Shown: in pieces, positions 1 to 64,000 of the stretch
How the letters are laid out: every line of letters starts with the position of its first letter
Position numbering within the stretch: the stretch's first letter is position 1
Origin: Candidatus Hydrogenedentota bacterium
GTDB taxonomy: Bacteria > Hydrogenedentota > Hydrogenedentia > Hydrogenedentales > JAEUWI01
DNA: 64,000 bases
NCBI GenBank assembly: GCA_019637335.1
Contig: JAHBVV010000001.1
Coordinates: forward strand, 565,440 to 629,439
Direction: 5' to 3'
Made by a program: the position numbers and the translations under genes
The notes under the pieces: generated by a model
Told to the model about the DNA's origin: nothing
Database searches by the model: none
The model's input: only the letters and a program-made list of their open reading frames with translations

Positions 1-635
1 ATCTGCATGTGGTAGATGTCGTACAGCAGCTTGAAGCGATCCGATCCGACCTCCTGGACAAGCGCCGCGCCCCAGGGCGTCCGGTCGCACTGGTAATCCT
101 TGTGATCCTTCTTGCTGTTGAGCAGCTCCATGCAGATGGTCACGCCGAGCTGCTCCGCCAGCGGGGTAATCCGCTTGAGGCCCGCCGCGCTGTTTTTCAA
201 GCCTTCCGCGTCGCTGAGGTCCCGCCGATTGCCCGAGAACACGATCATGTTCGGGAGGCCCGCCGCCGCAATCTGCGGGAGCAGATCCTCCGACTTCCTC
301 ACCAGTTCATCGTGGCGGTGCGGCTCGTTCCAGCCGTCCTTGATGGGGCCCGGGCCACTCGCCATGGGGCAGATCAGGCCGTGCTTCGCGATGACCGGCC
401 ACTCCTCTGGACCCAGGAGGTCGATCCCCTGGATGCCCATCGCCGCCGCGTGCGCCGCAAGCTCGTCGAGCGTCAGGTCCTTGTAGCACCACTTGCAGAC
501 CGAATGCTTGATATTGCCCTTGAGGGGCGCGGGGGTGTCCTCGGCGCGCGCGCCCGCCGCGCCGAGCACGATACCGGCGGGCGCCGCGGCCAGGGACGTC
601 AGGGCGGCGCGGCGGGTGAGGTTGGGCGAAGTCAT
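1..635 (-). CDS. Tat-exported sugar phosphate isomerase/epimerase-like TIM barrel protein (3' end outside the window)
   Basis: About 211 residues are visible before the window edge cuts the gene. The N-terminus carries a twin-arginine motif (NLTRRAALTSLAAAP) followed by an Ala-rich segment ending in GARAED, a typical Tat signal. The rest fits the xylose-isomerase-like or hydroxypyruvate-isomerase TIM barrel family: LTLDELAAHAAAMGIQGIDLL near residue 55, MIVFSGN on a central strand and GVTICMELLNSK with a probable metal-binding Glu. The ATG at 635 follows a GGGAG ribosome binding site. It is divergent from the Gfo/Idh/MocA gene at 864, and such isomerase/oxidoreductase pairs are common in polyol and sugar catabolism of Planctomycetes-like bacteria. 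The substrate cannot be told. Confidence 0.85.
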   Translation of the reverse strand, partial: MTSPNLTRRAALTSLAAAPAGIVLGAAGARAEDTPAPLKGNIKHSVCKWCYKDLTLDELAAHAAAMGIQGIDLLGPEEWPVIAKHGLICPMASGPGPIKDGWNEPHRHDELVRKSEDLLPQIAAAGLPNMIVFSGNRRDLSDAEGLKNSAAGLKRITPLAEQLGVTICMELLNSKKDHKDYQCDRTPWGAALVQEVGSDRFKLLYDIYHMQ

Positions 636-863
636 GGGGGTGTACTCCCTTGGGGTAGCCTGCGGTTTGCAACGCCATCATGGAGGAATTGCCGCAACCT
701 TTACAAGGATCGGGACAACCTTGCGTGGAACCACGATTCAACGCCACCGCGCGCCGGGCTCGGGGCACCGCCCGTGCTGGCAATTCACATGGGACCCATG
801 TACCATAAACACGGTCTGCCGGCTGTTCGACGCCGGCGGAAACAACACAAAGGATATCCAACC

Positions 864-2222
864 GTGCGTACACACTATCTTTCGCGCCGCCGTTTTCTCG
901 CCGCATCGGCCGCGGCCGCGGGTTTCACCATTGTTCCCCGATTCGCCGTTTCCGGCGCACAGGAAATTGCGCCCAGCGAGAAAATGAATATCGGCTGCGT
1001 CGGCGTGGGCGGCATGCAGGGCATGTACGATGTCAAGCATGTCAGCTCCGAGAACATATACGCCCTCTGCGACGTCGACGAGAATTTCCTCCTGCGCGCG
1101 GCGGAGCACTACCCGAATGCGAAGCTGTACCGCGACTATCGCGAGATGCTGGACAAGGAACACAAGAACCTGGACGGGATCACGATTACGATTCCCGATC
1201 ACATGCACGCGAGCGTGGCCGCGTTTGCCATGGAGCGGGGCGTGCACGTGTATTGCCAGAAGCCGCTGACCCAGAGCGTCTGGGAGGCGCGCTACCTGGC
1301 GAAGGCGGCGAAGAAATATGATGTCGTGACGCAGATGGGCAACCAGGGCTACTCCTCGGACGCGACCCGCGTGGCGTGCGAAATCATGTGGAGCGGCGCG
1401 CTCGGCGACATTACCGAGGTGCACTCGATGAGTGGGGGCGGGTTCGCGCGCGATATTTCGGCCTGGCCCGAAGGAGAAACCGCGCCCGAGTCCATCAACT
1501 GGGATCTGTGGAGCGGGCGCGCCGAGGTACACCCCTACAGCGCGAAGATTCACCCGTCAAACTGGCGCGGCTTCCTGGACTATGGCTCGCAGATGATCGG
1601 CGACTGGGGCATTCACATGCTCGGGCCCGCCAACTGGGGCCTGCAACTGGGCAGCCCGGCGCAGATCACCAGCTTCGCCGTGGAGGGCGTGAATCCGGTT
1701 ACCTTTCCGCACTACGCGGTGAAAATGGATTTCCCCGAGCGCCCCAACAAGTATGTGCCCGCGGGCAAGATGCCGCCGGTGTCCGTCTACTGGTATGAAG
1801 GAAACGCCACCGCCCAGTTCAAGGTCCCCGAGGCCCTTGCCGGTGAAGACCTCAAGGGGTTCAACGAGTTCTTCATCGGGACAAAGGGGCTTATGGGAAC
1901 CAAGGGACGCGGCGAGCACGTAAGCCTGCTTCCCAAGGCGAAGATGGAGGAATTCACGCTCCCGGCCCAGGTTCTCGAGCGTTCGCCCGGCCACTACGAA
2001 GACTGGATCCAGGCCTGCAAGACCGGGAAAACGCCGTGCTCGGATTTCCACATCGCCGCGCCCTACACGGAATGGATCCTGCTCGGCGCCATCAGTTGGC
2101 GCTTCCCGAACGAAACACTCCAGTGGGACGGCGAGAACCTGCGTTTCACGAACAACGAAAAGGCGAACGAATTCATCAAACCCACGTTCCGCGGCGGCTG
2201 GGAACTGCCCGAACTCGCATGA
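864..2222 (+). CDS. Gfo/Idh/MocA family oxidoreductase with Tat signal
   Basis: 452 residues, NAD(P)-dependent dehydrogenase or glycosidase-type Gfo/Idh/MocA protein. A GTG start at 864 lies 9 bases after AAAGGA; the reading frame stays open far upstream, but that part is antisense to the isomerase gene and has no coding character. The N-terminus has SRRRFLAAS plus a hydrophobic Ala-rich stretch, a Tat signal for export with bound cofactor. The Rossmann fold begins with NIGCVGVGGMQGM, the second strand ends in CDVDE, and the conserved Lys sits in CQKPLTQS (the EKP-like motif). The C-terminal half (GFLDYGSQMIGDWGIHML) matches the Planctomycetes-type branch. A strong hairpin terminator follows at 2347. 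The sugar substrate is unknown. Confidence 0.92.
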   Translation: MRTHYLSRRRFLAASAAAAGFTIVPRFAVSGAQEIAPSEKMNIGCVGVGGMQGMYDVKHVSSENIYALCDVDENFLLRAAEHYPNAKLYRDYREMLDKEHKNLDGITITIPDHMHASVAAFAMERGVHVYCQKPLTQSVWEARYLAKAAKKYDVVTQMGNQGYSSDATRVACEIMWSGALGDITEVHSMSGGGFARDISAWPEGETAPESINWDLWSGRAEVHPYSAKIHPSNWRGFLDYGSQMIGDWGIHMLGPANWGLQLGSPAQITSFAVEGVNPVTFPHYAVKMDFPERPNKYVPAGKMPPVSVYWYEGNATAQFKVPEALAGEDLKGFNEFFIGTKGLMGTKGRGEHVSLLPKAKMEEFTLPAQVLERSPGHYEDWIQACKTGKTPCSDFHIAAPYTEWILLGAISWRFPNETLQWDGENLRFTNNEKANEFIKPTFRGGWELPELA

Positions 2223-2346
2223 AACTTCGCGGGACATGAACCGGCGCTCCCGGACAAGCGCCAGGAGACGTAGCGCCCGCAAGCCGCCAGACCGAAGCAC
2301 GCGCTGTTCGACGAAACGCCTGCCGCGCACGACGCGCCCAAAGACA

Positions 2347-2375
2347 ACGGCCCCGGAGGCATCCTCCGGGGCCGT
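2347..2375 (+). terminator. Hairpin terminator after the Gfo/Idh gene
   Basis: A perfect 13-bp stem (ACGGCCCCGGAGG with its complement) and a CAT loop, followed by AATTTGTTTGTCTTTT. The 27-base core of this hairpin recurs exactly at 6776-6802. Confidence 0.8.
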
Positions 2376-2462
2376 AATTTGTTTGTCTTTTGTCGGCTGG
2401 CTCTATCACGGCTCATAAGGTTGGGCTTCGCCGATACCGTACCTTTCGGAGTTCCCGAATAC

Positions 2463-2558
2463 GTAATTCTTTAGCGGAATGCAGCAGGCTTGATTCCTCG
2501 ACAAAAAATCCCGCGCCGCAACGGATGTGCGGACGAATGGGAGCGCGGGCGGCCCGGG
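2463..2558 (-). repeat. Truncated copy of MITE family B (inverted)
   Basis: The segment begins with GTAATTCTTTAGCGGAATG and reads as the reverse complement of the right third of the elements at 15486-15790 and 27809-28114, including the CGACAAAAAATCCCGCGCC and GGGAGCGCGGGCGG stretches. The other end is missing. The stretch 2223-2590 holds this remnant and the terminator and no supported gene. Confidence 0.75.
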
Positions 2559-2590
2559 CGGCTTGGTGTTGAATCTCGACAACAACGTGG

Positions 2591-3046
2591 TCACACGCTC
2601 TTCACGAGTGCCCGAAGTTCGTCCAGGTTATGAGATTGGAGCCCTTTAGCGCTGATGACGTTTGCGAGCTTGATCCCTTCGGTCTTCAGTTCCATATTCT
2701 CGCTGGACAAGGAGGCACGAAGAACCGCCACGACGTGGTCCCACCGGTGTTCGCGATACAAAGGCGACTCCGCGTGTTCATATCGGCTCCAGAGACACGA
2801 GAGCGTCTCGCCAGGGCAATCCTTCGACAGTTGGCCAAGCCGGTCGATGCCCCAATTTTCCGGTCGTGGCTAATGCACTTCATCCAGCAGACGCTGGAAC
2901 GCGGCCAGTGACTATGGGGCGACAAGACTGTCGCTGCTGAACCACAGCCCGAAGTAAACCCAGTTTCTTTTTTGCCATTGCGGGGAGTGACTGGTGGATT
3001 TGGCTGTGTTGCGTTCAAGACAGACAATAGTCCTCAGGAAAGCGAT
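2591..3046 (-). pseudogene. Decayed reading frame directly after ietS, with two in-frame amber codons
   Basis: In the same frame as ietS, translation past its TAG (3047-3049) stays open except for TAG codons at 2912-2914 and 2870-2872, and ends at TGA 2591-2593. The conceptual peptide looks protein-like, for example NWVYFGLWFSSDSLVAP, SLAAFQRLLDEVH and, in the last part, YREHRWDHVVAVLRASLSS and LANVISAKGLQSHNLDELRA. I do not recognise the family. It may be the relic of a third gene of the defence module or of a longer ietS C-terminus. No start codon with a ribosome binding site is evident. Confidence 0.45.
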
Positions 3047-5590
3047 CTATGTGCCGATAGTTATACCGACTTTCTGAGCGACCGGTGTGTAAATATCTAT
3101 CTCCTCGTCTGAGGTATGGAGTGAAACAATTAGTGAATATCTGCACTTCCGATCCCAACGCCCAAGCCATGCCCGTTCTCGCCACCACCCTCCAATGGGA
3201 TAGACTCCGATAATATTGCAGGTGGCGATATCGGCAGCGGTTCCCCTCCAAATGTCGGAATGGACAGAGCCCTTGCTTCGATTGTTTGAGCCAATGAGCC
3301 ACCTATCACTTCCGCTTTCGCTATCCGGTTTCTCGCCCTCTTCCCGTGCTGCGTAGTTGAGTCGCCGTAAGAAACGCTCCTCGTCCTCACCCATGCTGTT
3401 AAGGTCGAAGCGCAGCGCATGGGACGCATAGCGGTATTTGTCTTTCCAGCCCACTTCGCCCGGTCCAGGCTCGACAAAATAGGAAAGCGTAATACGGAGT
3501 GTGACAGTCATCTCTCCCAAGGAAAGCAAAATATCGCGTGGCCATGGAATGCGGTGCAGATGCATATCCTTAGTAGAACAGGTGGAACCCTTCTTGGTGT
3601 AGGGTTGCATTTCCGACTGCGCGATGAGCGTCAAGGAGTTTGAAGCGCATGCCATGGCCTTGGAGAGATTGGGCACGCCATAGCCACAAATTCGGAGCAG
3701 TTTTCCGTAATCAGACTTCGAATACCCGCCCCGCCTGTCGGCATCGAGGAACTGTTGCTTCAGGGCGTCCGGCCAATCTGCCGAATGTATCATCAGTCCC
3801 CGGACCGTCTCGGGCCAGGCATCCGGATAGGACGCCTGGATCTGTGCTGCCATCCAGGCCGCTTGTGCGGCTGCGGCGCTGGTGGCATTGATCGCGTCAA
3901 ACTGGCGGCGAATAGGTTGGTGTCCGGTCGAGAGCAACGAAAGGTCGTCATGCTCGCTGAAAGTCCCGTCGGGGGCCTGCGCGATGTTTCCGCCTTCCAA
4001 CACGATATCCGGTTTTACGGGCCATTTCGAGTCCCAGTTGGCCGATGTGGAGCTGAAAGGTGACAACTGGCCCGGTTGGGCCAATGGAGTGTGATCATGG
4101 AGATCCGGGTCGGTAAGCCGAGACTTTTCTGTGTAGGCGCCTACCGTAAGGGCATTCCAAGACTGCCCCGGGTCGTGAACTGAGTACTCTAGATTGCTTT
4201 GCGGATAGTGTGCCCATCCAACATCCCGTTCGCTGTTCCCTGCCGACATAATGAAAAGGCGCTTCCCGCCATCGTCATAGCCGGAAGTAAGCTTGTCGAT
4301 TGCCGCGGACCAGGAAGACGGGCGGCCTCGGTCGCGTCCGTCCTCCGATGTTACCGCCAAACACCCAATATGGCTTCGGGTAGATGCTTTAATCTCTGCG
4401 CGGCTGATACCCTGGATGGTAATGTCACCGTAGAGTTCTGGATCATTATCTTCGCGGGGCGGAAGTATCTTGGAAGACTCAAGACAGTGCTCCACCGCAA
4501 TGGGGCCATCGTGCTGCAATGCGGCAAGCAAGTCCCCGAATGCGGCTATGCCGCACATCAACGTTCCATGCCCCCTATGGTCATTCACGCCCCATTGTGG
4601 GTCCACGGCATGGCAATCCCCGTCGGCGAGTATAGGCTCAAGAAGGACATGACCATTATTCGCCCCAGTATCCAGAACGCATACTGCGACGGTCGGATTC
4701 TTGTTTACCTTGAGTCGCGACCGAAGGTCTTCTGCCCACTCGGCTTGTTCCTTGTTCTGCAATTCAAGGAAAAAACGGGCGGTCTCCTTGGCTCTTCTGA
4801 ATTCGGCGATATACGGGCTGGACTCCATCAGGGCTGCGAATTGCGCGCGCGTGGCGAGTCCGAGTAGCACCGTCCGCTCGGGAAACCTGAGCGACCGCTC
4901 CTGAAGAGGGACACCGAGGATACGGGCAGTTTCACTAAAGCTTTCCTCTACAATTGCGCCAGCGTCGCCTGCGGGTTGCCCTGCAAAAGCGCTCTCTGCC
5001 CGGAGCCAGATCTCACACCATATCGCATCATCGCCCTGGGGTAAAAGATCGGTATCGTCCCGCCAGAAAGACTCCAATACCGCAATCCGAATATCCTCGA
5101 CGCTCTGAAGCAGTTTTGCGTTCTTGGGAGTGCCCTTGGGCGTGTCTTTCTCCGCGTATTCATTCAACTTCTTGAGAAAATGGTCTTGCTTCCCTGACGG
5201 AATGAATACTGTCGCCCGCGTAATCCTTTGCCCTTTTCCATTTTCAGGTTGTACCGTGTACACATTAAGCAGTCGAATTCCAGAGCGGCGGTCTTCAAGG
5301 CTCTTGGTAATCAACTCGTAACCTGGTGCCCCCTCAAATTCGACATAGACACCATCTTTGGCCGGCATGGAAACCGCTGAGCGGGCCTCTTCCTGCTCTC
5401 GCGCTTTTGTCCAAATCGCAGCCCATTGTTCTTTGAGCTTTGCGCTATGTGCCTTCCGGTTTCGAGGAGGAGCTTCCTGGCCTCCTCCACTTCGCGGTGT
5501 AGTGAAATTCTTCTTCTCTCCGGTGTCCGGAAGAAAAATGTGGCGATGTTGCGTCGGCACAGTAAAGTTACCCCCTTCTTGAATCCTCAT
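3047..5590 (-). CDS. ietS: Subtilisin-like (S8) serine protease, IetS-like defence protein
   Basis: 847 residues. The subtilase domain occupies roughly residues 298-650, with the catalytic triad visible as Asp307 (VAVCVLDTGAN), His341 (HRGHGTLMCG) and Ser571 (NATSAAAA), and oxyanion Asn452 (MSAGNSER). About 290 residues of non-protease sequence precede it and a beta-rich domain of about 200 residues follows. The start at 5590 overlaps the end of the AAA ATPase gene by 23 bases, so the two are translationally coupled. This AAA-ATPase plus subtilase pair is the architecture of IetAS, first known from a Ti plasmid stability/incompatibility locus and later listed among anti-phage systems. Base composition looks less GC-rich than the neighbours, which suggests transfer. 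The target proteins are unknown. Confidence 0.88.
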   Translation of the reverse strand: MRIQEGGNFTVPTQHRHIFLPDTGEKKNFTTPRSGGGQEAPPRNRKAHSAKLKEQWAAIWTKAREQEEARSAVSMPAKDGVYVEFEGAPGYELITKSLEDRRSGIRLLNVYTVQPENGKGQRITRATVFIPSGKQDHFLKKLNEYAEKDTPKGTPKNAKLLQSVEDIRIAVLESFWRDDTDLLPQGDDAIWCEIWLRAESAFAGQPAGDAGAIVEESFSETARILGVPLQERSLRFPERTVLLGLATRAQFAALMESSPYIAEFRRAKETARFFLELQNKEQAEWAEDLRSRLKVNKNPTVAVCVLDTGANNGHVLLEPILADGDCHAVDPQWGVNDHRGHGTLMCGIAAFGDLLAALQHDGPIAVEHCLESSKILPPREDNDPELYGDITIQGISRAEIKASTRSHIGCLAVTSEDGRDRGRPSSWSAAIDKLTSGYDDGGKRLFIMSAGNSERDVGWAHYPQSNLEYSVHDPGQSWNALTVGAYTEKSRLTDPDLHDHTPLAQPGQLSPFSSTSANWDSKWPVKPDIVLEGGNIAQAPDGTFSEHDDLSLLSTGHQPIRRQFDAINATSAAAAQAAWMAAQIQASYPDAWPETVRGLMIHSADWPDALKQQFLDADRRGGYSKSDYGKLLRICGYGVPNLSKAMACASNSLTLIAQSEMQPYTKKGSTCSTKDMHLHRIPWPRDILLSLGEMTVTLRITLSYFVEPGPGEVGWKDKYRYASHALRFDLNSMGEDEERFLRRLNYAAREEGEKPDSESGSDRWLIGSNNRSKGSVHSDIWRGTAADIATCNIIGVYPIGGWWRERAWLGRWDRKCRYSLIVSLHTSDEEIDIYTPVAQKVGITIGT

Positions 5591-6536
5591 AGGCGGAGCG
5601 GCGTTCCTCGAGCATCCGCTTGAGTAGAGTCGCAGTCACGGTTTTCCTATCGGCCAGAATGGTTTCTTTAATGGCGTCGTCGCACGCCTGTGTGATTTCC
5701 GCGTGGCTTAGCGATAGCGCCATCCTGGCCGACGCATCGAGCGAGACCTTTTTTGAATGGAAGGCGCCAAGGCGGTTCTCGATCAATCGGGCGATTTCTC
5801 CCGTCTCGGGGAGGCCGTAGTGGAGAACATCGTCGAAGCGCCGGAAAAGCGCCTGGTCCAGAATGCGTGGATTGTTCGTGGCCGCCACAACGAGGCTGTC
5901 CGAGGTATCGCGCTCGATGAATTGCAGGAAGGAATTCAATACGCGCCGCATTTCGCCGACATCATCATCGCGGCTGCGCTCGCCGCCAATCGCGTCAAAC
6001 TCATCAAAGAGGTACACCCCGCGTCGCTGCTGAATAATGTCAAATATTTGTCGTAACTTCGCGCTCGTCTCGCCCATGAATTTTGTCACGATCTTATCCA
6101 TCAAAATCGTGTAGAGTGGCAAATGCAGTTCGCCCGCCAACACAGATGCGGTCAGGGTCTTTCCCGTACCTGGCGGGCCAGCCAACAGGATCTTTCTGCG
6201 GTGTGATAGTCCGTGCTTCTCGAGCTTGGCCTTCTGGCGGAATTCGCGAAGGATCCTCTCGATTCGACTGCACATACCGTTCGAGAGAACCAGCGATCCG
6301 AGTCGCTCGTTCGGCTCGGCTGTTAACACAAGATGGTTGAGGTCCGGCGTGAATGGTACGATTCGGCCCGGACGCGCCTTGGCCTTGTCTACGAGTGTGC
6401 GAATGTCTTCGGCCAACGCGCCATGGCCTTGCTTCGCCTCATGGGCGGCGACTTGAAGCGCTATCGTAAAGAATTGCTCAGGCTGCTCGCTCAAGTGCGA
6501 ACGTATGAGGGACTTTATCTGCTCGGCGGTTGCCAT
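5568..6536 (-). CDS. ietA: AAA+ ATPase, IetA-like defence protein
   Basis: 322 residues. After a helical N-terminal domain of about 65 residues comes a single AAA+ module: Walker A GPPGTGKT (120-127), Walker B YLFDEFDAIG (175-184), sensor 1 VVAATNNPRIL (around 221) and arginine finger FRRFDD (231-236). The substrate-facing segment MDKIVTKFMGETSAKLR resembles FtsH- and proteasome-type AAA ATPases. The ATG at 6536 follows GAGAGGAC. The gene overlaps ietS, which it probably regulates or feeds, in a two-gene operon. By analogy with IetAS, the ATPase and protease act together against phage or plasmid. The family assignment rests on domain architecture and gene order. Confidence 0.88.
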   Translation of the reverse strand: MATAEQIKSLIRSHLSEQPEQFFTIALQVAAHEAKQGHGALAEDIRTLVDKAKARPGRIVPFTPDLNHLVLTAEPNERLGSLVLSNGMCSRIERILREFRQKAKLEKHGLSHRRKILLAGPPGTGKTLTASVLAGELHLPLYTILMDKIVTKFMGETSAKLRQIFDIIQQRRGVYLFDEFDAIGGERSRDDDVGEMRRVLNSFLQFIERDTSDSLVVAATNNPRILDQALFRRFDDVLHYGLPETGEIARLIENRLGAFHSKKVSLDASARMALSLSHAEITQACDDAIKETILADRKTVTATLLKRMLEERRSAYEDSRRG

Positions 6537-6775
6537 CGGGTTGTCCTCTCGAAATTCATTTCACCTCGCAAGCCTATGCGCGGCTCGTTGGTTTTTCGCT
6601 GTGCCGACGACCAAAATCGAAGAATTACCACATTTGGATCTTATCCTAGCGTATGAAATCCCTTGGACAGAGAATACCGGTTCATTATGGATAAAGCAAA
6701 AGGAACCGCCAAGGGACGTGTACGTACGCGCACTAGTGGGATGGGCAACTGATCTGGTGAATAGATCGCGAAACG

Positions 6776-6802
6776 CGGCCCCGGAGGCATCCTCCGGGGC
6801 CG
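6776..6802 (-). terminator. Hairpin terminator after the transketolase gene
   Basis: A 12-bp perfect stem with a 3-base loop just downstream of the transketolase stop. Its core is identical to the hairpin at 2347-2375. The T-rich tail is better on the plus strand (GATTCTTTCT) than on the minus strand, so it may act in both directions. The stretch 6537-6775 is AT-richer and holds no gene I can support. Confidence 0.65.
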
Positions 6803-6831
6803 TGATTCTTTCTGGTCCTGCCGCCTGGGGC

Positions 6832-8730
6832 CTACCCCGCGAGCGTCTTAATCCTCGCCAGGATGCTGTCGGCATCCAGGCCCTGGTGGGCGATGTGTTC
6901 GGGGATGCCGCCGGCGCCGGGGCGGACGACGCCCATGCTGGCGTACTTCGGCGCGAGGCCTCGTTCGAGGAGCCAGGTCCCGTAGCGGCTGCCGAGGCCG
7001 TTGTTTTCGTTCTGCGCCTCGACGACGAGCGCGAAGGGCGCCGCGCCAACTTTCTTCAGCATGTCCTCGTCGATGACGTTGAGAGTGGGCTTGTTGATGA
7101 GGCCGACGTCGATGCCGGCTTCGCGGGCGCGGTCGACGGCGTCGAGGGCGCGGTAGAGCATCTCGCCGTAGCAGACGACGTACCCGGCCTGGCCTTCGCG
7201 AATGACCTCGTCCTTGCCGGGCACGAACTGGTAGCTCTCATCGTAATACTTCGAGCCATCTTCCTTCGCGATGAAGGGGACCTTGCTGCGGGTGGTGAAA
7301 ACGTAGCGGATGCCGGGGTCGCTCCAGATGGTGTTGACCAGGCTCTTGAGCTGGGCGGCGTCGGCGGCGAAGTAGAGGCGGGTGTTGTCGCCTTCCTTGA
7401 TGCCGCTGTGCGCAAGCCAGATGTTGATTCCGTAGTGGCAGGTGTTGTCGGCGATTTCGTCCACGCCCGCGTGCGAGAAGTGGCAGATGACGTTGGCGTT
7501 GTTCAGGCGCGCCATGGTCGCCTCGGAGATGATCATCTCCAGGAAGGCCGAGAAGGTGCTGAAGATGCCGAGCTTGCCCGGGACGGAGCCGAAGCCGGCC
7601 GCCGCGGAGAAGTTCCCGCGCTCCTGGACGCCGCCGTTGATGCAGACTTCCGGATGCGCCACGCGGATGCCCTTGAGGCCGGTGGAGCCTTCCAGGTCCG
7701 AGTCGACCACCAGCACGCGGTTGGGGCGTTCGTCCGCCGGGATTTCGTCGAGGATGGCGTTGACGATCGCGCCGAACTCGGTGCGGTTACTGGCCTGTTC
7801 GGGGGTGGAGCCTTTGTAGGTGACGCTGGGCCCGTGTTTCTTGACCGCGTTCAAAAATTTCACCGCCTCGTCCTGGCCGCGCATCGTCAGGTAGTTCAGC
7901 GCCGATTCCTTGTCGATCACGTCGTGGCCCGCGTGGTTGCCCTCAATCCCCGGGATTCCGGGGGCCATCGGGCGGCGGTTCACCAGCGCGACCGGCCCGG
8001 GGGTGTTGACGGCCTGGAGCATGCGCGCGTAGAGGGCGTCCAGGTCCTCGCCATCGCCCGCGTCCACGGTCAGCCCGTGGCCGGTAAGGGTCCTGGCGAC
8101 GTCGTAGCCCGGCAGGTAGTCGCTGGGGTGGCCGGATATGGTGACGTTGTTGTCGTCAATGGCGAGCTTCACATTCAGCTGTTGCGCGACGGCCAGGCGC
8201 GCGGCCTCGGCGTCGTTGCCTTCCATCTGGGAGCCGTCGGAGCCGAACATGAACACGACGCCGTTCGGGTGGGCCTTTGCGATGCCGTTGACGAAGGGCC
8301 ACATGTGGCCCAGGCGCCCGGAGGCGAACTTGATGCCCAGTTCGGGCTCGATTTCCGGGTGGCCGTAGAGGCCGGCGCCCGCCGCGCGGTACTGCAGGAG
8401 CTTCTCGAAGGGCATCTCGCCGTTGAACGCGCTCATGGCGTACTGGATGGCGACGCGGTGGCCCCCTTCATCGAAATACACGGGATATACGCGGTCGCTG
8501 CCCTTCATGAAGCTGTCCGCGATGATGACCTCGGGCACGATGCTGTAGGCGCCGCCGGTATGGCCGCCAAAGCCGCGCACGCCGGCCACGGCGGTGAAGA
8601 ACACGATCGTATCGCGGACGATGTCGATATTGGTTTGGATCTGGGCCTTCTGATCCGCCGTCAGGGGCGCATTTTGAAACGGGTCGATGGGCACCGGCTT
8701 GTAGTTGCTGGTGTCGATGGGAAAAGACAT
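6832..8730 (-). CDS. Transketolase
   Basis: 632 residues, a single-chain thiamine-diphosphate enzyme that moves two-carbon ketol units in the pentose phosphate pathway. The ThDP/Mg signature is seen as GSDGSQMEGNDAEAA ... LAIDDNN. The His-rich GFGGHTGGAYS takes the place of the usual SGHPG loop, and the pyrimidine and C-terminal domains end in VEAQNENNGLGSRYGTWLL and GLDADSILARI. The ATG at 8730 has GAAGGAGC 6 bases upstream; the longer open frame to 8898 has no such site. It belongs to a divergent branch of the family, so phosphoketolase-like or dehydrogenase-E1-like activities cannot be fully excluded. A hairpin terminator follows. Confidence 0.88.
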   Translation of the reverse strand: MSFPIDTSNYKPVPIDPFQNAPLTADQKAQIQTNIDIVRDTIVFFTAVAGVRGFGGHTGGAYSIVPEVIIADSFMKGSDRVYPVYFDEGGHRVAIQYAMSAFNGEMPFEKLLQYRAAGAGLYGHPEIEPELGIKFASGRLGHMWPFVNGIAKAHPNGVVFMFGSDGSQMEGNDAEAARLAVAQQLNVKLAIDDNNVTISGHPSDYLPGYDVARTLTGHGLTVDAGDGEDLDALYARMLQAVNTPGPVALVNRRPMAPGIPGIEGNHAGHDVIDKESALNYLTMRGQDEAVKFLNAVKKHGPSVTYKGSTPEQASNRTEFGAIVNAILDEIPADERPNRVLVVDSDLEGSTGLKGIRVAHPEVCINGGVQERGNFSAAAGFGSVPGKLGIFSTFSAFLEMIISEATMARLNNANVICHFSHAGVDEIADNTCHYGINIWLAHSGIKEGDNTRLYFAADAAQLKSLVNTIWSDPGIRYVFTTRSKVPFIAKEDGSKYYDESYQFVPGKDEVIREGQAGYVVCYGEMLYRALDAVDRAREAGIDVGLINKPTLNVIDEDMLKKVGAAPFALVVEAQNENNGLGSRYGTWLLERGLAPKYASMGVVRPGAGGIPEHIAHQGLDADSILARIKTLAG

Positions 8731-8956
8731 GGTAGCTCCTTCTCGTTTCGTGCCGGCGCCCGGCAGGCGCCCGGATGGGTTCATTGTGGTACGGCGCCCC
8801 GCACGGCGGTCGACCGGCGAGGGCGGGAAGCACACCCGCCCGCAAACCGGCGCGCATGGAAAGCCTGTACGCTCAGGCCTCGCGCTTGGGGGAGCCAAAA
8901 GTATAGCAGAGCCCCCCGTGGAAACACTATCGGCGGAGACGCGGCGAGCGGCGCAA

Positions 8957-8988
8957 CAAAAAAAGGGGCGCGCCCGAAGGCGCGCCCC
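8957..8988 (-). terminator. Rho-independent terminator of asd
   Basis: The minus strand shows a 10-bp GC stem (GGGGCGCGCC) with a 4-base loop followed directly by a run of T residues. It lies 18 bases after the asd stop codon. Confidence 0.9.
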
Positions 8989-9005
8989 TGGGGGGTACGT
9001 TGAAA

Positions 9006-10010
<1,005 letters not shown>

Positions 10011-10256
10011 GGGTAAATACCCTCCTTTGGGAACTGGGGTTTATGCATACCGGGGCCGGAATCGGGTGTTCCGGAGAATGGGGAGACAGCGTTGCGCCCG
10101 GTAGCGATTCGCTGGGCAAACTGGGGTAGTATAGCACACTGCGGGCTTCGAACGAAAACGCCGCGCGCCCGGGCAAGCGCCGCCGCCCCGCCTTGCCCGC
10201 TCAGGAACAGGGCGATATACTGGTTTTTTATGCGAACACCAACCGCGAGGGCCCCC

Positions 10257-11582
10257 ATGAAAACGTTGTTACACCTATCCCTGAGCATTGTCGCCGTTGC
10301 GGCCGGCGCTTCCCGGGCCGCCGAAGTCGTCGAGACGCTCCCGGTGGACCGGGTCTGGTCGGGCCATCCCGTTGGCTTCGCCCTCCTGACCCATGCGCCC
10401 CACCAATTCGTGGCGTATTACAACGCCGACCGCCAGATGGTCGTCGCCTCGCGCACGCTGGGCGAAACGGGCTGGAACCGCGTCCCGCTGCCGGAGAAGG
10501 TGGTCTGGGACAGCCACAACTACATCACGATGGCGCTGGATGATCGGAACCACCTGCACCTGTCCGGGAATCTCCACGTGAACCCGCTGGTCTACTTCAA
10601 GACCGGCGCGCCGCTCGACCTCGCGACCTTCGCGCGGGTCGAAAAGCTGGTGGGCGAGGACGAGGGCCGCATGACCTATCCCCGCTTCTTCCGGGGACCG
10701 GCCGGCGAGTTTATCTACACCTACCGCGACGGCAGCAGCGGTTCCGGCAACCAGATCTACAACCGGTACGACGCGGAAACCGGCGCGTGGTCGCGGCTGC
10801 TGGATCGTCCCCTGACCGACGGCCGCAGCGAGATGAACGCCTATCTCGACGGCCCGCACCGGGGGCCGGACGGGTACTTTCACCTCGTCTGGGTGTGGCG
10901 GAACACCCCCGACTGCGAAACGAACCACGACGTGTCGTACATGCGCAGCCGCGACCTGATCGGCTGGGAAACCGCCGGCGGCGAGGCGCTGGAATTGCCG
11001 GTCACCCCGGACGCCTCCGCGACCGTGGTCGATCCCGTCCCGCCGGGCGGCGGCGTGATCAATGGCAACGCGAAGCTGGGTTTCGACCTGGACGGGCGGC
11101 CGGTGGTGACCTACCACAAGTACGACGGCGACGGATACTCCCAGGTATTCAATGCGCGCTGGGAGGACGGGAAGTGGGCCATTGCGGCGGCCTCCCGCTG
11201 GGATACGCGCTGGGAATTCAGCGGGCGCGGCAGCATCCCCTTTGACGTGCGGGTCCAGCCCGTCAAGCGGGACGGGGACGGGCTCTACCAGGAATGGAGC
11301 CACTGGCAGCTCGGGCGCGAGCGGTGGCGCATCGACCCGGAGACGCTCCGGGCCACCGAACAGCTCCCCCTGCCGCCGAGCAACACGCCACCCGGGTTCG
11401 GCACGATCCAGGGCGAATTCCCCGGGCTACAGGTGCGCACCGCCACCGATCTCGGGAGAAGCCCGGAGCCGGGCACGCGCTACCTCCTCCGCTGGGAGAC
11501 CCTCGGCCCCAACCGCGACCGGCCCCGCGAACCGCCGCTGCCGGAACCATCGGAGCTGGTGCTGTACAAGATCCAGGGGTGA
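10257..11582 (+). CDS. Exported BNR-4-type beta-propeller protein
   Basis: 441 residues. A signal peptide MKTLLHLSLSIVAVAAGASRA precedes a sialidase/BNR-like propeller: WSGHPVGFALLTHAPHQFVAYYNADRQMVVASR, DSHNYITMALDDRNHLHLSGNLH and YDGDGYSQVFNARW look like successive blades. The fold family (BNR repeat-containing family member) is frequent beside polysaccharide lyases and sulfatases in marine and soil degraders, where some members are ulvan or rhamnose-polymer hydrolases or lyases. I chose the ATG at 10257 because it begins the signal peptide and follows GAGGG; in-frame upstream codons have no signal-like sequence. The substrate is not known. Confidence 0.85.
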   Translation: MKTLLHLSLSIVAVAAGASRAAEVVETLPVDRVWSGHPVGFALLTHAPHQFVAYYNADRQMVVASRTLGETGWNRVPLPEKVVWDSHNYITMALDDRNHLHLSGNLHVNPLVYFKTGAPLDLATFARVEKLVGEDEGRMTYPRFFRGPAGEFIYTYRDGSSGSGNQIYNRYDAETGAWSRLLDRPLTDGRSEMNAYLDGPHRGPDGYFHLVWVWRNTPDCETNHDVSYMRSRDLIGWETAGGEALELPVTPDASATVVDPVPPGGGVINGNAKLGFDLDGRPVVTYHKYDGDGYSQVFNARWEDGKWAIAAASRWDTRWEFSGRGSIPFDVRVQPVKRDGDGLYQEWSHWQLGRERWRIDPETLRATEQLPLPPSNTPPGFGTIQGEFPGLQVRTATDLGRSPEPGTRYLLRWETLGPNRDRPREPPLPEPSELVLYKIQG

Positions 11583-11658
11583 CGCGGGGGGCGCGACTTC
11601 CGCCGGCGCGTGTGCTACCCTGAGGGCGACGGGCACTTCGTGACATGGAGGCAGCACG

Positions 11659-13113
11659 ATGGGTAAAGTTCTGCAATGGTCGGTCGCAATCCTGGTTTCG
11701 ATCACCCTGCTCGCAATCATCGGCATGCAAATGCTCGCGCGGCACACCGCCCACTCCCGGGACCAGTCGGTCGGGGCGCTTCGCGAGAAACTGGCGCAGT
11801 TCGAGGACGCGCCGCCGCGGGACGGGGGCAATGCGTCGAGTGAATCCCCGCGATCCGGTACGGATAGCGCGGCGCCCATTTCCACGCCCGACATTGAGGC
11901 GCTGCGGGCCGGGTGGCAAGCACTGGCGGTCGAGGCCGATGCGATGCTCGAGCCCTGCGAACTACCGGAGGGGATATGGGTCTCGGTCGTCGGCGCCGCG
12001 CGCCACGTCGAGGATGGCGCCCTGAGCGCAGTTGAGCGCGAGCGCCTCCTCGCCTTTCAGGCATGCCGTCAACCCTATATCGACGAGGTGATGGCGCTCG
12101 TCCGGTGCGGGGTCGATATGGACACGGTGTTCGATATGCCCTATCTGTTGAAGCGCCTATCGGCCTTTGACGGCCCCGGACGGGCATCCTGGGTGTTACA
12201 ACGGCGCCTCTGGATCAGCGCCGCGCTCGAGGACCATGGCGCGGTGCTCGATGCATTTTACGGGCTCGTCTATCTCAACGGTTTTCGATTCCGTGGGCTG
12301 CCCGGTTATTGGAGTATCGGGGACTACTCAAACTGGGAACTTCTCCGCCCGGCCATTGAAAGCGAGCTGGCCAGCGGGCCGCGCGGCGACGCCCTGTTCG
12401 ACCTGCTGAGCCACCACCGGAATCCGGGCTTCTTTCGGGCCCAGGTACGGCTCCGCGCGGCGGAAATCATTGAAAGCTACGAAACCTGGAATCAGCGACC
12501 GATGGGTTTCGCGTTTCGGGAGGCGCCCGTGGCGTATTTCCGGAACTGGGCCTATCCCCGCCTGACGCCGGCCCTGTTCAATCACGATCTCGATCGGTTC
12601 AGCCGCGCGACCGCGGAGCTATTGGATCTGGTGGCGTTGCCCTACGCCGAGGCCGAGCCCCGGCTGGCGTCGTTTTACGAGAAGTTCGACGTGGAGCCAA
12701 ATGTCTCCAATATTAAGGTCATGCGAAGCAATTCGGGCTGGTACTTCGTCGTCCAGCTCAGCCGCCACGACCTGCCGAACCAACCCGACCGGTGGGCTTC
12801 GATGGACATCATCCGCCTGGCGATGCTGCTTGAGCGCCACAAGCGCGCGGATGGCGCCTATCCCGATTCCCTGGAGGTGTTCGCGGGCGAATTCGGTGGC
12901 GCCGTGCCCCGAAATCCCTATCTGGATGCGCCGTATGTGTATGAGCTGGCTGACGACGCCTACCAACTCGGATACACCCGCGAGCTCGGGTACGAGCGAG
13001 AGTACGTTCGCGACGCGGACCCGCTTGTCATCACGCACTACTGGCATGACCCGTATGGACTCGCCTCGGATATGGACCCATACGGCGAGCCCGAAGATGG
13101 GGAAATCGAATAG
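11659..13113 (+). CDS. Membrane-anchored protein of unknown function
   Basis: 484 residues. One N-terminal transmembrane helix (WSVAILVSITLLAIIGMQML) is followed by a polar linker rich in Ser, Pro and Gly, then a mostly helical body. The C-terminal part (LAMLLERHKRADGAYPDSLEVFAGEFGGAVPRNPYLDAPYVYELADDAYQLGY) resembles the C-terminal region of large uncharacterised membrane proteins of Planctomycetes-like bacteria, in which a pseudopilin-like segment checks a folded exterior. I do not recognise a named family. GGAGG lies 9 bases before the ATG. It shares a bidirectional terminator with trxA, which is convergent. Confidence 0.8.
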   Translation: MGKVLQWSVAILVSITLLAIIGMQMLARHTAHSRDQSVGALREKLAQFEDAPPRDGGNASSESPRSGTDSAAPISTPDIEALRAGWQALAVEADAMLEPCELPEGIWVSVVGAARHVEDGALSAVERERLLAFQACRQPYIDEVMALVRCGVDMDTVFDMPYLLKRLSAFDGPGRASWVLQRRLWISAALEDHGAVLDAFYGLVYLNGFRFRGLPGYWSIGDYSNWELLRPAIESELASGPRGDALFDLLSHHRNPGFFRAQVRLRAAEIIESYETWNQRPMGFAFREAPVAYFRNWAYPRLTPALFNHDLDRFSRATAELLDLVALPYAEAEPRLASFYEKFDVEPNVSNIKVMRSNSGWYFVVQLSRHDLPNQPDRWASMDIIRLAMLLERHKRADGAYPDSLEVFAGEFGGAVPRNPYLDAPYVYELADDAYQLGYTRELGYEREYVRDADPLVITHYWHDPYGLASDMDPYGEPEDGEIE

Positions 13114-13139
13114 CCGGCATCCCGGTCCGACGAAACAAA

Positions 13140-13167
13140 CGCCCCGGCGCGGGTTTGCGCCGGGGCG
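13140..13167. terminator. Bidirectional terminator between a membrane protein gene and trxA
   Basis: An 11-bp perfect stem (CGCCCCGGCGC) with a 6-base loop lies between two convergent stop codons. The minus strand side ends in TTTGTTT, which suits trxA; the plus side has GTCGTGCATTTT. Confidence 0.85.
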
Positions 13168-13198
13168 TCGTGCATTTTGGAATGTGTTGCGGGCCCGA

Positions 13199-13519
13199 TC
13201 AGGCCAGCGCGCTGTCGATGGCCTTGGCGAGGTCGCCTTTGCCGGTCACGCCGATGAAGCGGTTGACCTCGGCGCCGTCTTTCATAATCAGCAGGGTCGG
13301 GATGCTCGACACGCTGAACTCCTGCGCCAGGTTCGAGGCGCTGTCGACGTCCACCTTGCCGATTTTTGCCTTGCCGTCGTACTCGGCGGCGAGTTCATCG
13401 AGCACCGGGGCGATCATCCGGCACGGCCCGCACCATTCGGCCCAGAAGTCCACGAGGGTGACCCCGCTGGCTACGGCATCCTTGAAGTTGTCTTCCGTGA
13501 GTTCGGTGGCGTTGCTCAT
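13199..13519 (-). CDS. trxA: Thioredoxin
   Basis: 106 residues, standard length for a cytoplasmic thioredoxin that reduces disulfides, for example in ribonucleotide reductase and methionine sulfoxide reductase. The active site WCGPC is at residues 29-33 after VDFWAE, the buried Asp is in LVDFW, and the cis-Pro is in SSIPTLL. GVTGKGDLAKAIDSAL is the usual C-terminal helix. TAGGAG precedes the ATG at 13519. It stands alone between convergent and divergent neighbours. Confidence 0.97.
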   Translation of the reverse strand: MSNATELTEDNFKDAVASGVTLVDFWAEWCGPCRMIAPVLDELAAEYDGKAKIGKVDVDSASNLAQEFSVSSIPTLLIMKDGAEVNRFIGVTGKGDLAKAIDSALA

Positions 13520-13714
13520 ACGAGAATACTCCTATGCGGGTAATGCGTGACGTGTGATTTCCGGGGGTTGTTGCGATAACTTAGCGGATTATAGCCGAGG
13601 GGGCGGCCCGCGGTAAAGTCCCGGCGGGGCCCGCTCCCGCGCCGCCGGGCTAAACGGCTGGTATCACGCGATTTGACAATTCAGCGCGCGGCGCACTACA
13701 CTATCCTGCCCTGC

Positions 13715-13804
13715 GGAGAGTTGTCCGAGTGGTTTAAGGAGCACGCTTGGAAAGCGTGTGTGCGTGGAAGCGTACCGAGGGTTCGAATCCCTCACTCTCC
13801 GCCA
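13715..13804 (+). tRNA. tRNA-Ser (anticodon GGA), CCA encoded
   Basis: The acceptor stem GGAGAGT pairs with ACTCTCC. The anticodon arm CACGC-TTGGAAA-GCGTG gives GGA, which reads UCC and UCU serine codons. A long variable arm (TGTGCGTGGAAGCGTACC region) is typical of class II serine tRNAs, and the T arm GAGGGTTCGAATCCCTC is canonical. The CCA end is in the DNA and is followed by TTTTTT, a possible terminator. Confidence 0.96.
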
Positions 13805-13945
13805 TTTTTTATGCGCATTTCCGGGCGCGGCGTTTCGGGGAGAGGGGCGGCGCACCCGGCATGGGCCCTGTTCGGCCGGCTGAATCACGCCGCCGCCGGG
13901 CGCGATCGGCGCGGCCCGGATTCGTGGAGCACCCGGAACCACACG

Positions 13946-14977
13946 ATGATCAATGGCGTCCCCCGCATACTCCTGGTACGGTTAAGCGCCATCGGCGATG
14001 TAGTCCGCGTGCTGCCGGCCCTGCATACCCTCCGCAACCGCTACCCGAACGCCCAAATCGATTGGGCGGTGGAGCGGAAATCCCTCGAAGTCATCTCGGG
14101 CCACCCCGCGCTCGACCAGATCCATGTCTTCGAGCGCTCGGGCGATTTCAAGAGCGACTTCCGGACGTTTCGCGGGCTGTGCGCCACGCTCCGCGCACAG
14201 CGCTACGACTGGGTCATCGATTTCCACGGTATTTTCAAGACCGGTGTCATCACGCGGTGCTCCGGGGCCGCCAAACGGATCGGGTTTGCCCGCCCGCGCG
14301 CCCAGGAATTCAGCCACCTCGCCACCAACCAGCGGGTCCGCCTGGTCTCCAACTACATGAACCGCATCGAGGAGAACCTGGAGCTCTGCAAGGCCGTGGA
14401 CGCCAAGTGCCACTCCCTCGATGTCGTCATTGATATCCCCGAGGAGGCGGACGACGCCATCGACGCCTATTTCACCCGCCGCTTCCACGGCGCCAAGAAG
14501 GTCATCGCAATCCACGCGCCCGTGGACCGTCCCGAAAAGCAGTGGCCGCTGGAATACTACGCGGCGCTGGCCGATATGATCATGCGCGACGGCCGCTACG
14601 AGGCGCTCCTCACCTACGGGCCGGGGCAGCGCCCGGTGGTGGACGAGGTCGTCGCGATGACGCGGTGCAAGCCCCACGTCGCGCCGGAGACGCCCGACCT
14701 CAAGCACTACGCCGCGCTCGTGGAGCAGTGCGATCTCTATTTCGGCGGCGACACCGGCCCCATGCACATCGCTTCGGCGATGGGAACGCCGATCATTGCG
14801 GTTTTCGGGGGCACCCACCCCAGCCAGCACGCGCCCCTGCGGCAGCCGTCGCGCGTGCTCTACGCGGGGCCGGAGATTCCGGTGCGCAGCATCGACCGCG
14901 AGAACGCCGAGGCCCTGTTCCGCAAGATCACGCCGGAAATGGCGTACGACACCTGCGTCGAAATGCTGCACCAGTAG
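13946..14977 (+). CDS. Glycosyltransferase family 9 (ADP-heptose:LPS heptosyltransferase-like)
   Basis: 343 residues. The GT9 family adds heptose to lipopolysaccharide core sugars in the cytoplasm. The N-terminal Rossmann half starts RILLVRLSAIGDVVRVLPALHTLR, the classic heptosyltransferase opening with the catalytic-loop Asp. The C-terminal half carries YFGGDTGPMHIASAMGTPIIAVFGGTHP, the nucleotide-sugar binding signature. This implies an outer membrane with LPS or a related glycolipid. The ATG at 13946 opens the first beta strand; its ribosome binding site is weak. It lies close after tRNA-Ser and ends in TAG. Confidence 0.9.
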   Translation: MINGVPRILLVRLSAIGDVVRVLPALHTLRNRYPNAQIDWAVERKSLEVISGHPALDQIHVFERSGDFKSDFRTFRGLCATLRAQRYDWVIDFHGIFKTGVITRCSGAAKRIGFARPRAQEFSHLATNQRVRLVSNYMNRIEENLELCKAVDAKCHSLDVVIDIPEEADDAIDAYFTRRFHGAKKVIAIHAPVDRPEKQWPLEYYAALADMIMRDGRYEALLTYGPGQRPVVDEVVAMTRCKPHVAPETPDLKHYAALVEQCDLYFGGDTGPMHIASAMGTPIIAVFGGTHPSQHAPLRQPSRVLYAGPEIPVRSIDRENAEALFRKITPEMAYDTCVEMLHQ

Positions 14978-15008
14978 CCCGCCGCCATTCCGGCACGCCG
15001 GATCCACC

Positions 15009-15154
15009 GTGATACGGGCTTTCTGCCCGGCCCGAAATCCTCGTCATTCCATCGGTTATGATCCGCGCCTCCGGCGCTGAAGGAACGGTATTCAGGGCTG
15101 AAAACCCGCTCCATAGCGCTCGTAATTCATCGGCAATATCAAAACGGCGCCCTT
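15009..15154 (+). repeat. Truncated copy of MITE family A
   Basis: It matches the right half of the element at 36896-37205: GATACGGGCTTTC..., CGCTCCATAGCGCTCGTAATT and a terminal AATATCAAAACGGCGCC. The left terminal repeat is absent. It is flanked on the right by TTAAAA, the same motif found beside the copy at 27748-28375. Confidence 0.7.
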
Positions 15155-15245
15155 AAAAAACGGCCCATTTCTTCAGGGTAATCGCATTTATCCCCGACCG
15201 CGGCATCGGGGCGTTATCTTGAATCGATTTGGAGCCCTGAATCAA

Positions 15246-15485
15246 CGAAAGTGCAATTCTTTAGCCATCTGAAGTAGTCGCCCTCGTCGCACCCAACGGT
15301 GGCGGCTCTCGGTGATCGAGCACCGTCATCCCCACGAAAGTGGGGATCCAGAGACCATGCAACGTTAACCTCGCAATCCCTCTGGATTCCCGCCTTCGCG
15401 GGAATGACGAATACATCCAGTGTAAGTAAGGAATCTCGTATCGGCGAACGCCTTACTTCAGACGGCTAAAGAATTACCGAAAGTG
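15246..15485. mobile_element. 224-bp MITE (element E) with terminal inverted repeats and 8-bp target duplication
   Basis: The element spans 15254-15477. The left end AATTCTTTAGCCATCTGAAG and the inverted right end TAATTCTTTAGCCGTCTGAAG give arms of about 22 bp with one mismatch. CGAAAGTG stands on both sides (15246-15253 and 15478-15485). The GTAA-type tip and 8-bp duplication are hallmarks of the IS66 family, so an IS66-mobilised non-autonomous element is likely. Its core contains a GTCATCCCC/GGGGAT palindromic unit of the widely dispersed kind. No coding capacity. Confidence 0.75.
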
Positions 15486-15790
15486 CAATTCTTTAGCCAT
15501 CTGAAGTAGCGCCAGCCCATTCTTGTCATGCCGAGATACTACGACGAGAGCGCGCCAGGCTGGGAGCGCAGGCGTCCCCGCCTGCAATGCACCGGAGGTG
15601 CATGGCGTGTTTGCAATATCGGCGCCTTAGAGCAGGGAGACGACTGAACCCGGATCACCACCGTTTATCCGATTCGCGCCTTCGGCGCGATGCGGGCGGG
15701 CCGCCCGCGCTCCCATTTGTCCGCACTTCCGTTGCGGCGCGGGATTTTTCGTCGAGGAATCAAGCCCACTTCATTCCGCTAAAGTATTAC
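15486..15790 (+). mobile_element. 305-bp MITE, family B copy 1
   Basis: It shares its left end with the neighbouring element E (AATTCTTTAGCCATCTGAAG), and its right end GCTAAAGTATTAC inverts to GTAATACTTTAGC. The interior (GGGAGCGCAGGCGTCCCCGC, CAATGCACCGGAGGTGCATG, CCGTTGCGGCGCGGGATTTTTC) is closely similar to the element at 27809-28114. The right flank does not repeat CGAAAGTG, so the pair may have arisen by recombination between shared ends. The whole stretch 14978-15806 contains these repeats and no gene. Confidence 0.75.
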
Positions 15791-15806
15791 CTCAATGTTA
15801 ACTGGG

Positions 15807-17414
15807 TTATAAATCTACAAGACCTTCCGTAGATTCCAACCGCCTTTGGATAGCCAGCGCCTCCTGGTGGAAATGTTCCGAACGTTCGATATCTCCGCGC
15901 GCCGACGCCAATCCACCCAGTGCCGCCAGCCGGGTCACCTGCCTATCGAGTTGCCCCTTGGCGCGCTCGATTTCGAGGGATTGCAGGAAAAGGGTTTCCG
16001 CTGCGTCGAGATCATCACGCGCCCAGGCGATGGCGGCGAGGTGTGCGAGAATAGTAGCTTCTACATTTGACCGGCCGATTTGGCGGTATAGGTCCAGCGC
16101 CTCGCGAAGATATCCCTCAGCTGCGTCGAGGTCTCCCTTATCGAAAGTGACGGCGCCAAGGCGGCTCAAGGCACTGGCCTCTCCCGCAGTGCGCCCGACG
16201 CTTCGATCTAGTGCTAGCGCCTGACCAAAGTAATCCGCGGCACGTTCAAGATTTCCGCGTGTCCGTTCGATGTCGCCGAGCTCTGCGAGGGTATCCGCTT
16301 CGCCATCGACATGGACGGCTTGTCTATAGATTTCTAGCCCTTGACGATAGAGTCTTTCGGCACTGTCCAGATTGCCCCTCGCCTCTTCATTGCTGGCAAG
16401 ATTGGCAAGCATGTTTGCTTCGCCAATATCGCTGCCGACTTCTTTGTAAACGGCTAATGCTTCGCGAAATAAAGCTTCCGCATTGTCCAGGTCTCCACGC
16501 GCCCGAATAGCACTTCCAAGATTGCCCAGCGCACTGGCCTGGCCGTGAAGGTTATGCGTTCCGCGATAGATTTCAAGCGCCTTCCGATAGTGGGATTCAG
16601 CACTCTCTCCATCGCCGCGCATTCCGGAGAGATACGCCAGATTGGACAATACTCCCGCATGGTACTCGGCCAAGCCGCAGTCGACACACACGTCAAGCGC
16701 CTGATGGAGGATGCGTTCTGCTTTCTCAGGATCGCCGATCCAATTGTATAGAAACCCCAATTCCTGCAACCAATTCAGGAGGTGCGGTGCGAGCCCTTCG
16801 TTTGGAGGCAAATCGACCTGGGCTATTCGTTGCTCCAATTCAGCGATGCGAAATCGTTTCTGCGTTGCATCAAGGTTTCTGGAAATCCCGTAGCTGTCCT
16901 CACACCCTTCGCGAACGACCACTTCCTGGCTCAACCTTGGCGCGACAAACTCAAAGCCGTGGCTCCGGTATCGCCAGAAATCGGGGGCTTGTGAGGGGAG
17001 TAGCGCTGCCACATACGCGGGCACCCAGAATACGACCGGGCAGGGGAAGCGGGTTTCCCACAAGTCGCGCGAGGCGTTCAAAGAACGCAGGGTCGGGTGT
17101 TCTTCGGTCTCCGAGGAAACGGAGTGTTCGATGCCTGTCATGAAGAGCGCGGGAGGGTGGATCGTCTCTAATTGACTCGTCACTTCGCCATATACATCCA
17201 CACACCCGCGGGGCAAGCTAACGACGGCCAGATCAGGGTGGCTTTTTCGGACGCTTTCAATGCAATAGTCCCTCAATATGGGACTATTGCATACGGCAAC
17301 CGAGATGGAAAAGGTATTCGCCGAAATATCAAGCAGTCGCCGGAGCGCGGCGAGTTCCGCGGCCTGCTCCTGGGTTTCGCGGCCGGAGAGCATGTCGGTG
17401 GCGGCGCGCGCCAT
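15807..17414 (-). CDS. TPR-repeat protein paired with a P-loop ATPase
   Basis: 535 residues. Residues 1-185 form a domain with ISVAVCNSPILRDYCIESV, ALFMTGIEHSV and LNASRDLWETRFPCPVVFWVPAYV...APDFWRYRSHGFEF. This pattern is typical of the N-terminus of TPR proteins in Cyanobacteria and Chloroflexi that resemble the sensor part of STAND NTPases. From about residue 205 to 530 there are at least eight TPRs of the 40-residue kind (for example GDLDNAEALFREALAVYKEVG). The ATG at 17414 follows the ATPase stop by one base (TAAGATG), so the two are translated together. A role as sensor or scaffold for the ATPase is likely; a defence role is possible but not shown. Confidence 0.85.
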   Translation of the reverse strand: MARAATDMLSGRETQEQAAELAALRRLLDISANTFSISVAVCNSPILRDYCIESVRKSHPDLAVVSLPRGCVDVYGEVTSQLETIHPPALFMTGIEHSVSSETEEHPTLRSLNASRDLWETRFPCPVVFWVPAYVAALLPSQAPDFWRYRSHGFEFVAPRLSQEVVVREGCEDSYGISRNLDATQKRFRIAELEQRIAQVDLPPNEGLAPHLLNWLQELGFLYNWIGDPEKAERILHQALDVCVDCGLAEYHAGVLSNLAYLSGMRGDGESAESHYRKALEIYRGTHNLHGQASALGNLGSAIRARGDLDNAEALFREALAVYKEVGSDIGEANMLANLASNEEARGNLDSAERLYRQGLEIYRQAVHVDGEADTLAELGDIERTRGNLERAADYFGQALALDRSVGRTAGEASALSRLGAVTFDKGDLDAAEGYLREALDLYRQIGRSNVEATILAHLAAIAWARDDLDAAETLFLQSLEIERAKGQLDRQVTRLAALGGLASARGDIERSEHFHQEALAIQRRLESTEGLVDL

Positions 17415-17415
17415 C

Positions 17416-18722
17416 TTAGACCTCGCCGGGCGGCGGCGGCGGGGTCAAGCCAGCCACCATCGGATTGAGTCCGTACCATTCCCTGTCGTTGACGTATTGC
17501 AGTATGGCGCGGCTATCAATGAGTTCGCGGAATTCGTCTTCCGTATCCTCTGTTCGCGGATACCATCCGCTACGGCGCACTTCCTCAATTATGGGCCAAT
17601 GTTCGCGCCGGAGCATGCGGGCGTACTCGCGTTCGCCCTCCCTGCGAACCCGGGCGAGGGCCTTGGAATCTATGGGAAGGCCGGATGCCAGGATGGCTTC
17701 GCGAACGGAGGCCATCAACTCCGATGGTTGCCCGCCGCACAACTTTATCAATTCCGTTTCGAGGGGCTTCGTCTTGAACAGGTCCTTAGACGCAATGCCG
17801 GCCGAGGCGCATCTGCGCTGGATCATGTCGCGCATCCGGTCGAGTCCCGCCCGGTGCGGCTTGGAATCCGGTGGCGGTGTTGCGACCTTGACCATGGGGA
17901 CAACGGGGACATGGTTGTTGAAACTGGACTTGATGGCTTGTTCGTGGTGGGAGTAGGCCAGAGACAAGGGTAAGGTGTAGACGGTGTGGCATTGAAATGC
18001 GGTGAGCTGGGCGGCGCGGTGTATAAAGAGGTACTCTGCCGTTGAGCAACCTGCGTCATCTTTGGGCCGTATGACCATTTTTCGAGATCGTCAAGAAGAA
18101 CCACGAGGCCCTGGTAGCCCTTGCGGCTGAGTCCGGCGATGGCTTGTCCGATCACGTCATTGGCCGCGGCGAGCCAGTTGTTGGTGTCGGGCTCCAGGAG
18201 CTTGCGGATGTCGTCCCTGGCATCGGGACTGCTCTTGAGCGTGGAGGAGATCTTCAACATTCCCGCTTCGAGGCTTGCCCCTTCGAAACTTATCTCGCTG
18301 CCAAGGAGTTTCTTGATACGCTCCCATCGATCCGCGAAGTACCCGGGTTTGAGTTGGATTCCTTCACGTTCCTTAAGTTGTTTTGCCAGTTGCCGTACAA
18401 GTGCGATGAGGATCTCGGGGAAATCCACGTCATTTCTATCGATGTCATCGTCTGCCTTCACCAGAACCGTAAAATAGCGCCCGCCGGAATCCTGGCGCTC
18501 CAATTCTACCTGCAATCGCATCAGTTCGGTGGACTTTCCACTGCCTTTGTGCCCCGCCAGGACCTGGCTCACCGAGTGCTCGGCCATCCGAATGCGAGAC
18601 GCCAGCCGGTGAACGACGTCCATTTCCCCCCGCGAACGATCCAACGGCACATAGAGGGATTCCTGTTCCGGCGTCAGCGGCGCGAGCGAAAAGGCCCGGT
18701 ATACGGTCTGAACTTGGTTCAT
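17416..18722 (-). pseudogene. P-loop ATPase (STAND/AAA-like) split by a -1 frameshift at a slippery heptamer
   Basis: The zero frame (ATG 18722, stop 17823) encodes 299 residues: Walker A GHKGSGKST at 57-65 and Walker B LVVLLDDLEK at 206-215, then its sequence turns low-complexity. The -1 frame continues the protein with KDDAGCSTAEYLFIHRAAQL, FQCHTVYTLPLSLAYS and a helical tail to 17416, giving about 435 residues. The frames meet at C_CCA_AAG (18066-18060, minus strand), a canonical X_XXY_YYZ -1 slippery site. Either this is a programmed frameshift that makes short and long forms, or a one-base mutation or assembly error. It is coupled to the TPR gene by a 1-base gap, and its own ATG overlaps an upstream stop. 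Confidence 0.8.
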
Positions 18723-18898
18723 TTGCAAAATTCCATGAGAATTGAAGTCTTGCGTAAGTATACATGATACGTAGCATCTTCACGTAGAATAAGCACTGCT
18801 TTGAACTCAGGATAGCCCAAGACACCTACATCAGGCTCAATCGGGGCGAAACGTTTTACGGGCAGATGCTTGCAGGTCCAATAAGCCCGTAAAGGCAA
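18719..18898 (-). CDS. Possible small coupled ORF or relic upstream of the ATPase gene
   Basis: A frame of up to 59 residues from a TTG at 18898 ends in a TGA that overlaps the ATG of the ATPase gene (ATGA). The peptide looks protein-like: LPVKRFAPIEPDVGVLGYPE, FKAVLILREDATYHVYLRK. The four-base overlap is typical of coupled operon genes. There is no ATG start and no convincing ribosome binding site, so it may be the 3' end of a truncated gene. No family recognised. Confidence 0.35.
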   Translation of the reverse strand: MPLRAYWTCKHLPVKRFAPIEPDVGVLGYPEFKAVLILREDATYHVYLRKTSILMEFCK

Positions 18899-18945
18899 TG
18901 TCCGGCTTGGGTAACAATTGCTCAGGGTGTTGGGGATTGCTACGC

Positions 18946-21900
18946 TCAATCCACGAAGCAGAACGCATTGCTGCTCAGCATGACCTGGGCGAAGGCGGCG
19001 AGCGCGTTGGGGTCGGGGTGGCCGAGGCGTTCGAGGGCGCGGGTTGCGAATTCGAGCTCGTCGGGGCTGGGTTCGCGCTGGTAGAGGCGGCGGTACATCT
19101 CGACGACGGGCGCGGGCATGGGTTGGCCTCCCGCGGCATTGGCCAGGGCTTCGGCGGCCCGCAGCGCCACGGGATGGTTCAGCAGGAAGAGCGCCTGGGG
19201 GGCCACGGTGGACTCGTTTCGCGCGGGCACGATGCTGGTCGGGTCCGCGCCGTCGAAGAGCTGGGTGTAGGTGTTGAGGTTGGATCGTGAGGTGCGGTAG
19301 TAGAGGGTGCGGCGGGGCGTGCCGAGGTCCACATAGGCCGGCCCGCCGGGGGTACGGTCGAGTTGCCCGGTGGCCGCGAGGATGCTGTCGCGCAGGGATT
19401 CCGCGTCGAGCCGGCGGCGGTTCATGCGCGCGAGCAGGATGTTGTCCGGGTCCCGCTCCAGGGCCTCCGGCGATGGCTGGCTGGACTGGCGGAACGCCGC
19501 GCTGTGCAGGATTTCGCGGTGGAGCGCCTTGAGGCTCCAGCTGGATTCGATGAAGCGCGCCGCGAGGTGGTCCAGCAATTCCGGGTGGGTCGGGGGCTGT
19601 CCCTGCGCGCCGAAATCGCCCGGGGTGCGGACGAGGCCGGTCCCGACGTGGTGCTGCCAGACGCGGTTGGCCATGACGCGCGCGAGGAGGGGCGCGCACT
19701 CTTCCGTGAGCCAGGCGGCGAGGTCCGCGCGGCCGCTGCCCGCGGTCACGGGGCGGATGGCGGTACCGCGGACGATGGCGGGCATCTGGCGCGGCACCAT
19801 GGGGCCGAGATTGGTATAGCTGCCGCGCCGGTGCACGGCGACATCGTGGATGCCGGCGTGTTCGGTTTCCGGCACGCCGCCTTCCTGAATGCCCACCGCC
19901 AAATCGAGGGGTTGCGCCAGCTCGGCATCCAGCGCGGCGAGTTCCGCGTTGGCCCTGGCGAGCGGTGAATCGTCCGTTGCGGGCGGCGCCTCGATCCACA
20001 GTGGCCCGCCGGGCTCGCCGAGGCGCGCGAGGGCGGCCTGGAGCGGCGGGGACTGATCGGCGGCGTTGATGGCGGCCTGGATCATGGCGGCGGCCGCGTC
20101 GAGTGCGGAGTCGTCGCGCTGGCCGTCACGGATCGCGGCATGCCAGGGCGCGAACAGCACGGGATCCAGGTGCGATTCCGCGGCGCCGCGATAGAGCCAC
20201 CAGACGTCGGCGTTTCCGGCGGCATCGGGCCAGGGGTTGCCCGCATCAAAGGCGGGAAGCACGTCGGCGGCGAAATCCCACGCGGCGCCGTCCGCCTGGA
20301 TACGCAGGTCGACCTGTGTGGTGTCGCAGGAGTATTCTCCGCGCGGCAACACCGTGAGCAGGATTTGTCCGCCTGCGTCCAGCGCCACCGGTGCGGGCAG
20401 GGCGATATCTGCGGATCCGCCGTTGTTCATCTCGGCGGTGGCGAGCACGCGATCGACACCATGCTCCCGGTGCACGAGGGTCCAGGCGATGCCGTCGCCG
20501 CAATTGGCGTCGGCATCGGCCAGGCGTCCGGCGACCTGATAGGCCCCGGCGGCGGGCGCGCGCCACCCCACACCCACGCCCTCGCTCGGGCCGGGGTGCA
20601 CGACGACCGATCGCGCGGGCTGGGTAATCGTGCTGTACTGCACCGCGCTGTCGCTGGCGTTTCCGGTGGCGGAAGGGACGCCGCCGCTGTCCGCGCGCGC
20701 GGTGACGCCGGGCAGGGCCTGAAAGTTCGGGGTGGCCTGGTGGAGCGCCGGGGCGATGCCGCCTTCCAGCGCGCGGCGCCATGCGGCGAGCACGTCCGGG
20801 TTGAGCGCGGGATCCGCGGGGGCTTCCCGTTGGGTGGCCAGGAGGTAGGCCGCTGTGCGCGCGCGTTCGGCCTGGGCGTGTGCCGCGCGGGAATCGGCCA
20901 GCAGCGTTTCGCGCTCCCGCCGCAACGCGTCCCGCCGGGACTCGGCGTCGCGCCGCCTGTCGAGGGTCTCCTGCGACGCAAGCGGCAGGTGCAGGATGGG
21001 CGATCCCTCGGTCTTGGCGCCCGGCCCGGGGAGGATGCTGCTGCTGAAGAAGATCCCCGCGAGGCTGTAGTACTCCTCGATGGTGAAGGGGTCGAATTTG
21101 TGATCGTGGCAGCGGGCGCAGGCCATGGTCACCCCGAGGAAGGTCCGCGTCACCACATCGACCTGATCGTCCACAATGTCGGTGACCATCTTTTCCTTGT
21201 CGGCGTCGCCCTGCGGCCAGTGGCCGATGGCCAGCATGCCCGTGGCGACGAGGCCGTCGCGGTTGAAGTCGCCGCCGGGGCCGGGGATGAGGTCCCCGGC
21301 CACCTGGTGGCGCACGAACTCGTCGTAGGGCATGTCTCGGTTCAGCGCGTTTACGACCCAGTCCCGGTAGCGCCAGATCTCCACCGGATCGGTCTTGTCG
21401 TTGCCGCGCGAGTCGAAGGAATCCGTGTATCGGACGACATCCAGCCAGTGCCGTCCCCAGCGCTCGCCATAGTGGGGCGAATCGAGGAGGCGCTCGACGA
21501 GTTCGGTGTAGGCTTCAGGCCGATCATCCGCCGCGAAGGCCTCCACCTCGTCATGGCGCGGCGGCAGGCCGGTCAACGTGTAGCTCAGGCGGCGGATGAG
21601 CGTGCGGCGGTCGGCTTCCGGCGCGGGCGCGAGGCCGTCGGCCTCCAGGCGCGCGAGGAGGAATCGGTCTATGGCGTTGCGGGGCCATTCCGCCTGTTGG
21701 ACCGCGGGCGGGGCCGGACTCGCCAGGGGCTGGTAGGCCCAGTGCCGGGCGCGGGTTTCGAGCATTTGCGCCGGCACGGGCGCGGGGGCCGGCTTGTATT
21801 CGGGCCAGTTGGCGCCGGAGTCGACCCACGCCGCCAGCGTCTCGATTTCCGCGGCGGACAGCGCGCCCTCGGGCGGCATCTTCAGATCGCCCGATTGCCG

Positions 21901-22152
21901 GATCGCCAGGAGGAGGAGGCTGTCCGGATTGCCCGGTTCCACGGCGGGACCCCGGGAACCCCCGGCGCGCATCGCGGCGAGGGAGTCGAGGCGCAACCCG
22001 GATTTCTGCGTTTCCGGGCCGTGGCAGCCGAAGCAATGGGCCGCCAGCATCGGGCGGATGGTCCGCTCGAAGTGGTCCGCGGCGTCCACCAGCGCCGCTG
22101 TGGGCGACAGGGCGGGCAGGAGGGCGAACAGGAGGAATAGATGTCGTGGCAT
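18946..22152 (-). CDS. DUF1549/DUF1553 protein with planctomycete-type cytochrome c domain
   Basis: 1068 residues, exported. A signal peptide MPRHLFLLFALLPALSPTAA precedes one heme c motif C40-FG-C43-H44 in a PSCyt1-type domain (LAAHCFGCHGPETQKSGLRLDS; KMPPEGALSAAEIETLAAWVDSGA). The DUF1549 (PSD1-type) domain follows (RNAIDRFLLARLEADGLAPAPEADRRTLIRRLSYTLTGLPP; HYGERWGRHWLDVVRYTDS). A coiled coil and a beta-sandwich form the middle, and DUF1553 the C-terminus (AAWLTEECAPLLARVMANRVWQHHVGTGLVRTPGDFG; LDAESLRDSILAATGQL; LFLLNHPVALRAAEALA). Function is unknown; the family is expanded in Planctomycetes, Verrucomicrobia and Hydrogenedentota and often sits near sulfatases. The ATG at 22152 opens the signal peptide; upstream in-frame codons do not. 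Confidence 0.93.
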   Translation of the reverse strand: MPRHLFLLFALLPALSPTAALVDAADHFERTIRPMLAAHCFGCHGPETQKSGLRLDSLAAMRAGGSRGPAVEPGNPDSLLLLAIRQSGDLKMPPEGALSAAEIETLAAWVDSGANWPEYKPAPAPVPAQMLETRARHWAYQPLASPAPPAVQQAEWPRNAIDRFLLARLEADGLAPAPEADRRTLIRRLSYTLTGLPPRHDEVEAFAADDRPEAYTELVERLLDSPHYGERWGRHWLDVVRYTDSFDSRGNDKTDPVEIWRYRDWVVNALNRDMPYDEFVRHQVAGDLIPGPGGDFNRDGLVATGMLAIGHWPQGDADKEKMVTDIVDDQVDVVTRTFLGVTMACARCHDHKFDPFTIEEYYSLAGIFFSSSILPGPGAKTEGSPILHLPLASQETLDRRRDAESRRDALRRERETLLADSRAAHAQAERARTAAYLLATQREAPADPALNPDVLAAWRRALEGGIAPALHQATPNFQALPGVTARADSGGVPSATGNASDSAVQYSTITQPARSVVVHPGPSEGVGVGWRAPAAGAYQVAGRLADADANCGDGIAWTLVHREHGVDRVLATAEMNNGGSADIALPAPVALDAGGQILLTVLPRGEYSCDTTQVDLRIQADGAAWDFAADVLPAFDAGNPWPDAAGNADVWWLYRGAAESHLDPVLFAPWHAAIRDGQRDDSALDAAAAMIQAAINAADQSPPLQAALARLGEPGGPLWIEAPPATDDSPLARANAELAALDAELAQPLDLAVGIQEGGVPETEHAGIHDVAVHRRGSYTNLGPMVPRQMPAIVRGTAIRPVTAGSGRADLAAWLTEECAPLLARVMANRVWQHHVGTGLVRTPGDFGAQGQPPTHPELLDHLAARFIESSWSLKALHREILHSAAFRQSSQPSPEALERDPDNILLARMNRRRLDAESLRDSILAATGQLDRTPGGPAYVDLGTPRRTLYYRTSRSNLNTYTQLFDGADPTSIVPARNESTVAPQALFLLNHPVALRAAEALANAAGGQPMPAPVVEMYRRLYQREPSPDELEFATRALERLGHPDPNALAAFAQVMLSSNAFCFVD

Positions 22153-22258
22153 GCTGCGTATTCCGATTTGGTCCGGGGCGAAGATGGTAATGATGCGGCG
22201 TTTAGTATACCGCACCGGGGGCGTTCCGCAAGCGCGGGTGGCTCGTGTCTGATTGGGA

Positions 22259-22475
22259 ACCGCTAAGGGCGTAAAGAACGCAGGGCAGCCTTGGGCCGCA
22301 GCCAAAGAAATGATCACCACGAAGGGCACGAAGACCACGAAGGAAAGAAGTTGGAGAAGGATTGATATTCACGCGAATGCGCAAAGGAGACGATCCAGGG
22401 CGCGACCTGCGGTCACGGCGGGCGGGGGATTGGATTTGGAGCCACAGAGAGCACAAAGAACACAAAGAAATTGAG
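22259..22475. repeat. Dispersed intergenic repeats of the 'ACCACGAAGGGCACGAAG' and 'CCACAGAGAGCACAAAG' kind
   Basis: Short A/G-rich units CACCACGAAGGGCACGAAGACC, TTCACGCGAATGCGCAAAGG and CCACAGAGAGCACAAAGAAC occur within 220 bases. Such units recur in intergenic DNA of many environmental bacteria. The rest of 22480-22985 has no gene I can support. Confidence 0.5.
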
Positions 22476-22987
22476 TGATGATGCTTGATTTGCGCGGGCA
22501 TCTTCGGCCCGGAAGGGCCAGCGCAGTATAGCCCGTGGCAACGACACGGGGAGGAGGGCGCGATTTGTTGTGTCCCTGAAGGGGTCGAAGACGCGCCGTA
22601 GGCGGACAGCGCCATGCGGCTTGGATGGCCGTATGCCCGTGATCCTTCAACGTCGCCAACGCGGCGATCCAGGAAAGATGTTGCGCATCCCGCTGTAACC
22701 GATAAATCTTCACATGTGCGGGAAGACACGGTTTGGGTTTGGTCTCATTTCGAGACCCAGGAACCCAAGGCAACGCCCAGGGAATAGAGAAGTACATTGC
22801 ATACGCGGTACGGGACGGCTTGCCGTGGCCTGACTATGCGTACCGTGCCTGGCGCCACATTCGCAACCGTCTGCTAGACACCATAAGGAGCAGCCGGACT
22901 CGACGCCTTGTGAGATTGTGTTCCATTATGAATCATTAAGCGTTTGGCATCAAAAGATAGCAAACAGCAATAAACAATAAAATTATA

Positions 22988-23014
22988 TTGACAAAATGCT
23001 GAATACAGTATAGT
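22988..23014 (+). promoter_or_regulatory. Sigma-70-like promoter of the 23.06-kb membrane protein gene
   Basis: A perfect -35 TTGACA (22988-22993) is followed after 15 bases by TATAGT, inside an AT-rich stretch unlike the surroundings. It lies about 50 bases before the start codon. The spacer is short, so activity is likely but not certain. Confidence 0.5.
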
Positions 23015-23061
23015 TTAACCATAGAGAGAATCACTTGGATTTCCAACTGAGGAGCTGTGAG

Positions 23062-23859
23062 ATGAGCGATAGAGAGGAATTACACGATCCGGAGCCGATG
23101 GAAGAATCCGAAGTCGTGCAACGGGCGGGGCGTTCCGATTCCGCACCGCGAAACACCATCCCGGAGTTTGTCGATGGAATACTACGTCATCGCGAAGAGA
23201 ACTTCGATGGTATCTTCGCGAATCGTGATACGTTGCGGCAGATCGGGATGCTTCTCGCGATCATATTTGTACTTTCCGCCTTTCATGGATTGACCATGGG
23301 GGTTTCCAGCGGCCTTTTGCAGATGCTATCCGCCGCGCTCAAGGTGCCGGTGCTCTATCTGGCCACCCTTGCGGTTTGCTTTCCGATGCTGTACGTCGTA
23401 AACGTGATTATGGGATCCCGGCTGAGCTTTCTTCAGACGCTGGCCCTGATCCTGCTTGCGATGGCGCTGAACGCGATTCTCCTGGCGGCCTGCTCGCCGA
23501 TTGCACTATTCTTCTCTATTACCGGCAGCGGATATCACTTTCTGAAGCTGTTGCATGTGGCAATCTTCGCCTTCAGCGGTGCCTGGGGGATGATGGGGCT
23601 CTGGCGGGGACTTGACGCGATGTGTGAGACCTCGGACCTGTATCCGCGCCAGGCGGTGCGGATCCTTCAGATCTGGATTGTCATCTTTGCGTTCGTGGGT
23701 ACCCAGATGGCGTGGAGCCTGCGCCCATTCATTGGGGCGCCTTCCATGGGCTTTCAGATATTCCGCGAACAAGAAAGCAATTTCTACCAGGGTGTCTGGA
23801 CTTCCGTCGTGGGGCTCTCTCAGGGGCAGAATGATGGCGCACCCGCATTGGGGCGCTAA
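23062..23859 (+). CDS. Yip1-like multi-pass membrane protein of unknown function
   Basis: 265 residues. An N-terminal cytoplasmic part of about 60 acidic residues is followed by five or more hydrophobic helices (IGMLLAIIFVLSAFHGLTMG, VPVLYLATLAVCFPMLYVVNVIM, TLALILLAMALNAILLAACSPIALFF, LHVAIFAFSGAWGMMGLWRG, ILQIWIVIFAFVGTQMAWSLRPFI). The closing FIGAPSMGFQIFREQESNFYQGVW is conserved in a membrane protein family seen in Hydrogenedentota and Lentisphaerota. The ATG at 23062 has AGGAG about 8 bases upstream. The toxin-antitoxin pair starts within 6-15 bases of its end, so it may be co-transcribed with it. Confidence 0.8.
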   Translation: MSDREELHDPEPMEESEVVQRAGRSDSAPRNTIPEFVDGILRHREENFDGIFANRDTLRQIGMLLAIIFVLSAFHGLTMGVSSGLLQMLSAALKVPVLYLATLAVCFPMLYVVNVIMGSRLSFLQTLALILLAMALNAILLAACSPIALFFSITGSGYHFLKLLHVAIFAFSGAWGMMGLWRGLDAMCETSDLYPRQAVRILQIWIVIFAFVGTQMAWSLRPFIGAPSMGFQIFREQESNFYQGVWTSVVGLSQGQNDGAPALGR

Positions 23860-23873
23860 CCGCAATGCGAGAG

Positions 23874-24155
23874 ATGAACATTGACATCATGACGGTGGAA
23901 GACGTGGCGCGCTACCTCAAGCTGAAGCCACAAACGGTGTACAAGTGGGCTCAGGAGGGCCAGATTCCGGCAACGAAATTGGGTAAGGAATGGCGCTTCC
24001 GGCGGCGCATCCTCGATGAGTGGATTGACACCGGTATTGCGCTGTCCAAAGGCGGCTTTGACCTGCTGTACCAGCAAGGCGTACTTGAGGTGTCGCGGCA
24101 GGGACTGAGCGAGACGGAGATCGCAAGTATTCTGGACGAACTCGATCGTGAGTAA
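23874..24155 (+). CDS. HTH (excisionase/MerR-like) DNA-binding protein, probable antitoxin
   Basis: 93 residues from the ATG at 23874 (an ATG at 23865 is in frame). IMTVEDVARYLKLKPQTVYKWAQEGQIPATKLGKEWRFRRRILDEWI is the excisionase-type winged helix, residues 5-52. The tail GLSETEIASILDEL could bind a partner. Its last 8 bases overlap the next gene, which encodes a PIN-like protein. HTH plus PIN in this order is a known toxin-antitoxin arrangement, and the antitoxin is expected to repress its own operon. Confidence 0.8.
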   Translation: MNIDIMTVEDVARYLKLKPQTVYKWAQEGQIPATKLGKEWRFRRRILDEWIDTGIALSKGGFDLLYQQGVLEVSRQGLSETEIASILDELDRE

Positions 24156-24546
24156 GCGCCAACCCATCGTTGTACTCGCGCCGGACGTTATCATCAGAGG
24201 TTTCGTCGCAAGTGACTTCCGGGAGGTGCTTATCCACTGGCGCGACGGAGCGATCATTCCCGCCGTGACCCGGGAGCTTCTGGTGTACTACTTGAAGGCG
24301 CTGCGGGTTGCAGGTATACCTGACAGCCAATTGCGGCGATGGGCTATATGGTTCACGGCGCGAGAAAAAACGCGCTTCATGGCCCAGCCCGGGGACCCGG
24401 GAATGTCGCTGCGCGCGACCTTGCTGGATGCCGCGCTTCGGTGCGACGCAACGTGCATAATCTCCGGCGGCGCTTCCATAGAATCGCCCGGATCACCGCT
24501 GCCATGGATGAGTGTTGCGGAATTCCTGGGCGGCGAGCGATCATAA
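24148..24546 (+). CDS. PIN-domain protein, putative toxin with altered active site
   Basis: 132 residues from a GTG at 24148 that overlaps the antitoxin stop. The PIN fold of the 'putative toxin-antitoxin system toxin component' family is seen in VLAPDVIIRGFVASDFREVL, AIIPAVTRELLVYYLKAL and LRATLLDAALRCDATCIISGG. PIN ribonucleases use a cluster of acidic residues; Asp13 (APDVI) and Glu (TRELL) remain, while the usual TGD near the end reads SGG. The enzyme may be weakened or inactive, or use other residues. It is the distal gene of the pair and convergent with the DUF6544 gene. Confidence 0.7.
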   Translation: MSKRQPIVVLAPDVIIRGFVASDFREVLIHWRDGAIIPAVTRELLVYYLKALRVAGIPDSQLRRWAIWFTAREKTRFMAQPGDPGMSLRATLLDAALRCDATCIISGGASIESPGSPLPWMSVAEFLGGERS

Positions 24547-24578
24547 TACGGGTGGGCAAGCGTGACCGGTCACGGCCT

Positions 24579-25673
24579 TTACACCCCATTCCAATCGGCG
24601 TGCTCGACTTCGGCGCGGTACCATTCGAAGGCGCCGGTTTCCAGGTCCCAGGTGACGGTTGCGCGGGTGGGGATGCGTATGCCGTTTCGGGTGTCGAAGC
24701 TGTCGGGATCGAGGTCGACGCGCCATGGCTCAAGCGTGGCGCCGCCGGGGCGGGTGTAGTAGCGGCGGGCGCGGATGCGTTCGGGGTCGCCGGCGGCGTT
24801 GAATTCGAAACAGACCTCGGCGCTTGTCTCGCCGACGGCGAGGGTCGCGGTGGCGGAACGTGGGCCGCCGGCGGTCCACTGGATGCCGCCGCGGAGGGCG
24901 GCGGAGGGCAGCCAGATGATCTCGGCCAGGTAGCGGACGAGTGCGCCCTGATCGATCTCGGGCCCGGTGGCGTCGGCGATGGGGAGGCAGGATAGGGCCT
25001 TGACGCACATGCGCCCGCGCGCGCCCAGGAGGGAATCGCGCCCGGCGATGTGAAAGCCCGGGCCGGCGGTGACGTCCGCGAGCCAGACGAAGCCGGGCTT
25101 CTCCGCGTTGAACCACTGCTCCGCGTGCACTGGCATCCAGCGCCCCTCCGGCGCGGTTCGCATGGTCGCGGCCTGCCGCAGGCGGGCGGTTCGGACCAGG
25201 GGCTTGCCGATGACCTCCGCCCGGCGCAGCCAGGTGGCGACGGGACCCGGAAGTTGGGCAAGCGCGGCCTCGTTCACAATCGCGCTGGCGGGACCGGCGT
25301 CCGCGAGCAGGGCGGCCACGTCGCGAAGCGCGGCGCGGCGGAAGCGCCAGTGCAGGAATGCGGCGAGCACGGCGATCAGGATGAGCAGGTTCGGGATGGT
25401 CCCGAATTTCGCGTCGGCCCAGAAGGCGACGGCGAGAAACTGCGACAGGGCGACGCCCGCGAGCGCGAGCATCCACCAGGTGTCCCGCCGCGACACGTAC
25501 GCCGCGGCCGAGAGGATGAAGAGGAAGGCGCAGGCCATCCACAGCGCGCCGTAGGCCTTTGAAACGGGCATGGTCAGACCGGTATTGGCAATGGGGTCGG
25601 CCGCTTCGGCGAATCCCGTGATGTGACTGAAGCCGTGCAGGCAAAGCAGGGCGGCGAGGATGAACTTCGGCAT
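24579..25673 (-). CDS. Membrane protein with C-terminal DUF6544-like domain
   Basis: 364 residues. Four hydrophobic helices occupy residues 1-120 (FILAALLCLHGFSHITGF, AYGALWMACAFLFILSAAAYV, TWWMLALAGVALSQFLAVAFW, IPNLLILIAVLAAFLHW). A beta-rich domain follows with LPGPVATWLRRAEVIGKPLVRTARLRQ, WFNAEKPGFVWLADV and GIRIPTRATVTWDLETGAFEWYRAEV, the pattern of the DUF6544 family, whose function is unknown. The ATG at 25673 has GGGGAATG just upstream; the longer open frame runs through intergenic repeats and was rejected. Confidence 0.85.
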   Translation of the reverse strand: MPKFILAALLCLHGFSHITGFAEAADPIANTGLTMPVSKAYGALWMACAFLFILSAAAYVSRRDTWWMLALAGVALSQFLAVAFWADAKFGTIPNLLILIAVLAAFLHWRFRRAALRDVAALLADAGPASAIVNEAALAQLPGPVATWLRRAEVIGKPLVRTARLRQAATMRTAPEGRWMPVHAEQWFNAEKPGFVWLADVTAGPGFHIAGRDSLLGARGRMCVKALSCLPIADATGPEIDQGALVRYLAEIIWLPSAALRGGIQWTAGGPRSATATLAVGETSAEVCFEFNAAGDPERIRARRYYTRPGGATLEPWRVDLDPDSFDTRNGIRIPTRATVTWDLETGAFEWYRAEVEHADWNGV

Positions 25674-25794
25674 GCATTCCCCAATCATATTGGCGCCGGA
25701 TCGGTCGGCGCGCGCGGAGACAGTGTAGCACGCCGCGCGGGCTTTGATCTGGCGCGGGGAAGATCGTAGGCTGTTGTAGCCGTTTTCATCCGGG

Positions 25795-26091
25795 CTGTCA
25801 TTCTCGCGAACGCGGGCTGTCGGTTTAGCTGGTACGGACGGCTTAAAACCTACAAGTTTGTGCTGCTGTCCTACAGCGTCATTCCCGCGAACGCGGGAAT
25901 CCAGTGGAATACGGAGGTTTGTGCGTTCGCGTTCCTGGATCTCCGCGTTCGCGGAGATGACGGAATTGCTCAAATTTTTTCCGTACTGTGGGGTGAGTTG
26001 AGTAAATTAACAGCCCCGAACGCGGGAATCCAGTGGAGTCCGCGGTTTGCGCGTTCAGGTCACTGGATCTCCGCGTTCGCGGAGATGACGG
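25795..26091. repeat. Three GTCATTCCCGCGAACGCGGGAATCC-type palindromic repeats
   Basis: A partial unit at 25795-25830 and fuller units at 25877-25963 and 26014-26091. In the last two, GCGAACGCGGGAATCCAGTGG is followed some 40 bases later by the inverse CTGGATCTCCGCGTTCGCGG and ATGACGG, so each can fold into a long hairpin. The same type of unit lies inside the MITE at 15254-15477. The stretch 25674-26179 has no gene. Confidence 0.7.
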
Positions 26092-26179
26092 AACCTCAGG
26101 TGTTCTCGGATCGAGCGCCTGCTTTTCGTGCGGCCTGCTTCAGGCTGCGCCAAGCTTACATATTCTCAGGACCCCTGCC

Positions 26180-27511
26180 ATGCGCCTCACAGTTGCTTTG
26201 TTAGCCGCTTTTTTCGCCAGCGCCCTCTCCGTCTCCGCCGGCCCGCTGCCCACCCCCGTCGTGCTTGCGGAGGAGTCGGTGTACACCTTTGTGTCGCCGG
26301 ACAACGGATCCGGGCCGCTCTGGTCCTTCGGTTGCACGTCGATCGTGCGGTCCGGAGACGAGGTGATCGTCAGCGAAATGGAGACCGGCGAAGGCGTCCC
26401 CCGGCTCTGCAATACGCGCTGGCGCCTGCTCCAGCGCACCGACGACGGCTGGAAGATGTTCCAGGAGGCCGAGGGCTACCGCCAGCGCGAGCCCTGCTCC
26501 ATCGGCGTCAGCGCGGAAGGCGAACTTTTCCTCTACGCGAACGATTCGCTGCACCCGCCGGGCGCGGAATACCTCGACTGCGAGCCGCATCTGCTTCGTT
26601 TTTCGCTGCGGGACAAGGCGACCCCGCCGGTGAAGCTATCGCCGGTGTGGAACATCGAATCCCCCTATTTCACCGACCATTCGTACCGGGGATACGGCGT
26701 GGATGGCCCCCGCGGCGAGGCGCTGATGCTGAACATCGACGCGAATACCAGCATCCAGCACTGGGCGCACCTGGATCGCGCGGGGAAGACCCTGGCCAAC
26801 GGGGCGATTACGTTTCCCATCCGCTCGTGTTACCCGCAGGTGGCGCTGAAGGACCGGTCCGCGCATGTCCTGGTGATCGGAGACATCGTGGAGCCGGTCG
26901 AGGCGTGGCGCGCGTTCAAATCCGAGCAGACCGGACAGAAATGGGACTATGTGTTCCGCATTCTGTATTACACGTGGACGCCGGACACCCTGGCCACGCC
27001 GTTTGCGGAACCCATTGAAATCGCCAATGTCGACGACACAGCCGGCCACATCCGGAATGAGGACCTGTGGGTGGCGCCGGACGGCGCGGCGTACCTGCTG
27101 TACCACGAGACCGAGGTGCACACGCCGATGATGCGCGACAAGTTCTTCCCGGACAAGACAGTGGGCTACCGCCTGCACCTGGCGGTCGTACGCGATGGCG
27201 TCGTGGCCGAACGGCACGTGCTCCAGCCGGATACCATCAGCCCGGGCGCGGGCTTCGGTCGATTTCACGAAACGCCGGATGGCCGGGTGTATGCGGTGGT
27301 CTACCTGGCCAACGAGGATCCCGGCAACTACCTGCTGCCCATCTACCCCCAGGTCGATCCGCACGCGAAGGTGAAGATACCGCTGCAGAAACCCATCAGC
27401 GCGTTCAGCCTCGCCGGCGTGCGCAGCGGTACGGCGCCCTCCAACACCATCGACATCCTCGGCTACGGCGGCAACAGCGACATGGTCTACGCCCAGGTGG
27501 AACTGCGCTAA
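26180..27511 (+). CDS. Exported protein of unknown function, propeller-like
   Basis: 443 residues. A signal peptide MRLTVALLAAFFASALSVSAG is followed by VVLAEESVYTFVSPDNGSGPLWSFGC and repeated beta segments such as GVSAEGELFLYANDS, DLWVAPDGAAYLLYHET and ETPDGRVYAVVYLA, spaced as in a beta-propeller. I do not recognise a named family; homologues of this length are probably in Hydrogenedentota or Planctomycetota. The ATG at 26180 is the only start that opens the signal peptide. Confidence 0.8.
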   Translation: MRLTVALLAAFFASALSVSAGPLPTPVVLAEESVYTFVSPDNGSGPLWSFGCTSIVRSGDEVIVSEMETGEGVPRLCNTRWRLLQRTDDGWKMFQEAEGYRQREPCSIGVSAEGELFLYANDSLHPPGAEYLDCEPHLLRFSLRDKATPPVKLSPVWNIESPYFTDHSYRGYGVDGPRGEALMLNIDANTSIQHWAHLDRAGKTLANGAITFPIRSCYPQVALKDRSAHVLVIGDIVEPVEAWRAFKSEQTGQKWDYVFRILYYTWTPDTLATPFAEPIEIANVDDTAGHIRNEDLWVAPDGAAYLLYHETEVHTPMMRDKFFPDKTVGYRLHLAVVRDGVVAERHVLQPDTISPGAGFGRFHETPDGRVYAVVYLANEDPGNYLLPIYPQVDPHAKVKIPLQKPISAFSLAGVRSGTAPSNTIDILGYGGNSDMVYAQVELR

Positions 27512-27739
27512 CGCCCGGGGTCCGATTCGCCCCGGCCAATCGCATTCAATATGGATCGAGGAGGATGGGCGTTTGCCCCTGACGATTTGGACCCTCGAAT
27601 CAAGGATCGTGAGCGTATTGGAGCGCCGGCATCTCCGCCGGCAAGGTCCGTGATTCGCCGCGGCGAAATCCCAGCGCTCCAACTCGCGCCCTTCTTTACA
27701 TTGCAGGTGGATCGTATGGCGCTCGGCTCGGATTGGACG

Positions 27740-28383
27740 TTAAAATGGGGCGCCGTTCTGGTATTACCGCACCTCGGCAGTGGGGAAGTTAGAAAAGTCT
27801 CGATTTTAGGTAATACTTTAGCCGTATGAAGTAGCGCCAGCCCATTCTTGTCATGCCGCGTTACTACGACGAGAGCTCGCAAGGCTGGGAGCGCAGGCGT
27901 CCCCGCCTGCAATGCACCGGAGGTGCATGGCGTATTTGCAATATCGGCACACTTGATCGGCGAGAGAATTGGAGCCGGACTACCGCTGATTAGCAGACTC
28001 GCGCCTCCGGCGCGTTGCGGGCGGGCCGCCCGCGCTCCCATTCGTCCGCACTTCCGTTGCGGCCCGGGATTTTTCGTCGAGGAATCAAGCCAGCTTCATT
28101 CCGCTAAAGAATTACGATTTTAGCAGTTCGGCGAAAACCCGTTATGATACGGGCTTTCAGCCTTGGCCGAAATAGCCGTCATTTTTCCTGGGCCTGCGGC
28201 CCAGGCTGATATGATCGGGCGCCTTCGGCGCAGAAGAAATGATATTCCGAAAATAAGGGCCGAAGGCCTGCTTCAAACCAGCCTGGGCCATCGGCCCAGG
28301 CAAAGGGCTCAAACAGGTGATAAGGGCTGAAGGCCCGCTCCATAGCGCTCGTAATTCATCGGTCAGAACTGCACCTTAAAATG
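27740..28383. mobile_element. MITE family A copy, interrupted by a nested MITE, with 8-bp target duplication
   Basis: The element (27748-28375) has TTAAAATG on both sides (27740-27747 and 28376-28383). Its left end reads GCGCCGTTCTGGTATTACCG and its right end GGTCAGAACTGCACC, matching the intact element at 36896-37205. It is interrupted at 27809-28114 by a family B element. Without the insert and its duplication it is about 314 bp, close to the 310 bp of the intact copy. Confidence 0.85.
27801..28122 (+). mobile_element. 306-bp MITE family B copy 2, nested, with CGATTTTA target duplication
   Basis: Element 27809-28114 with ends GGTAATACTTTAGCC and (inverted) TAATTCTTTAGCGG. CGATTTTA occurs directly on both sides (27801-27808 and 28115-28122). 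The uninterrupted family A copy at 36940-36965 shows a single CCGATTTTT at the matching point. GTAA-like tips and the 8-bp duplication suggest IS66-type transposase in trans. The stretch 27512-28498 is made of these elements and a palindromic GGAGCGCCGGC unit near 27620; no gene. Confidence 0.85.
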
Positions 28384-28498
28384 TGATTCCCGCGCCGGCG
28401 CGTTCCGGCCCCTGTAGCGAATGCGGGCCCGCGTGGTAAGGTAAGGGACTGGATCGAGGCAGGGCTCGGGTTTGGGTCCCGATGAGGCGGAAGTTTCC

Positions 28499-31400
28499 AT
28501 GATGCACGACACGCGCGCTTTTTTCCGGACGTTCACGGGGTGTATGGCGATACTCGCGGCCTTTTTCTGGATTGCGCCGGCGCATGGCCAGACAAAGCAG
28601 GCCGCCAATGACGCCACGCTGAACGGGACCTACTTCGCGCAGGATTTGTACGAGATCCTCAGCGGGCGTCAGGAACTGGGGCGGGGATTTCGCCTGTTCA
28701 ATGGAACCGGCCAACTGAACCGCCTGTTCACGTATCCGGAGTCCACGGTACTGAATTACGAAGTCGCATCGGACGCCACCTTCCGGCTGTTCACCGGCGC
28801 GTACAACGCCGGATTCAACGGCAGCGTGGGCCTGGGCGGGGAGTTGGCCGTGTTTACGCGGCAGGCGCCGCCCAACCAGGAATCCGCCGCGCGCGACGGG
28901 TACGCAAGCCTCCAGGTTTCCATACGGCAGACCGCGAGCCGCCGCGATAACGCGTTCAGCGGGGCCTACAGCTACCACGGGCTGTTGCGCCTGAACAACG
29001 GCGCTTACCAGACCAGTTTCGGCCTGGCGGAATCCGAGGGTCGCGGCAGCTACGTGCTTATCCGCGAAGACCGCGTGGTCCGGAACTACAACTACGATGT
29101 CATTCAGGACGGGACCATCGCGCTGGGCGGCCAGCCCGCCGCCGCGGGGGCGATCCTCGCGGGCGGCGGCTTCATTGCAAACACCGCCAGTTTCGGCAGT
29201 GGCCGCGACCCGGAAATTCCGGGCGGCTATTCGGGACTCGCCCTTTACGTGCGCCGATTTCCGAACAACAGCGGAACGATTGATCGCTTCCGCGGCACGT
29301 ACCGCGTGCACCGCATCGCGGCGGGATCCGGAACGCCGGTGGCGGAAACCGGCGCAGTGACAGCGGGCGGCAACGGTTATTTCTTCGGCGCCGCCGGTGG
29401 GCGCGACTACGATGGCCAGATTCTGTTTAACGGAAGCGGCACGTTCACGATCGCCGGCAGCACGGCCTTTCAGGGGACCCTGGGCGAGAACGGCGGCATC
29501 GCCGTGATCTCCTCGACGCCCGGGCGGCCTCCCGTGCTGGAGCTCTGGGTGCGCATCGCGGGCGGCACGGGCAATGCGCTGGATTCCGACGGCGATGGCC
29601 TCACCGACGCCGAAGAGGCCGCGCTGGGCACGAACCCCAACAATGCCGATTCGGACGGGGACGGCCTGCTGGACAATGCCGACCCGCGCCCGCTGGTCGC
29701 CGACAATGTGTTCTCCGCAACCCTGAGCGAGCCGGCTATCACGGCGGAGCCGGGCGGGCCGCCAATAACGGACGTGACGCTTGAGCTCGACAGCAACGGC
29801 TTTCCATTTTTCGAGTGGTCCCTGAATTCGAGCGCGCCCTGGCTGACCTTCACCCGGGACGAAGGCTTCGGCGACGATACCGTAAACCTCCGGATTAACC
29901 TCCCGGCGCTGGGCGCCGAGGACAGCCCGCACACCGCGCGCATTACCGTCAATGCGCCCGCGATGCGCCCGCTGGACCCCGTCACGCTGACGGTAAACAT
30001 CGCCTCGTCCCAGGTGGACCTCGCGCTGAACCCGGACGCGATCTCGCTTTCCGCCGTGGAAGGCGGCGCGCCGGTCACGGGGTCGGTGGAAATCAGCAGC
30101 CCCGACGGCGCGGATTTCTCCTGGCGCGCGGAGACCGAGTTCCCGTGGATCACGGTCGTCCCATCCCAGGGGAACGGTCCCGCAACCGCCGAAATCGCGG
30201 CGGATCCCGCTACCCTGACGGCGGCGGGCTCCCCGCATATCGGGACCGTGGTCTTTATACCGGGCGGCGCCGGGACCAAGCGCTTCCCGCTGGTGGTGAC
30301 GGCCGAGGTGGTTCCGCGGCGGGATGTCGGCGCGCCCTTCGGGGTTGCGCCGTCGAGTTTGGCGCAGTCGCAGCCCGCCGTCGCCTTCGACGCCTCGACC
30401 GGCATCTGGACGATCGCGTGGATCGAAGATCAGCAGGTGCGCGCCGCGCTGTACGACGCCGAACTGCTTCCGCTGACCCAGCCGGTCACGGTTTCGCTGA
30501 GCGCCCTCGGCACGGCGTCGAAACCGGCGGCCGTGGCCTTGGAAGAGGAGGGCGCGGCGTGGCTCTTCTGGGAGCAGCGCACCAGCCCGACGGCGGACGC
30601 GTTCATCCAGGGCCGTTCCTTCGATCTGAACGCGCGCACCCTTGGAACTTCCTTTGGCGTCACCACGGGCTCCGGCGACAAGAGCAATCCACGCGCTGTG
30701 TGGAACGCCGCCGCCAACCACGTCGCGGTGACCTTCGGCCAGGACTTCAGCGGCGGCGCCTTTCTCGGCCTCGTCCGGCTGGACGGCGCCACGCGTGCGT
30801 CCATCTCCACGGGGTTCGTGGCCGCGAGCGATAATCCCCAGCTTGCGCCGGATATCGCGTGGCTGCCGGACGCCAACGCGTACCTGGTGGCCTGGCGCGA
30901 GGAGGTCCCGAACGAGGAAGAAACGCTGGTGCAGGTGCGCGCGCAGCGTCTCGCCGGAAACACCGGGACCGCCGAAGGGGCGGTTATCATCGTCAGCGAG
31001 CATGCGCCGGGGGCGGAAGCGATCCGGGTGGTCGCCGCGCCCGAGCAGAACCGTTGGATTGTGACCTGGGGCGAGGCGGGCGGACGCCAGAACGGGATCG
31101 CGGTGCACGCGGATGGCGCGCTGGGCGCGGTGCGGTCCATCGACACCGCGCGCCGGGCCGGATCCGCCGTGGCCCTAGGGCACAATGCCGCGTCGAAGCA
31201 GGCCCTGATGATCTGGAACCGCGACCCGGTCGCCGCGCCGCGAGGCGTCTACGCCACGGTGGCCGGAAATGGCCAGCTGCTCGGGGATATCACCAATCTG
31301 CCGGGCAACCCCGAAATCGCGAGCAGCGCGGCCGCGGGCGCGAACCCCGAGGCCAACGAGTTCCTGCTGGTTTGGGAGGATCCCACGACGATTCCCCGCC

Positions 31401-33955
31401 GCCTGACCGCCTTGCGTCTGGATGGCGGATCCGACGATGTCGACGGCGATGGCCTGCCGAACGAATGGGAGTTGCAGTACGGTCTGGACCCCGCCAGCCC
31501 CGACGGAGACGACGGCGCGGAAGGCGATCCCGATGGCGATGGACTGACCAATGCCGCCGAGTACATGCTGGGTACGGACCCGACCAACCCGGACACGGAT
31601 GGCGACGGGTTGCTGGATGGCCAGGAAGACCGGAATGGCGACGGCGTCATCGGGGATGGCGAGACGAGCCCGTTGGAGACCGATACCGATGGCGATGGGG
31701 TGGATGACGGCGTGGAGTGGTTTCTTGGCAGTGACGGAAGCGATCCCGAGAGCCTGCCCGGCTCGGGGATCTACCGCGTGGACTACGGCGTCTGGACGCC
31801 GGGCGTCGCGGGGGAACTGACGGTATCGATCTATCTCGCCGAGCCCGGCCGCTACGCCGTGCGCGTGAATCCGGATGGGGCGCTGAACCAGAACGCGCCC
31901 CAGGGATGGGCCATCGGATCGGCGGACGGCGGGGAGCCGGTGGACTATGAAGCCGGGGCGCACACGCTCACCTACGCCATCACGCCGGGCGCGCAGCTGG
32001 ACGCCGAGACGGCCTACGGAACCTTCGGGTTTGTGCTTGTGGATGATGCGGGGACCTCAATCGCCGAATACACGGCGGTCCTGGTGGCGGATCCGCTCCC
32101 CGTTTACACCGGCGAGGGCGAATCCTCCGCGGAGGCCCTGGCGCGGGCGCACGCGCCCGTCCTGCGGCTGCACCGCGACGCCGTCTTCGCGCCGGTTCCC
32201 GTGGAGGTGTCGCTGTCGGCCGGCACGCTGGATCTGGGCAACACGATGGCCCTGCGCAGCGCGCCGTGGGCCGTCGATCTGCACCAGACGCCGAACGCGA
32301 ACGCGCACCTTGACCTGCCGGGCGAAAACACGGGCGAACTCTTCGCCGCGTATCCGCCGGCCGAAGAACTTCCCGAGCCGGTGCTCTACTACACGGTCGC
32401 GCCGCTGGGAAACCGCTCCGTGGAACCGGGCGCCAATACGGCCCACCTGTCGATCCAGTACTACCTGCATTTCTTCGCCGACGTGTGGGGATTGGACCAG
32501 ACCGGCGGCCACCGCCACGAGGGCGACTGGGAGGTCTTCCAGGTGCTGCTCGACGAGGACCTGCGCCCCTACCGCGCCACGGCCACCCAGCAATGGGCCC
32601 TCGCGCAACGGGATCCCGCGGTCGCGGGCGGGGAAAGCATCGCCTGGGACGCGCTGGAGCGCATGGGCGGCGACCGGCCCGTACTGTACGTGGGCCAGGG
32701 CGGCAATTCGCTCTATTTCGAGCCCGGCGCCACGCGCTACGGATCCGGTCTCGAAGTGCACGACGGCCTCGGCTACTGGCTGTTGCCGACCGGCGGCGAC
32801 GGGCCGCTCGTGACCACCGACTACGGCGATCAGATGCCGCTGCGGCTGCTCCCGCTCGGGCGCCTGTCCGGCGAGGACGCCGCGCCCTGGCTGCGCTACG
32901 CGGGGCGCTGGGGACAGCCCGGCTACCCCGTGCCCGAAGGGGACAGCGACAGCCCGGCGGTGAACGATGGGCCGCTGGGGCCGGCCTTTCTCGGGACGGC
33001 GGGTCCCGGCGATCCCGATGGCGTGGCGCGCGTCTACGGCGATCCCTTCGCGTTTGCCGCGCGCATGCCACAGGCCCCGGAAACGCCGATGACCAGCGTG
33101 CGCGGCGTGATCCCGGATGAGGCGTTTTTCGACAAGACCCTGCTCCTGCTGGATTCGCGCGGACGCGTATACAGCACAACCATCACGCCGGGCAACGGCG
33201 CCTTCGACGTCGAGGTCCCGGTGCAGACATACCTCCTGGCGGTGGTGGACACCACGCCCTTCGGCCGGCCGGTTTTCGTGGCATCCGCGCGTTTCCGGGC
33301 GGGCGACATCGACACGCCGCTGTTGCGGGCCACCGAAGGCATTACGGCGGCCGGTCTGCTCGAACCGGAGGGCGCGTTGCTGATCGGCGAGGGGAACTAT
33401 CCCTTCCGCGACACGGATGGCGACGGAATGGTCGACAGCGAGGATCCCGACATCGATGGCGACGGGATACCGAACGCGGAAGACCCCGACATGATCGGCG
33501 ATGGCTGGGCGGACGCGTTTCAGGCCCAGGATCCCGATGGCGACGGCATCCCCAATTTCCTGGACCCCGATGACGACGGGGATGGCGTCCCGGACGCCGT
33601 AGACCCCGATCGGGACGGCAATGGCGTGCCCGACGCCGACGAGCCCGCCGACACGGACGGCGACGGCTACCCCGATGCCCTGGATCTGGACATCGACAAC
33701 GATGGATTCGACAACGCCACGGAAATTGCCGCGGGCAGCGACCCCTACCACTTCCTGGACACGCCGTTGCAGCGGGTGGGGGATGTGAACCAGGATGGGG
33801 CCATCAACGCCGCCGATGGGCAGCTCATGGTGAACATGGTGCTGCGGCGGGCCGCCTTCCATCCGCTGGCGGACTTCAATCTCAACGGAATGGTTGATGC
33901 GGGCGATGTGCAGGCGCTGATTAATCGCATCCTGCAACTGCCGCCCGAAGAATAA
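28499..33955 (+). CDS. Giant modular exported protein: TSP3, BACON-like, VPS62-like and dockerin domains
   Basis: 1818 residues from the ATG at 28499 (28502 also possible), after GATGAGGCGGAAG. A signal peptide (FRTFTGCMAILAAFFWIAPAHG) leads to about 330 residues of repeated beta segments (FRLFNGTGQLNRLF, SYHGLLRLNNGAYQ, GSYVLIREDRVVRNYNYDVI). Then come thrombospondin type 3 calcium repeats (DSDGDGLTDAEEAALGTNP), two BACON-like sandwiches (SAPWLTFTRDEGFGDDTVNL; EFPWITVVPSQGNGPATAEI), a propeller-like region, more TSP3 repeats, and a VPS62-like domain (ARAHAPVLRLHRDAVFAPV; HRHEGDWEVFQVLLDE). A third TSP3 block and a C-terminal type I dockerin follow (GDVNQDGAINAADGQLMVNM; DFNLNGMVDAGDVQALINR). 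The dockerin implies docking to a cohesin or surface scaffold. Ligand unknown. Confidence 0.9.
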   Translation: MMHDTRAFFRTFTGCMAILAAFFWIAPAHGQTKQAANDATLNGTYFAQDLYEILSGRQELGRGFRLFNGTGQLNRLFTYPESTVLNYEVASDATFRLFTGAYNAGFNGSVGLGGELAVFTRQAPPNQESAARDGYASLQVSIRQTASRRDNAFSGAYSYHGLLRLNNGAYQTSFGLAESEGRGSYVLIREDRVVRNYNYDVIQDGTIALGGQPAAAGAILAGGGFIANTASFGSGRDPEIPGGYSGLALYVRRFPNNSGTIDRFRGTYRVHRIAAGSGTPVAETGAVTAGGNGYFFGAAGGRDYDGQILFNGSGTFTIAGSTAFQGTLGENGGIAVISSTPGRPPVLELWVRIAGGTGNALDSDGDGLTDAEEAALGTNPNNADSDGDGLLDNADPRPLVADNVFSATLSEPAITAEPGGPPITDVTLELDSNGFPFFEWSLNSSAPWLTFTRDEGFGDDTVNLRINLPALGAEDSPHTARITVNAPAMRPLDPVTLTVNIASSQVDLALNPDAISLSAVEGGAPVTGSVEISSPDGADFSWRAETEFPWITVVPSQGNGPATAEIAADPATLTAAGSPHIGTVVFIPGGAGTKRFPLVVTAEVVPRRDVGAPFGVAPSSLAQSQPAVAFDASTGIWTIAWIEDQQVRAALYDAELLPLTQPVTVSLSALGTASKPAAVALEEEGAAWLFWEQRTSPTADAFIQGRSFDLNARTLGTSFGVTTGSGDKSNPRAVWNAAANHVAVTFGQDFSGGAFLGLVRLDGATRASISTGFVAASDNPQLAPDIAWLPDANAYLVAWREEVPNEEETLVQVRAQRLAGNTGTAEGAVIIVSEHAPGAEAIRVVAAPEQNRWIVTWGEAGGRQNGIAVHADGALGAVRSIDTARRAGSAVALGHNAASKQALMIWNRDPVAAPRGVYATVAGNGQLLGDITNLPGNPEIASSAAAGANPEANEFLLVWEDPTTIPRRLTALRLDGGSDDVDGDGLPNEWELQYGLDPASPDGDDGAEGDPDGDGLTNAAEYMLGTDPTNPDTDGDGLLDGQEDRNGDGVIGDGETSPLETDTDGDGVDDGVEWFLGSDGSDPESLPGSGIYRVDYGVWTPGVAGELTVSIYLAEPGRYAVRVNPDGALNQNAPQGWAIGSADGGEPVDYEAGAHTLTYAITPGAQLDAETAYGTFGFVLVDDAGTSIAEYTAVLVADPLPVYTGEGESSAEALARAHAPVLRLHRDAVFAPVPVEVSLSAGTLDLGNTMALRSAPWAVDLHQTPNANAHLDLPGENTGELFAAYPPAEELPEPVLYYTVAPLGNRSVEPGANTAHLSIQYYLHFFADVWGLDQTGGHRHEGDWEVFQVLLDEDLRPYRATATQQWALAQRDPAVAGGESIAWDALERMGGDRPVLYVGQGGNSLYFEPGATRYGSGLEVHDGLGYWLLPTGGDGPLVTTDYGDQMPLRLLPLGRLSGEDAAPWLRYAGRWGQPGYPVPEGDSDSPAVNDGPLGPAFLGTAGPGDPDGVARVYGDPFAFAARMPQAPETPMTSVRGVIPDEAFFDKTLLLLDSRGRVYSTTITPGNGAFDVEVPVQTYLLAVVDTTPFGRPVFVASARFRAGDIDTPLLRATEGITAAGLLEPEGALLIGEGNYPFRDTDGDGMVDSEDPDIDGDGIPNAEDPDMIGDGWADAFQAQDPDGDGIPNFLDPDDDGDGVPDAVDPDRDGNGVPDADEPADTDGDGYPDALDLDIDNDGFDNATEIAAGSDPYHFLDTPLQRVGDVNQDGAINAADGQLMVNMVLRRAAFHPLADFNLNGMVDAGDVQALINRILQLPPEE

Positions 33956-33959
33956 AAAA

Positions 33960-33990
33960 CGGGCGCCGGATCCCGGGGATCCAGCGCCCG
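33960..33990. terminator. Bidirectional terminator between the giant gene and a small gene
   Basis: An interrupted stem GGGCGC-C-GGATCC / GGATCC-A-GCGCCC with a CGG loop. The minus strand reads into TTTTTTATTC, a good tail for the small gene at 34013-34231; the plus strand has ATTCATACATTTT. Confidence 0.75.
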
Positions 33991-34012
33991 ATTCATACAT
34001 TTTACGCGGATA

Positions 34013-34231
34013 TCAGGGGCCGACGGCTTCCGGCTCCGGCAGCTTGCGCACCTCGCCCTTGGCCAGAATCTGCTCCGCGCGATCATACAACACAAACTTC
34101 TTGCAGCCCTCTTCGCGGGCGTCATCCTCCACCACCCCCACCATGGAATCGCGCCAACCCGCCATGTCCTCCATGTCCCACCGCTCCTGCTGTTTCGGGG
34201 TCAGGGTGTGCCGATAGATCTTACGCGCCAT
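34013..34231 (-). CDS. Small charged protein of unknown function
   Basis: 72 residues, soluble and rich in Glu, Asp, Lys and Arg (ARKIYRHTLTPKQQERWDME; EDDAREEGCKKFVLYDRAEQ). An ATG at 34231 follows CCAGGAG at a good distance, and a strong terminator follows the stop, which both support a real gene. No family recognised. Confidence 0.6.
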   Translation of the reverse strand: MARKIYRHTLTPKQQERWDMEDMAGWRDSMVGVVEDDAREEGCKKFVLYDRAEQILAKGEVRKLPEPEAVGP

Positions 34232-34506
34232 TGTTGATGCTCCTGGAATATGGGTTTCATCCGGTCGAAACCATACTTGGTAAACAAGTTACAGCTGCCC
34301 CGGTGGTACTTCGGAAAGGAACGCGCCGCAGTCTTGAGTATAGCAAGCCGTCCTCGTTTTTTGCAATAGAAACCACAGGCCTTCCCGTGGGATAGTAGTG
34401 CTTTGAGGAGGGACAACAGGGACAGCATTTGATCAACATTGGTTCCGTTGCGTTTAGGACACCTGCGGGGATTCGTGGCGCCATTACCCATACTAACGAG
34501 CAATAA

Positions 34507-36234
34507 ATGAGCACAATCAACACATATAAACAAAAACCGATCCTTTTTTGCCTGATATTCCTGGCCTTGGTCTGGTCGTCCCATAGCGTTGCGGCGCCCC
34601 TCTATCGTCCAGAGCGTCCTCAACGCGAGATCAATACCGACGAATACAAGCTTATCGTCCAGAAAAACAACCGTATCGATATCCTGCTGCTCAGCGGTCA
34701 GCACGTGCTCGATGACTTCTACCCCGCCGTGCAGTTTGCCGACGGCGCCCGTAAGCCGATCCAGATTCACCACCGGCAGTCGGTCCGTACCGCAGTGCGT
34801 AATCCCCTGGGCCAGGGAAATGGTTTCCAGTTCAGAAGCAAAGATGGGGACTGGCAGATCGCCACCTATCCCACGCAGCCGTTCCTGACCATCGACTTTA
34901 CTTTCATCAACCACACCCGCAAGCCCGTCGATGTGGCGCGCTTGTCCCCCCTCGGTGTGGGCAAGGGCGGTTCGCTCTACCTCGGCGGGGTCGGGCCGAT
35001 ACGGGTGTTCTGTCCGCCGGATGGAGATCAGCGCTTCGCGATGATTGCCGGCGCATCCGCATCGAGCCCGGGGCATCTGGCGGCGTACAACGAAGCAACG
35101 GGCCAGAGCGTGCTTGCCGGCTTTCTGCACAGCGGCGCGGGCCGGGGCGAGGTGCGCCTGGCGGCCAGTTCGGGAATGGCCCCGGGCCAATTTGACCAGT
35201 TTGCCGCCGATACGGTCTTCGATCCGCCGGTGACGGTTGCGCCCGGCGAGAGCCTGCCCGCCGGGAGCGTGTACCTGGCCATTACCGAGCGGGATCCGCA
35301 GGAGGCGCTGGAGCGCTTTGCGCTGGCCGGGCGCTGGCTGGCGTCCGAGGGCGCTCCGGAGTTCCCCGATACCGCGCCGGAAATCTCCGGCGGCGGCGAA
35401 ACGCTGCTGGACTGGGCCATTGCGTCGCGCCAATACTACGCCGCGCGGGGCGGCAGCCCGGCCATCGCGGCGTGGCTCGGGGACCTGGAGAAGCTGTCCC
35501 CCCGCTTCAACGACAACCAGTTCATCACCGCGATGACCCTGGCGGCGGTTCAGGGCGCGGATCTTGAACCAGCGGCCTCCACCGGGGGGCTGAGCGCGGT
35601 GCGCCGCCACGTGCTCTCCCGGCTCGCGCCTCCGGCGGCGGGCGGGCGGCCGCGCGACCTGTTTCAAGAGGCCCCGCCGGGCCAGTGGGTGCTTCCGGTG
35701 GATGGCGCGGCGGGGAAGTGGACGATCGCGGCGCTGTTCAACTGGGACGCGGACCGATCGGTGGAAACGGACATTCCCCTGCCGAGACTGGGGCTGAACG
35801 GCGAGAATTACTACACCATCTACGACTATTGGGCGGGGCAATACCTGGGCGTCATCCAGGGCCGGTTGCGTGCCGAAATCCCGGCGGAGGGCGTCCGGTT
35901 GTTCGGGCTGCGGCTGTTCGAGAAGCGGCCGTTGCTGGTCGCCGGCGGCGGGCATTTCACCCAGGGCGCGCGCGATCACACGTCGCTGTCGTGGTCCTAC
36001 GAGGGCCGGGTGTTGGCCGGCGAATTCCAGGGCGCGCCGGGCAAGCCGTATACGCTCACGGTGCTGATACCGGAGCCCTACGTCTTTGCGGAGCTGAATT
36101 CCGAACCGGCGGCGGAGGAACACGCGGTTTCGGGGGCGGTGTTGACCTTCACCGTGCGGCCCGACGCCGGTGGCCGCGCGGCCTGGCGGGTGAAATGCGG
36201 CGTCAGCGGAACTGCGTATACACCAGCACCGTGA
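34507..36234 (+). CDS. Exported alpha-galactosidase-like protein lacking a recognisable catalytic barrel
   Basis: 575 residues. A signal peptide (ILFCLIFLALVWSSHSVAA) precedes a beta-sandwich domain (FYPAVQFADGARKPIQIHH; FLTIDFTFINHTRKPVDVAR) as found at the N-terminus of GH36/GH31-like enzymes. Residues 385-575 resemble the C-terminal beta domain of such enzymes: WTIAALFNWDADRSVETDIPL, YYTIYDYWAGQYLGVIQGRL and RLFGLRLFEKRPLLVAGGGHFTQGA. Between them only about 100 residues remain, including DWAIASRQYYAARG and FNDNQFITAMTLAAVQGAD, far short of a TIM barrel. It could be a sugar-binding relic of a glycosidase or an ancient internal deletion. Upstream 34232-34506 shows no clear signal. Confidence 0.7.
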   Translation: MSTINTYKQKPILFCLIFLALVWSSHSVAAPLYRPERPQREINTDEYKLIVQKNNRIDILLLSGQHVLDDFYPAVQFADGARKPIQIHHRQSVRTAVRNPLGQGNGFQFRSKDGDWQIATYPTQPFLTIDFTFINHTRKPVDVARLSPLGVGKGGSLYLGGVGPIRVFCPPDGDQRFAMIAGASASSPGHLAAYNEATGQSVLAGFLHSGAGRGEVRLAASSGMAPGQFDQFAADTVFDPPVTVAPGESLPAGSVYLAITERDPQEALERFALAGRWLASEGAPEFPDTAPEISGGGETLLDWAIASRQYYAARGGSPAIAAWLGDLEKLSPRFNDNQFITAMTLAAVQGADLEPAASTGGLSAVRRHVLSRLAPPAAGGRPRDLFQEAPPGQWVLPVDGAAGKWTIAALFNWDADRSVETDIPLPRLGLNGENYYTIYDYWAGQYLGVIQGRLRAEIPAEGVRLFGLRLFEKRPLLVAGGGHFTQGARDHTSLSWSYEGRVLAGEFQGAPGKPYTLTVLIPEPYVFAELNSEPAAEEHAVSGAVLTFTVRPDAGGRAAWRVKCGVSGTAYTPAP

Positions 36235-36805
36235 CGCTCGCGTCAAACGTAATGTCGCGCGGTTCGAGAATTGCCGCCCCTTCCAGGTGGAGCGTTGGCG
36301 AACCGCACTGATCCTCCTCCAGGTCGTTCAGCAGATCCACGGGCGTGTCCTGCGTGAGGAAGAACTCTGTGCCGAGGCCGGCGTTGTTCGCAGCGGCCCC
36401 CAGCAGCAGGGTCTCGCCGCCCAATTCGAGAATTGTCAGGGTGAGCCGGGCGCTGGTGAAGGGAGCGAAGGTTCCGTCCGTGGCGACAATGTTGGTCGAC
36501 GCGAGCTCCACGCTCGTGACGGTGACCAGGTCGGCAATGAGGTCGCCGGCGGCCTCACGGACGCGCGCGTCCAGGTCCTCCTGGTTGAAAAGCCCGCAGA
36601 AGGCGCCGAGGCTCACATCCGCCGAGCCGGTCGCCATGCTCGCGGCGGGAATGGTGACGTCCATGGTCACGGGCAGGGTGACTTCAACCGGAGGGAGCGG
36701 CGTGCCGGTGCAGCCGCCAAGACACAGGGCGATTGCGGGCAACGCCGCCCACAGCGGGAAGATGCGGCCGAGAGGGAAAGGCGTGCGGATGAAGTTGCGC
36801 TGCAT
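36203..36805 (-). CDS. Lipoprotein of unknown function
   Basis: 200 residues from the ATG at 36805, which follows GAGGAGAT. The N-terminus MQRNFIRTPFPLGRIFPLWAALPAIALCLGGC ends in a lipobox (L-G-G-C), so the mature protein is lipid-anchored. The body is beta-rich (VEVTLPVTMDVTIPAASMA; ARLTLTILELGGETLLLGAA) and contains FCGLFNQEDLDARVREAAGD, a short helical insertion. No named family. Its last 32 bases overlap the 3' end of the convergent GH-like gene. Confidence 0.8.
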   Translation of the reverse strand: MQRNFIRTPFPLGRIFPLWAALPAIALCLGGCTGTPLPPVEVTLPVTMDVTIPAASMATGSADVSLGAFCGLFNQEDLDARVREAAGDLIADLVTVTSVELASTNIVATDGTFAPFTSARLTLTILELGGETLLLGAAANNAGLGTEFFLTQDTPVDLLNDLEEDQCGSPTLHLEGAAILEPRDITFDASVTVLVYTQFR

Positions 36806-36895
36806 GGGGATCTCCTCGCGCGCGGGCCTGCCTGACGCCCGCGCCATCTATAGTGTACCACGCGGCGTTAACTTTTCCCGGCCTGAATTTATTCG

Positions 36896-37205
36896 GGTGC
36901 AGTTCTGATATTACCGCGCCCGGACTATGGGCAAGTTAGAATTGTCCCGATTTTTGAAATTCGCCGGAAACCCACTATGATACGGGCTTTCAGCCTTGGC
37001 CGAAATCGTCGTCATTCTTCCTGGGCCTGCGGCCCAGGCTGATATGAGCGTGCGCCTTCGGCGCTGAAGAAACGGCATTCAGGGCCGAAGGCCTGTTTCA
37101 AACCAGCCTGGGCCGTCGGCCCAGGCAAAGGGATCCAATAAGCTATGAGGGCTGAAGGCCCGCTCCATAGCGCTCGTGATTCATCGGCAATATCAGAACT
37201 GCACC
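36896..37205 (+). mobile_element. Intact 310-bp MITE family A copy with 17-bp terminal inverted repeats
   Basis: GGTGCAGTTCTGATATT at 36896-36912 is repeated in perfect inversion at 37189-37205. The interior has several small hairpins, for example CTGGGCCTGCGGCCCAG and GCCTTCGGCGC. No clear target duplication here (TTTATTCG against CATTGATT). No ORF of note. It fills most of the space between the lipoprotein and sulfatase genes. Confidence 0.85.
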
Positions 37206-37296
37206 CATTGATTCGCGTTGTCCACCGCGCCTACGCTATGGGACTGACGTTCGGGCCGTGACGCCGATTATCCATTTCAGCCGCGAGGTTTCAGCA

Positions 37297-38718
37297 ATGC
37301 AACACCGAATGCTTGTCGCCGCCGTGACGGCGGTTCTTGCCGTTTCGGCCCCGGCCGATCGGCCCAACGTGCTGTTCATCATTTCGGATGATCTGACCGC
37401 CGAGGCCGTTTCGGCGTACGGAAACGTGCAGGCCCAAACGCCGCACATTGACCGGCTCGCGGAAACGGGCGTGCGCTTTAACCGCGCGTATTGCCAGTAT
37501 CCAGTATGCGGGCCGTCGCGCGCGTCGATGATGTCTGGGCTGTACCCGCTCTCCATCGGCGTCATGGGCAACGGGCAGTCCGAGGAATTCACCGAGAATC
37601 TGGGCGGACGCCCGTCCCTGGCGGAGCTCTTCAAGAAAAACGGGTACTACACGGCGCGGATGGGGAAGATCTACCACATGCGCGTGCCCGGCGATATCAC
37701 GGCGGGCGTGGACGGGCCGGATCACGCGGCCTCGTGGACCGAGCGGTTCAATTGTCCGGGGCCGGAGTGGATGAGCAACGGCGAACACGCGCACCTGTCC
37801 AACGAGCCACTCGACCGCACCCCCGACAAGCACTACGGGCTGGGTTTTGGCGGCGCATTCTACGTGGTGAAGGGGGACACGGACGGCGCGGAGCAGCCCG
37901 ATGTGCAGGCGGCGGATCGCGCGATCGCGCTGATGCGGGCGCACCGCGAGAACCCGTTTTTCCTGGCCGTGGGGCTTGTGCGGCCGCACGTGCCGCTTGT
38001 TGCGCCCGCCGCGTATTTCGACGCGTTCCCGGCCGACGCCATGGCGCTGCCGCCGGCGATCGCGGGAGACTGGGAGGATATTCCCCGATCGGGCATCACC
38101 AAGAACAGCGCCGGCAGCGGCCTGGACACGGCCGAGAAAAAGCGGCAGGTACTGAGCGCCTACCACGCGGCCGTCGCCTTTATGGACGCGCAGGTGGGCC
38201 GGATTCTCGGGGAGCTGGACGCACTTGGGCTGCGCGAAAAGACCATCGTGGTGTTCACAAGCGACCACGGCTACCACCTGGGCGAGCACGAATTCTGGCA
38301 GAAGATGAGCCTGCGCGAGGAGTCGGCCCGAATCCCGCTGATCGTCGCGGCGCCCGGGGTGAAGCCGGCGGTGACCGAGAGCCTCGCTCAATTGATGGAC
38401 CTGTACCCGACGCTCGCGGAGCTGGGCGGGCTGGCGGTTCCGCCGCACTGCGAGGGGAAGAGCCTCGCGCCCGTGCTCGCGGACCCCGCCGCCGAGGTCC
38501 ACGGCGCCGTCTACACCTGCATGCGCAACGATCACCTGCTGACGGCGCCGCGCTGGTCGTATATCGTCTACGGCGGCGGCGGGGAGGAACTGTACGACCT
38601 CAAAAAAGACCCGCGGCAATTCTTCAACCTGGCGGGCGCGCCGGCGTACGGGAATGTGCTCGAGGAGATGCGGCGAATGCTGTCGGAAAAGCGCGCCGGG
38701 ATGGGGTCCCCCAACTGA
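37297..38718 (+). CDS. Exported sulfatase, iduronate-2-sulfatase-like
   Basis: 473 residues. A short signal peptide (MLVAAVTAVLAVSAPA) is followed by the sulfatase core. The N-terminal metal ligands are in NVLFIISDDLTAE (Asp31, Asp32). The Cys71-Gly-Pro-Ser-Arg motif in YPVCGPSRASMMSG is the site of conversion to formylglycine, so an FGE maturase must exist elsewhere. GLVRPHVPLVAPAAYFDAFP, VFTSDHGYHLGEHEFWQKMS and LYDLKKDPRQFFNLA are typical of the iduronate-sulfatase branch. It probably removes sulfate esters from algal or animal polysaccharides in the periplasm. The ATG at 37297 opens the signal peptide. Confidence 0.93.
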   Translation: MQHRMLVAAVTAVLAVSAPADRPNVLFIISDDLTAEAVSAYGNVQAQTPHIDRLAETGVRFNRAYCQYPVCGPSRASMMSGLYPLSIGVMGNGQSEEFTENLGGRPSLAELFKKNGYYTARMGKIYHMRVPGDITAGVDGPDHAASWTERFNCPGPEWMSNGEHAHLSNEPLDRTPDKHYGLGFGGAFYVVKGDTDGAEQPDVQAADRAIALMRAHRENPFFLAVGLVRPHVPLVAPAAYFDAFPADAMALPPAIAGDWEDIPRSGITKNSAGSGLDTAEKKRQVLSAYHAAVAFMDAQVGRILGELDALGLREKTIVVFTSDHGYHLGEHEFWQKMSLREESARIPLIVAAPGVKPAVTESLAQLMDLYPTLAELGGLAVPPHCEGKSLAPVLADPAAEVHGAVYTCMRNDHLLTAPRWSYIVYGGGGEELYDLKKDPRQFFNLAGAPAYGNVLEEMRRMLSEKRAGMGSPN

Positions 38719-38826
38719 CGGCCCCGTTCGGCCATGCGTGTGGCGCGCCGGTCCACTTTGCTCAATTCTCTGGTACGTGACCGCAGTCGCGAAAAGGCCC
38801 GCCGGCCCGGTTTCGAACTCCTCCCG

Positions 38827-38919
38827 TCAGAATGACCTCATGTATTCGTGACACACGAACAAACGGTTCCGCCGCTGGCCGGTGATTTCGGTGAGGATGC
38901 GATTTTGGACGAAGGCGTG
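38827..38919 (-). pseudogene. 3' remnant of a Fic family gene
   Basis: Reading the minus strand gives HAFVQNRILTEITGQRRNRL and then FVCHEYMRSF before a stop. The intact Fic protein at 43987-45117 ends QVFVEKGILTEITGQQRNRL and then FGFHEYVRLF. Only this C-terminal winged-helix piece remains. The DNA match to the intact gene is roughly three quarters by eye, so it is a diverged paralogue and not a recent copy. The rest of 38719-39172 has a short TTCTGC tandem near 39064 and no other feature. Confidence 0.75.
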
Positions 38920-39172
38920 GACCGGGTGTCGTTGTTGGTGTCAAGAACTTTCTGTAATTTGTCTTGGTATCTTGGTTGAAGCCTGGGTTTGGGTCTTAAC
39001 CTCGGGTTGTTTTTCAGTTTCCCCCTCCCCACGGGGGGCTGTACTAGTATTGGTTATGCCGCGTTCTGCTTCTGCTTCTGCTTCTTCGTATTCGCACTGC
39101 GTTCGTCCACCCAGTTCACCGTATGGTAGCGCGCCCGCTCACAGCCCCAGATTTCAGGCGCGAGAAGACCAG

Positions 39173-39433
39173 ATGACGAAGTTTGGCAAGCTCTTGGCCA
39201 GGATATTGAGCGGGCGCTCCGATTCGAATATGGCGTTCAGCGAACTTTGCCAGCTATAGGCCCGTCTGGGATTTGTTCTGCGCGTGCGCGGGAGCCACCA
39301 CGTTTTTGTATTGCCGGGGCCCGATGTCATGCTCAACCTCCAGCGCGAGGGCCACCTTGCAAAACCCTATCAGGTCCGCCAGGTCAGGACGGTCATCACC
39401 GCACACGGGCTTGCCCCCGAGGAGGACGAATGA
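39173..39433 (+). pseudogene. hicA: hicA toxin gene with an in-frame amber codon
   Basis: The frame encodes 86 codons of a HicA-type mRNA interferase: MTKFGKLLARILSGRSDSNM, then FSELCQL, a TAG at 39257-39259, then ARLGFVLRVRGSHHVFVLPG and NLQREGHLAKPYQVRQVRTV. The catalytic His (GSHHVF) lies after the amber codon. Apart from this one codon the reading frame is whole. Its TGA overlaps the hicB ATG (ATGA). A single nonsense mutation probably killed the toxin; the TAG position matches a variable helix residue in HicA. Confidence 0.75.
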
Positions 39434-39645
39434 TGCATAAGTATGAGATTATCATTTACTGGAGCGACGAGGACCAGGTTTTTGTGGCGGAAGTGCCCGA
39501 GTTGCCCGGATGCGTGGCCCATGGCGAGAGCCCGAGCTACGCACTGTGCAATTGCAGCGACGCGATGGACTTGTGGCGTGACACCGCCCGGGAGTTTGGC
39601 CGCCCGATCCCCGAGCCGAGGGGCAGGCGCCTTCAGTTCGCGTGA
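39430..39645 (+). CDS. hicB: HicB family antitoxin
   Basis: 71 residues from the ATG at 39430, which overlaps the hicA stop and follows GAGGAG. KYEIIIYWSDEDQVFVAEVPELPGCVAHGESPSYAL is the partial RNase H-like HicB fold. The short C-terminus (EFGRPIPEPRGRRLQFA) lacks a DNA-binding domain, as in many short HicB proteins. It would neutralise HicA, whose gene is broken here, so the antitoxin may be an orphan or may counter homologues elsewhere. Confidence 0.8.
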   Translation: MMHKYEIIIYWSDEDQVFVAEVPELPGCVAHGESPSYALCNCSDAMDLWRDTAREFGRPIPEPRGRRLQFA

Positions 39646-39715
39646 CCCGCGCAGAACACGCCGGGGCGCCTATCTGGTTCCGGAATATGAAGGTGAAGGA
39701 ACTGGAGTAGGGGGG

Positions 39716-42700
39716 CTATGGAACTCGGACTTTCACGTCAATATCGGTATCTGCCACGGTGACCGTTTGTTGCGCGATCACACTGGCGTCGCCGTCCAAG
39801 ACGACAACCGTGTAAGTGCCCGGTTCCACGGCGCCGAATCGAAACGTCCCGCCGGGGCCAATCCGCTGCTGTTGGAGGGTCCAGCGGTACAGTTCATTCA
39901 TGTCTTCGCTCGATTCAACTGGCCTCTCAAGCGTACCGGCAACCAGCCTGCCGAATTCCGCCGAAGCTGCACCGCCCTGAAGCACTTCCCCCGTGATGTT
40001 CGCGCCCGCCGTAAAATCCATGGTTTCCACCAGCGTTTCGCCCTCGCCGATGTCGCGGTGCACGACTTTGCCGGCGCTCTGATCACGATCCAACTGCACG
40101 GAGAGCAGCAGCGTGGCGCGGCCGGGCGGAACGTTCTCCAGCGTAATCGCGCGACCCGCATTGGGTGCTCCGTACAGCGATGTCTGCGCATCGGTGGCGT
40201 CCACGGTTACAATGGCATATATTTGTGCATCTGCGAGGTATTCGGGCAGTACAGGCTGCAGCGTGATCCGCGCCGAGCCATCCCTGAAGTTAAGATCCAG
40301 CGTGTTTGATCCCGGCGCGATGTGGATGTTGCGTTCCAGTCGCGCCCCGATGCTATCCAGCACGACCGTTGCCTCGCCGGACATAAGGCCGGAGAAGGCG
40401 TAGCTGCCGTCTTCCCGCAGATCAGGTTTGTAGCTCCAGAAGTAGCGTGGACCGGCAACGCTCGGAACCGACAGCTTGAGTTGGTCGTCCCGGATTGGCT
40501 TGCCGTTGTAGGTCGCGCGCCCCGAGAGTTCCGCAGAGGGAGGAAGAGCAAGCTGTACGGGTTCGTTTCGCGCTCTTGCCTCTGTCGTAACGGCAAGCCG
40601 ACCCTTCACCGGATGGTAGACGAACAACGTGTTAACTCCCGGGAGTAGATCATCAAGCTTTGCGATCCCTTCGTCGTTTGTCTCGTGAGAACATTCGCTT
40701 GCGCGCGTGTTGTCGAAGAGGTGCGGCACATCATGCACGAACACGCACGCGCCCGACACTGGCCCACCCGACGCGTCCACGACCTGCACTCGCGCCGCGG
40801 GGGCGGGAAGCAGGCGGATAGTAAGCCCGCTCCGCGTTTCACCCGACCGCACCACGGTTGCAGTTTGCCCGGGGAAGAAACCCGGGGCCCTCGCAATTAC
40901 CGTCTGCTCGCCCGGCGGGAGATTCGACGCGAAAAACTCGCCTTTCGCGCTGGAATGATACAATCCATACCGATGGCCGCGAAGCGCTTGTTCGATCTGG
41001 CTGGCGTCGTGGGATGGGACCGCTTGTATGTGAAACATTTCAACCGGATCGCCGGTTGTGGCGTCGATAACCCTGCCGTCGACGCTTCCCAGGCGATTCA
41101 GGCGGAAGTTCACGTTCTGACTCCCGGGAATCACGTCTGCTGCGCTGGCCCGCGCGTACCTTTCCGCGCGCACCGTTACTTCGGCCGGATACGTTCCAAG
41201 CCCCTTTAGCGTATAGCGCCCGTCGCCGTCCGTCTCAGCCACTGGAATACGTTCCGGCGTTCCGGAAGCGCGAACCTGCGCCCCGGTGATCGGAGCGCCA
41301 TGCGCGTCCAGTACCCGGCCCGATATCTCGCCGTTCCCGCTGTTGTACTCCAGCGGGGCGAGCGTACTAGATTCACCCGGTTGCACGGCAACCCGCTGTG
41401 CGACTTGTCCGGCCCCCAATATGCTCGCCGTGTAGGCGCCCGGATATACCGACGCGAAATGGAAGAAGCCGGAGCCGTCCGAGATCGACCGTTGAATCTC
41501 CCGGCCGTGTTCGTCGCGCAGGACGACTTCTACGTCCGCGCAAGGCTGCCATCCTCCCCGAACCACCTGCCCCTGGATGCTCCCGGTGGTGGCGCGCCGG
41601 GCAGTCAGTTGCAGATCGGGCAGGTCCTCACGCGAAACCCGGAATGGCCCCACGAGATCGCTGGTCCAGCCACCGCCGGAGATCTGCACCTTGATCTCCC
41701 AATCCGGCGAGATGCCGTCCGCTCGAAAGGAACCGTCTCGAAGAATAGGAATGGAGCGGTATCCCCCCGCGTCGAGACGCACTTCCAGGCGCGCGTCCTC
41801 CCATGTCGAGGATTCGGGGAACTCTACGTTCCCGGCGAGGCTTACCCCGCTGTCGAGCTCAAAATCGAGGTGCTCGATCACCGTGCCGTACTCGATTTGA
41901 ATGGGCTCCGCCTCTTCGAATTCAAGCGGTATGTACCCGTTTCCCATGACGCGCTGTGGGCGGTATTCGCCGGGATGCAGGCCGGCAAACGAGTAGAACC
42001 CGTTCTCGTCCGCCATTACGGAATCGCTCCATACGCGCCTCCCTTCACGTAAGGTCACATCCGAATTGGGTATCGGCGTTCCGGTTCGCCCGTCGCGTAT
42101 CTGCCCGCTGATCCGTCCGCCCGAACGAACTTCAACACGAACACCGTCGGTCAGGCGCCCGGGAAACACGGCAAACGGCGGGGACGTGACCACCAGGTTC
42201 GGGTGGCTGGGCAGGTCGACGATATTGCTCGGCGAAGCAACGCCTGCGATTGAGAAGCTCCCCGTCGCGTCGGTGGTCGCGAATCGATCTTCGTGCAATT
42301 CGAGAACGATTCCCGGCACGCCGGTATCCGTACCTGAATAGACCACGCGGCCCGCGACGGTTGCGCCTGGCTGAAGCTGGATCTCGCGCGGTGTTTCCTC
42401 AGGGTGCCGAAACTCGATTCGCCGGAATACATGTTCTCGAGAGTCGACATCGGCGCGCCAATGCCCCACCCAGGCGTGGCGCAGCACAAACTTTCCGTTT
42501 TCGTCGGTATGCACCGTGAAAAACTGCTTCATGGCATCCGTAAAGACGCGTACGTCCTCACCAACGCGCACGACGTAGGGCCGGATTTCGGCGCCCACAA
42601 TCGGATTCCCGTCCACATCGGTGACGGCGCCGGTCAGGTCGCTGCTCTGCAGGAGTTTTAGGGTGCGTTCGCGCACCTGGGAACGGTCGGATCGCGCGGT

Positions 42701-43810
42701 AGCCTCGCTGAGGCCATATGCGTCCTGGGCAACGGCCTGCAGCAGGTATCGTTGCCCGTCCTGAAGACCTTCGATAACGAATCGTCCGTTGGAGTCCGAG
42801 ATTGCTTCGTGGCGCGCGCCGAGATCCGCGTCTACGGTGTTGGCGGTAACGAGCAAATTCGGAATTGGATGGTCCGAATGATCAACCACGCGGCCGTGAA
42901 CGATGCCGTCGCCCGACGCTGGCGCGATTGCGGGAGAGGCAGATTCCGCAGACGCCAGTGTGGAAACGGGATCACCCGATTGTTCGGCTGCGGAGTCCGG
43001 CGCGGTTTGTGGCGCGGCGGACGCCGCCTCAGGAGTGTTCGAGGCTGGGGGAGTCGGCGGCTGGCCGTTTCGGACCGGTATCAGCGTCACCGAAACAATG
43101 CCGGCCACAATGACCGTAGCCGCGCCCGTTTTCACCAGCACCGCGGTGGTCAGCATTCCCGCGCCCGCCGCGGCCGCGCTTGTCCCAAGCCACGGGACTG
43201 TCGCGCCCGCGATTAATCCGATAATCTTCCGGCTCCGCGCGGCCGACGATCCCTGTTCCTCCACCGTGTCGCGCAATTGCGCAAGCATCCGCTGGCTCAG
43301 AATATCCCGGGCGCGTTGAAGGCGCTTCTTGGCGGCTTCCGTGGAGATTTCGAGCTGCTCCGCGATCTCGCGGACCTTCAGGCCCGCGTAATAGTGGAGG
43401 AGCAAGATCTCGCGGTGTTCGGGCGGCAGGCCTTCGACGCGTTCCCTCAACAGCGCCCGCAATTCCGTGTCCGCGTGATTGTCCGGATCGCCCGGCGCGG
43501 GGAGTTCGGCGCCCTCCAGCGGAGTTTCTCTGCGTCGGCGCACGATCACGTCCGACGCGCGGTTGCGCGCGATTTGCAGTAGCCACGGACGAAACTTTGC
43601 CGGCTCTCGGAGGTCCGGGAGGCGTTTGAAGGCCGTCAGGAACGCGTCCTGCGTCACATCCTCGGCATCCGCCGTATTGCCAAGCATCCCGTAGGCAATC
43701 GCGAAGACCAACTGCTGATACTTTGTCACCAGGGGCGAAAAGGCCTCCCGGCGACCCCGGAGGGTGCGTTTGACCAGCCGGGCGTCGTTGGAGGGAAGAA
43801 TCGAAATCAT
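39716..43810 (-). CDS. ECF sigma factor fused through a membrane segment to carboxypeptidase-regulatory-like repeats
   Basis: 1364 residues from the ATG at 43810, preceded by AAGGAGAT. Residues 1-180 are an ECF sigma-70: region 2 FSPLVTKYQQLVFAIAYGML and DAEDVTQDAFLTAFKRLPDL, region 4 LPPEHREILLLHYYAGLKVR and EIAEQLEISTEAAKKRLQRA. A hydrophobic stretch around residues 195-250 (IIGLIAGATVPWLG; AGMLTTAVLVKTGAATVIVAGIVSVTLI) spans the membrane once or twice. The remaining 1100 residues are tandem beta-sandwiches of the CarboxypepD_reg type, with recurring phrases such as GRVVDHSDHPIPNLLVTA, GAEIRPYVV, NGKFVLRHAW and DGRYTLKGLGTYPAEVTVRA. The protein could sense outside conditions and act on transcription without a separate anti-sigma factor. 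No such partner gene is adjacent. Confidence 0.93.
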   Translation of the reverse strand: MISILPSNDARLVKRTLRGRREAFSPLVTKYQQLVFAIAYGMLGNTADAEDVTQDAFLTAFKRLPDLREPAKFRPWLLQIARNRASDVIVRRRRETPLEGAELPAPGDPDNHADTELRALLRERVEGLPPEHREILLLHYYAGLKVREIAEQLEISTEAAKKRLQRARDILSQRMLAQLRDTVEEQGSSAARSRKIIGLIAGATVPWLGTSAAAAGAGMLTTAVLVKTGAATVIVAGIVSVTLIPVRNGQPPTPPASNTPEAASAAPQTAPDSAAEQSGDPVSTLASAESASPAIAPASGDGIVHGRVVDHSDHPIPNLLVTANTVDADLGARHEAISDSNGRFVIEGLQDGQRYLLQAVAQDAYGLSEATARSDRSQVRERTLKLLQSSDLTGAVTDVDGNPIVGAEIRPYVVRVGEDVRVFTDAMKQFFTVHTDENGKFVLRHAWVGHWRADVDSREHVFRRIEFRHPEETPREIQLQPGATVAGRVVYSGTDTGVPGIVLELHEDRFATTDATGSFSIAGVASPSNIVDLPSHPNLVVTSPPFAVFPGRLTDGVRVEVRSGGRISGQIRDGRTGTPIPNSDVTLREGRRVWSDSVMADENGFYSFAGLHPGEYRPQRVMGNGYIPLEFEEAEPIQIEYGTVIEHLDFELDSGVSLAGNVEFPESSTWEDARLEVRLDAGGYRSIPILRDGSFRADGISPDWEIKVQISGGGWTSDLVGPFRVSREDLPDLQLTARRATTGSIQGQVVRGGWQPCADVEVVLRDEHGREIQRSISDGSGFFHFASVYPGAYTASILGAGQVAQRVAVQPGESSTLAPLEYNSGNGEISGRVLDAHGAPITGAQVRASGTPERIPVAETDGDGRYTLKGLGTYPAEVTVRAERYARASAADVIPGSQNVNFRLNRLGSVDGRVIDATTGDPVEMFHIQAVPSHDASQIEQALRGHRYGLYHSSAKGEFFASNLPPGEQTVIARAPGFFPGQTATVVRSGETRSGLTIRLLPAPAARVQVVDASGGPVSGACVFVHDVPHLFDNTRASECSHETNDEGIAKLDDLLPGVNTLFVYHPVKGRLAVTTEARARNEPVQLALPPSAELSGRATYNGKPIRDDQLKLSVPSVAGPRYFWSYKPDLREDGSYAFSGLMSGEATVVLDSIGARLERNIHIAPGSNTLDLNFRDGSARITLQPVLPEYLADAQIYAIVTVDATDAQTSLYGAPNAGRAITLENVPPGRATLLLSVQLDRDQSAGKVVHRDIGEGETLVETMDFTAGANITGEVLQGGAASAEFGRLVAGTLERPVESSEDMNELYRWTLQQQRIGPGGTFRFGAVEPGTYTVVVLDGDASVIAQQTVTVADTDIDVKVRVP

Positions 43811-43986
43811 GCCGCTCAAATCTCCTTGGGTGTTGTACCGAGGAGACGGCCGGAATCGCAAACGGGGGACATCTTTTTCCGAAGTTAACTATTGACACCC
43901 GCGCGCCGACCGCGGATCATGACCGCGAATCGAGCCGGTAGTCCGCCGGCCCATATTCCCCGCTTCTCGGTATCTGCCAACGCCCA

Positions 43987-45117
43987 TCAGAACAACCTCA
44001 CGTATTCGTGAAAACCGAACAAGCGATTCCGTTGCTGCCCCGTGATTTCCGTGAGAATGCCCTTCTCCACAAAGACCTGAACGAGATCGTTTGCGGCTTT
44101 CTTCGAGAGACCGGTCATGCCCTGCACATCCTTTACCGCTACGACGGGTCGCTTAAAAAGTTGTGGCAACAGGTCCATGCCGTGCTTCGCCCGTTTGCCC
44201 ATGGTCATGATACGCTCTTTTTCGATGGACTCTTTCAACTTGATAATCTTCTGAAGGGTTTCCACGGCGGTTTCGGCGGTCTGGGCGACACCGCTGAGGA
44301 AGAACTTGATCCACTGGGCGAGGTCGTCCCTGGTGCGAACGCCGGTCAGGTTGTCGTAGTAAAGACTCTTGTGCCGCTCGAAGTAGTCGGACAGATAGAG
44401 CAGGGGCTTGTCGAGTACGCCGCTGGAGACGAGATAGAGGGTGATGAGCAAGCGACCGATACGTCCGTTGCCGTCGAGAAAGGGGTGGATGGTCTCGAAC
44501 TGGTAGTGGGCGATGGCAATACGAACCAGGTGGGGTACCTTGAACTCGTCGTTGTGCAGGAACTTTTCAAGATCCGCCATGAGATCGGGAACTTCGGTGT
44601 GTACCGGCGGAATGAAGACCGCATCGGAAGGGCTGGCGCCGCCGATCCAGTTTTGAGACGTGCGGAATTCTCCGGGGCTTTTATGTTCCCCCCGCGCACT
44701 GGCCAGGATGACATTGTGGGCGTTCCGGATGAGTCGATTGGAAAGGGGTAGGTTCGTCAGTTCGTTGATGGCGCTGTTCATGGCGGCCACGTAGTTGTTC
44801 ACTTCCCGCCAATCGTCACGCCGCTCGGGGGCGATGTCTTCCTCGCCGATCAGCGCTTCTTCCACCGTGGTCTGGGTGCCCTCGATGCGGCTGGATTCGA
44901 CGGCTTCCTTGAAGATGTGCATCCGAATGAACATATCCGTATCGGGGACGAGCCGGGAGAAGGAGTTTAACTCGCCCAGTTTCAGGGAGGCGCGCTCCAG
45001 GAGCTCATTGATGCCCTCGTCTGTCCAGACAAATACATGGTTAATTCGTTCGGGCACGAAGTAGCGGTATTCGTAGCCTTTTCGGTACGTGCCCGCCTTG
45101 AAATCCTTGATGTCCAT
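43987..45117 (-). CDS. Fic family protein (class II-like AMPylator/phosphocholine-type transferase) with C-terminal winged helix
   Basis: 376 residues. The Fic core motif H211-PFLDGNGRIGR222 contains every catalytic residue. An N-terminal inhibitory helix shows S75-SRI-E79-G80, the [S/T]xxxE[G/N] motif that blocks ATP binding, so activity is probably held in check. Residues 310-376 (LFKRPVVAVKDVQGMTGLSK; LVQVFVEKGILTEITGQQRN) form a winged helix that can bind DNA. Two palindromes lie directly upstream (45127-45196), which suggests autoregulation. The gene follows an HsdM relic in the same direction; Fic genes are often guests in type I restriction-modification operons. The ATG at 45117 is the first in frame. 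Confidence 0.92.
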   Translation of the reverse strand: MDIKDFKAGTYRKGYEYRYFVPERINHVFVWTDEGINELLERASLKLGELNSFSRLVPDTDMFIRMHIFKEAVESSRIEGTQTTVEEALIGEEDIAPERRDDWREVNNYVAAMNSAINELTNLPLSNRLIRNAHNVILASARGEHKSPGEFRTSQNWIGGASPSDAVFIPPVHTEVPDLMADLEKFLHNDEFKVPHLVRIAIAHYQFETIHPFLDGNGRIGRLLITLYLVSSGVLDKPLLYLSDYFERHKSLYYDNLTGVRTRDDLAQWIKFFLSGVAQTAETAVETLQKIIKLKESIEKERIMTMGKRAKHGMDLLPQLFKRPVVAVKDVQGMTGLSKKAANDLVQVFVEKGILTEITGQQRNRLFGFHEYVRLF

Positions 45118-45126
45118 CGTTGCTCC

Positions 45127-45196
45127 AAAGTAAACTAAAATCTTGATTAGTTTACTTTAATGCATAAAAGTAAACCAAGATAGTTCCTGGTTTACT
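45127..45196 (-). promoter_or_regulatory. Pair of palindromic operators upstream of fic
   Basis: AAAGTAAACTAA (45127-45138) is mirrored perfectly at 45147-45158 with an 8-base spacer. AGTAAACCA (45169-45177) is mirrored at 45188-45196 with a 10-base spacer. Both share the half-site AGTAAAC. They lie between the start of fic and the stop of the HsdM relic, the right place for repression by the Fic winged helix. Confidence 0.7.
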
Positions 45197-45347
45197 ATCT
45201 CTCGCTCAAAGCGTCCTGATTCAGGGCCACCTTCGCCAGATTCTCCAAGAACGCCTTATCGAGCTGCGTCTCCGCCTTCAGCGCCCCGAAGCGCTCGTCA
45301 AAGTTCGAGTCGTCCTCTTCATCCGGTAGGCCGACATAGCGGGACGG
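45195..45347 (-). pseudogene. hsdM: 3' remnant of a type I restriction-modification methylase (HsdM)
   Basis: The last 50 codons read SRYVGLPDEEDDSNFDERFG, then ALKAETQLDKAFLENLAKVA and NQDALSER before the stop. The YVG..(D/E)..D pattern followed by a short helix pair is the usual C-terminus of HsdM subunits. Upstream the frame loses similarity. No hsdS or hsdR is present in the window. Identification rests on a short match. Confidence 0.55.
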
Positions 45348-45663
45348 GCTGCTGGTCCCCCCCGAAAGCCGCAAGCATCCCGCGGCGGGCGGCGTCCCTC
45401 TATGGCCGGCCCGGGGGGGATCGCGCGCCACACAACCGCGCGATGGAGAAAGGATAGCGCGCCCCGCCCGCCGGTGCAAGGCGGCGGGATCGGTGAAGGG
45501 ATCGCGGGCTGTCGCTCGGAACTCCCGGATCTTGCCTCTACCAGGATTTTGGAATACCCCGGTGGTTCAAAAAGAATGGCGGTGGTTCTGAAGACCACGG
45601 CTTCGTTGCCGCCGGCAGGCCGAAGGTCCGCCGGGGCGGAAATGCCCGCGATCCTTTTTTGCG

Positions 45664-45792
45664 AGCAGCACCGGCGTGGCCGTGTTCGTGGGCGATTGGG
45701 CCTTGATGCAGTTGTGGCTGTTCTGGGTGGCCCCCATTGTCGGCGCGGCGATTGGCGCCGTGCTCTACAAGGCCCTGGCCGAAGAGAAATAG
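45664..45792 (+). pseudogene. 3' remnant of an aquaporin (AqpZ-like) gene
   Basis: The frame [20 protein letters not shown], then [20 protein letters not shown] and EEK* matches the last transmembrane helix of AqpZ-type aquaporins, in which NPARSTGVALFVGGWAL is followed by [12 protein letters not shown]. The pore NPA motif and everything before it are gone. 45348-45663 has no other recognisable feature. Confidence 0.7.
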
Positions 45793-45841
45793 CGCCGGCG
45801 GGCCGCGTTATGCAGGTGCGTGCGTGCGGGGGCTGGGCCGC

Positions 45842-46270
45842 TCAGTACCCCGCGCACATGTACCAGCGGATCCCTTCCTTGTCGAAGCGATCCAGGATGC
45901 ACTCGTATTCGCGAAGCTCCGCCGCAATGGATTCGCCGTCTTCGAGGGCGTCCGGATTCGCCTCCAGGTGGGCCGCCAGCGCGCGCACCGTCTCAAGGCC
46001 GTCCGCCGCGCTGAACCACGTCAGCTCCGGCATCTCCGGAAGGGCGTAGCCCTCGTAGTGCAGGCTGGCCTGCAGCGCTTCGGTGTCTTCACTGCGGAAA
46101 CTCGAGAGTGATCGCACGCGCAGCTTCTTGCACAGCCGGTCGAGCGCCGCGTCGTTCGAGCTGCCCAGGCAAATGCCGGGCGTGTAGTGGTCGAACCCGT
46201 CGATCTCGCGTTCGGGGACAATGTACAGCGGGGCGTTCTCGGGGTTCAGTTCCTTCAGGTGCAGATCCAT
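45842..46270 (-). CDS. Conserved-looking protein of unknown function
   Basis: 142 residues from the ATG at 46270. Acidic and soluble (LHLKELNPENAPLYIVPERE; LTWFSAADGLETVRALAAHL; YECILDRFDKEGIRWYMCAG). It looks like an immunity- or regulator-sized globular protein, but I recognise no family. An in-frame start at 46333 is possible. Confidence 0.65.
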   Translation of the reverse strand: MDLHLKELNPENAPLYIVPEREIDGFDHYTPGICLGSSNDAALDRLCKKLRVRSLSSFRSEDTEALQASLHYEGYALPEMPELTWFSAADGLETVRALAAHLEANPDALEDGESIAAELREYECILDRFDKEGIRWYMCAGY

Positions 46271-46614
46271 GCTCGGGTTACTCCGTGTCCGGGCGTCGGG
46301 GCGCGTCCCGGATTTCGTTGTACGCTTCACCATCTAGTCCCGGCTCCCCCGGGCGCGGGGAGCGGGCGTGGCCCGTGGCCGGGCCGCTGCGTGCGCCGGT
46401 CGGGCGGCGCTCGTTCGCGCGCCGGGCTGTGGGGAGGGGTCCGCGAAAGCCCGTGCGGCTCGCCTGCCTTGCGTGCGCTGTACAGGCGTGAAGCCGTAAG
46501 TATAGCATACACGGAGGGCAAATTGGGACCCCGAGATTCTCACTATTGACAGACGCGCCCCCGGATCGGATAATCCATACAGGCAATGGGTTGGTCCGGG
46601 TGTGGAGCGCTGCA

Positions 46615-46932
46615 ATGAAGACCAACGCAATCTATATAGCGGACACCTCCGCCATGGAATACCGCCCGGGGCCCGTGTGGCGCACGTGGCGGCGGCAGTT
46701 TCGCGCGGCCATGCGCGCGCTCGCCCCGCCCGCGGGTCCGGCGTGGTATCGGCTGGTTTATTGGTGGATTGCAACGCCTTCTGGCCTGTTTGCGAATTTT
46801 TTCGTCTGGTTTGCCGGGTCAAACGCCTTCGGGGCGTCGTTCTTTGTTGTATGGCTTTTATTATCGGTTTTTGTTCCTTCCGCCCTGGTTTATAGCCGGA
46901 CCGTGCCGCCACCAGACGACCGCCAGTCCTGA
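46615..46932 (+). CDS. Small membrane protein of unknown function
   Basis: 105 residues from the ATG at 46615, with GGAG about 9 bases upstream. A basic N-terminal part (TWRRQFRAAMRAL) is followed by two hydrophobic helices (YRLVYWWIATPSGLFANFFVWF and FGASFFVVWLLLSVFVPSALVY). No family recognised. Convergent or unrelated to its neighbours. Confidence 0.6.
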   Translation: MKTNAIYIADTSAMEYRPGPVWRTWRRQFRAAMRALAPPAGPAWYRLVYWWIATPSGLFANFFVWFAGSNAFGASFFVVWLLLSVFVPSALVYSRTVPPPDDRQS

Positions 46933-47016
46933 TCCCGCACCGCGCTTTCTTCATACCTCCCCGATCCCGTAGACTACGGATAACGTTCCAACAGTTTCGC
47001 TCTCCGGGGTCACGCC

Positions 47017-50000
47017 ATGAATCGATTCGCCTGCCGCCGCCCGCTCTTCGCCGTCCTTCTCGCGCTTCACGCGCTGTCCGCCGCGACCGAACCCATCCTT
47101 ACCCACAGCGCCGACTTCGCCCGCGTGGCGCCCGCGCGCTGGGTGGCGGAGGGTTGGCGCGTCGACAATCCCGACCCGGGCGCGGTGGCGATCGCGGCGG
47201 ATGGGGCCGTCGCCTTCGTGGTCACCACGCCGAACACCGCCATGGCGTGGACCCTGACCTGCGAGCCGATCTGGATGGAGCCCTTCCGGACACTGGCCTT
47301 GTCTTACTTCGTGGAAGGGGTCCCGGAAGACACGAGCGGCGTTTTTATCGAGCTGTTCGACGGCTCCACGGGCCCCATCACGCCGGGCGCCACGAACACG
47401 GAAAATCCCCTGGCCAGCGGCGGGCGCCACGCCTGCGGGACCTATACGCCCGGCCTCCACGTGGAGTTGGTGGACCTCGGGGCCGTCGAAAACCTCGAGC
47501 GCGTTGGCGAGATCACGATCACCGTCCGCGCGGGCGCCGATCCCGTCGCGGTGCGGCTGAACCAGCTCGCCTTTCTCGCCGATCCGGTGTCGCCCGGCGC
47601 CTTGCCCGCGCCCGAGCTATTGCGCCTCGAAGGAGGGGAGCAGCCCCAGGTGGCGCTCGCCCTGCCGGAGGAACACCGCGTACCGCTCCAGGACCTGGCG
47701 AAGGCGCTCGGCCTCGGGCCAGATGTGCTGGCGCCCGGTCCCTCAGCCATCGCCGGGTTCCCATTCACCCTCGCCGCCGAGGCCGCCGTGACGCCCACCA
47801 CGCGCGGCGGCGCCCTGGCGATGGCCCCATCGGGATCTGGGGACACGCTCGCGCTCCTCATCGGGACGCGCCTTTGGGGCAACGCGGAAGGGTGGTACAG
47901 CGCCGGCGATCGCGCGCCCCGGGATCGAGCCCCGGGCGCGCACCAGGCCCGAATCGCGCTGCGCTACGCGGACGGCGCCATCGAAGGGGCCATTCCCCGG
48001 CATGCGGCAACCGGCGCGGTCGGGCTGGTGGCCGGTATCGCGGCCTACACCGTTCCGATCGACCCCGAGCGCGAACTCGCCGAGATCAGTCTCGTGGAAG
48101 AGATGTCCTACGGGCAGGTCGCCCTCATCGCGGCCTCGGTGCTGACGCGCGGCGAGGATCCCGTTGCGGACGCGTCCGCCGTGGCGCCCGAAGTGAAGCT
48201 CCCCGCCGCAGCCGAGTCCGATCCGCCGGGATCGATCCGCGTGGAGGCTGGAGGAACGCGTCTTGTCGTGGACAGCGCGGGCCAGGTGATCCAGCTCGCC
48301 GGGGCCGATGGTCACGTCTGGGGCGGCGCGCCGTTTTCGCTCCTCGAGGTCGCGCCGGATGCCGAAGCCGCGCCCCTCGCGCTTGAAGTCCTGGAGACCA
48401 CGGTATATCCCGAAGGCGATCGCGCAACCATCCGCTGGCGTGCGCCTCACGGGGCGCCGGCGGGCGCGCAGGAAGCCTCGCTCACCATCACCGCGCAGCC
48501 CGGCGGCGCGCTGCGCCTCGACGCGGAACTTTACAACCCCGGCGACGCGCCGTGGACCCCGCATGTGGCGCTGCCCGCGCTTCCCGGCCTCCGCGCGAGC
48601 CGCGGCGGCCCGCCGGCCTACATGCTGCCCGCGCGCAGCGCGCTGAACGACACCGCCCCCGTCTCATTGTCGGAAGTCTACGGGGGCCGCTTCCCGCTCC
48701 AGTTTATGGATGTCTACGACGCCACCCACGGCGGCGGCCTGGCCTGCATCGTGCTCGACGACACCCGGCGCCGCAAGTGGTTCGAGTTCTCGCAGGACGC
48801 CGACGGCGTGTCGCAGATGGCCGTGCGCTACCGCAATCTGGAAATCGCGCCCGGGGAGCACCTCGCGCTGCCGCCGGTGCTGATCCGCCCGCACGAAGGT
48901 GATTGGCGCGCGCCCTTCGCGGAATACCGGGACTGGGTGCGGACGGCCTTCCCCCGCACGCGTACGAACAGTATGCGCGGCGTCTTCTACTGCCGCCGCG
49001 ATTATCCCCTCGGCGGCACGACCTACCTGTACGACGTGGCGAAACCGGCATACTCCTACGACAAGCTCATCTCGGAGTCGAACTGGGCCTTCGGCGGGAC
49101 CGACATGATCGACATCTCCGGGTGGGCCTATAACGAAGAAATCGGGCGCGTCGGCACGTACCTGCGCAACGATCTCGGCGGCCTCGAAGCGCTGGCCGCC
49201 GGCGTGCGCGCGGGCCATGCGCGCGGCGTGCAGACCGGCCTTTACATCGAGGGCTACCTGCTCGACAGGCGCGCGGCGACGGCGGAGGAGGGCCTGGCGA
49301 ACTGGCAGCTGGTTCGCGCCGGCGGCCAGCCCGCGTGGTGGCCCGGGGAGATGGAATTCTTCTGCTGCCCCGGCGCCCCCGGCTGGCGCGAGAAGCTCGC
49401 GTCCGACATCGCGGCCGTCGCGGCGGCCACCGGCGCGGACGCGGTCTACGTCGATCAACTCGGCATTCTCGATCCCGGGAAGGAGTGCTGGGCGGAGAAC
49501 CACGGGCACCCCGTGCCGTCGAATCCGATCGACGAGGAAATCGGCCTGCTGATGCGCGTCCGCGAGGTGTTGGACACCGTGAAGCCGGACTGCGCGATCT
49601 ACATCGAGCACCTGCCCTGCGACGCCATGACGCCCTACATCGACGGCGCCTTCAACCTCGGCATGAAGCACACGCGCCACGCCCTGGGGCCCACCAAGCT
49701 GCCGCTGCACCGCTACCTCACGCCGGATATCCCCGTGTTCGAAATGGTCGCCCACGGTATTCGGCCCATCCCCGCCGAGGCGGACGACCTCAAGTTGAGC
49801 TTTTTCCACGGCCTCGGGCTCTGGCTCAAGGGGCGCGGCGGCTCGTGGTACAGCGAGGGCTTCCGCGCGCTCGCCCCGGCTTTCCACGAGGTGCTCGTCG
49901 CGCATACCGATTTCTTCCGTTCGCCGGATGCCGCGCCGCACATCGACACCCTGCGGGAAGGCGTCTACGCCAACCGCTTCCCCCACGGCGATCGGGTGCT

Positions 50001-50181
50001 GTACACACTCTACAACGCCACGCCGGACACACTGACCGGGCCGATCCTCGCGGTTCCCCCGGGCAGCACGATGGAAACCCTTTACGCCGCCCCGCCGCTG
50101 GCCCTGTCCGTGCAAGATGGCAAGCTCATCGCCGAAGGGTTCCTGCCAGAAGAAGTGGCCGCCGTGCTGGTCACGCCATAG
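47017..50181 (+). CDS. Large exported putative glycoside hydrolase (DUF6259/alpha-galactosidase-like)
   Basis: 1054 residues with a signal peptide (FACRRPLFAVLLALHALSAA). A jelly-roll-like region covers about residues 25-200, then beta-sandwich material to about 620. A TIM barrel spans about 640-950 (NWAFGGTDMIDISGWAYNEE; GHARGVQTGLYIEGYLLDRR; GADAVYVDQLGILDPGKECW; TVKPDCAIYIEHLPCDAMTP). The Asp in AVYVDQLG is the likely nucleophile by analogy with GH36/GH27-like barrels. The C-terminus is a beta domain (YTLYNATPDTLTGPILAVPP). The overall plan resembles DUF6259 proteins found in polysaccharide-utilising bacteria. Substrate unknown. Confidence 0.85.
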   Translation: MNRFACRRPLFAVLLALHALSAATEPILTHSADFARVAPARWVAEGWRVDNPDPGAVAIAADGAVAFVVTTPNTAMAWTLTCEPIWMEPFRTLALSYFVEGVPEDTSGVFIELFDGSTGPITPGATNTENPLASGGRHACGTYTPGLHVELVDLGAVENLERVGEITITVRAGADPVAVRLNQLAFLADPVSPGALPAPELLRLEGGEQPQVALALPEEHRVPLQDLAKALGLGPDVLAPGPSAIAGFPFTLAAEAAVTPTTRGGALAMAPSGSGDTLALLIGTRLWGNAEGWYSAGDRAPRDRAPGAHQARIALRYADGAIEGAIPRHAATGAVGLVAGIAAYTVPIDPERELAEISLVEEMSYGQVALIAASVLTRGEDPVADASAVAPEVKLPAAAESDPPGSIRVEAGGTRLVVDSAGQVIQLAGADGHVWGGAPFSLLEVAPDAEAAPLALEVLETTVYPEGDRATIRWRAPHGAPAGAQEASLTITAQPGGALRLDAELYNPGDAPWTPHVALPALPGLRASRGGPPAYMLPARSALNDTAPVSLSEVYGGRFPLQFMDVYDATHGGGLACIVLDDTRRRKWFEFSQDADGVSQMAVRYRNLEIAPGEHLALPPVLIRPHEGDWRAPFAEYRDWVRTAFPRTRTNSMRGVFYCRRDYPLGGTTYLYDVAKPAYSYDKLISESNWAFGGTDMIDISGWAYNEEIGRVGTYLRNDLGGLEALAAGVRAGHARGVQTGLYIEGYLLDRRAATAEEGLANWQLVRAGGQPAWWPGEMEFFCCPGAPGWREKLASDIAAVAAATGADAVYVDQLGILDPGKECWAENHGHPVPSNPIDEEIGLLMRVREVLDTVKPDCAIYIEHLPCDAMTPYIDGAFNLGMKHTRHALGPTKLPLHRYLTPDIPVFEMVAHGIRPIPAEADDLKLSFFHGLGLWLKGRGGSWYSEGFRALAPAFHEVLVAHTDFFRSPDAAPHIDTLREGVYANRFPHGDRVLYTLYNATPDTLTGPILAVPPGSTMETLYAAPPLALSVQDGKLIAEGFLPEEVAAVLVTP

Positions 50182-50342
50182 ATTTCCGCGCGCTGCTCGG
50201 AGGATTTACGGCCCGGCCTTGGCAGGCAACTCCCGCACATTGGCGGTAAGACGCGTGAATGTCCCCGGCCCACGCGCCGCTGGCCAGTTTTTTTTGAGCC
50301 TCACGCAAATTCGGCCACTCTGCTTTCGGGAGAAAAACGGGC

Positions 50343-50370
50343 TTGACATTTCGTTGGAATCTGCTATAAT
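50343..50370 (+). promoter_or_regulatory. Consensus sigma-70 promoter of the padR operon
   Basis: TTGACA at 50343-50348 and TATAAT at 50365-50370 are both perfect, with a 16-base spacer. The expected start of transcription falls within the palindrome at 50375-50390. Confidence 0.88.
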
Positions 50371-50374
50371 GCAA

Positions 50375-50390
50375 TGCAAGGTACCTTGCA
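50375..50390. promoter_or_regulatory. Perfect 16-bp palindrome, probable PadR operator
   Basis: TGCAAGGTACCTTGCA reads the same on both strands and covers the likely +1 site right after the -10 box. Binding of PadR here would block its own promoter. Confidence 0.8.
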
Positions 50391-50421
50391 ACGCACTTTA
50401 GCGATCCTTTTCGAGGACTTC

Positions 50422-50799
50422 ATGGTCAGCGGTCAAAACGAGCTGAATCTGGGCAACTGGACCACCCAGTTGCGTAAGGGCCTGCTGGAGCTGTGCATCG
50501 TCAACCTGCTCGCCCGCGGCGAACTTTATGGCTACGATCTGGTGAAGCGCGTTACGGCTATCCGCGGCATCGTCGTGACCGAAGGCACCATCTATCCCCT
50601 CCTCTCTCGCCTGCGAAAGAGCGGCCTTTTGGAAACGCGCACGGAGGAGTCGCCCAATGGACCGGTGCGCAAGTATTACCGCCTGACCCCGGCCGGGGAG
50701 CGGGCGCGGGAACTGATGAACGCGTGCTGGCAGGATGTGGAAATAGGCGTAAACGGCCTTATGAGAAAGGAACCTACCGATGACGCATTGGACACCTGA
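50422..50799 (+). CDS. PadR family transcriptional regulator
   Basis: 125 residues from the ATG at 50422, with GAGG about 6 bases before. The PadR winged helix is [28 protein letters not shown] ... [20 protein letters not shown] ... [16 protein letters not shown], followed by a short dimerisation helix. It is translated from an operon whose promoter and operator are both plain to see, and it overlaps the next gene by 20 bases. PadR genes next to HAAS-type membrane signalling genes are a recurrent pair, so it likely controls the downstream protein. Confidence 0.93.
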
Positions 50800-51757
50800 A
50801 GCGGAACAGCGCCTGGATTCCTACCTTGCCGAGGTTTTCGAACTCGCGCGCTCCCAAGGTGAGGCTGGCGAGGATTTTCTGGGAGATCTGCGAACCCACA
50901 TACGGAGCGACGCGGAAGCGATTGCGGGTGGCGTCGTGACGCTGCAACATCTGGTACGCGCGCTGGCGAATTCGGGCACGCCGCATGACGTGGTGGGGCT
51001 CGATGCCGCCGGTCCAGCGGCGGCGAGGGCCGTGCCGCCACCCATCCCTCCCGCAGGCGCCCACTTCGCGCCCGAGCCCGCCGGCCCGCCGACGGTCGTG
51101 GTGCAAAAAGCACCGGCTTTCAGCGGGACGAGGAACTGCCTTATTATAGGGCTGATTTGCCTAGTCGCTATACCGTTTGTATTGGCGATCTTCGGCACCC
51201 TCGCCGCGGTACTGCTGCCCGCGCTGTCGCGATCACGGGAGGCGGCACGCCGTGCGAGTTGCCAGAATAATCTGAAGCAGTTGGGATTAGAACTTTACAC
51301 CTACGCGGACAGGCACGGCGGCCGGCTTCCCCCCCTGTCCGGCGCGGGGAATCATTTCGTGTTCGACGGGGCGTTTCAAGCGGGGATCAACCCGGATCTG
51401 CTTCAGTGCCCGTCGGATGGCGAGACCTCGAACCTGGACTACATTTACCTGGGGTATGCCGTGCGCGATCAGGAGGAGTTGGAGGCCCTGCTGAATGCCT
51501 ATAACGACGCGGGCGGCGAGGGGGACGCGCCCATGTCCCAAGACGCTATTTCGATTCCCGGTGGCACTTTGGAACTGCTGCAAATGGGGCGCCCCGAGTC
51601 CGCCCGTATCCCCGTGCTCGTGGAATGGGGAGACCATCACCATCCCAGGGGTGGCAACGTGCTCTACCTCGATGGCCACGTGGAATTCATAAAGTTTGGA
51701 AGCCGGTTTCCCATGACCGATGAATTCTTCGCGGCCGTGAAAAGTCTTGGCGAGTAG
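50780..51757 (+). CDS. HAAS-like domain fused to a DUF1559-type pseudopilin-like domain
   Basis: 325 residues. Residues 1-75 ([55 protein letters not shown]) look like the cytoplasmic HAAS domain that follows PadR in many genomes. A Pro-rich linker leads to one transmembrane helix ([30 protein letters not shown]). Next is [27 protein letters not shown], the DUF1559 pseudopilin segment, and a C-terminal [17 protein letters not shown]. The usual prepilin leader is absent, so the helix is internal. This pairs a regulator-linked domain with an extracytoplasmic pilin-like part. Role unknown. Confidence 0.88.
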
Positions 51758-51801
51758 GCTCTTTGCGGCTGTTGCCGCGCTTGCGCCGTCCGGAGCGAGC
51801 G

Positions 51802-51930
51802 TTACTCCACCGGCTGCCCGAACATCAGCATGAGTGTAAACAGGGCGCCCACAATCGCGGTGAATATGAGCTGGAAAATGGCGGGGAAGAGGAAGAGAAG
51901 CTGTTTGCCCGAATCCGAAACCGTCTCCAT
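51802..51930 (-). CDS. Tiny single-pass membrane protein
   Basis: 42 residues: METVSDSGKQLLFLFPAIFQ then a hydrophobic helix LIFTAIVGALFTLMLMFGQP. The ATG at 51930 follows GGAGGG at an ideal distance. Too short to classify. 51931-52191 holds no gene; ACGCGTGACGGTACGCGTCA near 52040 is a short repeat. Confidence 0.6.
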   Translation of the reverse strand: METVSDSGKQLLFLFPAIFQLIFTAIVGALFTLMLMFGQPVE

Positions 51931-52191
51931 GGCGGTACCCTCCAGAAGTATGGCCCCCAAACTCCACGATACGCCTTCCGCGCGCAATCCGCAAGCCTGT
52001 TCGCGCGCTGGTCAACTGTACGGCGGAGCCGCCGGCCTTACATCCTTAACGCGTGACGGTACGCGTCATGAACGGCTGTACCTTACCCAGGGGACTGCCT
52101 CCGGCTGGCAAGTGGGCCAACGTCCTATCCCGATGCCGCCGATCCAGCCGGTGGCTGTACCCCAAAGAGCCCATTGATCCTGCCCGTGCGA

Positions 52192-54678
52192 TCAGCGGAT
52201 CACCGTGCGCTCGATTCCCGAGGTGGTCGGCGCGGTGGCGCCGCCGAGCCGGTCCCGCCGTTCCTTCAGCGCCTCCGGCGCCGCGCCACGGCTCTCGGCG
52301 GCGTCGATCAGCGCGGCGGCGCGGGCGTTCTCCCCGGCCGCAATGGCCAGGTCCGCCAGGCGCAGCCACGGCTCGGGGCTGTCGGGGTGGGCTTGCTGGG
52401 CGGCCTCCAGGTAGGCCTGCGCGCGCGGCGGCTGGCGCAGTTGCATGGCGATTTCGGCGAGCTTCACCTCCGGAATCGCGGCCGCGCCCCCGTGCCGGAG
52501 GTAAGCCTCGGCGGCGTCCCACAGGCCGCCCGCGGCGGTGCGTGTGGCGAGTTGTTCCCAGGCCGCCGCGTTGCCCGCGCGGCTGGCGGCGCGCTCGGCG
52601 AGAAACTGATCGGCGCTCTCGATCCGCGCGCTGGCGAAGCCAAGCAGCGCCCAGGCGGCGTCCTGCGCGGGGGCGGCGTCGATCACGTACTGCAGGAGGT
52701 AGAAGGCGGACAAGGCGCGCCCCTCGGCAAGCAGCCGCTCCGCACGGAGAATCAGCCCCTCGGGGGCGTCCGGCTGCTCGCGCAGTATGGCCTCGGACCG
52801 CTGGCTGAGCATTTGCGCCTGCTCGGCCACACCCTGATAGAACTGCAGCGATTGCGACATCGGGTGCTCCTCCTCGCCCCCCGTGGCCGCCTGGAGCAGC
52901 GGCAGGGCGAGATCGAGTTCGCCGACGGCCGCGGCAAGCATGCCGTAGCGCGCCTGGGCCACCGGCGGCAGCTCGCCGAGCCGATCGGCGCGCCGAAACG
53001 CGCGGAACGCCGACGCCATGGCTTCGCGGCCGCCCTCGCCTCGGGCAAGCTGTTCGTGCGACAGGCCGAGGTAGACGGCGATTTCCTGATCTTCGGGCAG
53101 CCGCGGGGCGGCGGAACCCAGCAGGCGCGCCGCCTCGGGGAAATCGCCGCGTTCAAAGGCAATGATGCCGAGGTTCTTCTCGGCTTCCGGATGTTCCGGG
53201 TCCCGCTCGATTACGTTGCGCCACGCGTTCGCCGCCGCCTCGAGGCGGCTGGTCTGCTGAGCTTCATCTTCCGCTTGCGCCGCCAGGCGCGCGCGGGTCT
53301 CGTGGTAACGGCCCAGCTCGGCCCACGGAACGGCGGACTCCGGGTTGCGCTGCGCTTCCGCCTCCCAGATCAGTTCGGGGGATTTCCAGGTATTGGTGGC
53401 TTGGAACGCCAGCACCCCCAGCACGATCACCGCCACGGACGCGGCGGCGCCGGCGGCGCGGTAGACGCCGGGCGAGGGGATCTGGAGCAGGCCCCAGGGC
53501 AAAAGAACGGCCAGCGCGGCCAGCGGAAGGTACAGGAATCGCACATCGCCCTGGAGCGAGGCGTCGCCATAGCACGCCGCGCCGAGCGCCGCGAAGAGGA
53601 ACCACAGCGCAACCTGCGGGAGAACCGCGATCCCCCGGAGCGTTGCGGCGACCCCGGCCATCAGCAGCGCGAACGCCAGCACGCCCACGACCAGACCGCC
53701 GGGTTCGGGAATCAGCGAGAAGCCGAAGGGCCAGATCACGGCGATAAGCCCCTGGCCACAGAGGCCCAGGAAATTCCTGAACGCTTCCACGAATCCCGCC
53801 GCAACGACGCCGGGCGCAAAAACTCCCGCGGCCTGACCGGTAATCCAGCAGACAGCCATCGTCGCGGCCAGGACGGGCAGCGCGATCCGGCGGGAGCCGT
53901 AGCCATCTTCCTCACCCTCGCGCCGAAGGACGAGAAGCGCCATGCCGGCGGCGGGCAGCAGAATGGCGGATGTATCGCTGCCGAACGCGAGCACGAAGCA
54001 GCCCACGGCGCCGGCCAGGTGAAGTGGAAAGTTCGCGGAGCCGTCCGCGCCGCGCAACAGGAGCAGCAGCCCGCCCAGGCCGAAGAGGGACGCCTGGAGC
54101 ACAGGGTACGCCGCCAGGTAGTTCACCGTACCGGAGAGCGCCGGGTGAGCGACGAAGACCAGGCCGGCCAGCATGGCGACGACCTCGGGCGCGCCTTTGG
54201 GCAGCAGGCGGCGCGCAATAAGAAAAACAAGGATCGCGCAACAGAGGTGCAGGAGCAGCGCGAAGCCGTGCAACGCGTCCGTCCGGCCCGCGGACAGGGC
54301 GCAGATCAGCGCGAGCCCCGGCGCGGAAAGGGGCGACGTCGGCATCATCTCGACCGCATCGGGCGAGGTCACGATCCGGTGCAACGCCTGCGAATCGTGG
54401 AGCAGGCGGAGGTCGGCGCCATGCAGGGGAATGCTGAAACTACCCAGATAGACCAGAAACCCGAATGCGGCGATGAGAAACGCGCTGATCCAGACTTGCG
54501 CCGCCTCCGTGCCCGAATCCCCCTTCAGCACGCCGCTTGCCAGGCGCTTGTCCAGGGTGGCGTTCCCCGTGGATTCTTCTTCCGCGACCGGCTGGCCGTT
54601 CTCTTTTTCAACCACTGCAAGGTACTCCATGTCGCGGGACGGCGGCGGCTTTTTCCGAAACAGCCCCGCAGCGGCCAT
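52192..54678 (-). CDS. Multi-pass membrane protein with C-terminal TPR repeats
   Basis: 828 residues from the ATG at 54678 (a GTG and a TTG lie just upstream). A cytoplasmic N-terminus of about 60 residues is followed by roughly ten transmembrane helices (VWISAFLIAAFGFLVYLGSF; FALLLHLCCAILVFLIARRL; ALPVLAATMAVCWITGQAAG; LPLAALAVLLPWGLLQIPSP). TPR-like helices run from about 430 to 815 (ESAVPWAELGRYHETRARLA; DPEHPEAEKNLGIIAFERGD; PDSPEPWLRLADLAIAAGEN). The plan resembles O-mannosyltransferase/TMTC-like or O-antigen-ligase-like proteins with TPR tails, but I see no clear catalytic DD/DE loop. Function open. Confidence 0.85.
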   Translation of the reverse strand: MAAAGLFRKKPPPSRDMEYLAVVEKENGQPVAEEESTGNATLDKRLASGVLKGDSGTEAAQVWISAFLIAAFGFLVYLGSFSIPLHGADLRLLHDSQALHRIVTSPDAVEMMPTSPLSAPGLALICALSAGRTDALHGFALLLHLCCAILVFLIARRLLPKGAPEVVAMLAGLVFVAHPALSGTVNYLAAYPVLQASLFGLGGLLLLLRGADGSANFPLHLAGAVGCFVLAFGSDTSAILLPAAGMALLVLRREGEEDGYGSRRIALPVLAATMAVCWITGQAAGVFAPGVVAAGFVEAFRNFLGLCGQGLIAVIWPFGFSLIPEPGGLVVGVLAFALLMAGVAATLRGIAVLPQVALWFLFAALGAACYGDASLQGDVRFLYLPLAALAVLLPWGLLQIPSPGVYRAAGAAASVAVIVLGVLAFQATNTWKSPELIWEAEAQRNPESAVPWAELGRYHETRARLAAQAEDEAQQTSRLEAAANAWRNVIERDPEHPEAEKNLGIIAFERGDFPEAARLLGSAAPRLPEDQEIAVYLGLSHEQLARGEGGREAMASAFRAFRRADRLGELPPVAQARYGMLAAAVGELDLALPLLQAATGGEEEHPMSQSLQFYQGVAEQAQMLSQRSEAILREQPDAPEGLILRAERLLAEGRALSAFYLLQYVIDAAPAQDAAWALLGFASARIESADQFLAERAASRAGNAAAWEQLATRTAAGGLWDAAEAYLRHGGAAAIPEVKLAEIAMQLRQPPRAQAYLEAAQQAHPDSPEPWLRLADLAIAAGENARAAALIDAAESRGAAPEALKERRDRLGGATAPTTSGIERTVIR

Positions 54679-54810
54679 CACCTGACTCAATAGGGTTTGA
54701 ACGCGATTCAGCGGCGATTATAATGGATGAACGCCGGGCGATGGCAATTGCCGGTACTTCGGGCGCCGCGGATGGCGCCCGCGCGGGCGTCTAAAAGGAG
54801 AAGTTACCCC

Positions 54811-55587
54811 ATGATCGCGTTTTCGGAATCACAAATCGCTCAGTTTCACCGCGAGGGCTTCATCGCGATCGACGCCATAACCACGCCCGGGGAAATCGAT
54901 CAGATGCGGGCGCTGTACGACGAGCTTTTCGCGGCCCAGACGGGTCGGGAGGCGGGCGATCACTTTGACCTCGCGGGTACGGACGAGGACGGCGCCGCGC
55001 CGAAGCTTCAGCAGATGCTGAATCCCTCGCGCTACGCGCCGGACTTCGATACGCTGGCGATCCGGCGGAACGCGCTCGCGCTCGCAACGCAGTTGCTCGG
55101 CCCGGGCGCGGAAGCGCAGGGCGATCACGCGATCCTGAAGCCGGCGGGGCATGGCGTGGCGACGCCGTGGCACCAGGATGAGGCGTACTGGAATCCGGAG
55201 TTGTCCTACAACGCGCTGAGCGTATGGGTGCCGCTCCAGGAGGCGACGCTGGAGAATGGGTGCATGCAGTTCATCCCGGAAAGCCACCGGCGGGACGTGC
55301 TACCGCACCATTCCATCAACCACGACCCGCGCATTCACGGGCTGGAGGTGGACGACGCCGTGGACGCGTCCCGGGCGGTCGCCTGTCCCCTGCCGGCGGG
55401 CGGCGCGACGTTTCACCTCGCCCGCACCTTGCACTACGCCGGGCCGAACCGCTCCGCCGTGCCCCGGCGCGCCTACATCATGATGTTCGGCACGCCGCCC
55501 GTTCCAAGTCCCGGAGCGCGGCGCTTCCCGTGGCTTGAAGCGCGGCAGACCGCACGCGAAGCCCGGGCCGCCGGGCAAACCGGCTGA
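54811..55587 (+). CDS. Phytanoyl-CoA dioxygenase (PhyH) family protein
   Basis: 258 residues, a non-heme Fe(II)/2-oxoglutarate oxygenase. The iron ligands are His121 and Asp123 (PWHQDEAYW) and the distal His208 (RTLHYAGPNRS); an Arg following at 214 or 219 should hold 2-oxoglutarate. ALSVWVPLQEATLENGCMQF and IPESHR are family signatures. AAAAGGAG lies 10 bases before the ATG. PhyH proteins hydroxylate many small molecules, so the substrate is not predictable. A GC hairpin without a T run separates it from the convergent slyD. Confidence 0.92.
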   Translation: MIAFSESQIAQFHREGFIAIDAITTPGEIDQMRALYDELFAAQTGREAGDHFDLAGTDEDGAAPKLQQMLNPSRYAPDFDTLAIRRNALALATQLLGPGAEAQGDHAILKPAGHGVATPWHQDEAYWNPELSYNALSVWVPLQEATLENGCMQFIPESHRRDVLPHHSINHDPRIHGLEVDDAVDASRAVACPLPAGGATFHLARTLHYAGPNRSAVPRRAYIMMFGTPPVPSPGARRFPWLEARQTAREARAAGQTG

Positions 55588-55596
55588 TTCCGGCGC

Positions 55597-55622
55597 GCCA
55601 CCGGCGGCCTTCCGCCGGTGGC
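55597..55622. terminator. GC hairpin between convergent phyH-like and slyD genes
   Basis: A perfect 11-bp stem GCCACCGGCGG with a CCTT loop lies between the two stop codons. No T tract follows on either strand, so its strength as a terminator is uncertain. Confidence 0.5.
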
Positions 55623-55641
55623 GTCGCCAGCGTGTGGGCGA

Positions 55642-56121
55642 TCAGTGATCGTGGCCGCCGCTGTGCGCGTGCCCGTGGTCCAGCTCCTGCTGGGTCGCTT
55701 CGCGCACCCCCTCCACGCTGACGGCGAAATGCAGGCGCTCGCCCGCCAGGGCGTGGTTGCCGTCAACGGTCACGGTGTCGTCGTTGATGGCCGTAACACG
55801 AATGGGTACCGGGCCCGCGTCGGTCTGGGCCTGAAACATCATGCCAATCTGAATGTCCTCCACGCCGCCAAACGCGCTCCGGGGCACATCCTGCACAAGT
55901 TCGGCGCGGTGCGGGCCGTAGCCGTCTTCCGGGTCGATGGTCACCTCCATCGCGTCCCCCGCCGCCTTGCCTTCGAGCGCGGCTTCGAGACCCCGGATTA
56001 TCCCGCCGCTGCCGTGCAGGTATTCCAGGGGTTCCCGGCCTTCGGAGGTGTCGATGGTTTCGCCCGCGTCATTTTTCAGCGTGTAGTGAATACCGACCAC
56101 CGCCTTGTCTTGAATTTGCAT
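55642..56121 (-). CDS. slyD: FKBP-type peptidyl-prolyl isomerase, SlyD-like
   Basis: 159 residues from the ATG at 56121. The FKBP half (DKAVVGIHYTLKNDAGETID; EPLEYLHGSGGIIRGLEAAL) is interrupted by the insert-in-flap chaperone domain (DPEDGYGPHRAELVQDVPRS; GMMFQAQTDAGPVPIRVTAI), as in SlyD. The C-terminus is His-rich (ELDHGHAHSGGHDH), a metal-binding tail like that which helps nickel delivery in SlyD. It assists protein folding in the cytoplasm. Confidence 0.94.
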   Translation of the reverse strand: MQIQDKAVVGIHYTLKNDAGETIDTSEGREPLEYLHGSGGIIRGLEAALEGKAAGDAMEVTIDPEDGYGPHRAELVQDVPRSAFGGVEDIQIGMMFQAQTDAGPVPIRVTAINDDTVTVDGNHALAGERLHFAVSVEGVREATQQELDHGHAHSGGHDH

Positions 56122-56263
56122 GATTTGCCTTTCGTGGGTTCGGAGCGGCACGGATTGCCGCCCCTCCAGGGCCACCATAACATGAATGGGGGCGGATATC
56201 CCAAGTGGGGCCGAATTCAGGGCGTTTTTCAGCCCGGTGACGCAGCGACGTGGGCCGGCCAGG

Positions 56264-57538
56264 TTATCGCACCATGGGGTCGGTCCCGTTCAGGAATTCT
56301 TCAAGGTTGGTGTAGCCGTCTCCATCGGGGTCGCCGTTGTGATCCGGTGTATCGGGATCCAGCCCGTGGGCCGCTTCCCAGGCATCCGGCATCCCGTCGC
56401 CATCGCGGTCGGCGGGCGGCGCCGCGCCTTCAAGCCGGGGCCACCCGCCCGCGTCCTCCACGCGATCCAGCAGCGCCCCATTACCGGCGCGAACCAGCGC
56501 AATCACGCGCGCATCGGCGGCGTCGCGCGCCGGAAGAATCGCGCCCGCGCCGTCCAGCACCGCGGCGCGCGCCGCATCCGCGCTGGTGGTGGTCACCGGC
56601 GCGGTGTCGAAGGGGATGGCGCGGGGTTTGCCGCCACGGATCGCGCCCACATTGGCGTCGCTGTAGTGCTCGCACGTATCCGTCGCGTTGAAGGGCGTGT
56701 CCGGGTGGTGGTTGCCGACAAAATTCATGCGCACGGGGTCCTCGGCGGAATAGCCCTGGCCGCCCTGATACATCACGTTGTTGCGGAAGTCGAAAAGGAT
56801 GCTGCCCTCGCCGTAGGTCCCCGGCCGGGGTGATCGCGACCGGTGGAAGGCGTAGAGGTTGTGGTGAAAGCTCACGGCGCCGTTGGCGCGGATGAGGGAG
56901 CCGTAGCCGTGCTGGCCCTTGCCGTGGGTGCTCTCGTTGAGGCTCTCGCTGATGATACACCACTGCACCGTCACGTCCGTGATGCCCGCGCCGGAAACCG
57001 AGAGGACTTCGTCGTTCGCCCAGCTCGCGGAGCAATGATCGAGGATGACGTTGCGGCTCGGCGCGGCGATGGACAGGGCGTCCGTGGACCAATCCCTGCC
57101 CTCCTTCGCCAGCGCGCGGCCCACCTCGTCGCCCGGGCGGCAACGCAAATGCCGCACGATAACGTCGTGGGTGCGAATCACCACGCCATGGTTTTTCGTG
57201 GCGACACCGCCGCCCGGCGCGCTCTGGCCCGCAATCGTGACAAACGGCTCCTGCACCGAGAGCGCGGCCTTGAGTTCAATCGTCCCGGACACGCGAAACA
57301 GGATGGTGCGCGGGCCTGGCGTATCCACAGCGGCGCGAAACGATCCCGCGATGGGCGTGTCGCCGGGCGCATAATCCTCCAGCGTCGTCACAAACAACAC
57401 CACGCCCCCGCGCCCGCCCGGCGTAAACGCGCCCGCCCCCTCAGCCCCCGGAAAAGCCGGAAGAGGGCCCGCGGGGACGAGCGCGGGAAAAAGCGCTATG
57501 CACAGCAAAAGAATGATCGATTCAGGTCTTGATTTCAT
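56264..57538 (-). CDS. Exported pectate lyase-like protein (PL1-type beta-helix) with calcium-binding tail
   Basis: 424 residues with a signal peptide (ESIILLLCIALFPALVPAG). The right-handed beta-helix of PL1-like lyases is shown by FPGAEGAGAFTPGGRGG, FVTIAGQSAPGGGVATKN, VIVRHLRCRPGDEVG, NVILDHCSASWANDEVLSVS, VTVQWCIISESLNESTHGKG and HHNLYAFHRSRSPRPG. The helix-stacked Asp/Asn/His residues are in the usual calcium and active-site places. The C-terminus DRDGDGMPDAWEAAHGLDPD and DPDGDGYTNLEEFLNGTD is a TSP3-like calcium-binding tail. It probably cleaves pectin-like polyuronates outside the cytoplasm. Confidence 0.92.
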   Translation of the reverse strand: MKSRPESIILLLCIALFPALVPAGPLPAFPGAEGAGAFTPGGRGGVVLFVTTLEDYAPGDTPIAGSFRAAVDTPGPRTILFRVSGTIELKAALSVQEPFVTIAGQSAPGGGVATKNHGVVIRTHDVIVRHLRCRPGDEVGRALAKEGRDWSTDALSIAAPSRNVILDHCSASWANDEVLSVSGAGITDVTVQWCIISESLNESTHGKGQHGYGSLIRANGAVSFHHNLYAFHRSRSPRPGTYGEGSILFDFRNNVMYQGGQGYSAEDPVRMNFVGNHHPDTPFNATDTCEHYSDANVGAIRGGKPRAIPFDTAPVTTTSADAARAAVLDGAGAILPARDAADARVIALVRAGNGALLDRVEDAGGWPRLEGAAPPADRDGDGMPDAWEAAHGLDPDTPDHNGDPDGDGYTNLEEFLNGTDPMVR

Positions 57539-57604
57539 GGCGCTCCACAGCAATTCGCCTTACTTGATTTGACAGTTCGGGCCGATCGAACGGAATCCAT
57601 AGCA

Positions 57605-59227
57605 TCATTTTCCCGCCAGCTTCGCAATCTGCGCCTCGTCCAGCGCGCGCCCGTAGATCCGCACATCCTTCATACGCCCGTTGAAGTAGTCGTGCTGGCC
57701 GAGACCTATCTTGAGCGGCGCTTCGTTGTCAATGTCGATCGCGGCGCCGGTGCGCTCGTTGGTCTTCTGGCCGTTGAGGTAGAGGGCCAGCGTATCGCCC
57801 TTACGTTGCGCGGCGAGGTGGACCCAGCCGGGCGGCAGTTCGTGGTCGTGACTGATGCAGGCGCCGGTCTCGTAGCGGAGTACGCGGCCGGACGGCAGCA
57901 CGCCGCAGTACAGTTTCCCGTCATGCACCGCCATGCTCCAGGCGCGGCGGTACTGGACGTCCGGCGTGGTATCGAGGCGCCCCGTGTCGGTCCAGGTCTG
58001 TCCGCCGTCATAGCGGTAGACGTGCGCGAGCGGGAGCGTGCCGGCGTAGAGCTTGCCGTTGTACACCGCCATCCCCATGCTCTCCTTCTCCTCGCCGAGC
58101 GGGCCGCGGTCGTCCCAGTCGCCGGGGGCGCGGAGCACGAACACATTGCCGATGGGCCAGGTGCCGACGAAGAGCTCGCCCTGGTGCTGCATGAAGGAGT
58201 AGGTCTGGGTCGTGTCGCGCGGCGTGCCGCAGTCGGTCCAGCCGGGGTTGTCGAAGCGGTAGACGCCGGAATAGCCCAGGTCGAAGCCGGTGCCGTAGAG
58301 GTGGCCGTTGTGCACGCCGAGCGCCTCGACGCGGCCGCCGGGGTTCCCGAGATCGGTCCACTGCGTGCCGCCCTCATAGCGGAAGAGGCCGGCGGGAGCA
58401 TACAACGACGACGCATAAAGGTGGCCGTTGAACGACGCCAGCCCGTAGATGGCCTCGATGTCGCCGAGCTTCCCGCAATCTTCCCATTCCATCCCGCCCT
58501 TGTAGCGGTAGACGCGACCGCCGGGAAGCTCGTTGCCCGCGTCGCCCAGCGCGGAGCCGCCGGATCGGTAGTGCGACGCGGCGGCGTACAATTCGCCGTT
58601 GTGGACCGCCAGCGCGGACACGGCGTTGCTCGGATAGGGCACGCCGCAGTCTTCCCACGCCCCGTCCCCTTTGTAGCGGTAGACATGCCCCGCCTCGTCC
58701 TTCGCAAACTCAAACGTGCCCGCGTACAGATCGCCCTCGAACACGCAGAGCGCCATCGGATACACGGCGTTGCCGGGGCGCCCGCAATCCTCCCAGCCCC
58801 GCGGCGCCGCGCCATCGTCGATCCCGAAGAACACATTGCGGTAATTCGATTGCGCGCACACGACGCCGTGGTAGTTCATGATGCCCAGGTTCAGGCCCCT
58901 GCGCGCGGCGGGGTCGAACTTGGTGACGAGATCGCCCAGGGTGTCGTCCAGAACGGCCTCGGTGTGCAGCCACAGGCTGATCGTGAAGTCGGACGCCCCC
59001 GGATTCAGGGCGTCGCTGTGGGGAACTTCCAGATACGATGCGCGCCCGTCGAATAGTGCCCCGTTGTCGCCCTCGAAAATGACCCCGTGCGCCGTGGCGT
59101 GGAGCCCCTGGCCGGCGGCGTCCCGCGCATCCACGGCGAGGGGCCAGTGCGCCACGAGACCGTCATCCGCCGGAGTTCCGCTGGCAATCAAGAGGAAAAA
59201 CAACGAGGCAAGATACTTCGAGGGCAT
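57605..59227 (-). CDS. Exported LamG (concanavalin-like) protein with a beta-propeller inserted in the lectin domain
   Basis: 540 residues with a signal peptide (MPSKYLASLFFLLIASGTPA) and GGAGATT before the ATG at 59227. The first half of a LamG/pentraxin-like sandwich (LVAHWPLAVDARDAAGQGLH; FDGRASYLEVPHSDALNPGA; DFTISLWLHTEAVLDDTLGD) breaks off near residue 125. About seven repeats of the kind WEDCGRPGNAVYPMALCVFE, GDLYAGTFEFAKDEAGHVYR and YKG follow. The lectin then resumes near 465 (PPGWVHLAAQRKGDTLALYL; MKDVRIYGRALDEAQIAKLA). Carbohydrate binding is likely. Confidence 0.88.
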   Translation of the reverse strand: MPSKYLASLFFLLIASGTPADDGLVAHWPLAVDARDAAGQGLHATAHGVIFEGDNGALFDGRASYLEVPHSDALNPGASDFTISLWLHTEAVLDDTLGDLVTKFDPAARRGLNLGIMNYHGVVCAQSNYRNVFFGIDDGAAPRGWEDCGRPGNAVYPMALCVFEGDLYAGTFEFAKDEAGHVYRYKGDGAWEDCGVPYPSNAVSALAVHNGELYAAASHYRSGGSALGDAGNELPGGRVYRYKGGMEWEDCGKLGDIEAIYGLASFNGHLYASSLYAPAGLFRYEGGTQWTDLGNPGGRVEALGVHNGHLYGTGFDLGYSGVYRFDNPGWTDCGTPRDTTQTYSFMQHQGELFVGTWPIGNVFVLRAPGDWDDRGPLGEEKESMGMAVYNGKLYAGTLPLAHVYRYDGGQTWTDTGRLDTTPDVQYRRAWSMAVHDGKLYCGVLPSGRVLRYETGACISHDHELPPGWVHLAAQRKGDTLALYLNGQKTNERTGAAIDIDNEAPLKIGLGQHDYFNGRMKDVRIYGRALDEAQIAKLAGK

Positions 59228-59290
59228 AAGGCGTAATCTCCGGTGGTTTGCCCGTATTGAAACACAGCGCGGCGCGGGATACAAGCGCGT

Positions 59291-60706
59291 CTAATCCGCG
59301 CGCCGGCGAAAGCGCGCGACTACCAGCCCGAAGCTCCCGCCGATGAAGAGGGCGAGCCCCGCGATCTGCGCGGGGCCGCCGGGGCGGCGCTCCACCGCGA
59401 CGGCGATGCCGTTGGGCGCGAAGGGATTCTCCTCGGCCAACCCGAGCACCCAGCCATCCACGCGGGCGCGGACGCCGGGTTCCAGGGTAACGTTGGCGTA
59501 CTCGGACCCGTCGGGCAGGATCGCCGCGATGCGGTAACGCGCATCGGGTGGGGGTTGCTCGCGCTGGTACTGAACGCGGACCCCGCCGATCGTCTCCAGC
59601 AGGCCCTCGTGCAGCGCGATGTCTCGCTCCCCGAAACGAGCGTAGGCCGCGCTGACGGCGTCGCCCGCCACGGCCACAGCGGCGGGCATGGCCTGCGCCA
59701 CCTGGACCGGCAGGCCATCCGGCGGGAGTTCCCAGGTTTCGCCGGTCGCCAAATCGCGATCCATGGCGGGTTGATCCCCCACGATCAACCTGCCGTGGAC
59801 GCGATCCTCGCGCGCCGTGTGAATCAGCAGGACCCGCCCGACCGCTGCGGGGTCGTCAAGCAGCATTTCATCGGCGTCGCCGCGATCATTGGCGCGTACC
59901 GCGACCTCCTCGACGTTTTCCGCGCCGTCCGTCACACGCAGGAGGATGTGGCCCGCGTCGCGGCGATCGGCGCGCAGGGTTACGGTGCGCCCGTCGCGCA
60001 GGCGCAGGCCGGTTCCCGGGATGAAACTCTCCAGCCACTGCACCGCCGGGCCGTCGCGAACGCCCCAGCGCGCGGCGTCAATCTCGTCCAGCGCATCGGG
60101 CCGCGCGCCGCCGGCCTCGCCCCACGTGAAATGCACGGCGAGATCGTCGCGCACGGCGCGCCAGCCGCCCGCTTCGAGGAGCAGGACATCCCCCCCGCCC
60201 GGGGAGTCCGCGCCGATTCGGACCGCCACATGCGGCGCGCCGCCCGGACGCCGGATCAGGCCCTGCCACGGCCCGATAAACGCGATCTTCAGGACGTCGC
60301 CATCGAGGCCAATGGTGGCGCCGGGCGCGATCGGTTCCGTGCGCGCGCCGTCGGGGGTCTCGATGCGGATCAGGTGATTCGGCGCCTTCTCTTCGATGAT
60401 CTCGGCGCTCTCCAGCCGCAGGGCAAAGGGCAGCACGAGGCCGTCGTACTGTTGGTCCTGCCGCAACACCCGCGCGACGCGGGGATTGTCGAACATCAAC
60501 AGCTCGGGCGGCACATTGCGCTGGGCGAGGCCCAGGGTGAGCCCGCCCGCGGCGGGGCGGAAGGCCAACTGCTCGGCGCCCCCGCGTTGCAGCACCACAA
60601 CGCCGGAAAAGGCCTGGAGCGCGTAATAGAGGGTTCCGGCGACAAGAAACAGCGCGCCGAGGTAGAGGCAGGAGAGATACAGTCGCTTGTTGGGACACGA
60701 AGCCAT
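59291..60706 (-). CDS. Membrane protein of unknown function with a large beta-rich periplasmic part
   Basis: 471 residues from the ATG at 60706. An N-terminal helix (LYLSCLYLGALFLVAGTLYYAL) and a C-terminal helix (QIAGLALFIGGSFGLVVARFRRR) flank about 400 beta-rich residues (LTLGLAQRNVPPELLMFDNP; VLPFALRLESAEIIEEKAPN; RYRIAAILPDGSEYANVTLE). The two-helix layout and closing RRPGGPAQIAGLALFIGG recall parts of ResB-type cytochrome c assembly proteins, but no ResB heme-ligand pattern can be confirmed. Unknown. Confidence 0.75.
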   Translation of the reverse strand: MASCPNKRLYLSCLYLGALFLVAGTLYYALQAFSGVVVLQRGGAEQLAFRPAAGGLTLGLAQRNVPPELLMFDNPRVARVLRQDQQYDGLVLPFALRLESAEIIEEKAPNHLIRIETPDGARTEPIAPGATIGLDGDVLKIAFIGPWQGLIRRPGGAPHVAVRIGADSPGGGDVLLLEAGGWRAVRDDLAVHFTWGEAGGARPDALDEIDAARWGVRDGPAVQWLESFIPGTGLRLRDGRTVTLRADRRDAGHILLRVTDGAENVEEVAVRANDRGDADEMLLDDPAAVGRVLLIHTAREDRVHGRLIVGDQPAMDRDLATGETWELPPDGLPVQVAQAMPAAVAVAGDAVSAAYARFGERDIALHEGLLETIGGVRVQYQREQPPPDARYRIAAILPDGSEYANVTLEPGVRARVDGWVLGLAEENPFAPNGIAVAVERRPGGPAQIAGLALFIGGSFGLVVARFRRRAD

Positions 60707-60779
60707 GCCACGAGTATGGCAGGCCGGCGCCCGAAGCGGCAATGCGCGGCAGGGCAATCGCATCTCAGTATGGTCGCAA

Positions 60780-61065
60780 GCCTGAGTCGATTTGGAGCCG
60801 GTGTGTATGGAGCGCCGGCGGCTCGCCGGCAAGGCGCCGAAGGCGCCAGAACACGATGCCGGAATCCTCCGACGTCTCGCGGCATCTGATGTAACGGTGG
60901 CATTTCCAGAACGCTGTCTTGCGCCGGCGGCGCAATCTGCCGGCGGGCCGCCGGCGCTCCATAGTTGCACGTACCTTTATTCAGCAAGTCGCTTTGGTTT
61001 GGCCACCGTGCTTGGTTCGGCTAAAGTGCTACCCTTGCGGGTGTATCGTATGGCGCCCGGCTCGA
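60780..61065. repeat. Imperfect long palindrome of the GGAGCGCCGGC type
   Basis: TATGGAGCGCCGGCGGCTCG at about 60804 is answered by GGCCGCCGGCGCTCCATAG at about 60946-60964. A further piece, TATCGTATGGCGCCCGGCTC, recurs near 27717 in the form TCGTATGGCGCTCGGCTCG. This is a dispersed intergenic repeat; 60707-61129 holds no gene. Confidence 0.6.
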
Positions 61066-61129
61066 ACTGGAAGTCTGGATGCGATTGCCCCGCAAACCGC
61101 GGCGCGGCCGCTTCTCCCGGCCATCCGGA

Positions 61130-61768
61130 TCAGAAGATGAAGGGGCTCGCCAGGTGGGTCTCGGGGACCTCACGATAGCGGGCGCCCGCCAGGAACAGGT
61201 CGACCAGGGCGGTGGCGAGCTCCGGGGAAAGGCGCGTTTCGGTCCGGTGGAACTTGGCCATCATGTGCATGTCCATCAGGCCGAGGAACACGAGCGTCAG
61301 GGACTGGCTGTCGCCGCCCGAAAGTTCCTGGTTCGCCAGGCCGTCTTTGATGACGTGTTCGACGGCCTTGAAGCGCTGCCGGATGAGCTTGTTGCGATCG
61401 AGAGGCGGCCCCTGGTGCGGCGGGGCGAAGAGCGCCTGCAGGATAAGGCGCACGAGCTGGGTGTTCTCCTCGGCGAGGGCGAAGGCCGCGGAGATGATCG
61501 CCTTCAGGCGCTCGACACAGGTCCCCTGCCGCTGGCTGGCTTCCTCGATGCGGGAAATGAGCTGGCTGAACATGGTCTCGAAAACGCGCCGGAATAGATC
61601 TTCCTTGTTTTCAAAGTAATAGTACAATACGGGCCGCGTAACGCCCGCGCCTTCGATGATCTCGCGGATCTTCGTGGCCTCGTAACCTTTTTCGCTGAAC
61701 AGCGTCAGGGCGCTGTTGAGCAGCCGGACCTCGGCTTCGTTGGGCTGCTGCGCTGCTGGTACGGCCAT
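61130..61768 (-). CDS. TetR/AcrR family transcriptional regulator
   Basis: 212 residues from the ATG at 61768, five bases after GGGAGG. The N-terminal DNA-binding domain is ALTLFSEKGYEATKIREIIE and GAGVTRPVLYYYFENKEDLF, a standard TetR helix-turn-helix. The ligand-binding part has a TetR_C-like helical bundle ending DLFLAGARYREVPETHL. It is single, with no efflux pump beside it; it could act on distant genes. GAACGAACGGTAGGTAG just upstream resembles TetR operator halves but is not a clear palindrome. Confidence 0.9.
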   Translation of the reverse strand: MAVPAAQQPNEAEVRLLNSALTLFSEKGYEATKIREIIEGAGVTRPVLYYYFENKEDLFRRVFETMFSQLISRIEEASQRQGTCVERLKAIISAAFALAEENTQLVRLILQALFAPPHQGPPLDRNKLIRQRFKAVEHVIKDGLANQELSGGDSQSLTLVFLGLMDMHMMAKFHRTETRLSPELATALVDLFLAGARYREVPETHLASPFIF

Positions 61769-61865
61769 ATTCACCTCCCGAATCTACCTACCGTTCGTTC
61801 CGCCAGACGCCAGTCTACTGCGATTCCGCGCCGTTTGCAAGCCCCCGACCCGCGTCCGCCACGGT

Positions 61866-62459
61866 TCAGGGGTAGAGGCGTTCCCGGCGCCAGCCGCCGT
61901 CCTCGCGCAGATAGCGCAGGCGATCGTGAAGCCGGTAGGGCTGCTTCAGCCAGAACTCGATGGCGCTGGGCACAACGCGGAATCCGGACCAGAAATCAGG
62001 CCGGGGCACTTTTCCGATGGCGTATTTCGCGCCGTACTTCGCGATCCGGCGCTCGAATTCGAAGCGCTCGGTGTAAACGGTCGACTGTTTCGAGGCCCAC
62101 GCGCCAATCTGGCTTTGCTTGGGGCGATCGGCGAAGTAGGCGTCGGCGAGGGCGTCGGAAACCGGCTCGACATGCCCGCGGATACGGATTTGCTTGTCGA
62201 GGGGCATCCAGTAAAAGCACAGGGCGGCGTAGGGGTTGTGGGATAGCTCCACGGCCTTGGCGCTGGTCAGGTTGGTGAAGAAGACGAAGCCGCCGTCCTC
62301 AATGCCCTTGTAGAGCACCACGCGGGAGTCGGGGATGTTCTCCTGGTCGACCGTGGAGAGCACCATGGCGGTCGGCTCGCTCAGGGCGTCGCACTGCATG
62401 GCCTCGTCGAGCCAGGCGTGGAAGATCGTAAACGGATCGGGTTCGTTGGGAATTGCCAT
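61866..62459 (-). CDS. pdxH: Pyridoxamine 5'-phosphate oxidase
   Basis: 197 residues from the ATG at 62459. The FMN enzyme oxidises pyridoxine or pyridoxamine 5'-phosphate to PLP, the last step of vitamin B6 synthesis and salvage. AMVLSTVDQENIPDSRVVLY, GFVFFTNLTSAKAVELSHNP and FYWMPLDKQIRIRGHVEPVS form the split barrel with FMN contacts. The PdxH-specific C-terminus is FWSGFRVVPSAIEFWLKQPY, RLHDRL and RRERLYP. The full set of conserved Arg and His residues is present. Confidence 0.95.
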   Translation of the reverse strand: MAIPNEPDPFTIFHAWLDEAMQCDALSEPTAMVLSTVDQENIPDSRVVLYKGIEDGGFVFFTNLTSAKAVELSHNPYAALCFYWMPLDKQIRIRGHVEPVSDALADAYFADRPKQSQIGAWASKQSTVYTERFEFERRIAKYGAKYAIGKVPRPDFWSGFRVVPSAIEFWLKQPYRLHDRLRYLREDGGWRRERLYP

Positions 62460-62549
62460 AGCCACCTGCGGGGGAAAGGGCCTTTGCGGCGCGCGTTGAT
62501 GCGGCGCGGAGCCCGGGTTACAGAGGAATCGGAAATCGGGAAGGCGCGG

Positions 62550-63362
62550 TTAGACGAACTGCTTCATGTACTCGAGGCTCTTGCGGGCGATGGTCTCCGG
62601 CCCCGGCTCGAAGTTGAACACTTCGACCGACACGTAGTGCTGGAAATCGATGTCCTTCAGGGCCGCGAAGATCGGCGCGAAGTCGATCTCGCCAAAGCCG
62701 GGGCCGTGGAGGTTCTCGTCGTTGGCGTGGTAATGCCGGAGCTTGTCTTTGTAACGGCGGATGACCGTGGCGCGATCGTCCTTCTCGAAGGCCATGGCCT
62801 TCGTATCGAGAATCAGTTGGAAGTTCGGGTGATTGACGGCGTCGATCAGCGTAACCGTCTCGGCCGCGCTCTGGAGGAAATTGGTTTCCAGATGCGTAAG
62901 CGGCTCCAGGCAGATCGTGACGCCGCGCTCCTCGCAAACGGGCATGGCGGCCTCGAACGTGCCGAGGGCGTAGCCGAAGGCCTCGTCGTAGGAGACGCCT
63001 TCCTCGACGTTGCGCTGCTTGGGCGATCCAAAAATGATGACCTCGCCGCCGATGTCGCCGCAGAAGTTGACCAGGGCCTTGAGGTAATCGGCGGTGAACG
63101 CGCGCACGGCGGGGTCGGGATGGGTCAGGTGTACGCCTTCGGGGCCGACGAAGACCCAGTGGATGCCGAGAATATCGAGTTCGGCCTCGGCGGCGCGCTT
63201 GACGATTTCGGCGCGGGTCGCGCTGGAAATTTCGGTCACATAGGGCGCAAAGGTGAAGGGCGCGACCTCAAGCCCGTCGTAGCCGGCTTCCTTAACGAAA
63301 TTAACCGTGCGGGCAATGTCGTTCCAATCCTTGAAGATCTCGCTGCAAATTCCAAATTTCAC
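62550..63362 (-). CDS. Sugar phosphate isomerase/epimerase (xylose isomerase-like TIM barrel)
   Basis: 270 residues from a GTG at 63362, after GGAAAG; the longer open frame upstream overlaps the GGDEF gene and was rejected. KFGICSEIFKDWNDIARTVN, AGYDGLEVAPFTFAPYVTEI, GVTICLEPLTHLETNFLQSA, ILDTKAMA and YHANDENLHGPGFGEIDF place the metal ligands Glu, Asp, His and Glu of the AP-endonuclease-2/xylose isomerase superfamily. VSVEVFNFEPGPETIARKSL ends the barrel. Related to 3-dehydroshikimate or tagatose epimerase-like enzymes; cytoplasmic, unlike the exported relative at 1-635. Confidence 0.92.
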   Translation of the reverse strand: MKFGICSEIFKDWNDIARTVNFVKEAGYDGLEVAPFTFAPYVTEISSATRAEIVKRAAEAELDILGIHWVFVGPEGVHLTHPDPAVRAFTADYLKALVNFCGDIGGEVIIFGSPKQRNVEEGVSYDEAFGYALGTFEAAMPVCEERGVTICLEPLTHLETNFLQSAAETVTLIDAVNHPNFQLILDTKAMAFEKDDRATVIRRYKDKLRHYHANDENLHGPGFGEIDFAPIFAALKDIDFQHYVSVEVFNFEPGPETIARKSLEYMKQFV

Positions 63363-63378
63363 TATGAAGGCTTTCCGG

Positions 63379-64000
63379 TTATTCGGCGGCCGCGGCTTCG
63401 CTTTCGACCGTCTCTTCCGGCCGGTACACGAAGACCCGGTTACCGCCGGATCGTTTGGCGTCATACATCATGGCGTCCGCGAAGCGAATGAAGGAGCGGA
63501 GCGTGCTGCCCTGCTTGTACTCCATCAGGCCGATACTGAGGGTCAGGCGGTCGAAGCGCTTGGACTCGAACGACTGCCTGATACGCTCGGCGATCACATA
63601 GCCCTGCCGCTCGTCCGCTTCGGGGAGGATAACGGTGAACTCGTCGCCCCCGTAACGGAAGCCGATATCAACGTGCTCACGGGTGCATTCGAGCACCACT
63701 TCGCCCGCCGTCCGCAGGACCTTGTCGCCTTCGAGGTGCCCGTGGCAGTCATTATACGGCTTGAACTTGTCAATATCGAAGAGGAGCAGCGACAGCGGAT
63801 GGCCCTGGCGCGTGGCGCGCTCGATTTCCGCGTCGAGCCGGTCGTAGAAGTAGCGCTGGTTATAGAGGCAGGTGAGGCTGTCCTTGATGGACATCTCCTT
63901 GAGCTCGTTCTCCAGCCGCTTTTGCTGGGTGATGTCCTTGCAGATCGCCAGGGTGGACAGGGAGTCCCGGTCTGGGCTGTGTACCTGGGACAGGGACATG
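63379..64000 (-). CDS. GGDEF diguanylate cyclase (5' end outside the window)
   Basis: About 207 C-terminal residues are visible. A PAS/PAC tail (LAICKDITQQKRLENELKEM) leads into the GGDEF domain: SIKDSLTCLYNQRYFYDRLD, LSLLLFDIDKFKPYNDCHGH and the active-site RYGGDEF. All catalytic residues for c-di-GMP synthesis are intact. The product-inhibition I-site RxxD, usually just before the active site, reads EHVD, so feedback inhibition may be lost. The reading frame continues past the window end, where the sensor part must lie. It ends 17 bases before the TIM-barrel gene, so they may share a transcript. Confidence 0.9.
   Translation of the reverse strand, partial: MSLSQVHSPDRDSLSTLAICKDITQQKRLENELKEMSIKDSLTCLYNQRYFYDRLDAEIERATRQGHPLSLLLFDIDKFKPYNDCHGHLEGDKVLRTAGEVVLECTREHVDIGFRYGGDEFTVILPEADERQGYVIAERIRQSFESKRFDRLTLSIGLMEYKQGSTLRSFIRFADAMMYDAKRSGGNRVFVYRPEETVESEAAAAE

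What the first reader, a model, noticed from the sequence alone, without database searches (positions are those of the whole stretch)
15246..15790. Back-to-back MITEs with IS66-like tips (GTAA, 8-bp duplication)
Element E (15254-15477) has about 22-bp inverted ends and CGAAAGTG on both sides, and a family B element starts at once after the second CGAAAGTG. Both share the tip AATTCTTTAGCC. IS66-family transposons are known for GTAA tips and 8-bp target duplications, which suggests that an IS66-like TnpC system mobilises these tiny elements. E also carries a GTCATCCCC palindrome of a dispersed repeat family in its core, so one repeat appears captured inside another.
Basis: partly seen in the sequence, partly recalled or inferred. 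Interest (0 to 1): 0.6.

Follow-up and report, generated by a model that had tools for sequence, protein, structure and literature searches.

The report
IS66-driven MITEs carrying captured REP palindromes
Two tiny non-coding jumping elements sit back to back; they belong to a large, species-restricted burst that was most likely moved by an IS66-type transposase found in the same genome, and each carries inside it a copy of another repeat family whose own means of spread is an open question.

Summary
E (15253-15477) and B (15485-15790) abut, separated by 7 bp of duplicated target. Both belong to large families in the host genome. I paired 107 elements with GTAA-type tips; exactly 8 bp of flanking DNA is duplicated (45 of 107 perfect, 73 of 107 with at least 7 of 8; about 0.5 and 0.9 expected when partners are shuffled). 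Paralogous empty sites confirm the boundaries. B has one left-type and one right-type IS66 end; E has two left-type ends. Outside the tips E and B are unrelated. In place of transposase genes each carries a dispersed REP doublet: a CGTC-type REP dimer in E, a different doublet in B. These doublets also occur outside the MITEs, and their palindromes are far better conserved than the rest of the element (0.6% against 10.8% divergence in B). Correction: at this locus the duplication is 7 bp in strict register, and B has no clean duplication. Verdict: ordinary in mechanism (IS66-family MITEs), but an unusually clear case of a DDE transposase dispersing CGTC REPs.

The parts
15245..15252 (.). ACGAAAGT, left copy of the target duplication of E
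15253..15477 (.). Element E: 225-bp MITE with two left-type IS66 ends
15253..15277 (+). E left tip GCAATTCTTTAGCCATCTGAAGTAG (identical to B left tip)
15324..15351 (+). CGTC-type REP palindrome CGTCATCCCCACGAAAGTGGGGATCCAG inside E
15382..15409 (-). second, inverted CGTC-type REP palindrome inside E (CTGGATTCCCGCCTTCGCGGGAATGACG on +)
15454..15477 (-). E right tip, GTAATTCTTTAGCCGTCTGAAGTA read inward
15478..15484 (.). CGAAAGT, second copy of the duplication, junction between E and B (one base short)
15485..15790 (.). Element B: 306-bp MITE with left-type and right-type IS66 ends
15561..15585 (+). REP-like palindrome TGGGAGCGCAGGCGTCCCCGCCTGC inside B
15691..15715 (-). inverted partner of the REP-like palindrome inside B
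15766..15790 (-). B right tip GTAATACTTTAGCGGAATGAAGTGG read inward, 92% over 25 bp to the IS66 right end
27810..28115 (.). second B copy in the window, perfect 8-bp duplication GATTTTAG
   Evidence: L059
2463..2560 (+). truncated B fragment that stops inside the REP palindrome (end approximate, read by eye)

Best explanation
E and B are non-autonomous miniature elements (MITEs) of an IS66-family transposon. A single-gene IS66 element (TnpC only) in the same genome, or a lost sister of it, recognised the conserved ends (GTAA-N2-CTTTAGC-N4-TGAAG) and inserted the short elements with 8-bp target duplications at AT-rich sites. B pairs a left with a right end; E pairs two left ends. E, younger and with 99% identical kin, most likely inserted into the 8-bp site that borders B, which gives the back-to-back layout. 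The interior of each is a captured dispersed REP doublet. Shown: tips, duplications, empty sites, intact TnpC with matching ends, interior repeats that also occur outside the elements. Inferred: that TnpC acts in trans, and the order E after B.
For: 8-bp duplication in the exact register only (mean identity 0.79 at 8 bp, at most 0.33 at 4-7, 9 and 10 bp; 45 of 107 perfect, 28 more with 7 of 8; shuffled partners 0.47 and 0.40). Empty sites without gaps across the junction: L146_1112_1418 (B type) against L127 (96%, 157 bp) and window 36987-37143 (93%, 157 bp); L074 (B type) against L009 (94%, 136 bp); L142_2122_2346 (E type) against L046 (93%, 151 bp) (80 of 107 elements tested). Intact IS66 TnpC: PF03050 131.8 bits, zf-IS66, NF033517 279.7 bits over cut-off 180; D249, D299, E420 invariant among 4 aligned sequences. 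B right tip 92% over 25 bp to the IS66 right end; E right tip 16 of 16 to the IS66 left tip. Independent relatives: Rhodopirellula solitaria and Aporhodopirellula aestuarii TnpC elements show GTAACTATTCAGC tips with perfect 8-bp duplications. Second back-to-back case: L127, GATTTTTG-331 bp-GATTTTTG-225 bp-GATTTTTG, gap exactly 8.
Against: The one intact IS66 element has no recognisable duplication (AAAAAAAA / AAAGTGTC) and is single copy, so its own recent activity is not shown. It shares only tips with the MITEs (29 bp at most), so they are not simple deletion products of it. In the window pair itself the duplication is 7 bp (E) and 5 of 8 (B). 34 of 107 paired elements match at 6 of 8 or fewer. 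A sibling species (G001) has B-type MITEs but no PF03050 hit.
Confidence: 0.9

Rival explanations
1. The MITEs are moved by another transposase, now lost or not assembled (another IS66 subgroup, possibly one that needs TnpA and TnpB), and the surviving TnpC-only element merely has similar ends.
For: The survivor is single copy, lacks a visible duplication and shares only tips with the MITEs. G001 carries MITEs without a PF03050 hit. A degraded IS66 gene lies at C25.
Against: The survivor's tips match the 22-mer patterns without mismatch, and no other PF03050 element is intact: the two weak hits have the same score and frame length, and the copy tested (L037, the L033 place) is IS256-type, Transposase_mut 371.7 bits.
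Confidence: 0.2
2. The REP doublets are the real movers (for example through a RAYT-type tyrosine transposase), and the IS66 tips are passengers that happened to flank an expanding doublet.
For: Both doublets also exist outside paired IS66-tipped elements: 36 of 76 exact CGTC units and 51 of 78 exact 25-mers (some of these lie in elements cut by contig ends or not paired). The palindromes are the best-conserved part.
Against: The 8-bp duplications and empty sites lie exactly at the IS66 tips. Five 152-bp B derivatives lack the doublet, and 3 of the 5 have duplications of 7 or 8 of 8.
Confidence: 0.07
3. The back-to-back layout arose by tandem duplication or recombination, not by a second insertion in the first element's target duplication.
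For: The 39-nt direct repeat covers the short duplication plus the first 25 bp of both elements, and E's left tip differs from its nearest kin at 4 of 25 sites while the rest of the element differs at 2, so some exchange between the two tips took place.
Against: Beyond the tips E and B are unrelated, so no tandem duplication of one element. L127 shows the clean form of the same layout with three perfect 8-bp copies.
Confidence: 0.15

Closest known systems
IS66 family, TnpC-only single-gene elements
   Same: GTAA tips, 8-bp duplication, DDE TnpC with zf-IS66 domain; planctomycete relatives with the same plan
   Different: E and B encode nothing; only the tips are shared
Bacterial MITEs derived from other IS families (MITEPsy1/ISPsy2; MITECca01/IS982), PMC3189936 and PMC9769881 (passages read)
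   Same: short, non-coding, tips match a full IS in the same genome, target duplications in MITEPsy1
   Different: parent family is IS66; five families in one genome; one family has two ends of the same type; interiors are REP doublets, not remnants of the parent
CGTC-tagged REPs, family CGTC-1 (PMC3733652; abstract, sections 6 and 7 and passages read)
   Same: E interior: CGTC tag, 8-bp stem, 4-bp loop, CCA tail, inverted dimers
   Different: that paper reports no dedicated transposase for CGTC REPs and only fortuitous association with transposase genes; here 40 of 76 exact units lie within IS66-tipped elements
REPINs / GTAG REPs moved by RAYTs (PMC3116915, search listing only)
   Same: B interior is an inverted doublet of a REP-like hairpin that also exists alone
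   Different: no GTAG tag seen; RAYT not searched for

Membership tests
MITE of an IS66-family element | terminal inverted repeats matching a full IS66 in the genome | tested here: met
MITE of an IS66-family element | 8-bp target duplication directly next to GTAA tips, as a family | tested here: met
   45 of 107 perfect, 73 of 107 with 7 or 8
MITE of an IS66-family element | clean 8-bp duplication at E and at B in the window | tested here: not met
   E 7 bases after a one-base slip; B 5 of 8
MITE of an IS66-family element | precise empty sites | tested here: met
   paralogous sites for E-type and B-type elements; not for the window pair itself
MITE of an IS66-family element | no coding capacity, short, many copies | tested here: met
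   (35 E-type, 44 B-type among 107)
MITE of an IS66-family element | mobilised in trans by TnpC | not testable with these tools
   needs an assay
IS66 element (the full copy on C4) | TnpC with DDE residues and zf-IS66 | tested here: met
IS66 element (the full copy on C4) | 8-bp duplication at this copy | tested here: not met
   AAAAAAAA / AAAGTGTC
IS66 element (the full copy on C4) | accessory tnpA and tnpB | not tested
   no room for them inside the 1525 bp; not searched elsewhere in the genome
CGTC-1 REP dimer (E interior) | CGTC tag, 8-bp stem, 4-bp loop, CCA tail, inverted pair | tested here: met
   related dimers in Azospirillum plasmid records match only the core of E, about 67-157
REPIN with RAYT (B interior) | RAYT gene and GTAG tag | not tested
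   inverted doublet present and found alone; RAYT not searched

The most novel reading that the evidence does not exclude
IS66 MITEs serve as the dispersal vehicle for CGTC REP dimers and a second REP doublet in this lineage, and the palindromic cores are then kept nearly invariant, by selection or by exchange with free copies, while the carrying element decays around them: a two-layer system in which a DDE transposase spreads REPs that have no transposase of their own.
Probability: 0.35. Interest if true: 0.65.

Novelty: new variant of a known kind. Interest (0 to 1): 0.47.

Why it matters
CGTC REPs are widespread palindromes for which the paper I read states no dedicated transposase and leaves open whether RAYTs or others move them (PMC3733652). 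Here a DDE transposase family offers a concrete, testable route: dimers riding inside IS66 MITEs, with target duplications and empty sites. The unequal decay of core and carrier also gives a within-genome test of whether REP palindromes are under constraint.

Tried and rejected
Considered and rejected: IS66 parentage by simple internal deletion (MITE interiors do not match the full element beyond 29 bp). The two further PF03050 hits on C6 and C26 as IS66 sources: the C6 copy is IS256-type; the C26 copy, read through with stops as X in one frame, gave no family, and I treat it as the same type only because of its identical score and frame length. RNA families: none at gathering threshold in 15000-16000. 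Plasmid records hold only part of E, never most of it (13 records, none covering 80% of E). No solved structure matches TnpC at E 0.01. The strand folds of E and B are more stable than shuffles, which the palindromes and inverted ends explain; not used further.

Bias checked: B copies were mostly found by similarity to B, which could favour intact palindromes. Two B copies found by tips alone still show 1 of 90 changes in the palindromes against 65 of 421 elsewhere; two copies are few.

Limits: the genome search listings show about 100 rows and score 40 candidates, so the 131 clusters fetched are a sample of the copies, not all. The organism was not identified.

Literature: 'not in print' is claimed for nothing; searches listed no paper that I recognised as reporting IS66-derived MITEs or REPs in IS66 MITEs, in a library that lacks most subscription journals; of the listed papers I looked inside four only.

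Full report
Observation. E and B are real and abut.

Copies in the genome. The window lies in G000 (7.16 Mb, 55 contigs; C1:565440-629439). The left-type 22-mer tip hits 260 places and the right-type 260 at up to 3 mismatches (overlapping sets), against 1 and 0 for the reversed control. DNA searches with E and B gave 87 and 45 matches (40 candidates scored each). I fetched 131 clusters, a sample because listings were cut, and paired tips in them plus the IS66 locus: 114 pairs, 107 after dropping outer pairs that share an end and pairs with short flanks.

Target duplications. Only the 8-bp register shows identity (0.79 mean; 0.21-0.33 for 4-7, 9 and 10 bp). 45 of 107 are perfect and 28 more match at 7 of 8; the same flanks with shuffled partners give 0.47 and 0.40. 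The targets prefer T two bases before and A two bases after an S-A-A-W-W-T-T-S-like octamer (73 elements, both orientations). Joined flanks of 80 elements (6 or more of 8) were compared with all fetched sequence; several give ungapped paralogous empty sites over 136-159 bp at 88-96%, for both E-type and B-type elements. One of these empty sites is window 36987-37143.

The parent. PF03050 finds one intact IS66 TnpC in G000 (C4, L031). The element is 1525 bp with one 490-aa frame that fills it; tips GTAACACTTTAGCCGTCTGAAG and GTAACACTTTAGCGGACTGAAG. PF03050, zf-IS66 and NF033517 all pass their cut-offs. D249, D299 and E420 are invariant among four aligned sequences; that these are the DDE residues is recalled knowledge. 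Against it: no duplication at its own flanks. The 28 relatives found (25-62% identity) are mostly from Planctomycetota by title; of 19 whose ends I inspected by script, two (Rhodopirellula solitaria, Aporhodopirellula aestuarii) have perfect 8-bp duplications beside GTAACTATTCAGC tips, one (L177) has tips almost like the MITEs', a few more have matching GTAA ends without duplication, and for the rest I found no convincing pair of ends. A broken IS66 gene lies at C25. Two weaker hits are, where tested, IS256-type.

Families. The 107 elements form families of 44 (B-type, including five 152-bp forms), 35 (E-type), 12, 10 and 5, plus the IS66 element. By tip type, 36 of 44 B-type are left/right and 34 of 35 E-type are left/left. 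E and B match each other only at the tips (25 of 25 left-left; a 14-bp match at E 0.05 is the best elsewhere).

Interior. E holds two inverted palindromes that fit the published CGTC-1 REP plan (CGTC tag, 8-bp stem, 4-bp loop, CCA tail; PMC3733652 section 6). E-type lengths cluster at 225, 294, 365, 432 and 570, that is 225 plus about 69 times 0, 1, 2, 3, 5, as if REP units had been added or lost. B holds an inverted doublet of a 25-bp hairpin. Of exact matches, 40 of 76 CGTC units and 27 of 78 25-mers lie inside paired IS66-tipped elements; others stand free, for example on C2, C9 and C10 and in the sibling genome G001. G001 also has B-type MITEs (L199, 297 bp, duplication 7 of 8), with 8 tip places against 287 in G000, while G002 has 0 and G003 has 1: the burst is mostly confined to this species among the four genomes of the genus held. 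The 25-mer occurs in 3 of 20 relatives searched, the own genome included.

Conserved cores. In 39 B copies the palindromes diverge 0.6% per site from consensus, other interior 10.8%, tips 10.6%; in 20 E copies 2.6%, 7.3% and 7.8%. Only the true placement reaches the observed value among 256 and 175 circular shifts. Gaps were left out; 3 of 39 B copies have gaps in the palindromes. Two tip-found B copies show 1 of 90 against 65 of 421. Selection, conversion with free copies, and residual search bias all remain possible.

The 152-bp forms lack the doublet with a joint at GGGAGCGC-ACTTCC, and 3 of 5 keep duplications of 7 or 8 bases: the doublet is not needed for movement.

How the pair arose. 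E is 99% identical to a copy on C18, B at most 92% to its nearest full-length kin, so E is the likelier newcomer. L127 shows the clean layout, three perfect GATTTTTG octamers around a 331-bp and a 225-bp element, which suggests that insertion can reuse the octamer next to an existing tip; 2 such pairs among 8 neighbouring pairs in the sample. E's left tip differs from its nearest relative at 4 of 25 sites and the rest of the element at 2, and it equals B's left tip, so the two tips have exchanged sequence; direction unknown.

Verdict. IS66-driven MITEs are a known kind of thing in mechanism; the REP cargo, the left/left family and the conserved cores make it a variant worth a test.

Noticed in passing
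L031 2436-3419 (C4): A 327-aa frame on the other strand ends within the IS66 right tip, which supplies its last codons and stop (HFVTL*); the element seems to have truncated a gene without Pfam match.
   Followed up: partly
L142 / C25:39147-41042: Two E-type copies with nearly the same flanks (CATGGTCG / TATGGTCG) bracket a degraded IS66 gene, like a small composite or a duplicated segment.
   Followed up: no
C3:294358, C4:89009, C11:83831, C20:37120 (L212-L215): CGTC REP units in arrays spaced about 138 or 147 bp, mostly without IS66 tips.
   Followed up: partly
contig ends C8, C12, C41, C46, C51 and others: Several contigs of the assembly end in or near these MITEs, so true copy number is probably higher.
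   Followed up: no
window 36895-37143, 28154-28333: Another dispersed repeat family, into which several of the MITEs have inserted elsewhere in the genome.
   Followed up: no
L065 451-1665: A 1215-bp element with IS66-type tips and a 7 of 8 duplication but no transposase frame recognised by eye.
   Followed up: partly

Follow-up and report, generated by a model that had tools for sequence, protein, structure and literature searches.

How several small, gene-less elements came to lie one inside the other at positions 27740-28383 of the window (the whole stretch of 64,000 nucleotides analysed here), by what means they move and in which order they arrived are the questions raised by this locus. 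Our analysis revealed that the nested MITEs are real and that their transposon biology, in a bacterium that is little studied, is for the most part ordinary. The explanation as a whole builds on the observed nesting, target duplications, copy families, tips common with full-length elements, target motif and recurrent sites; according to it, non-autonomous elements of families A and B are moved by ISKra4 and IS66 transposases, the nest arose in the order C, A, B, and the hot sites consist of a motif in dispensable DNA. We regard this explanation as very probable.

The family A element, an ISKra4-tipped MITE broken by B, occupies positions 27748-28375 (+) and is flanked on each side by the 8-bp target duplication TTAAAATG (27740-27747 and 28376-28383, unstranded), exactly at the coordinates given in the original prediction. 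The left duplication lies inside the right inverted repeat of a further element, C. An uninterrupted family A copy, with the ends GGGTGCAG...CTGCACCC, is indeed present where it had been placed (36896-37205), and the full element is one base longer on each side (36895-37206, +). It carries its own near-perfect duplication, ATTTATTC (36887-36894) and ATTGATTC (37207-37214), in which 7 of 8 bases agree. At the right tip of the interrupted copy about 5 bp are missing (CGGTCAGAAC for CGGTAATATCAGAAC), as is one terminal C; since it is short of part of its inverted repeat, this copy may be immobile today. The inner family B element, an IS66-tipped MITE (GTAATACTTTAGCCGTATGAAGT ... GCTTCATTCCGCTAAAGAATTAC), is located at 27810-28115 (+). 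Its predicted length of 306 bp and its 8-bp duplication were borne out, but the frame proposed for the duplication, CGATTTTA, began one base early; the correct frame is GATTTTAG (27802-27809 and 28116-28123, unstranded), as shown by the frame of other B copies and by the symmetry of the tips (GTAA...TTAC). Both A and B are gene-less, as claimed, and the window, also claimed to be free of transposases, gave no match to the two families scanned (profiles PF03050 and NF033572).

Throughout the genome both A and B proved to be multi-copy elements with terminal inverted repeats and 8-bp duplications. As a query, the uninterrupted A returned 61 matches, from complete copies down to fragments, and B returned at least about 40 copies among the matches listed, mostly near-complete. 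B-type tips occur 273 times in the genome at up to 3 mismatches, and the reversed control of the tip pattern occurs 0 times at the same threshold. The flanks of A were compared in 17 elements, the full-length partner described below included, with A read from GGGTGCAG to CTGCACCC; at least 6 of 8 bases matched in 14 of them versus 1.5% of mismatched pairs, the mean numbers of matching bases being 6.5 and 2.2, respectively. The flanks of B agreed at all 8 bases in 15 of 29 copies and at 7 or more in 19. None of 20,000 rounds of flank shuffling reached the observed total for A or for B, and the 8-bp duplications are statistically clear for both families. In agreement with the predicted mobility, BLAST matches of full copies end at the element ends rather than continuing into flanks shared beyond the 8 bases, and in most copies the flanks are duplicated.

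None of the 59 related genomes searched contained full-length A or B; only their GC-rich inner cores turned up again, in genomes of the same genus and a few more from the order. The GC-rich core of B forms small inverted pairs in the sister genome G001 (L146 and other loci), and it looks as if an older repeat had been captured between IS66 tips. Exact A-type tips were detected on seven contigs of one Hydrogenedentota MAG, which suggests a host of that phylum and shows that this lineage of tips extends beyond the MITE itself.

The full-length transposons with the same tips that the original prediction proposed to look for were recovered in the same genome, one per family. The partner of A (G000:C27:66515-68063; 1,549 bp) consists of a tip pair about 1.5 kb apart enclosing one gene for a protein of 492 aa; it ends in GGGTGAAG...CTTCACCC and has a perfect 8-bp duplication, ATTATTTG, the same duplication length as in A. 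The 22-bp tips of A match those of this partner (GGGTGCAGTTCTGATATTACCG versus GGGTGAAG(A/T)TCTGATATTACCG). The 492-aa protein narrowly passes the NCBIfam ISKra4 profile NF033572 (206.1 bits, cut-off 205) and is its sole match above the cut-off in the genome. A thus resembles ISs of the ISKra4 family in its GGGTG... tips, its 8-bp duplication and the existence of a same-tipped full-length element with an NF033572 transposase, and differs from them in being gene-less, with an interior of GC-rich hairpins unrelated to the transposase gene.

The partner of B (G000:C4:200366-201890; 1,525 bp) is an IS66 transposase gene framed by B tips, both ends having at most 1 mismatch to the common B tip pattern. 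Its 490-aa product matches PF03050 (E=4.3e-38), zf-IS66 and NF033517 (279.7 bits). This gene fills the element alone, and the tnpA and tnpB of classical IS66 are absent from this copy. ISBst12-like members of IS66 have a single gene, without tnpA and tnpB, and the partner fits this type. No clear duplication was found in the flanks of the partner copy (AAAAAAAA / AAAGTGTC). B shares with the ISBst12-like type the tips GTAA...TTAC, the 8-bp duplication and a same-tipped element with PF03050 and zf-IS66, and is distinguished from it by its length of 306 bp and the lack of a gene. Homology of both MITEs to their partners is limited to about 22 bp of tip. Because the tips match, movement in trans by the partner transposases is the probable mode for both families: A, which keeps the 22-bp ends of an ISKra4-family IS, would be moved by an ISKra4 transposase duplicating 8 bp, and B, which keeps the ends of a single-gene IS66-family IS, by an IS66 transposase with an 8-bp duplication and a palindromic target near TTw-GAwwwwTC-wAA. 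We infer that A and B are active at present. Several longer IS66-tipped elements were also observed on contig 1 (for example C1:232540-233311, 274914-276020 and 913519-914733), with interiors that are apparent patchworks of dispersed repeats. Similar translations recur from element to element, and no convincing passenger genes were recognized in them by eye, the interiors seeming to be amalgams of other repeats.

The nest is three deep, C, A and B, and its outermost layer had been missed by the original prediction. The left flank of A has matches at many genomic places, which end at the duplication of A. Once the flanks of A are joined, they align over 229 columns with 77-80% identity to eight C copies, ungapped across the A junction, so that the TTAAAATG target of A corresponds to TTTAAATG of C, in its right inverted repeat. 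The eroded family C copy spans 27532-28394 (+) and measures about 228-230 bp without A and one TSD; its left end aligns with CAGGGCAATCGC..., its right end lies beyond A, and no 10-bp duplication of its own survives. Members of family C are about 230 bp long and have the tips CAGGGCAATCGCATTTAAAC, of which the genome contains 166 (about 83 elements). In their flanks the matched fraction is highest at 10 bp, with a total of 118 versus a shuffle maximum of 85. Other C copies have received inserts as well, A in L013 and B in L033, L054 and C3:53030-53572. At about 60750-61092 of the window (G000:C1:626189-626531) we noticed a further element with C tips that measures 343 bp rather than 228 and contains an IS66-type tip; it is apparently a second nest within the window. 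ISAs1 was considered as parent of C and rejected, the duplications being 10 bp instead of 8; the genome gave no match to the ISAs1 transposase profile (NF033564), and no parent transposon of C was found in it.

Insertion of IS66-tipped elements into A is a recurrent event. Twelve such insertions were counted in 11 A copies, and 11 of the 12 lie at two fixed 8-bp sites: five at the GATTTTTG site (the window, L028, L015 and two in L006) and six at around A positions 176-185 (CGAAATTC, CGATATTC and similar; L020, L023, L024, L025, L026 and L027). The remaining one (L018) occupies a CGGCGCTG site. At contig ends, where five of the 12 are situated, a single junction is visible. Nested elements sharing one A site measure 306, 326, 331, 225 and 180 bp and are unlike in sequence; given that the readable ones differ in both length and sequence, most of the insertions appear to be independent. 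At L006:885-1766 (G000:C17:137672-138553) two different IS66-tipped elements stand in tandem at one A site, where GATTTTTG is present three times. A further pair of IS66-tip matches, at G000:C1:426306-427922, shares the flank GAAAATCG at successive positions, which looks like re-insertion into an element's own duplication.

The distribution of these insertions was compared with a position matrix derived from 26 insertions outside A, taken from 1.19 Mb (contig 1 and part of contig 3) chosen regardless of A. The preference is palindromic, roughly TTw-GAwwwwTC-wAA, and the median score of left-out insertion sites lies at the 99.5th percentile. In the uninterrupted window A, the GATTTTTG site at A position 54 comes first among about 340 positions, with a score at the window's 99.95th percentile; the real nested sites in A fall between the 92.5th and the 99.96th percentile of contig 1. 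Part of the pattern escapes the motif, for some A positions that score equally well (5, 44 and 299) have received no insertions. Flank folding energy at insertion sites does not differ from that at motif-matched random sites (p=0.28), and flank GC is not distinguishable from that of motif-matched controls, so that attraction by hairpins was rejected. Since the matrix ranks the hit sites high and folding and GC gave null results, target choice together with tolerated DNA explains most of the hotspot: the two A sites have been hit repeatedly, probably through their resemblance to the preferred IS66 target, in an element that is probably dispensable non-coding DNA.

One alternative holds that A is a true landing pad, exerting a specific attraction, by sequence or hairpin, on IS66-tipped elements beyond what the motif predicts and possibly recording their excision. 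The 12 insertions compare with 0.2-0.3 expected by length, or about 2.9 if about 12% of the genome is assumed to be available (P about 5e-5), 11 of them fall on two 8-bp sites, and one A copy was struck twice at one site. Yet the hit sites are already ranked high by a motif trained outside A, folding energy does not set them apart, and family C has also been struck several times; we therefore consider a specific attraction rather unlikely, and hold to the target motif and dispensable DNA. Were it true, nested MITEs would grow by rule and not by accident. As to excision, an extra 8 bp is present exactly at the second hot site in window A (28235-28262), L008, L013, L020 and L025, which read TGATATTC-CGAAAWTM-AGGG or similar, versus CGATATTC-AGGG; another, different 8-bp tandem repeat occurs there in L015. 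The extra 8 bp may be an excision footprint in which both copies of the duplication were left behind.

Regarding the order of events, the window B is 98% identical to the L032 copy, which has its own perfect duplication, while no other A exceeds about 92% identity to the window A; a recent arrival of B in an older A is therefore likely. The predicted sequence of A first and B later is thus favoured by relative identity and falls short of strict proof, as a B-bearing A could have moved. Transposition of A to this place as a single unit already carrying B agrees with the position of B in the interior of A only, since an A that keeps its tips might in principle remain mobile, and with L028, which has a related B at the same A site in the same orientation. 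It is nevertheless distinctly improbable, because the window B is 98% identical to the L032 copy elsewhere, the B inside the L028/L047 A copy being only about 84% identical to it, and because the variable lengths of same-site nested elements point to independent insertions. In the favoured order, A would first have inserted into the right inverted repeat of an old C, and B would then have landed in A at a GATTTTTG-type site. The two flanking genes of the locus are about 20 kb apart in G001, the one same-genus relative with both on one contig, and for this reason an empty orthologous site was not found.

An origin of A and B as artefacts of assembly or as segmental duplicates, without any transposition, is scarcely credible: several copies do lie at contig ends, as is typical of repeats, but copies are found on many contigs in unrelated flanks, each with a distinct 8-bp duplication. 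Contigs C4, C6, C11, C12, C28 and C55 at their ends, and C1 at its start (all G000), terminate inside IS66-tipped elements, often in A, and IS66-tipped repeats appear to break this assembly.

MITEs that are restricted to a lineage, coexist with intact parental ISs and often lie within other elements have been documented in bacteria (PMC9769881, PMC3189936), and nested elements are handled as a matter of routine in de novo surveys (PMC3852290). MITECca01 of Cardinium is likewise IS-derived, lineage-specific and present in many copies alongside an intact parental IS, and is mostly intergenic and often within other mobile elements; its parent belongs to the IS982 family and, unlike A, few of its copies are interrupted (PMC9769881). 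MITEPsy1, found repeatedly inside copies of ISPsy17, is another bacterial MITE within a mobile element and includes a tandem insertion with an IS, whereas its duplications are 4 bp, its tips ISPsy2-like and its host a full IS and not a MITE (PMC3189936). In a literature search of partial coverage we found no papers tying MITEs to IS66 or ISKra4 and nothing direct on transposons in Hydrogenedentes. Because no paper describing A or B was found, it is plausible that both are undescribed for this lineage, as had been supposed.

In a repeat-rich genome, two MITE families that had no name are now linked to transposase families that have one, and the 10-bp duplication defines a third, MITE-like family, C. 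Nests of this kind break assemblies, several contigs of this genome ending exactly in them. For an IS66 transposase, the natural insertions provide a target rule that can be tested, and this rule explains the repeated landing of one MITE in another.
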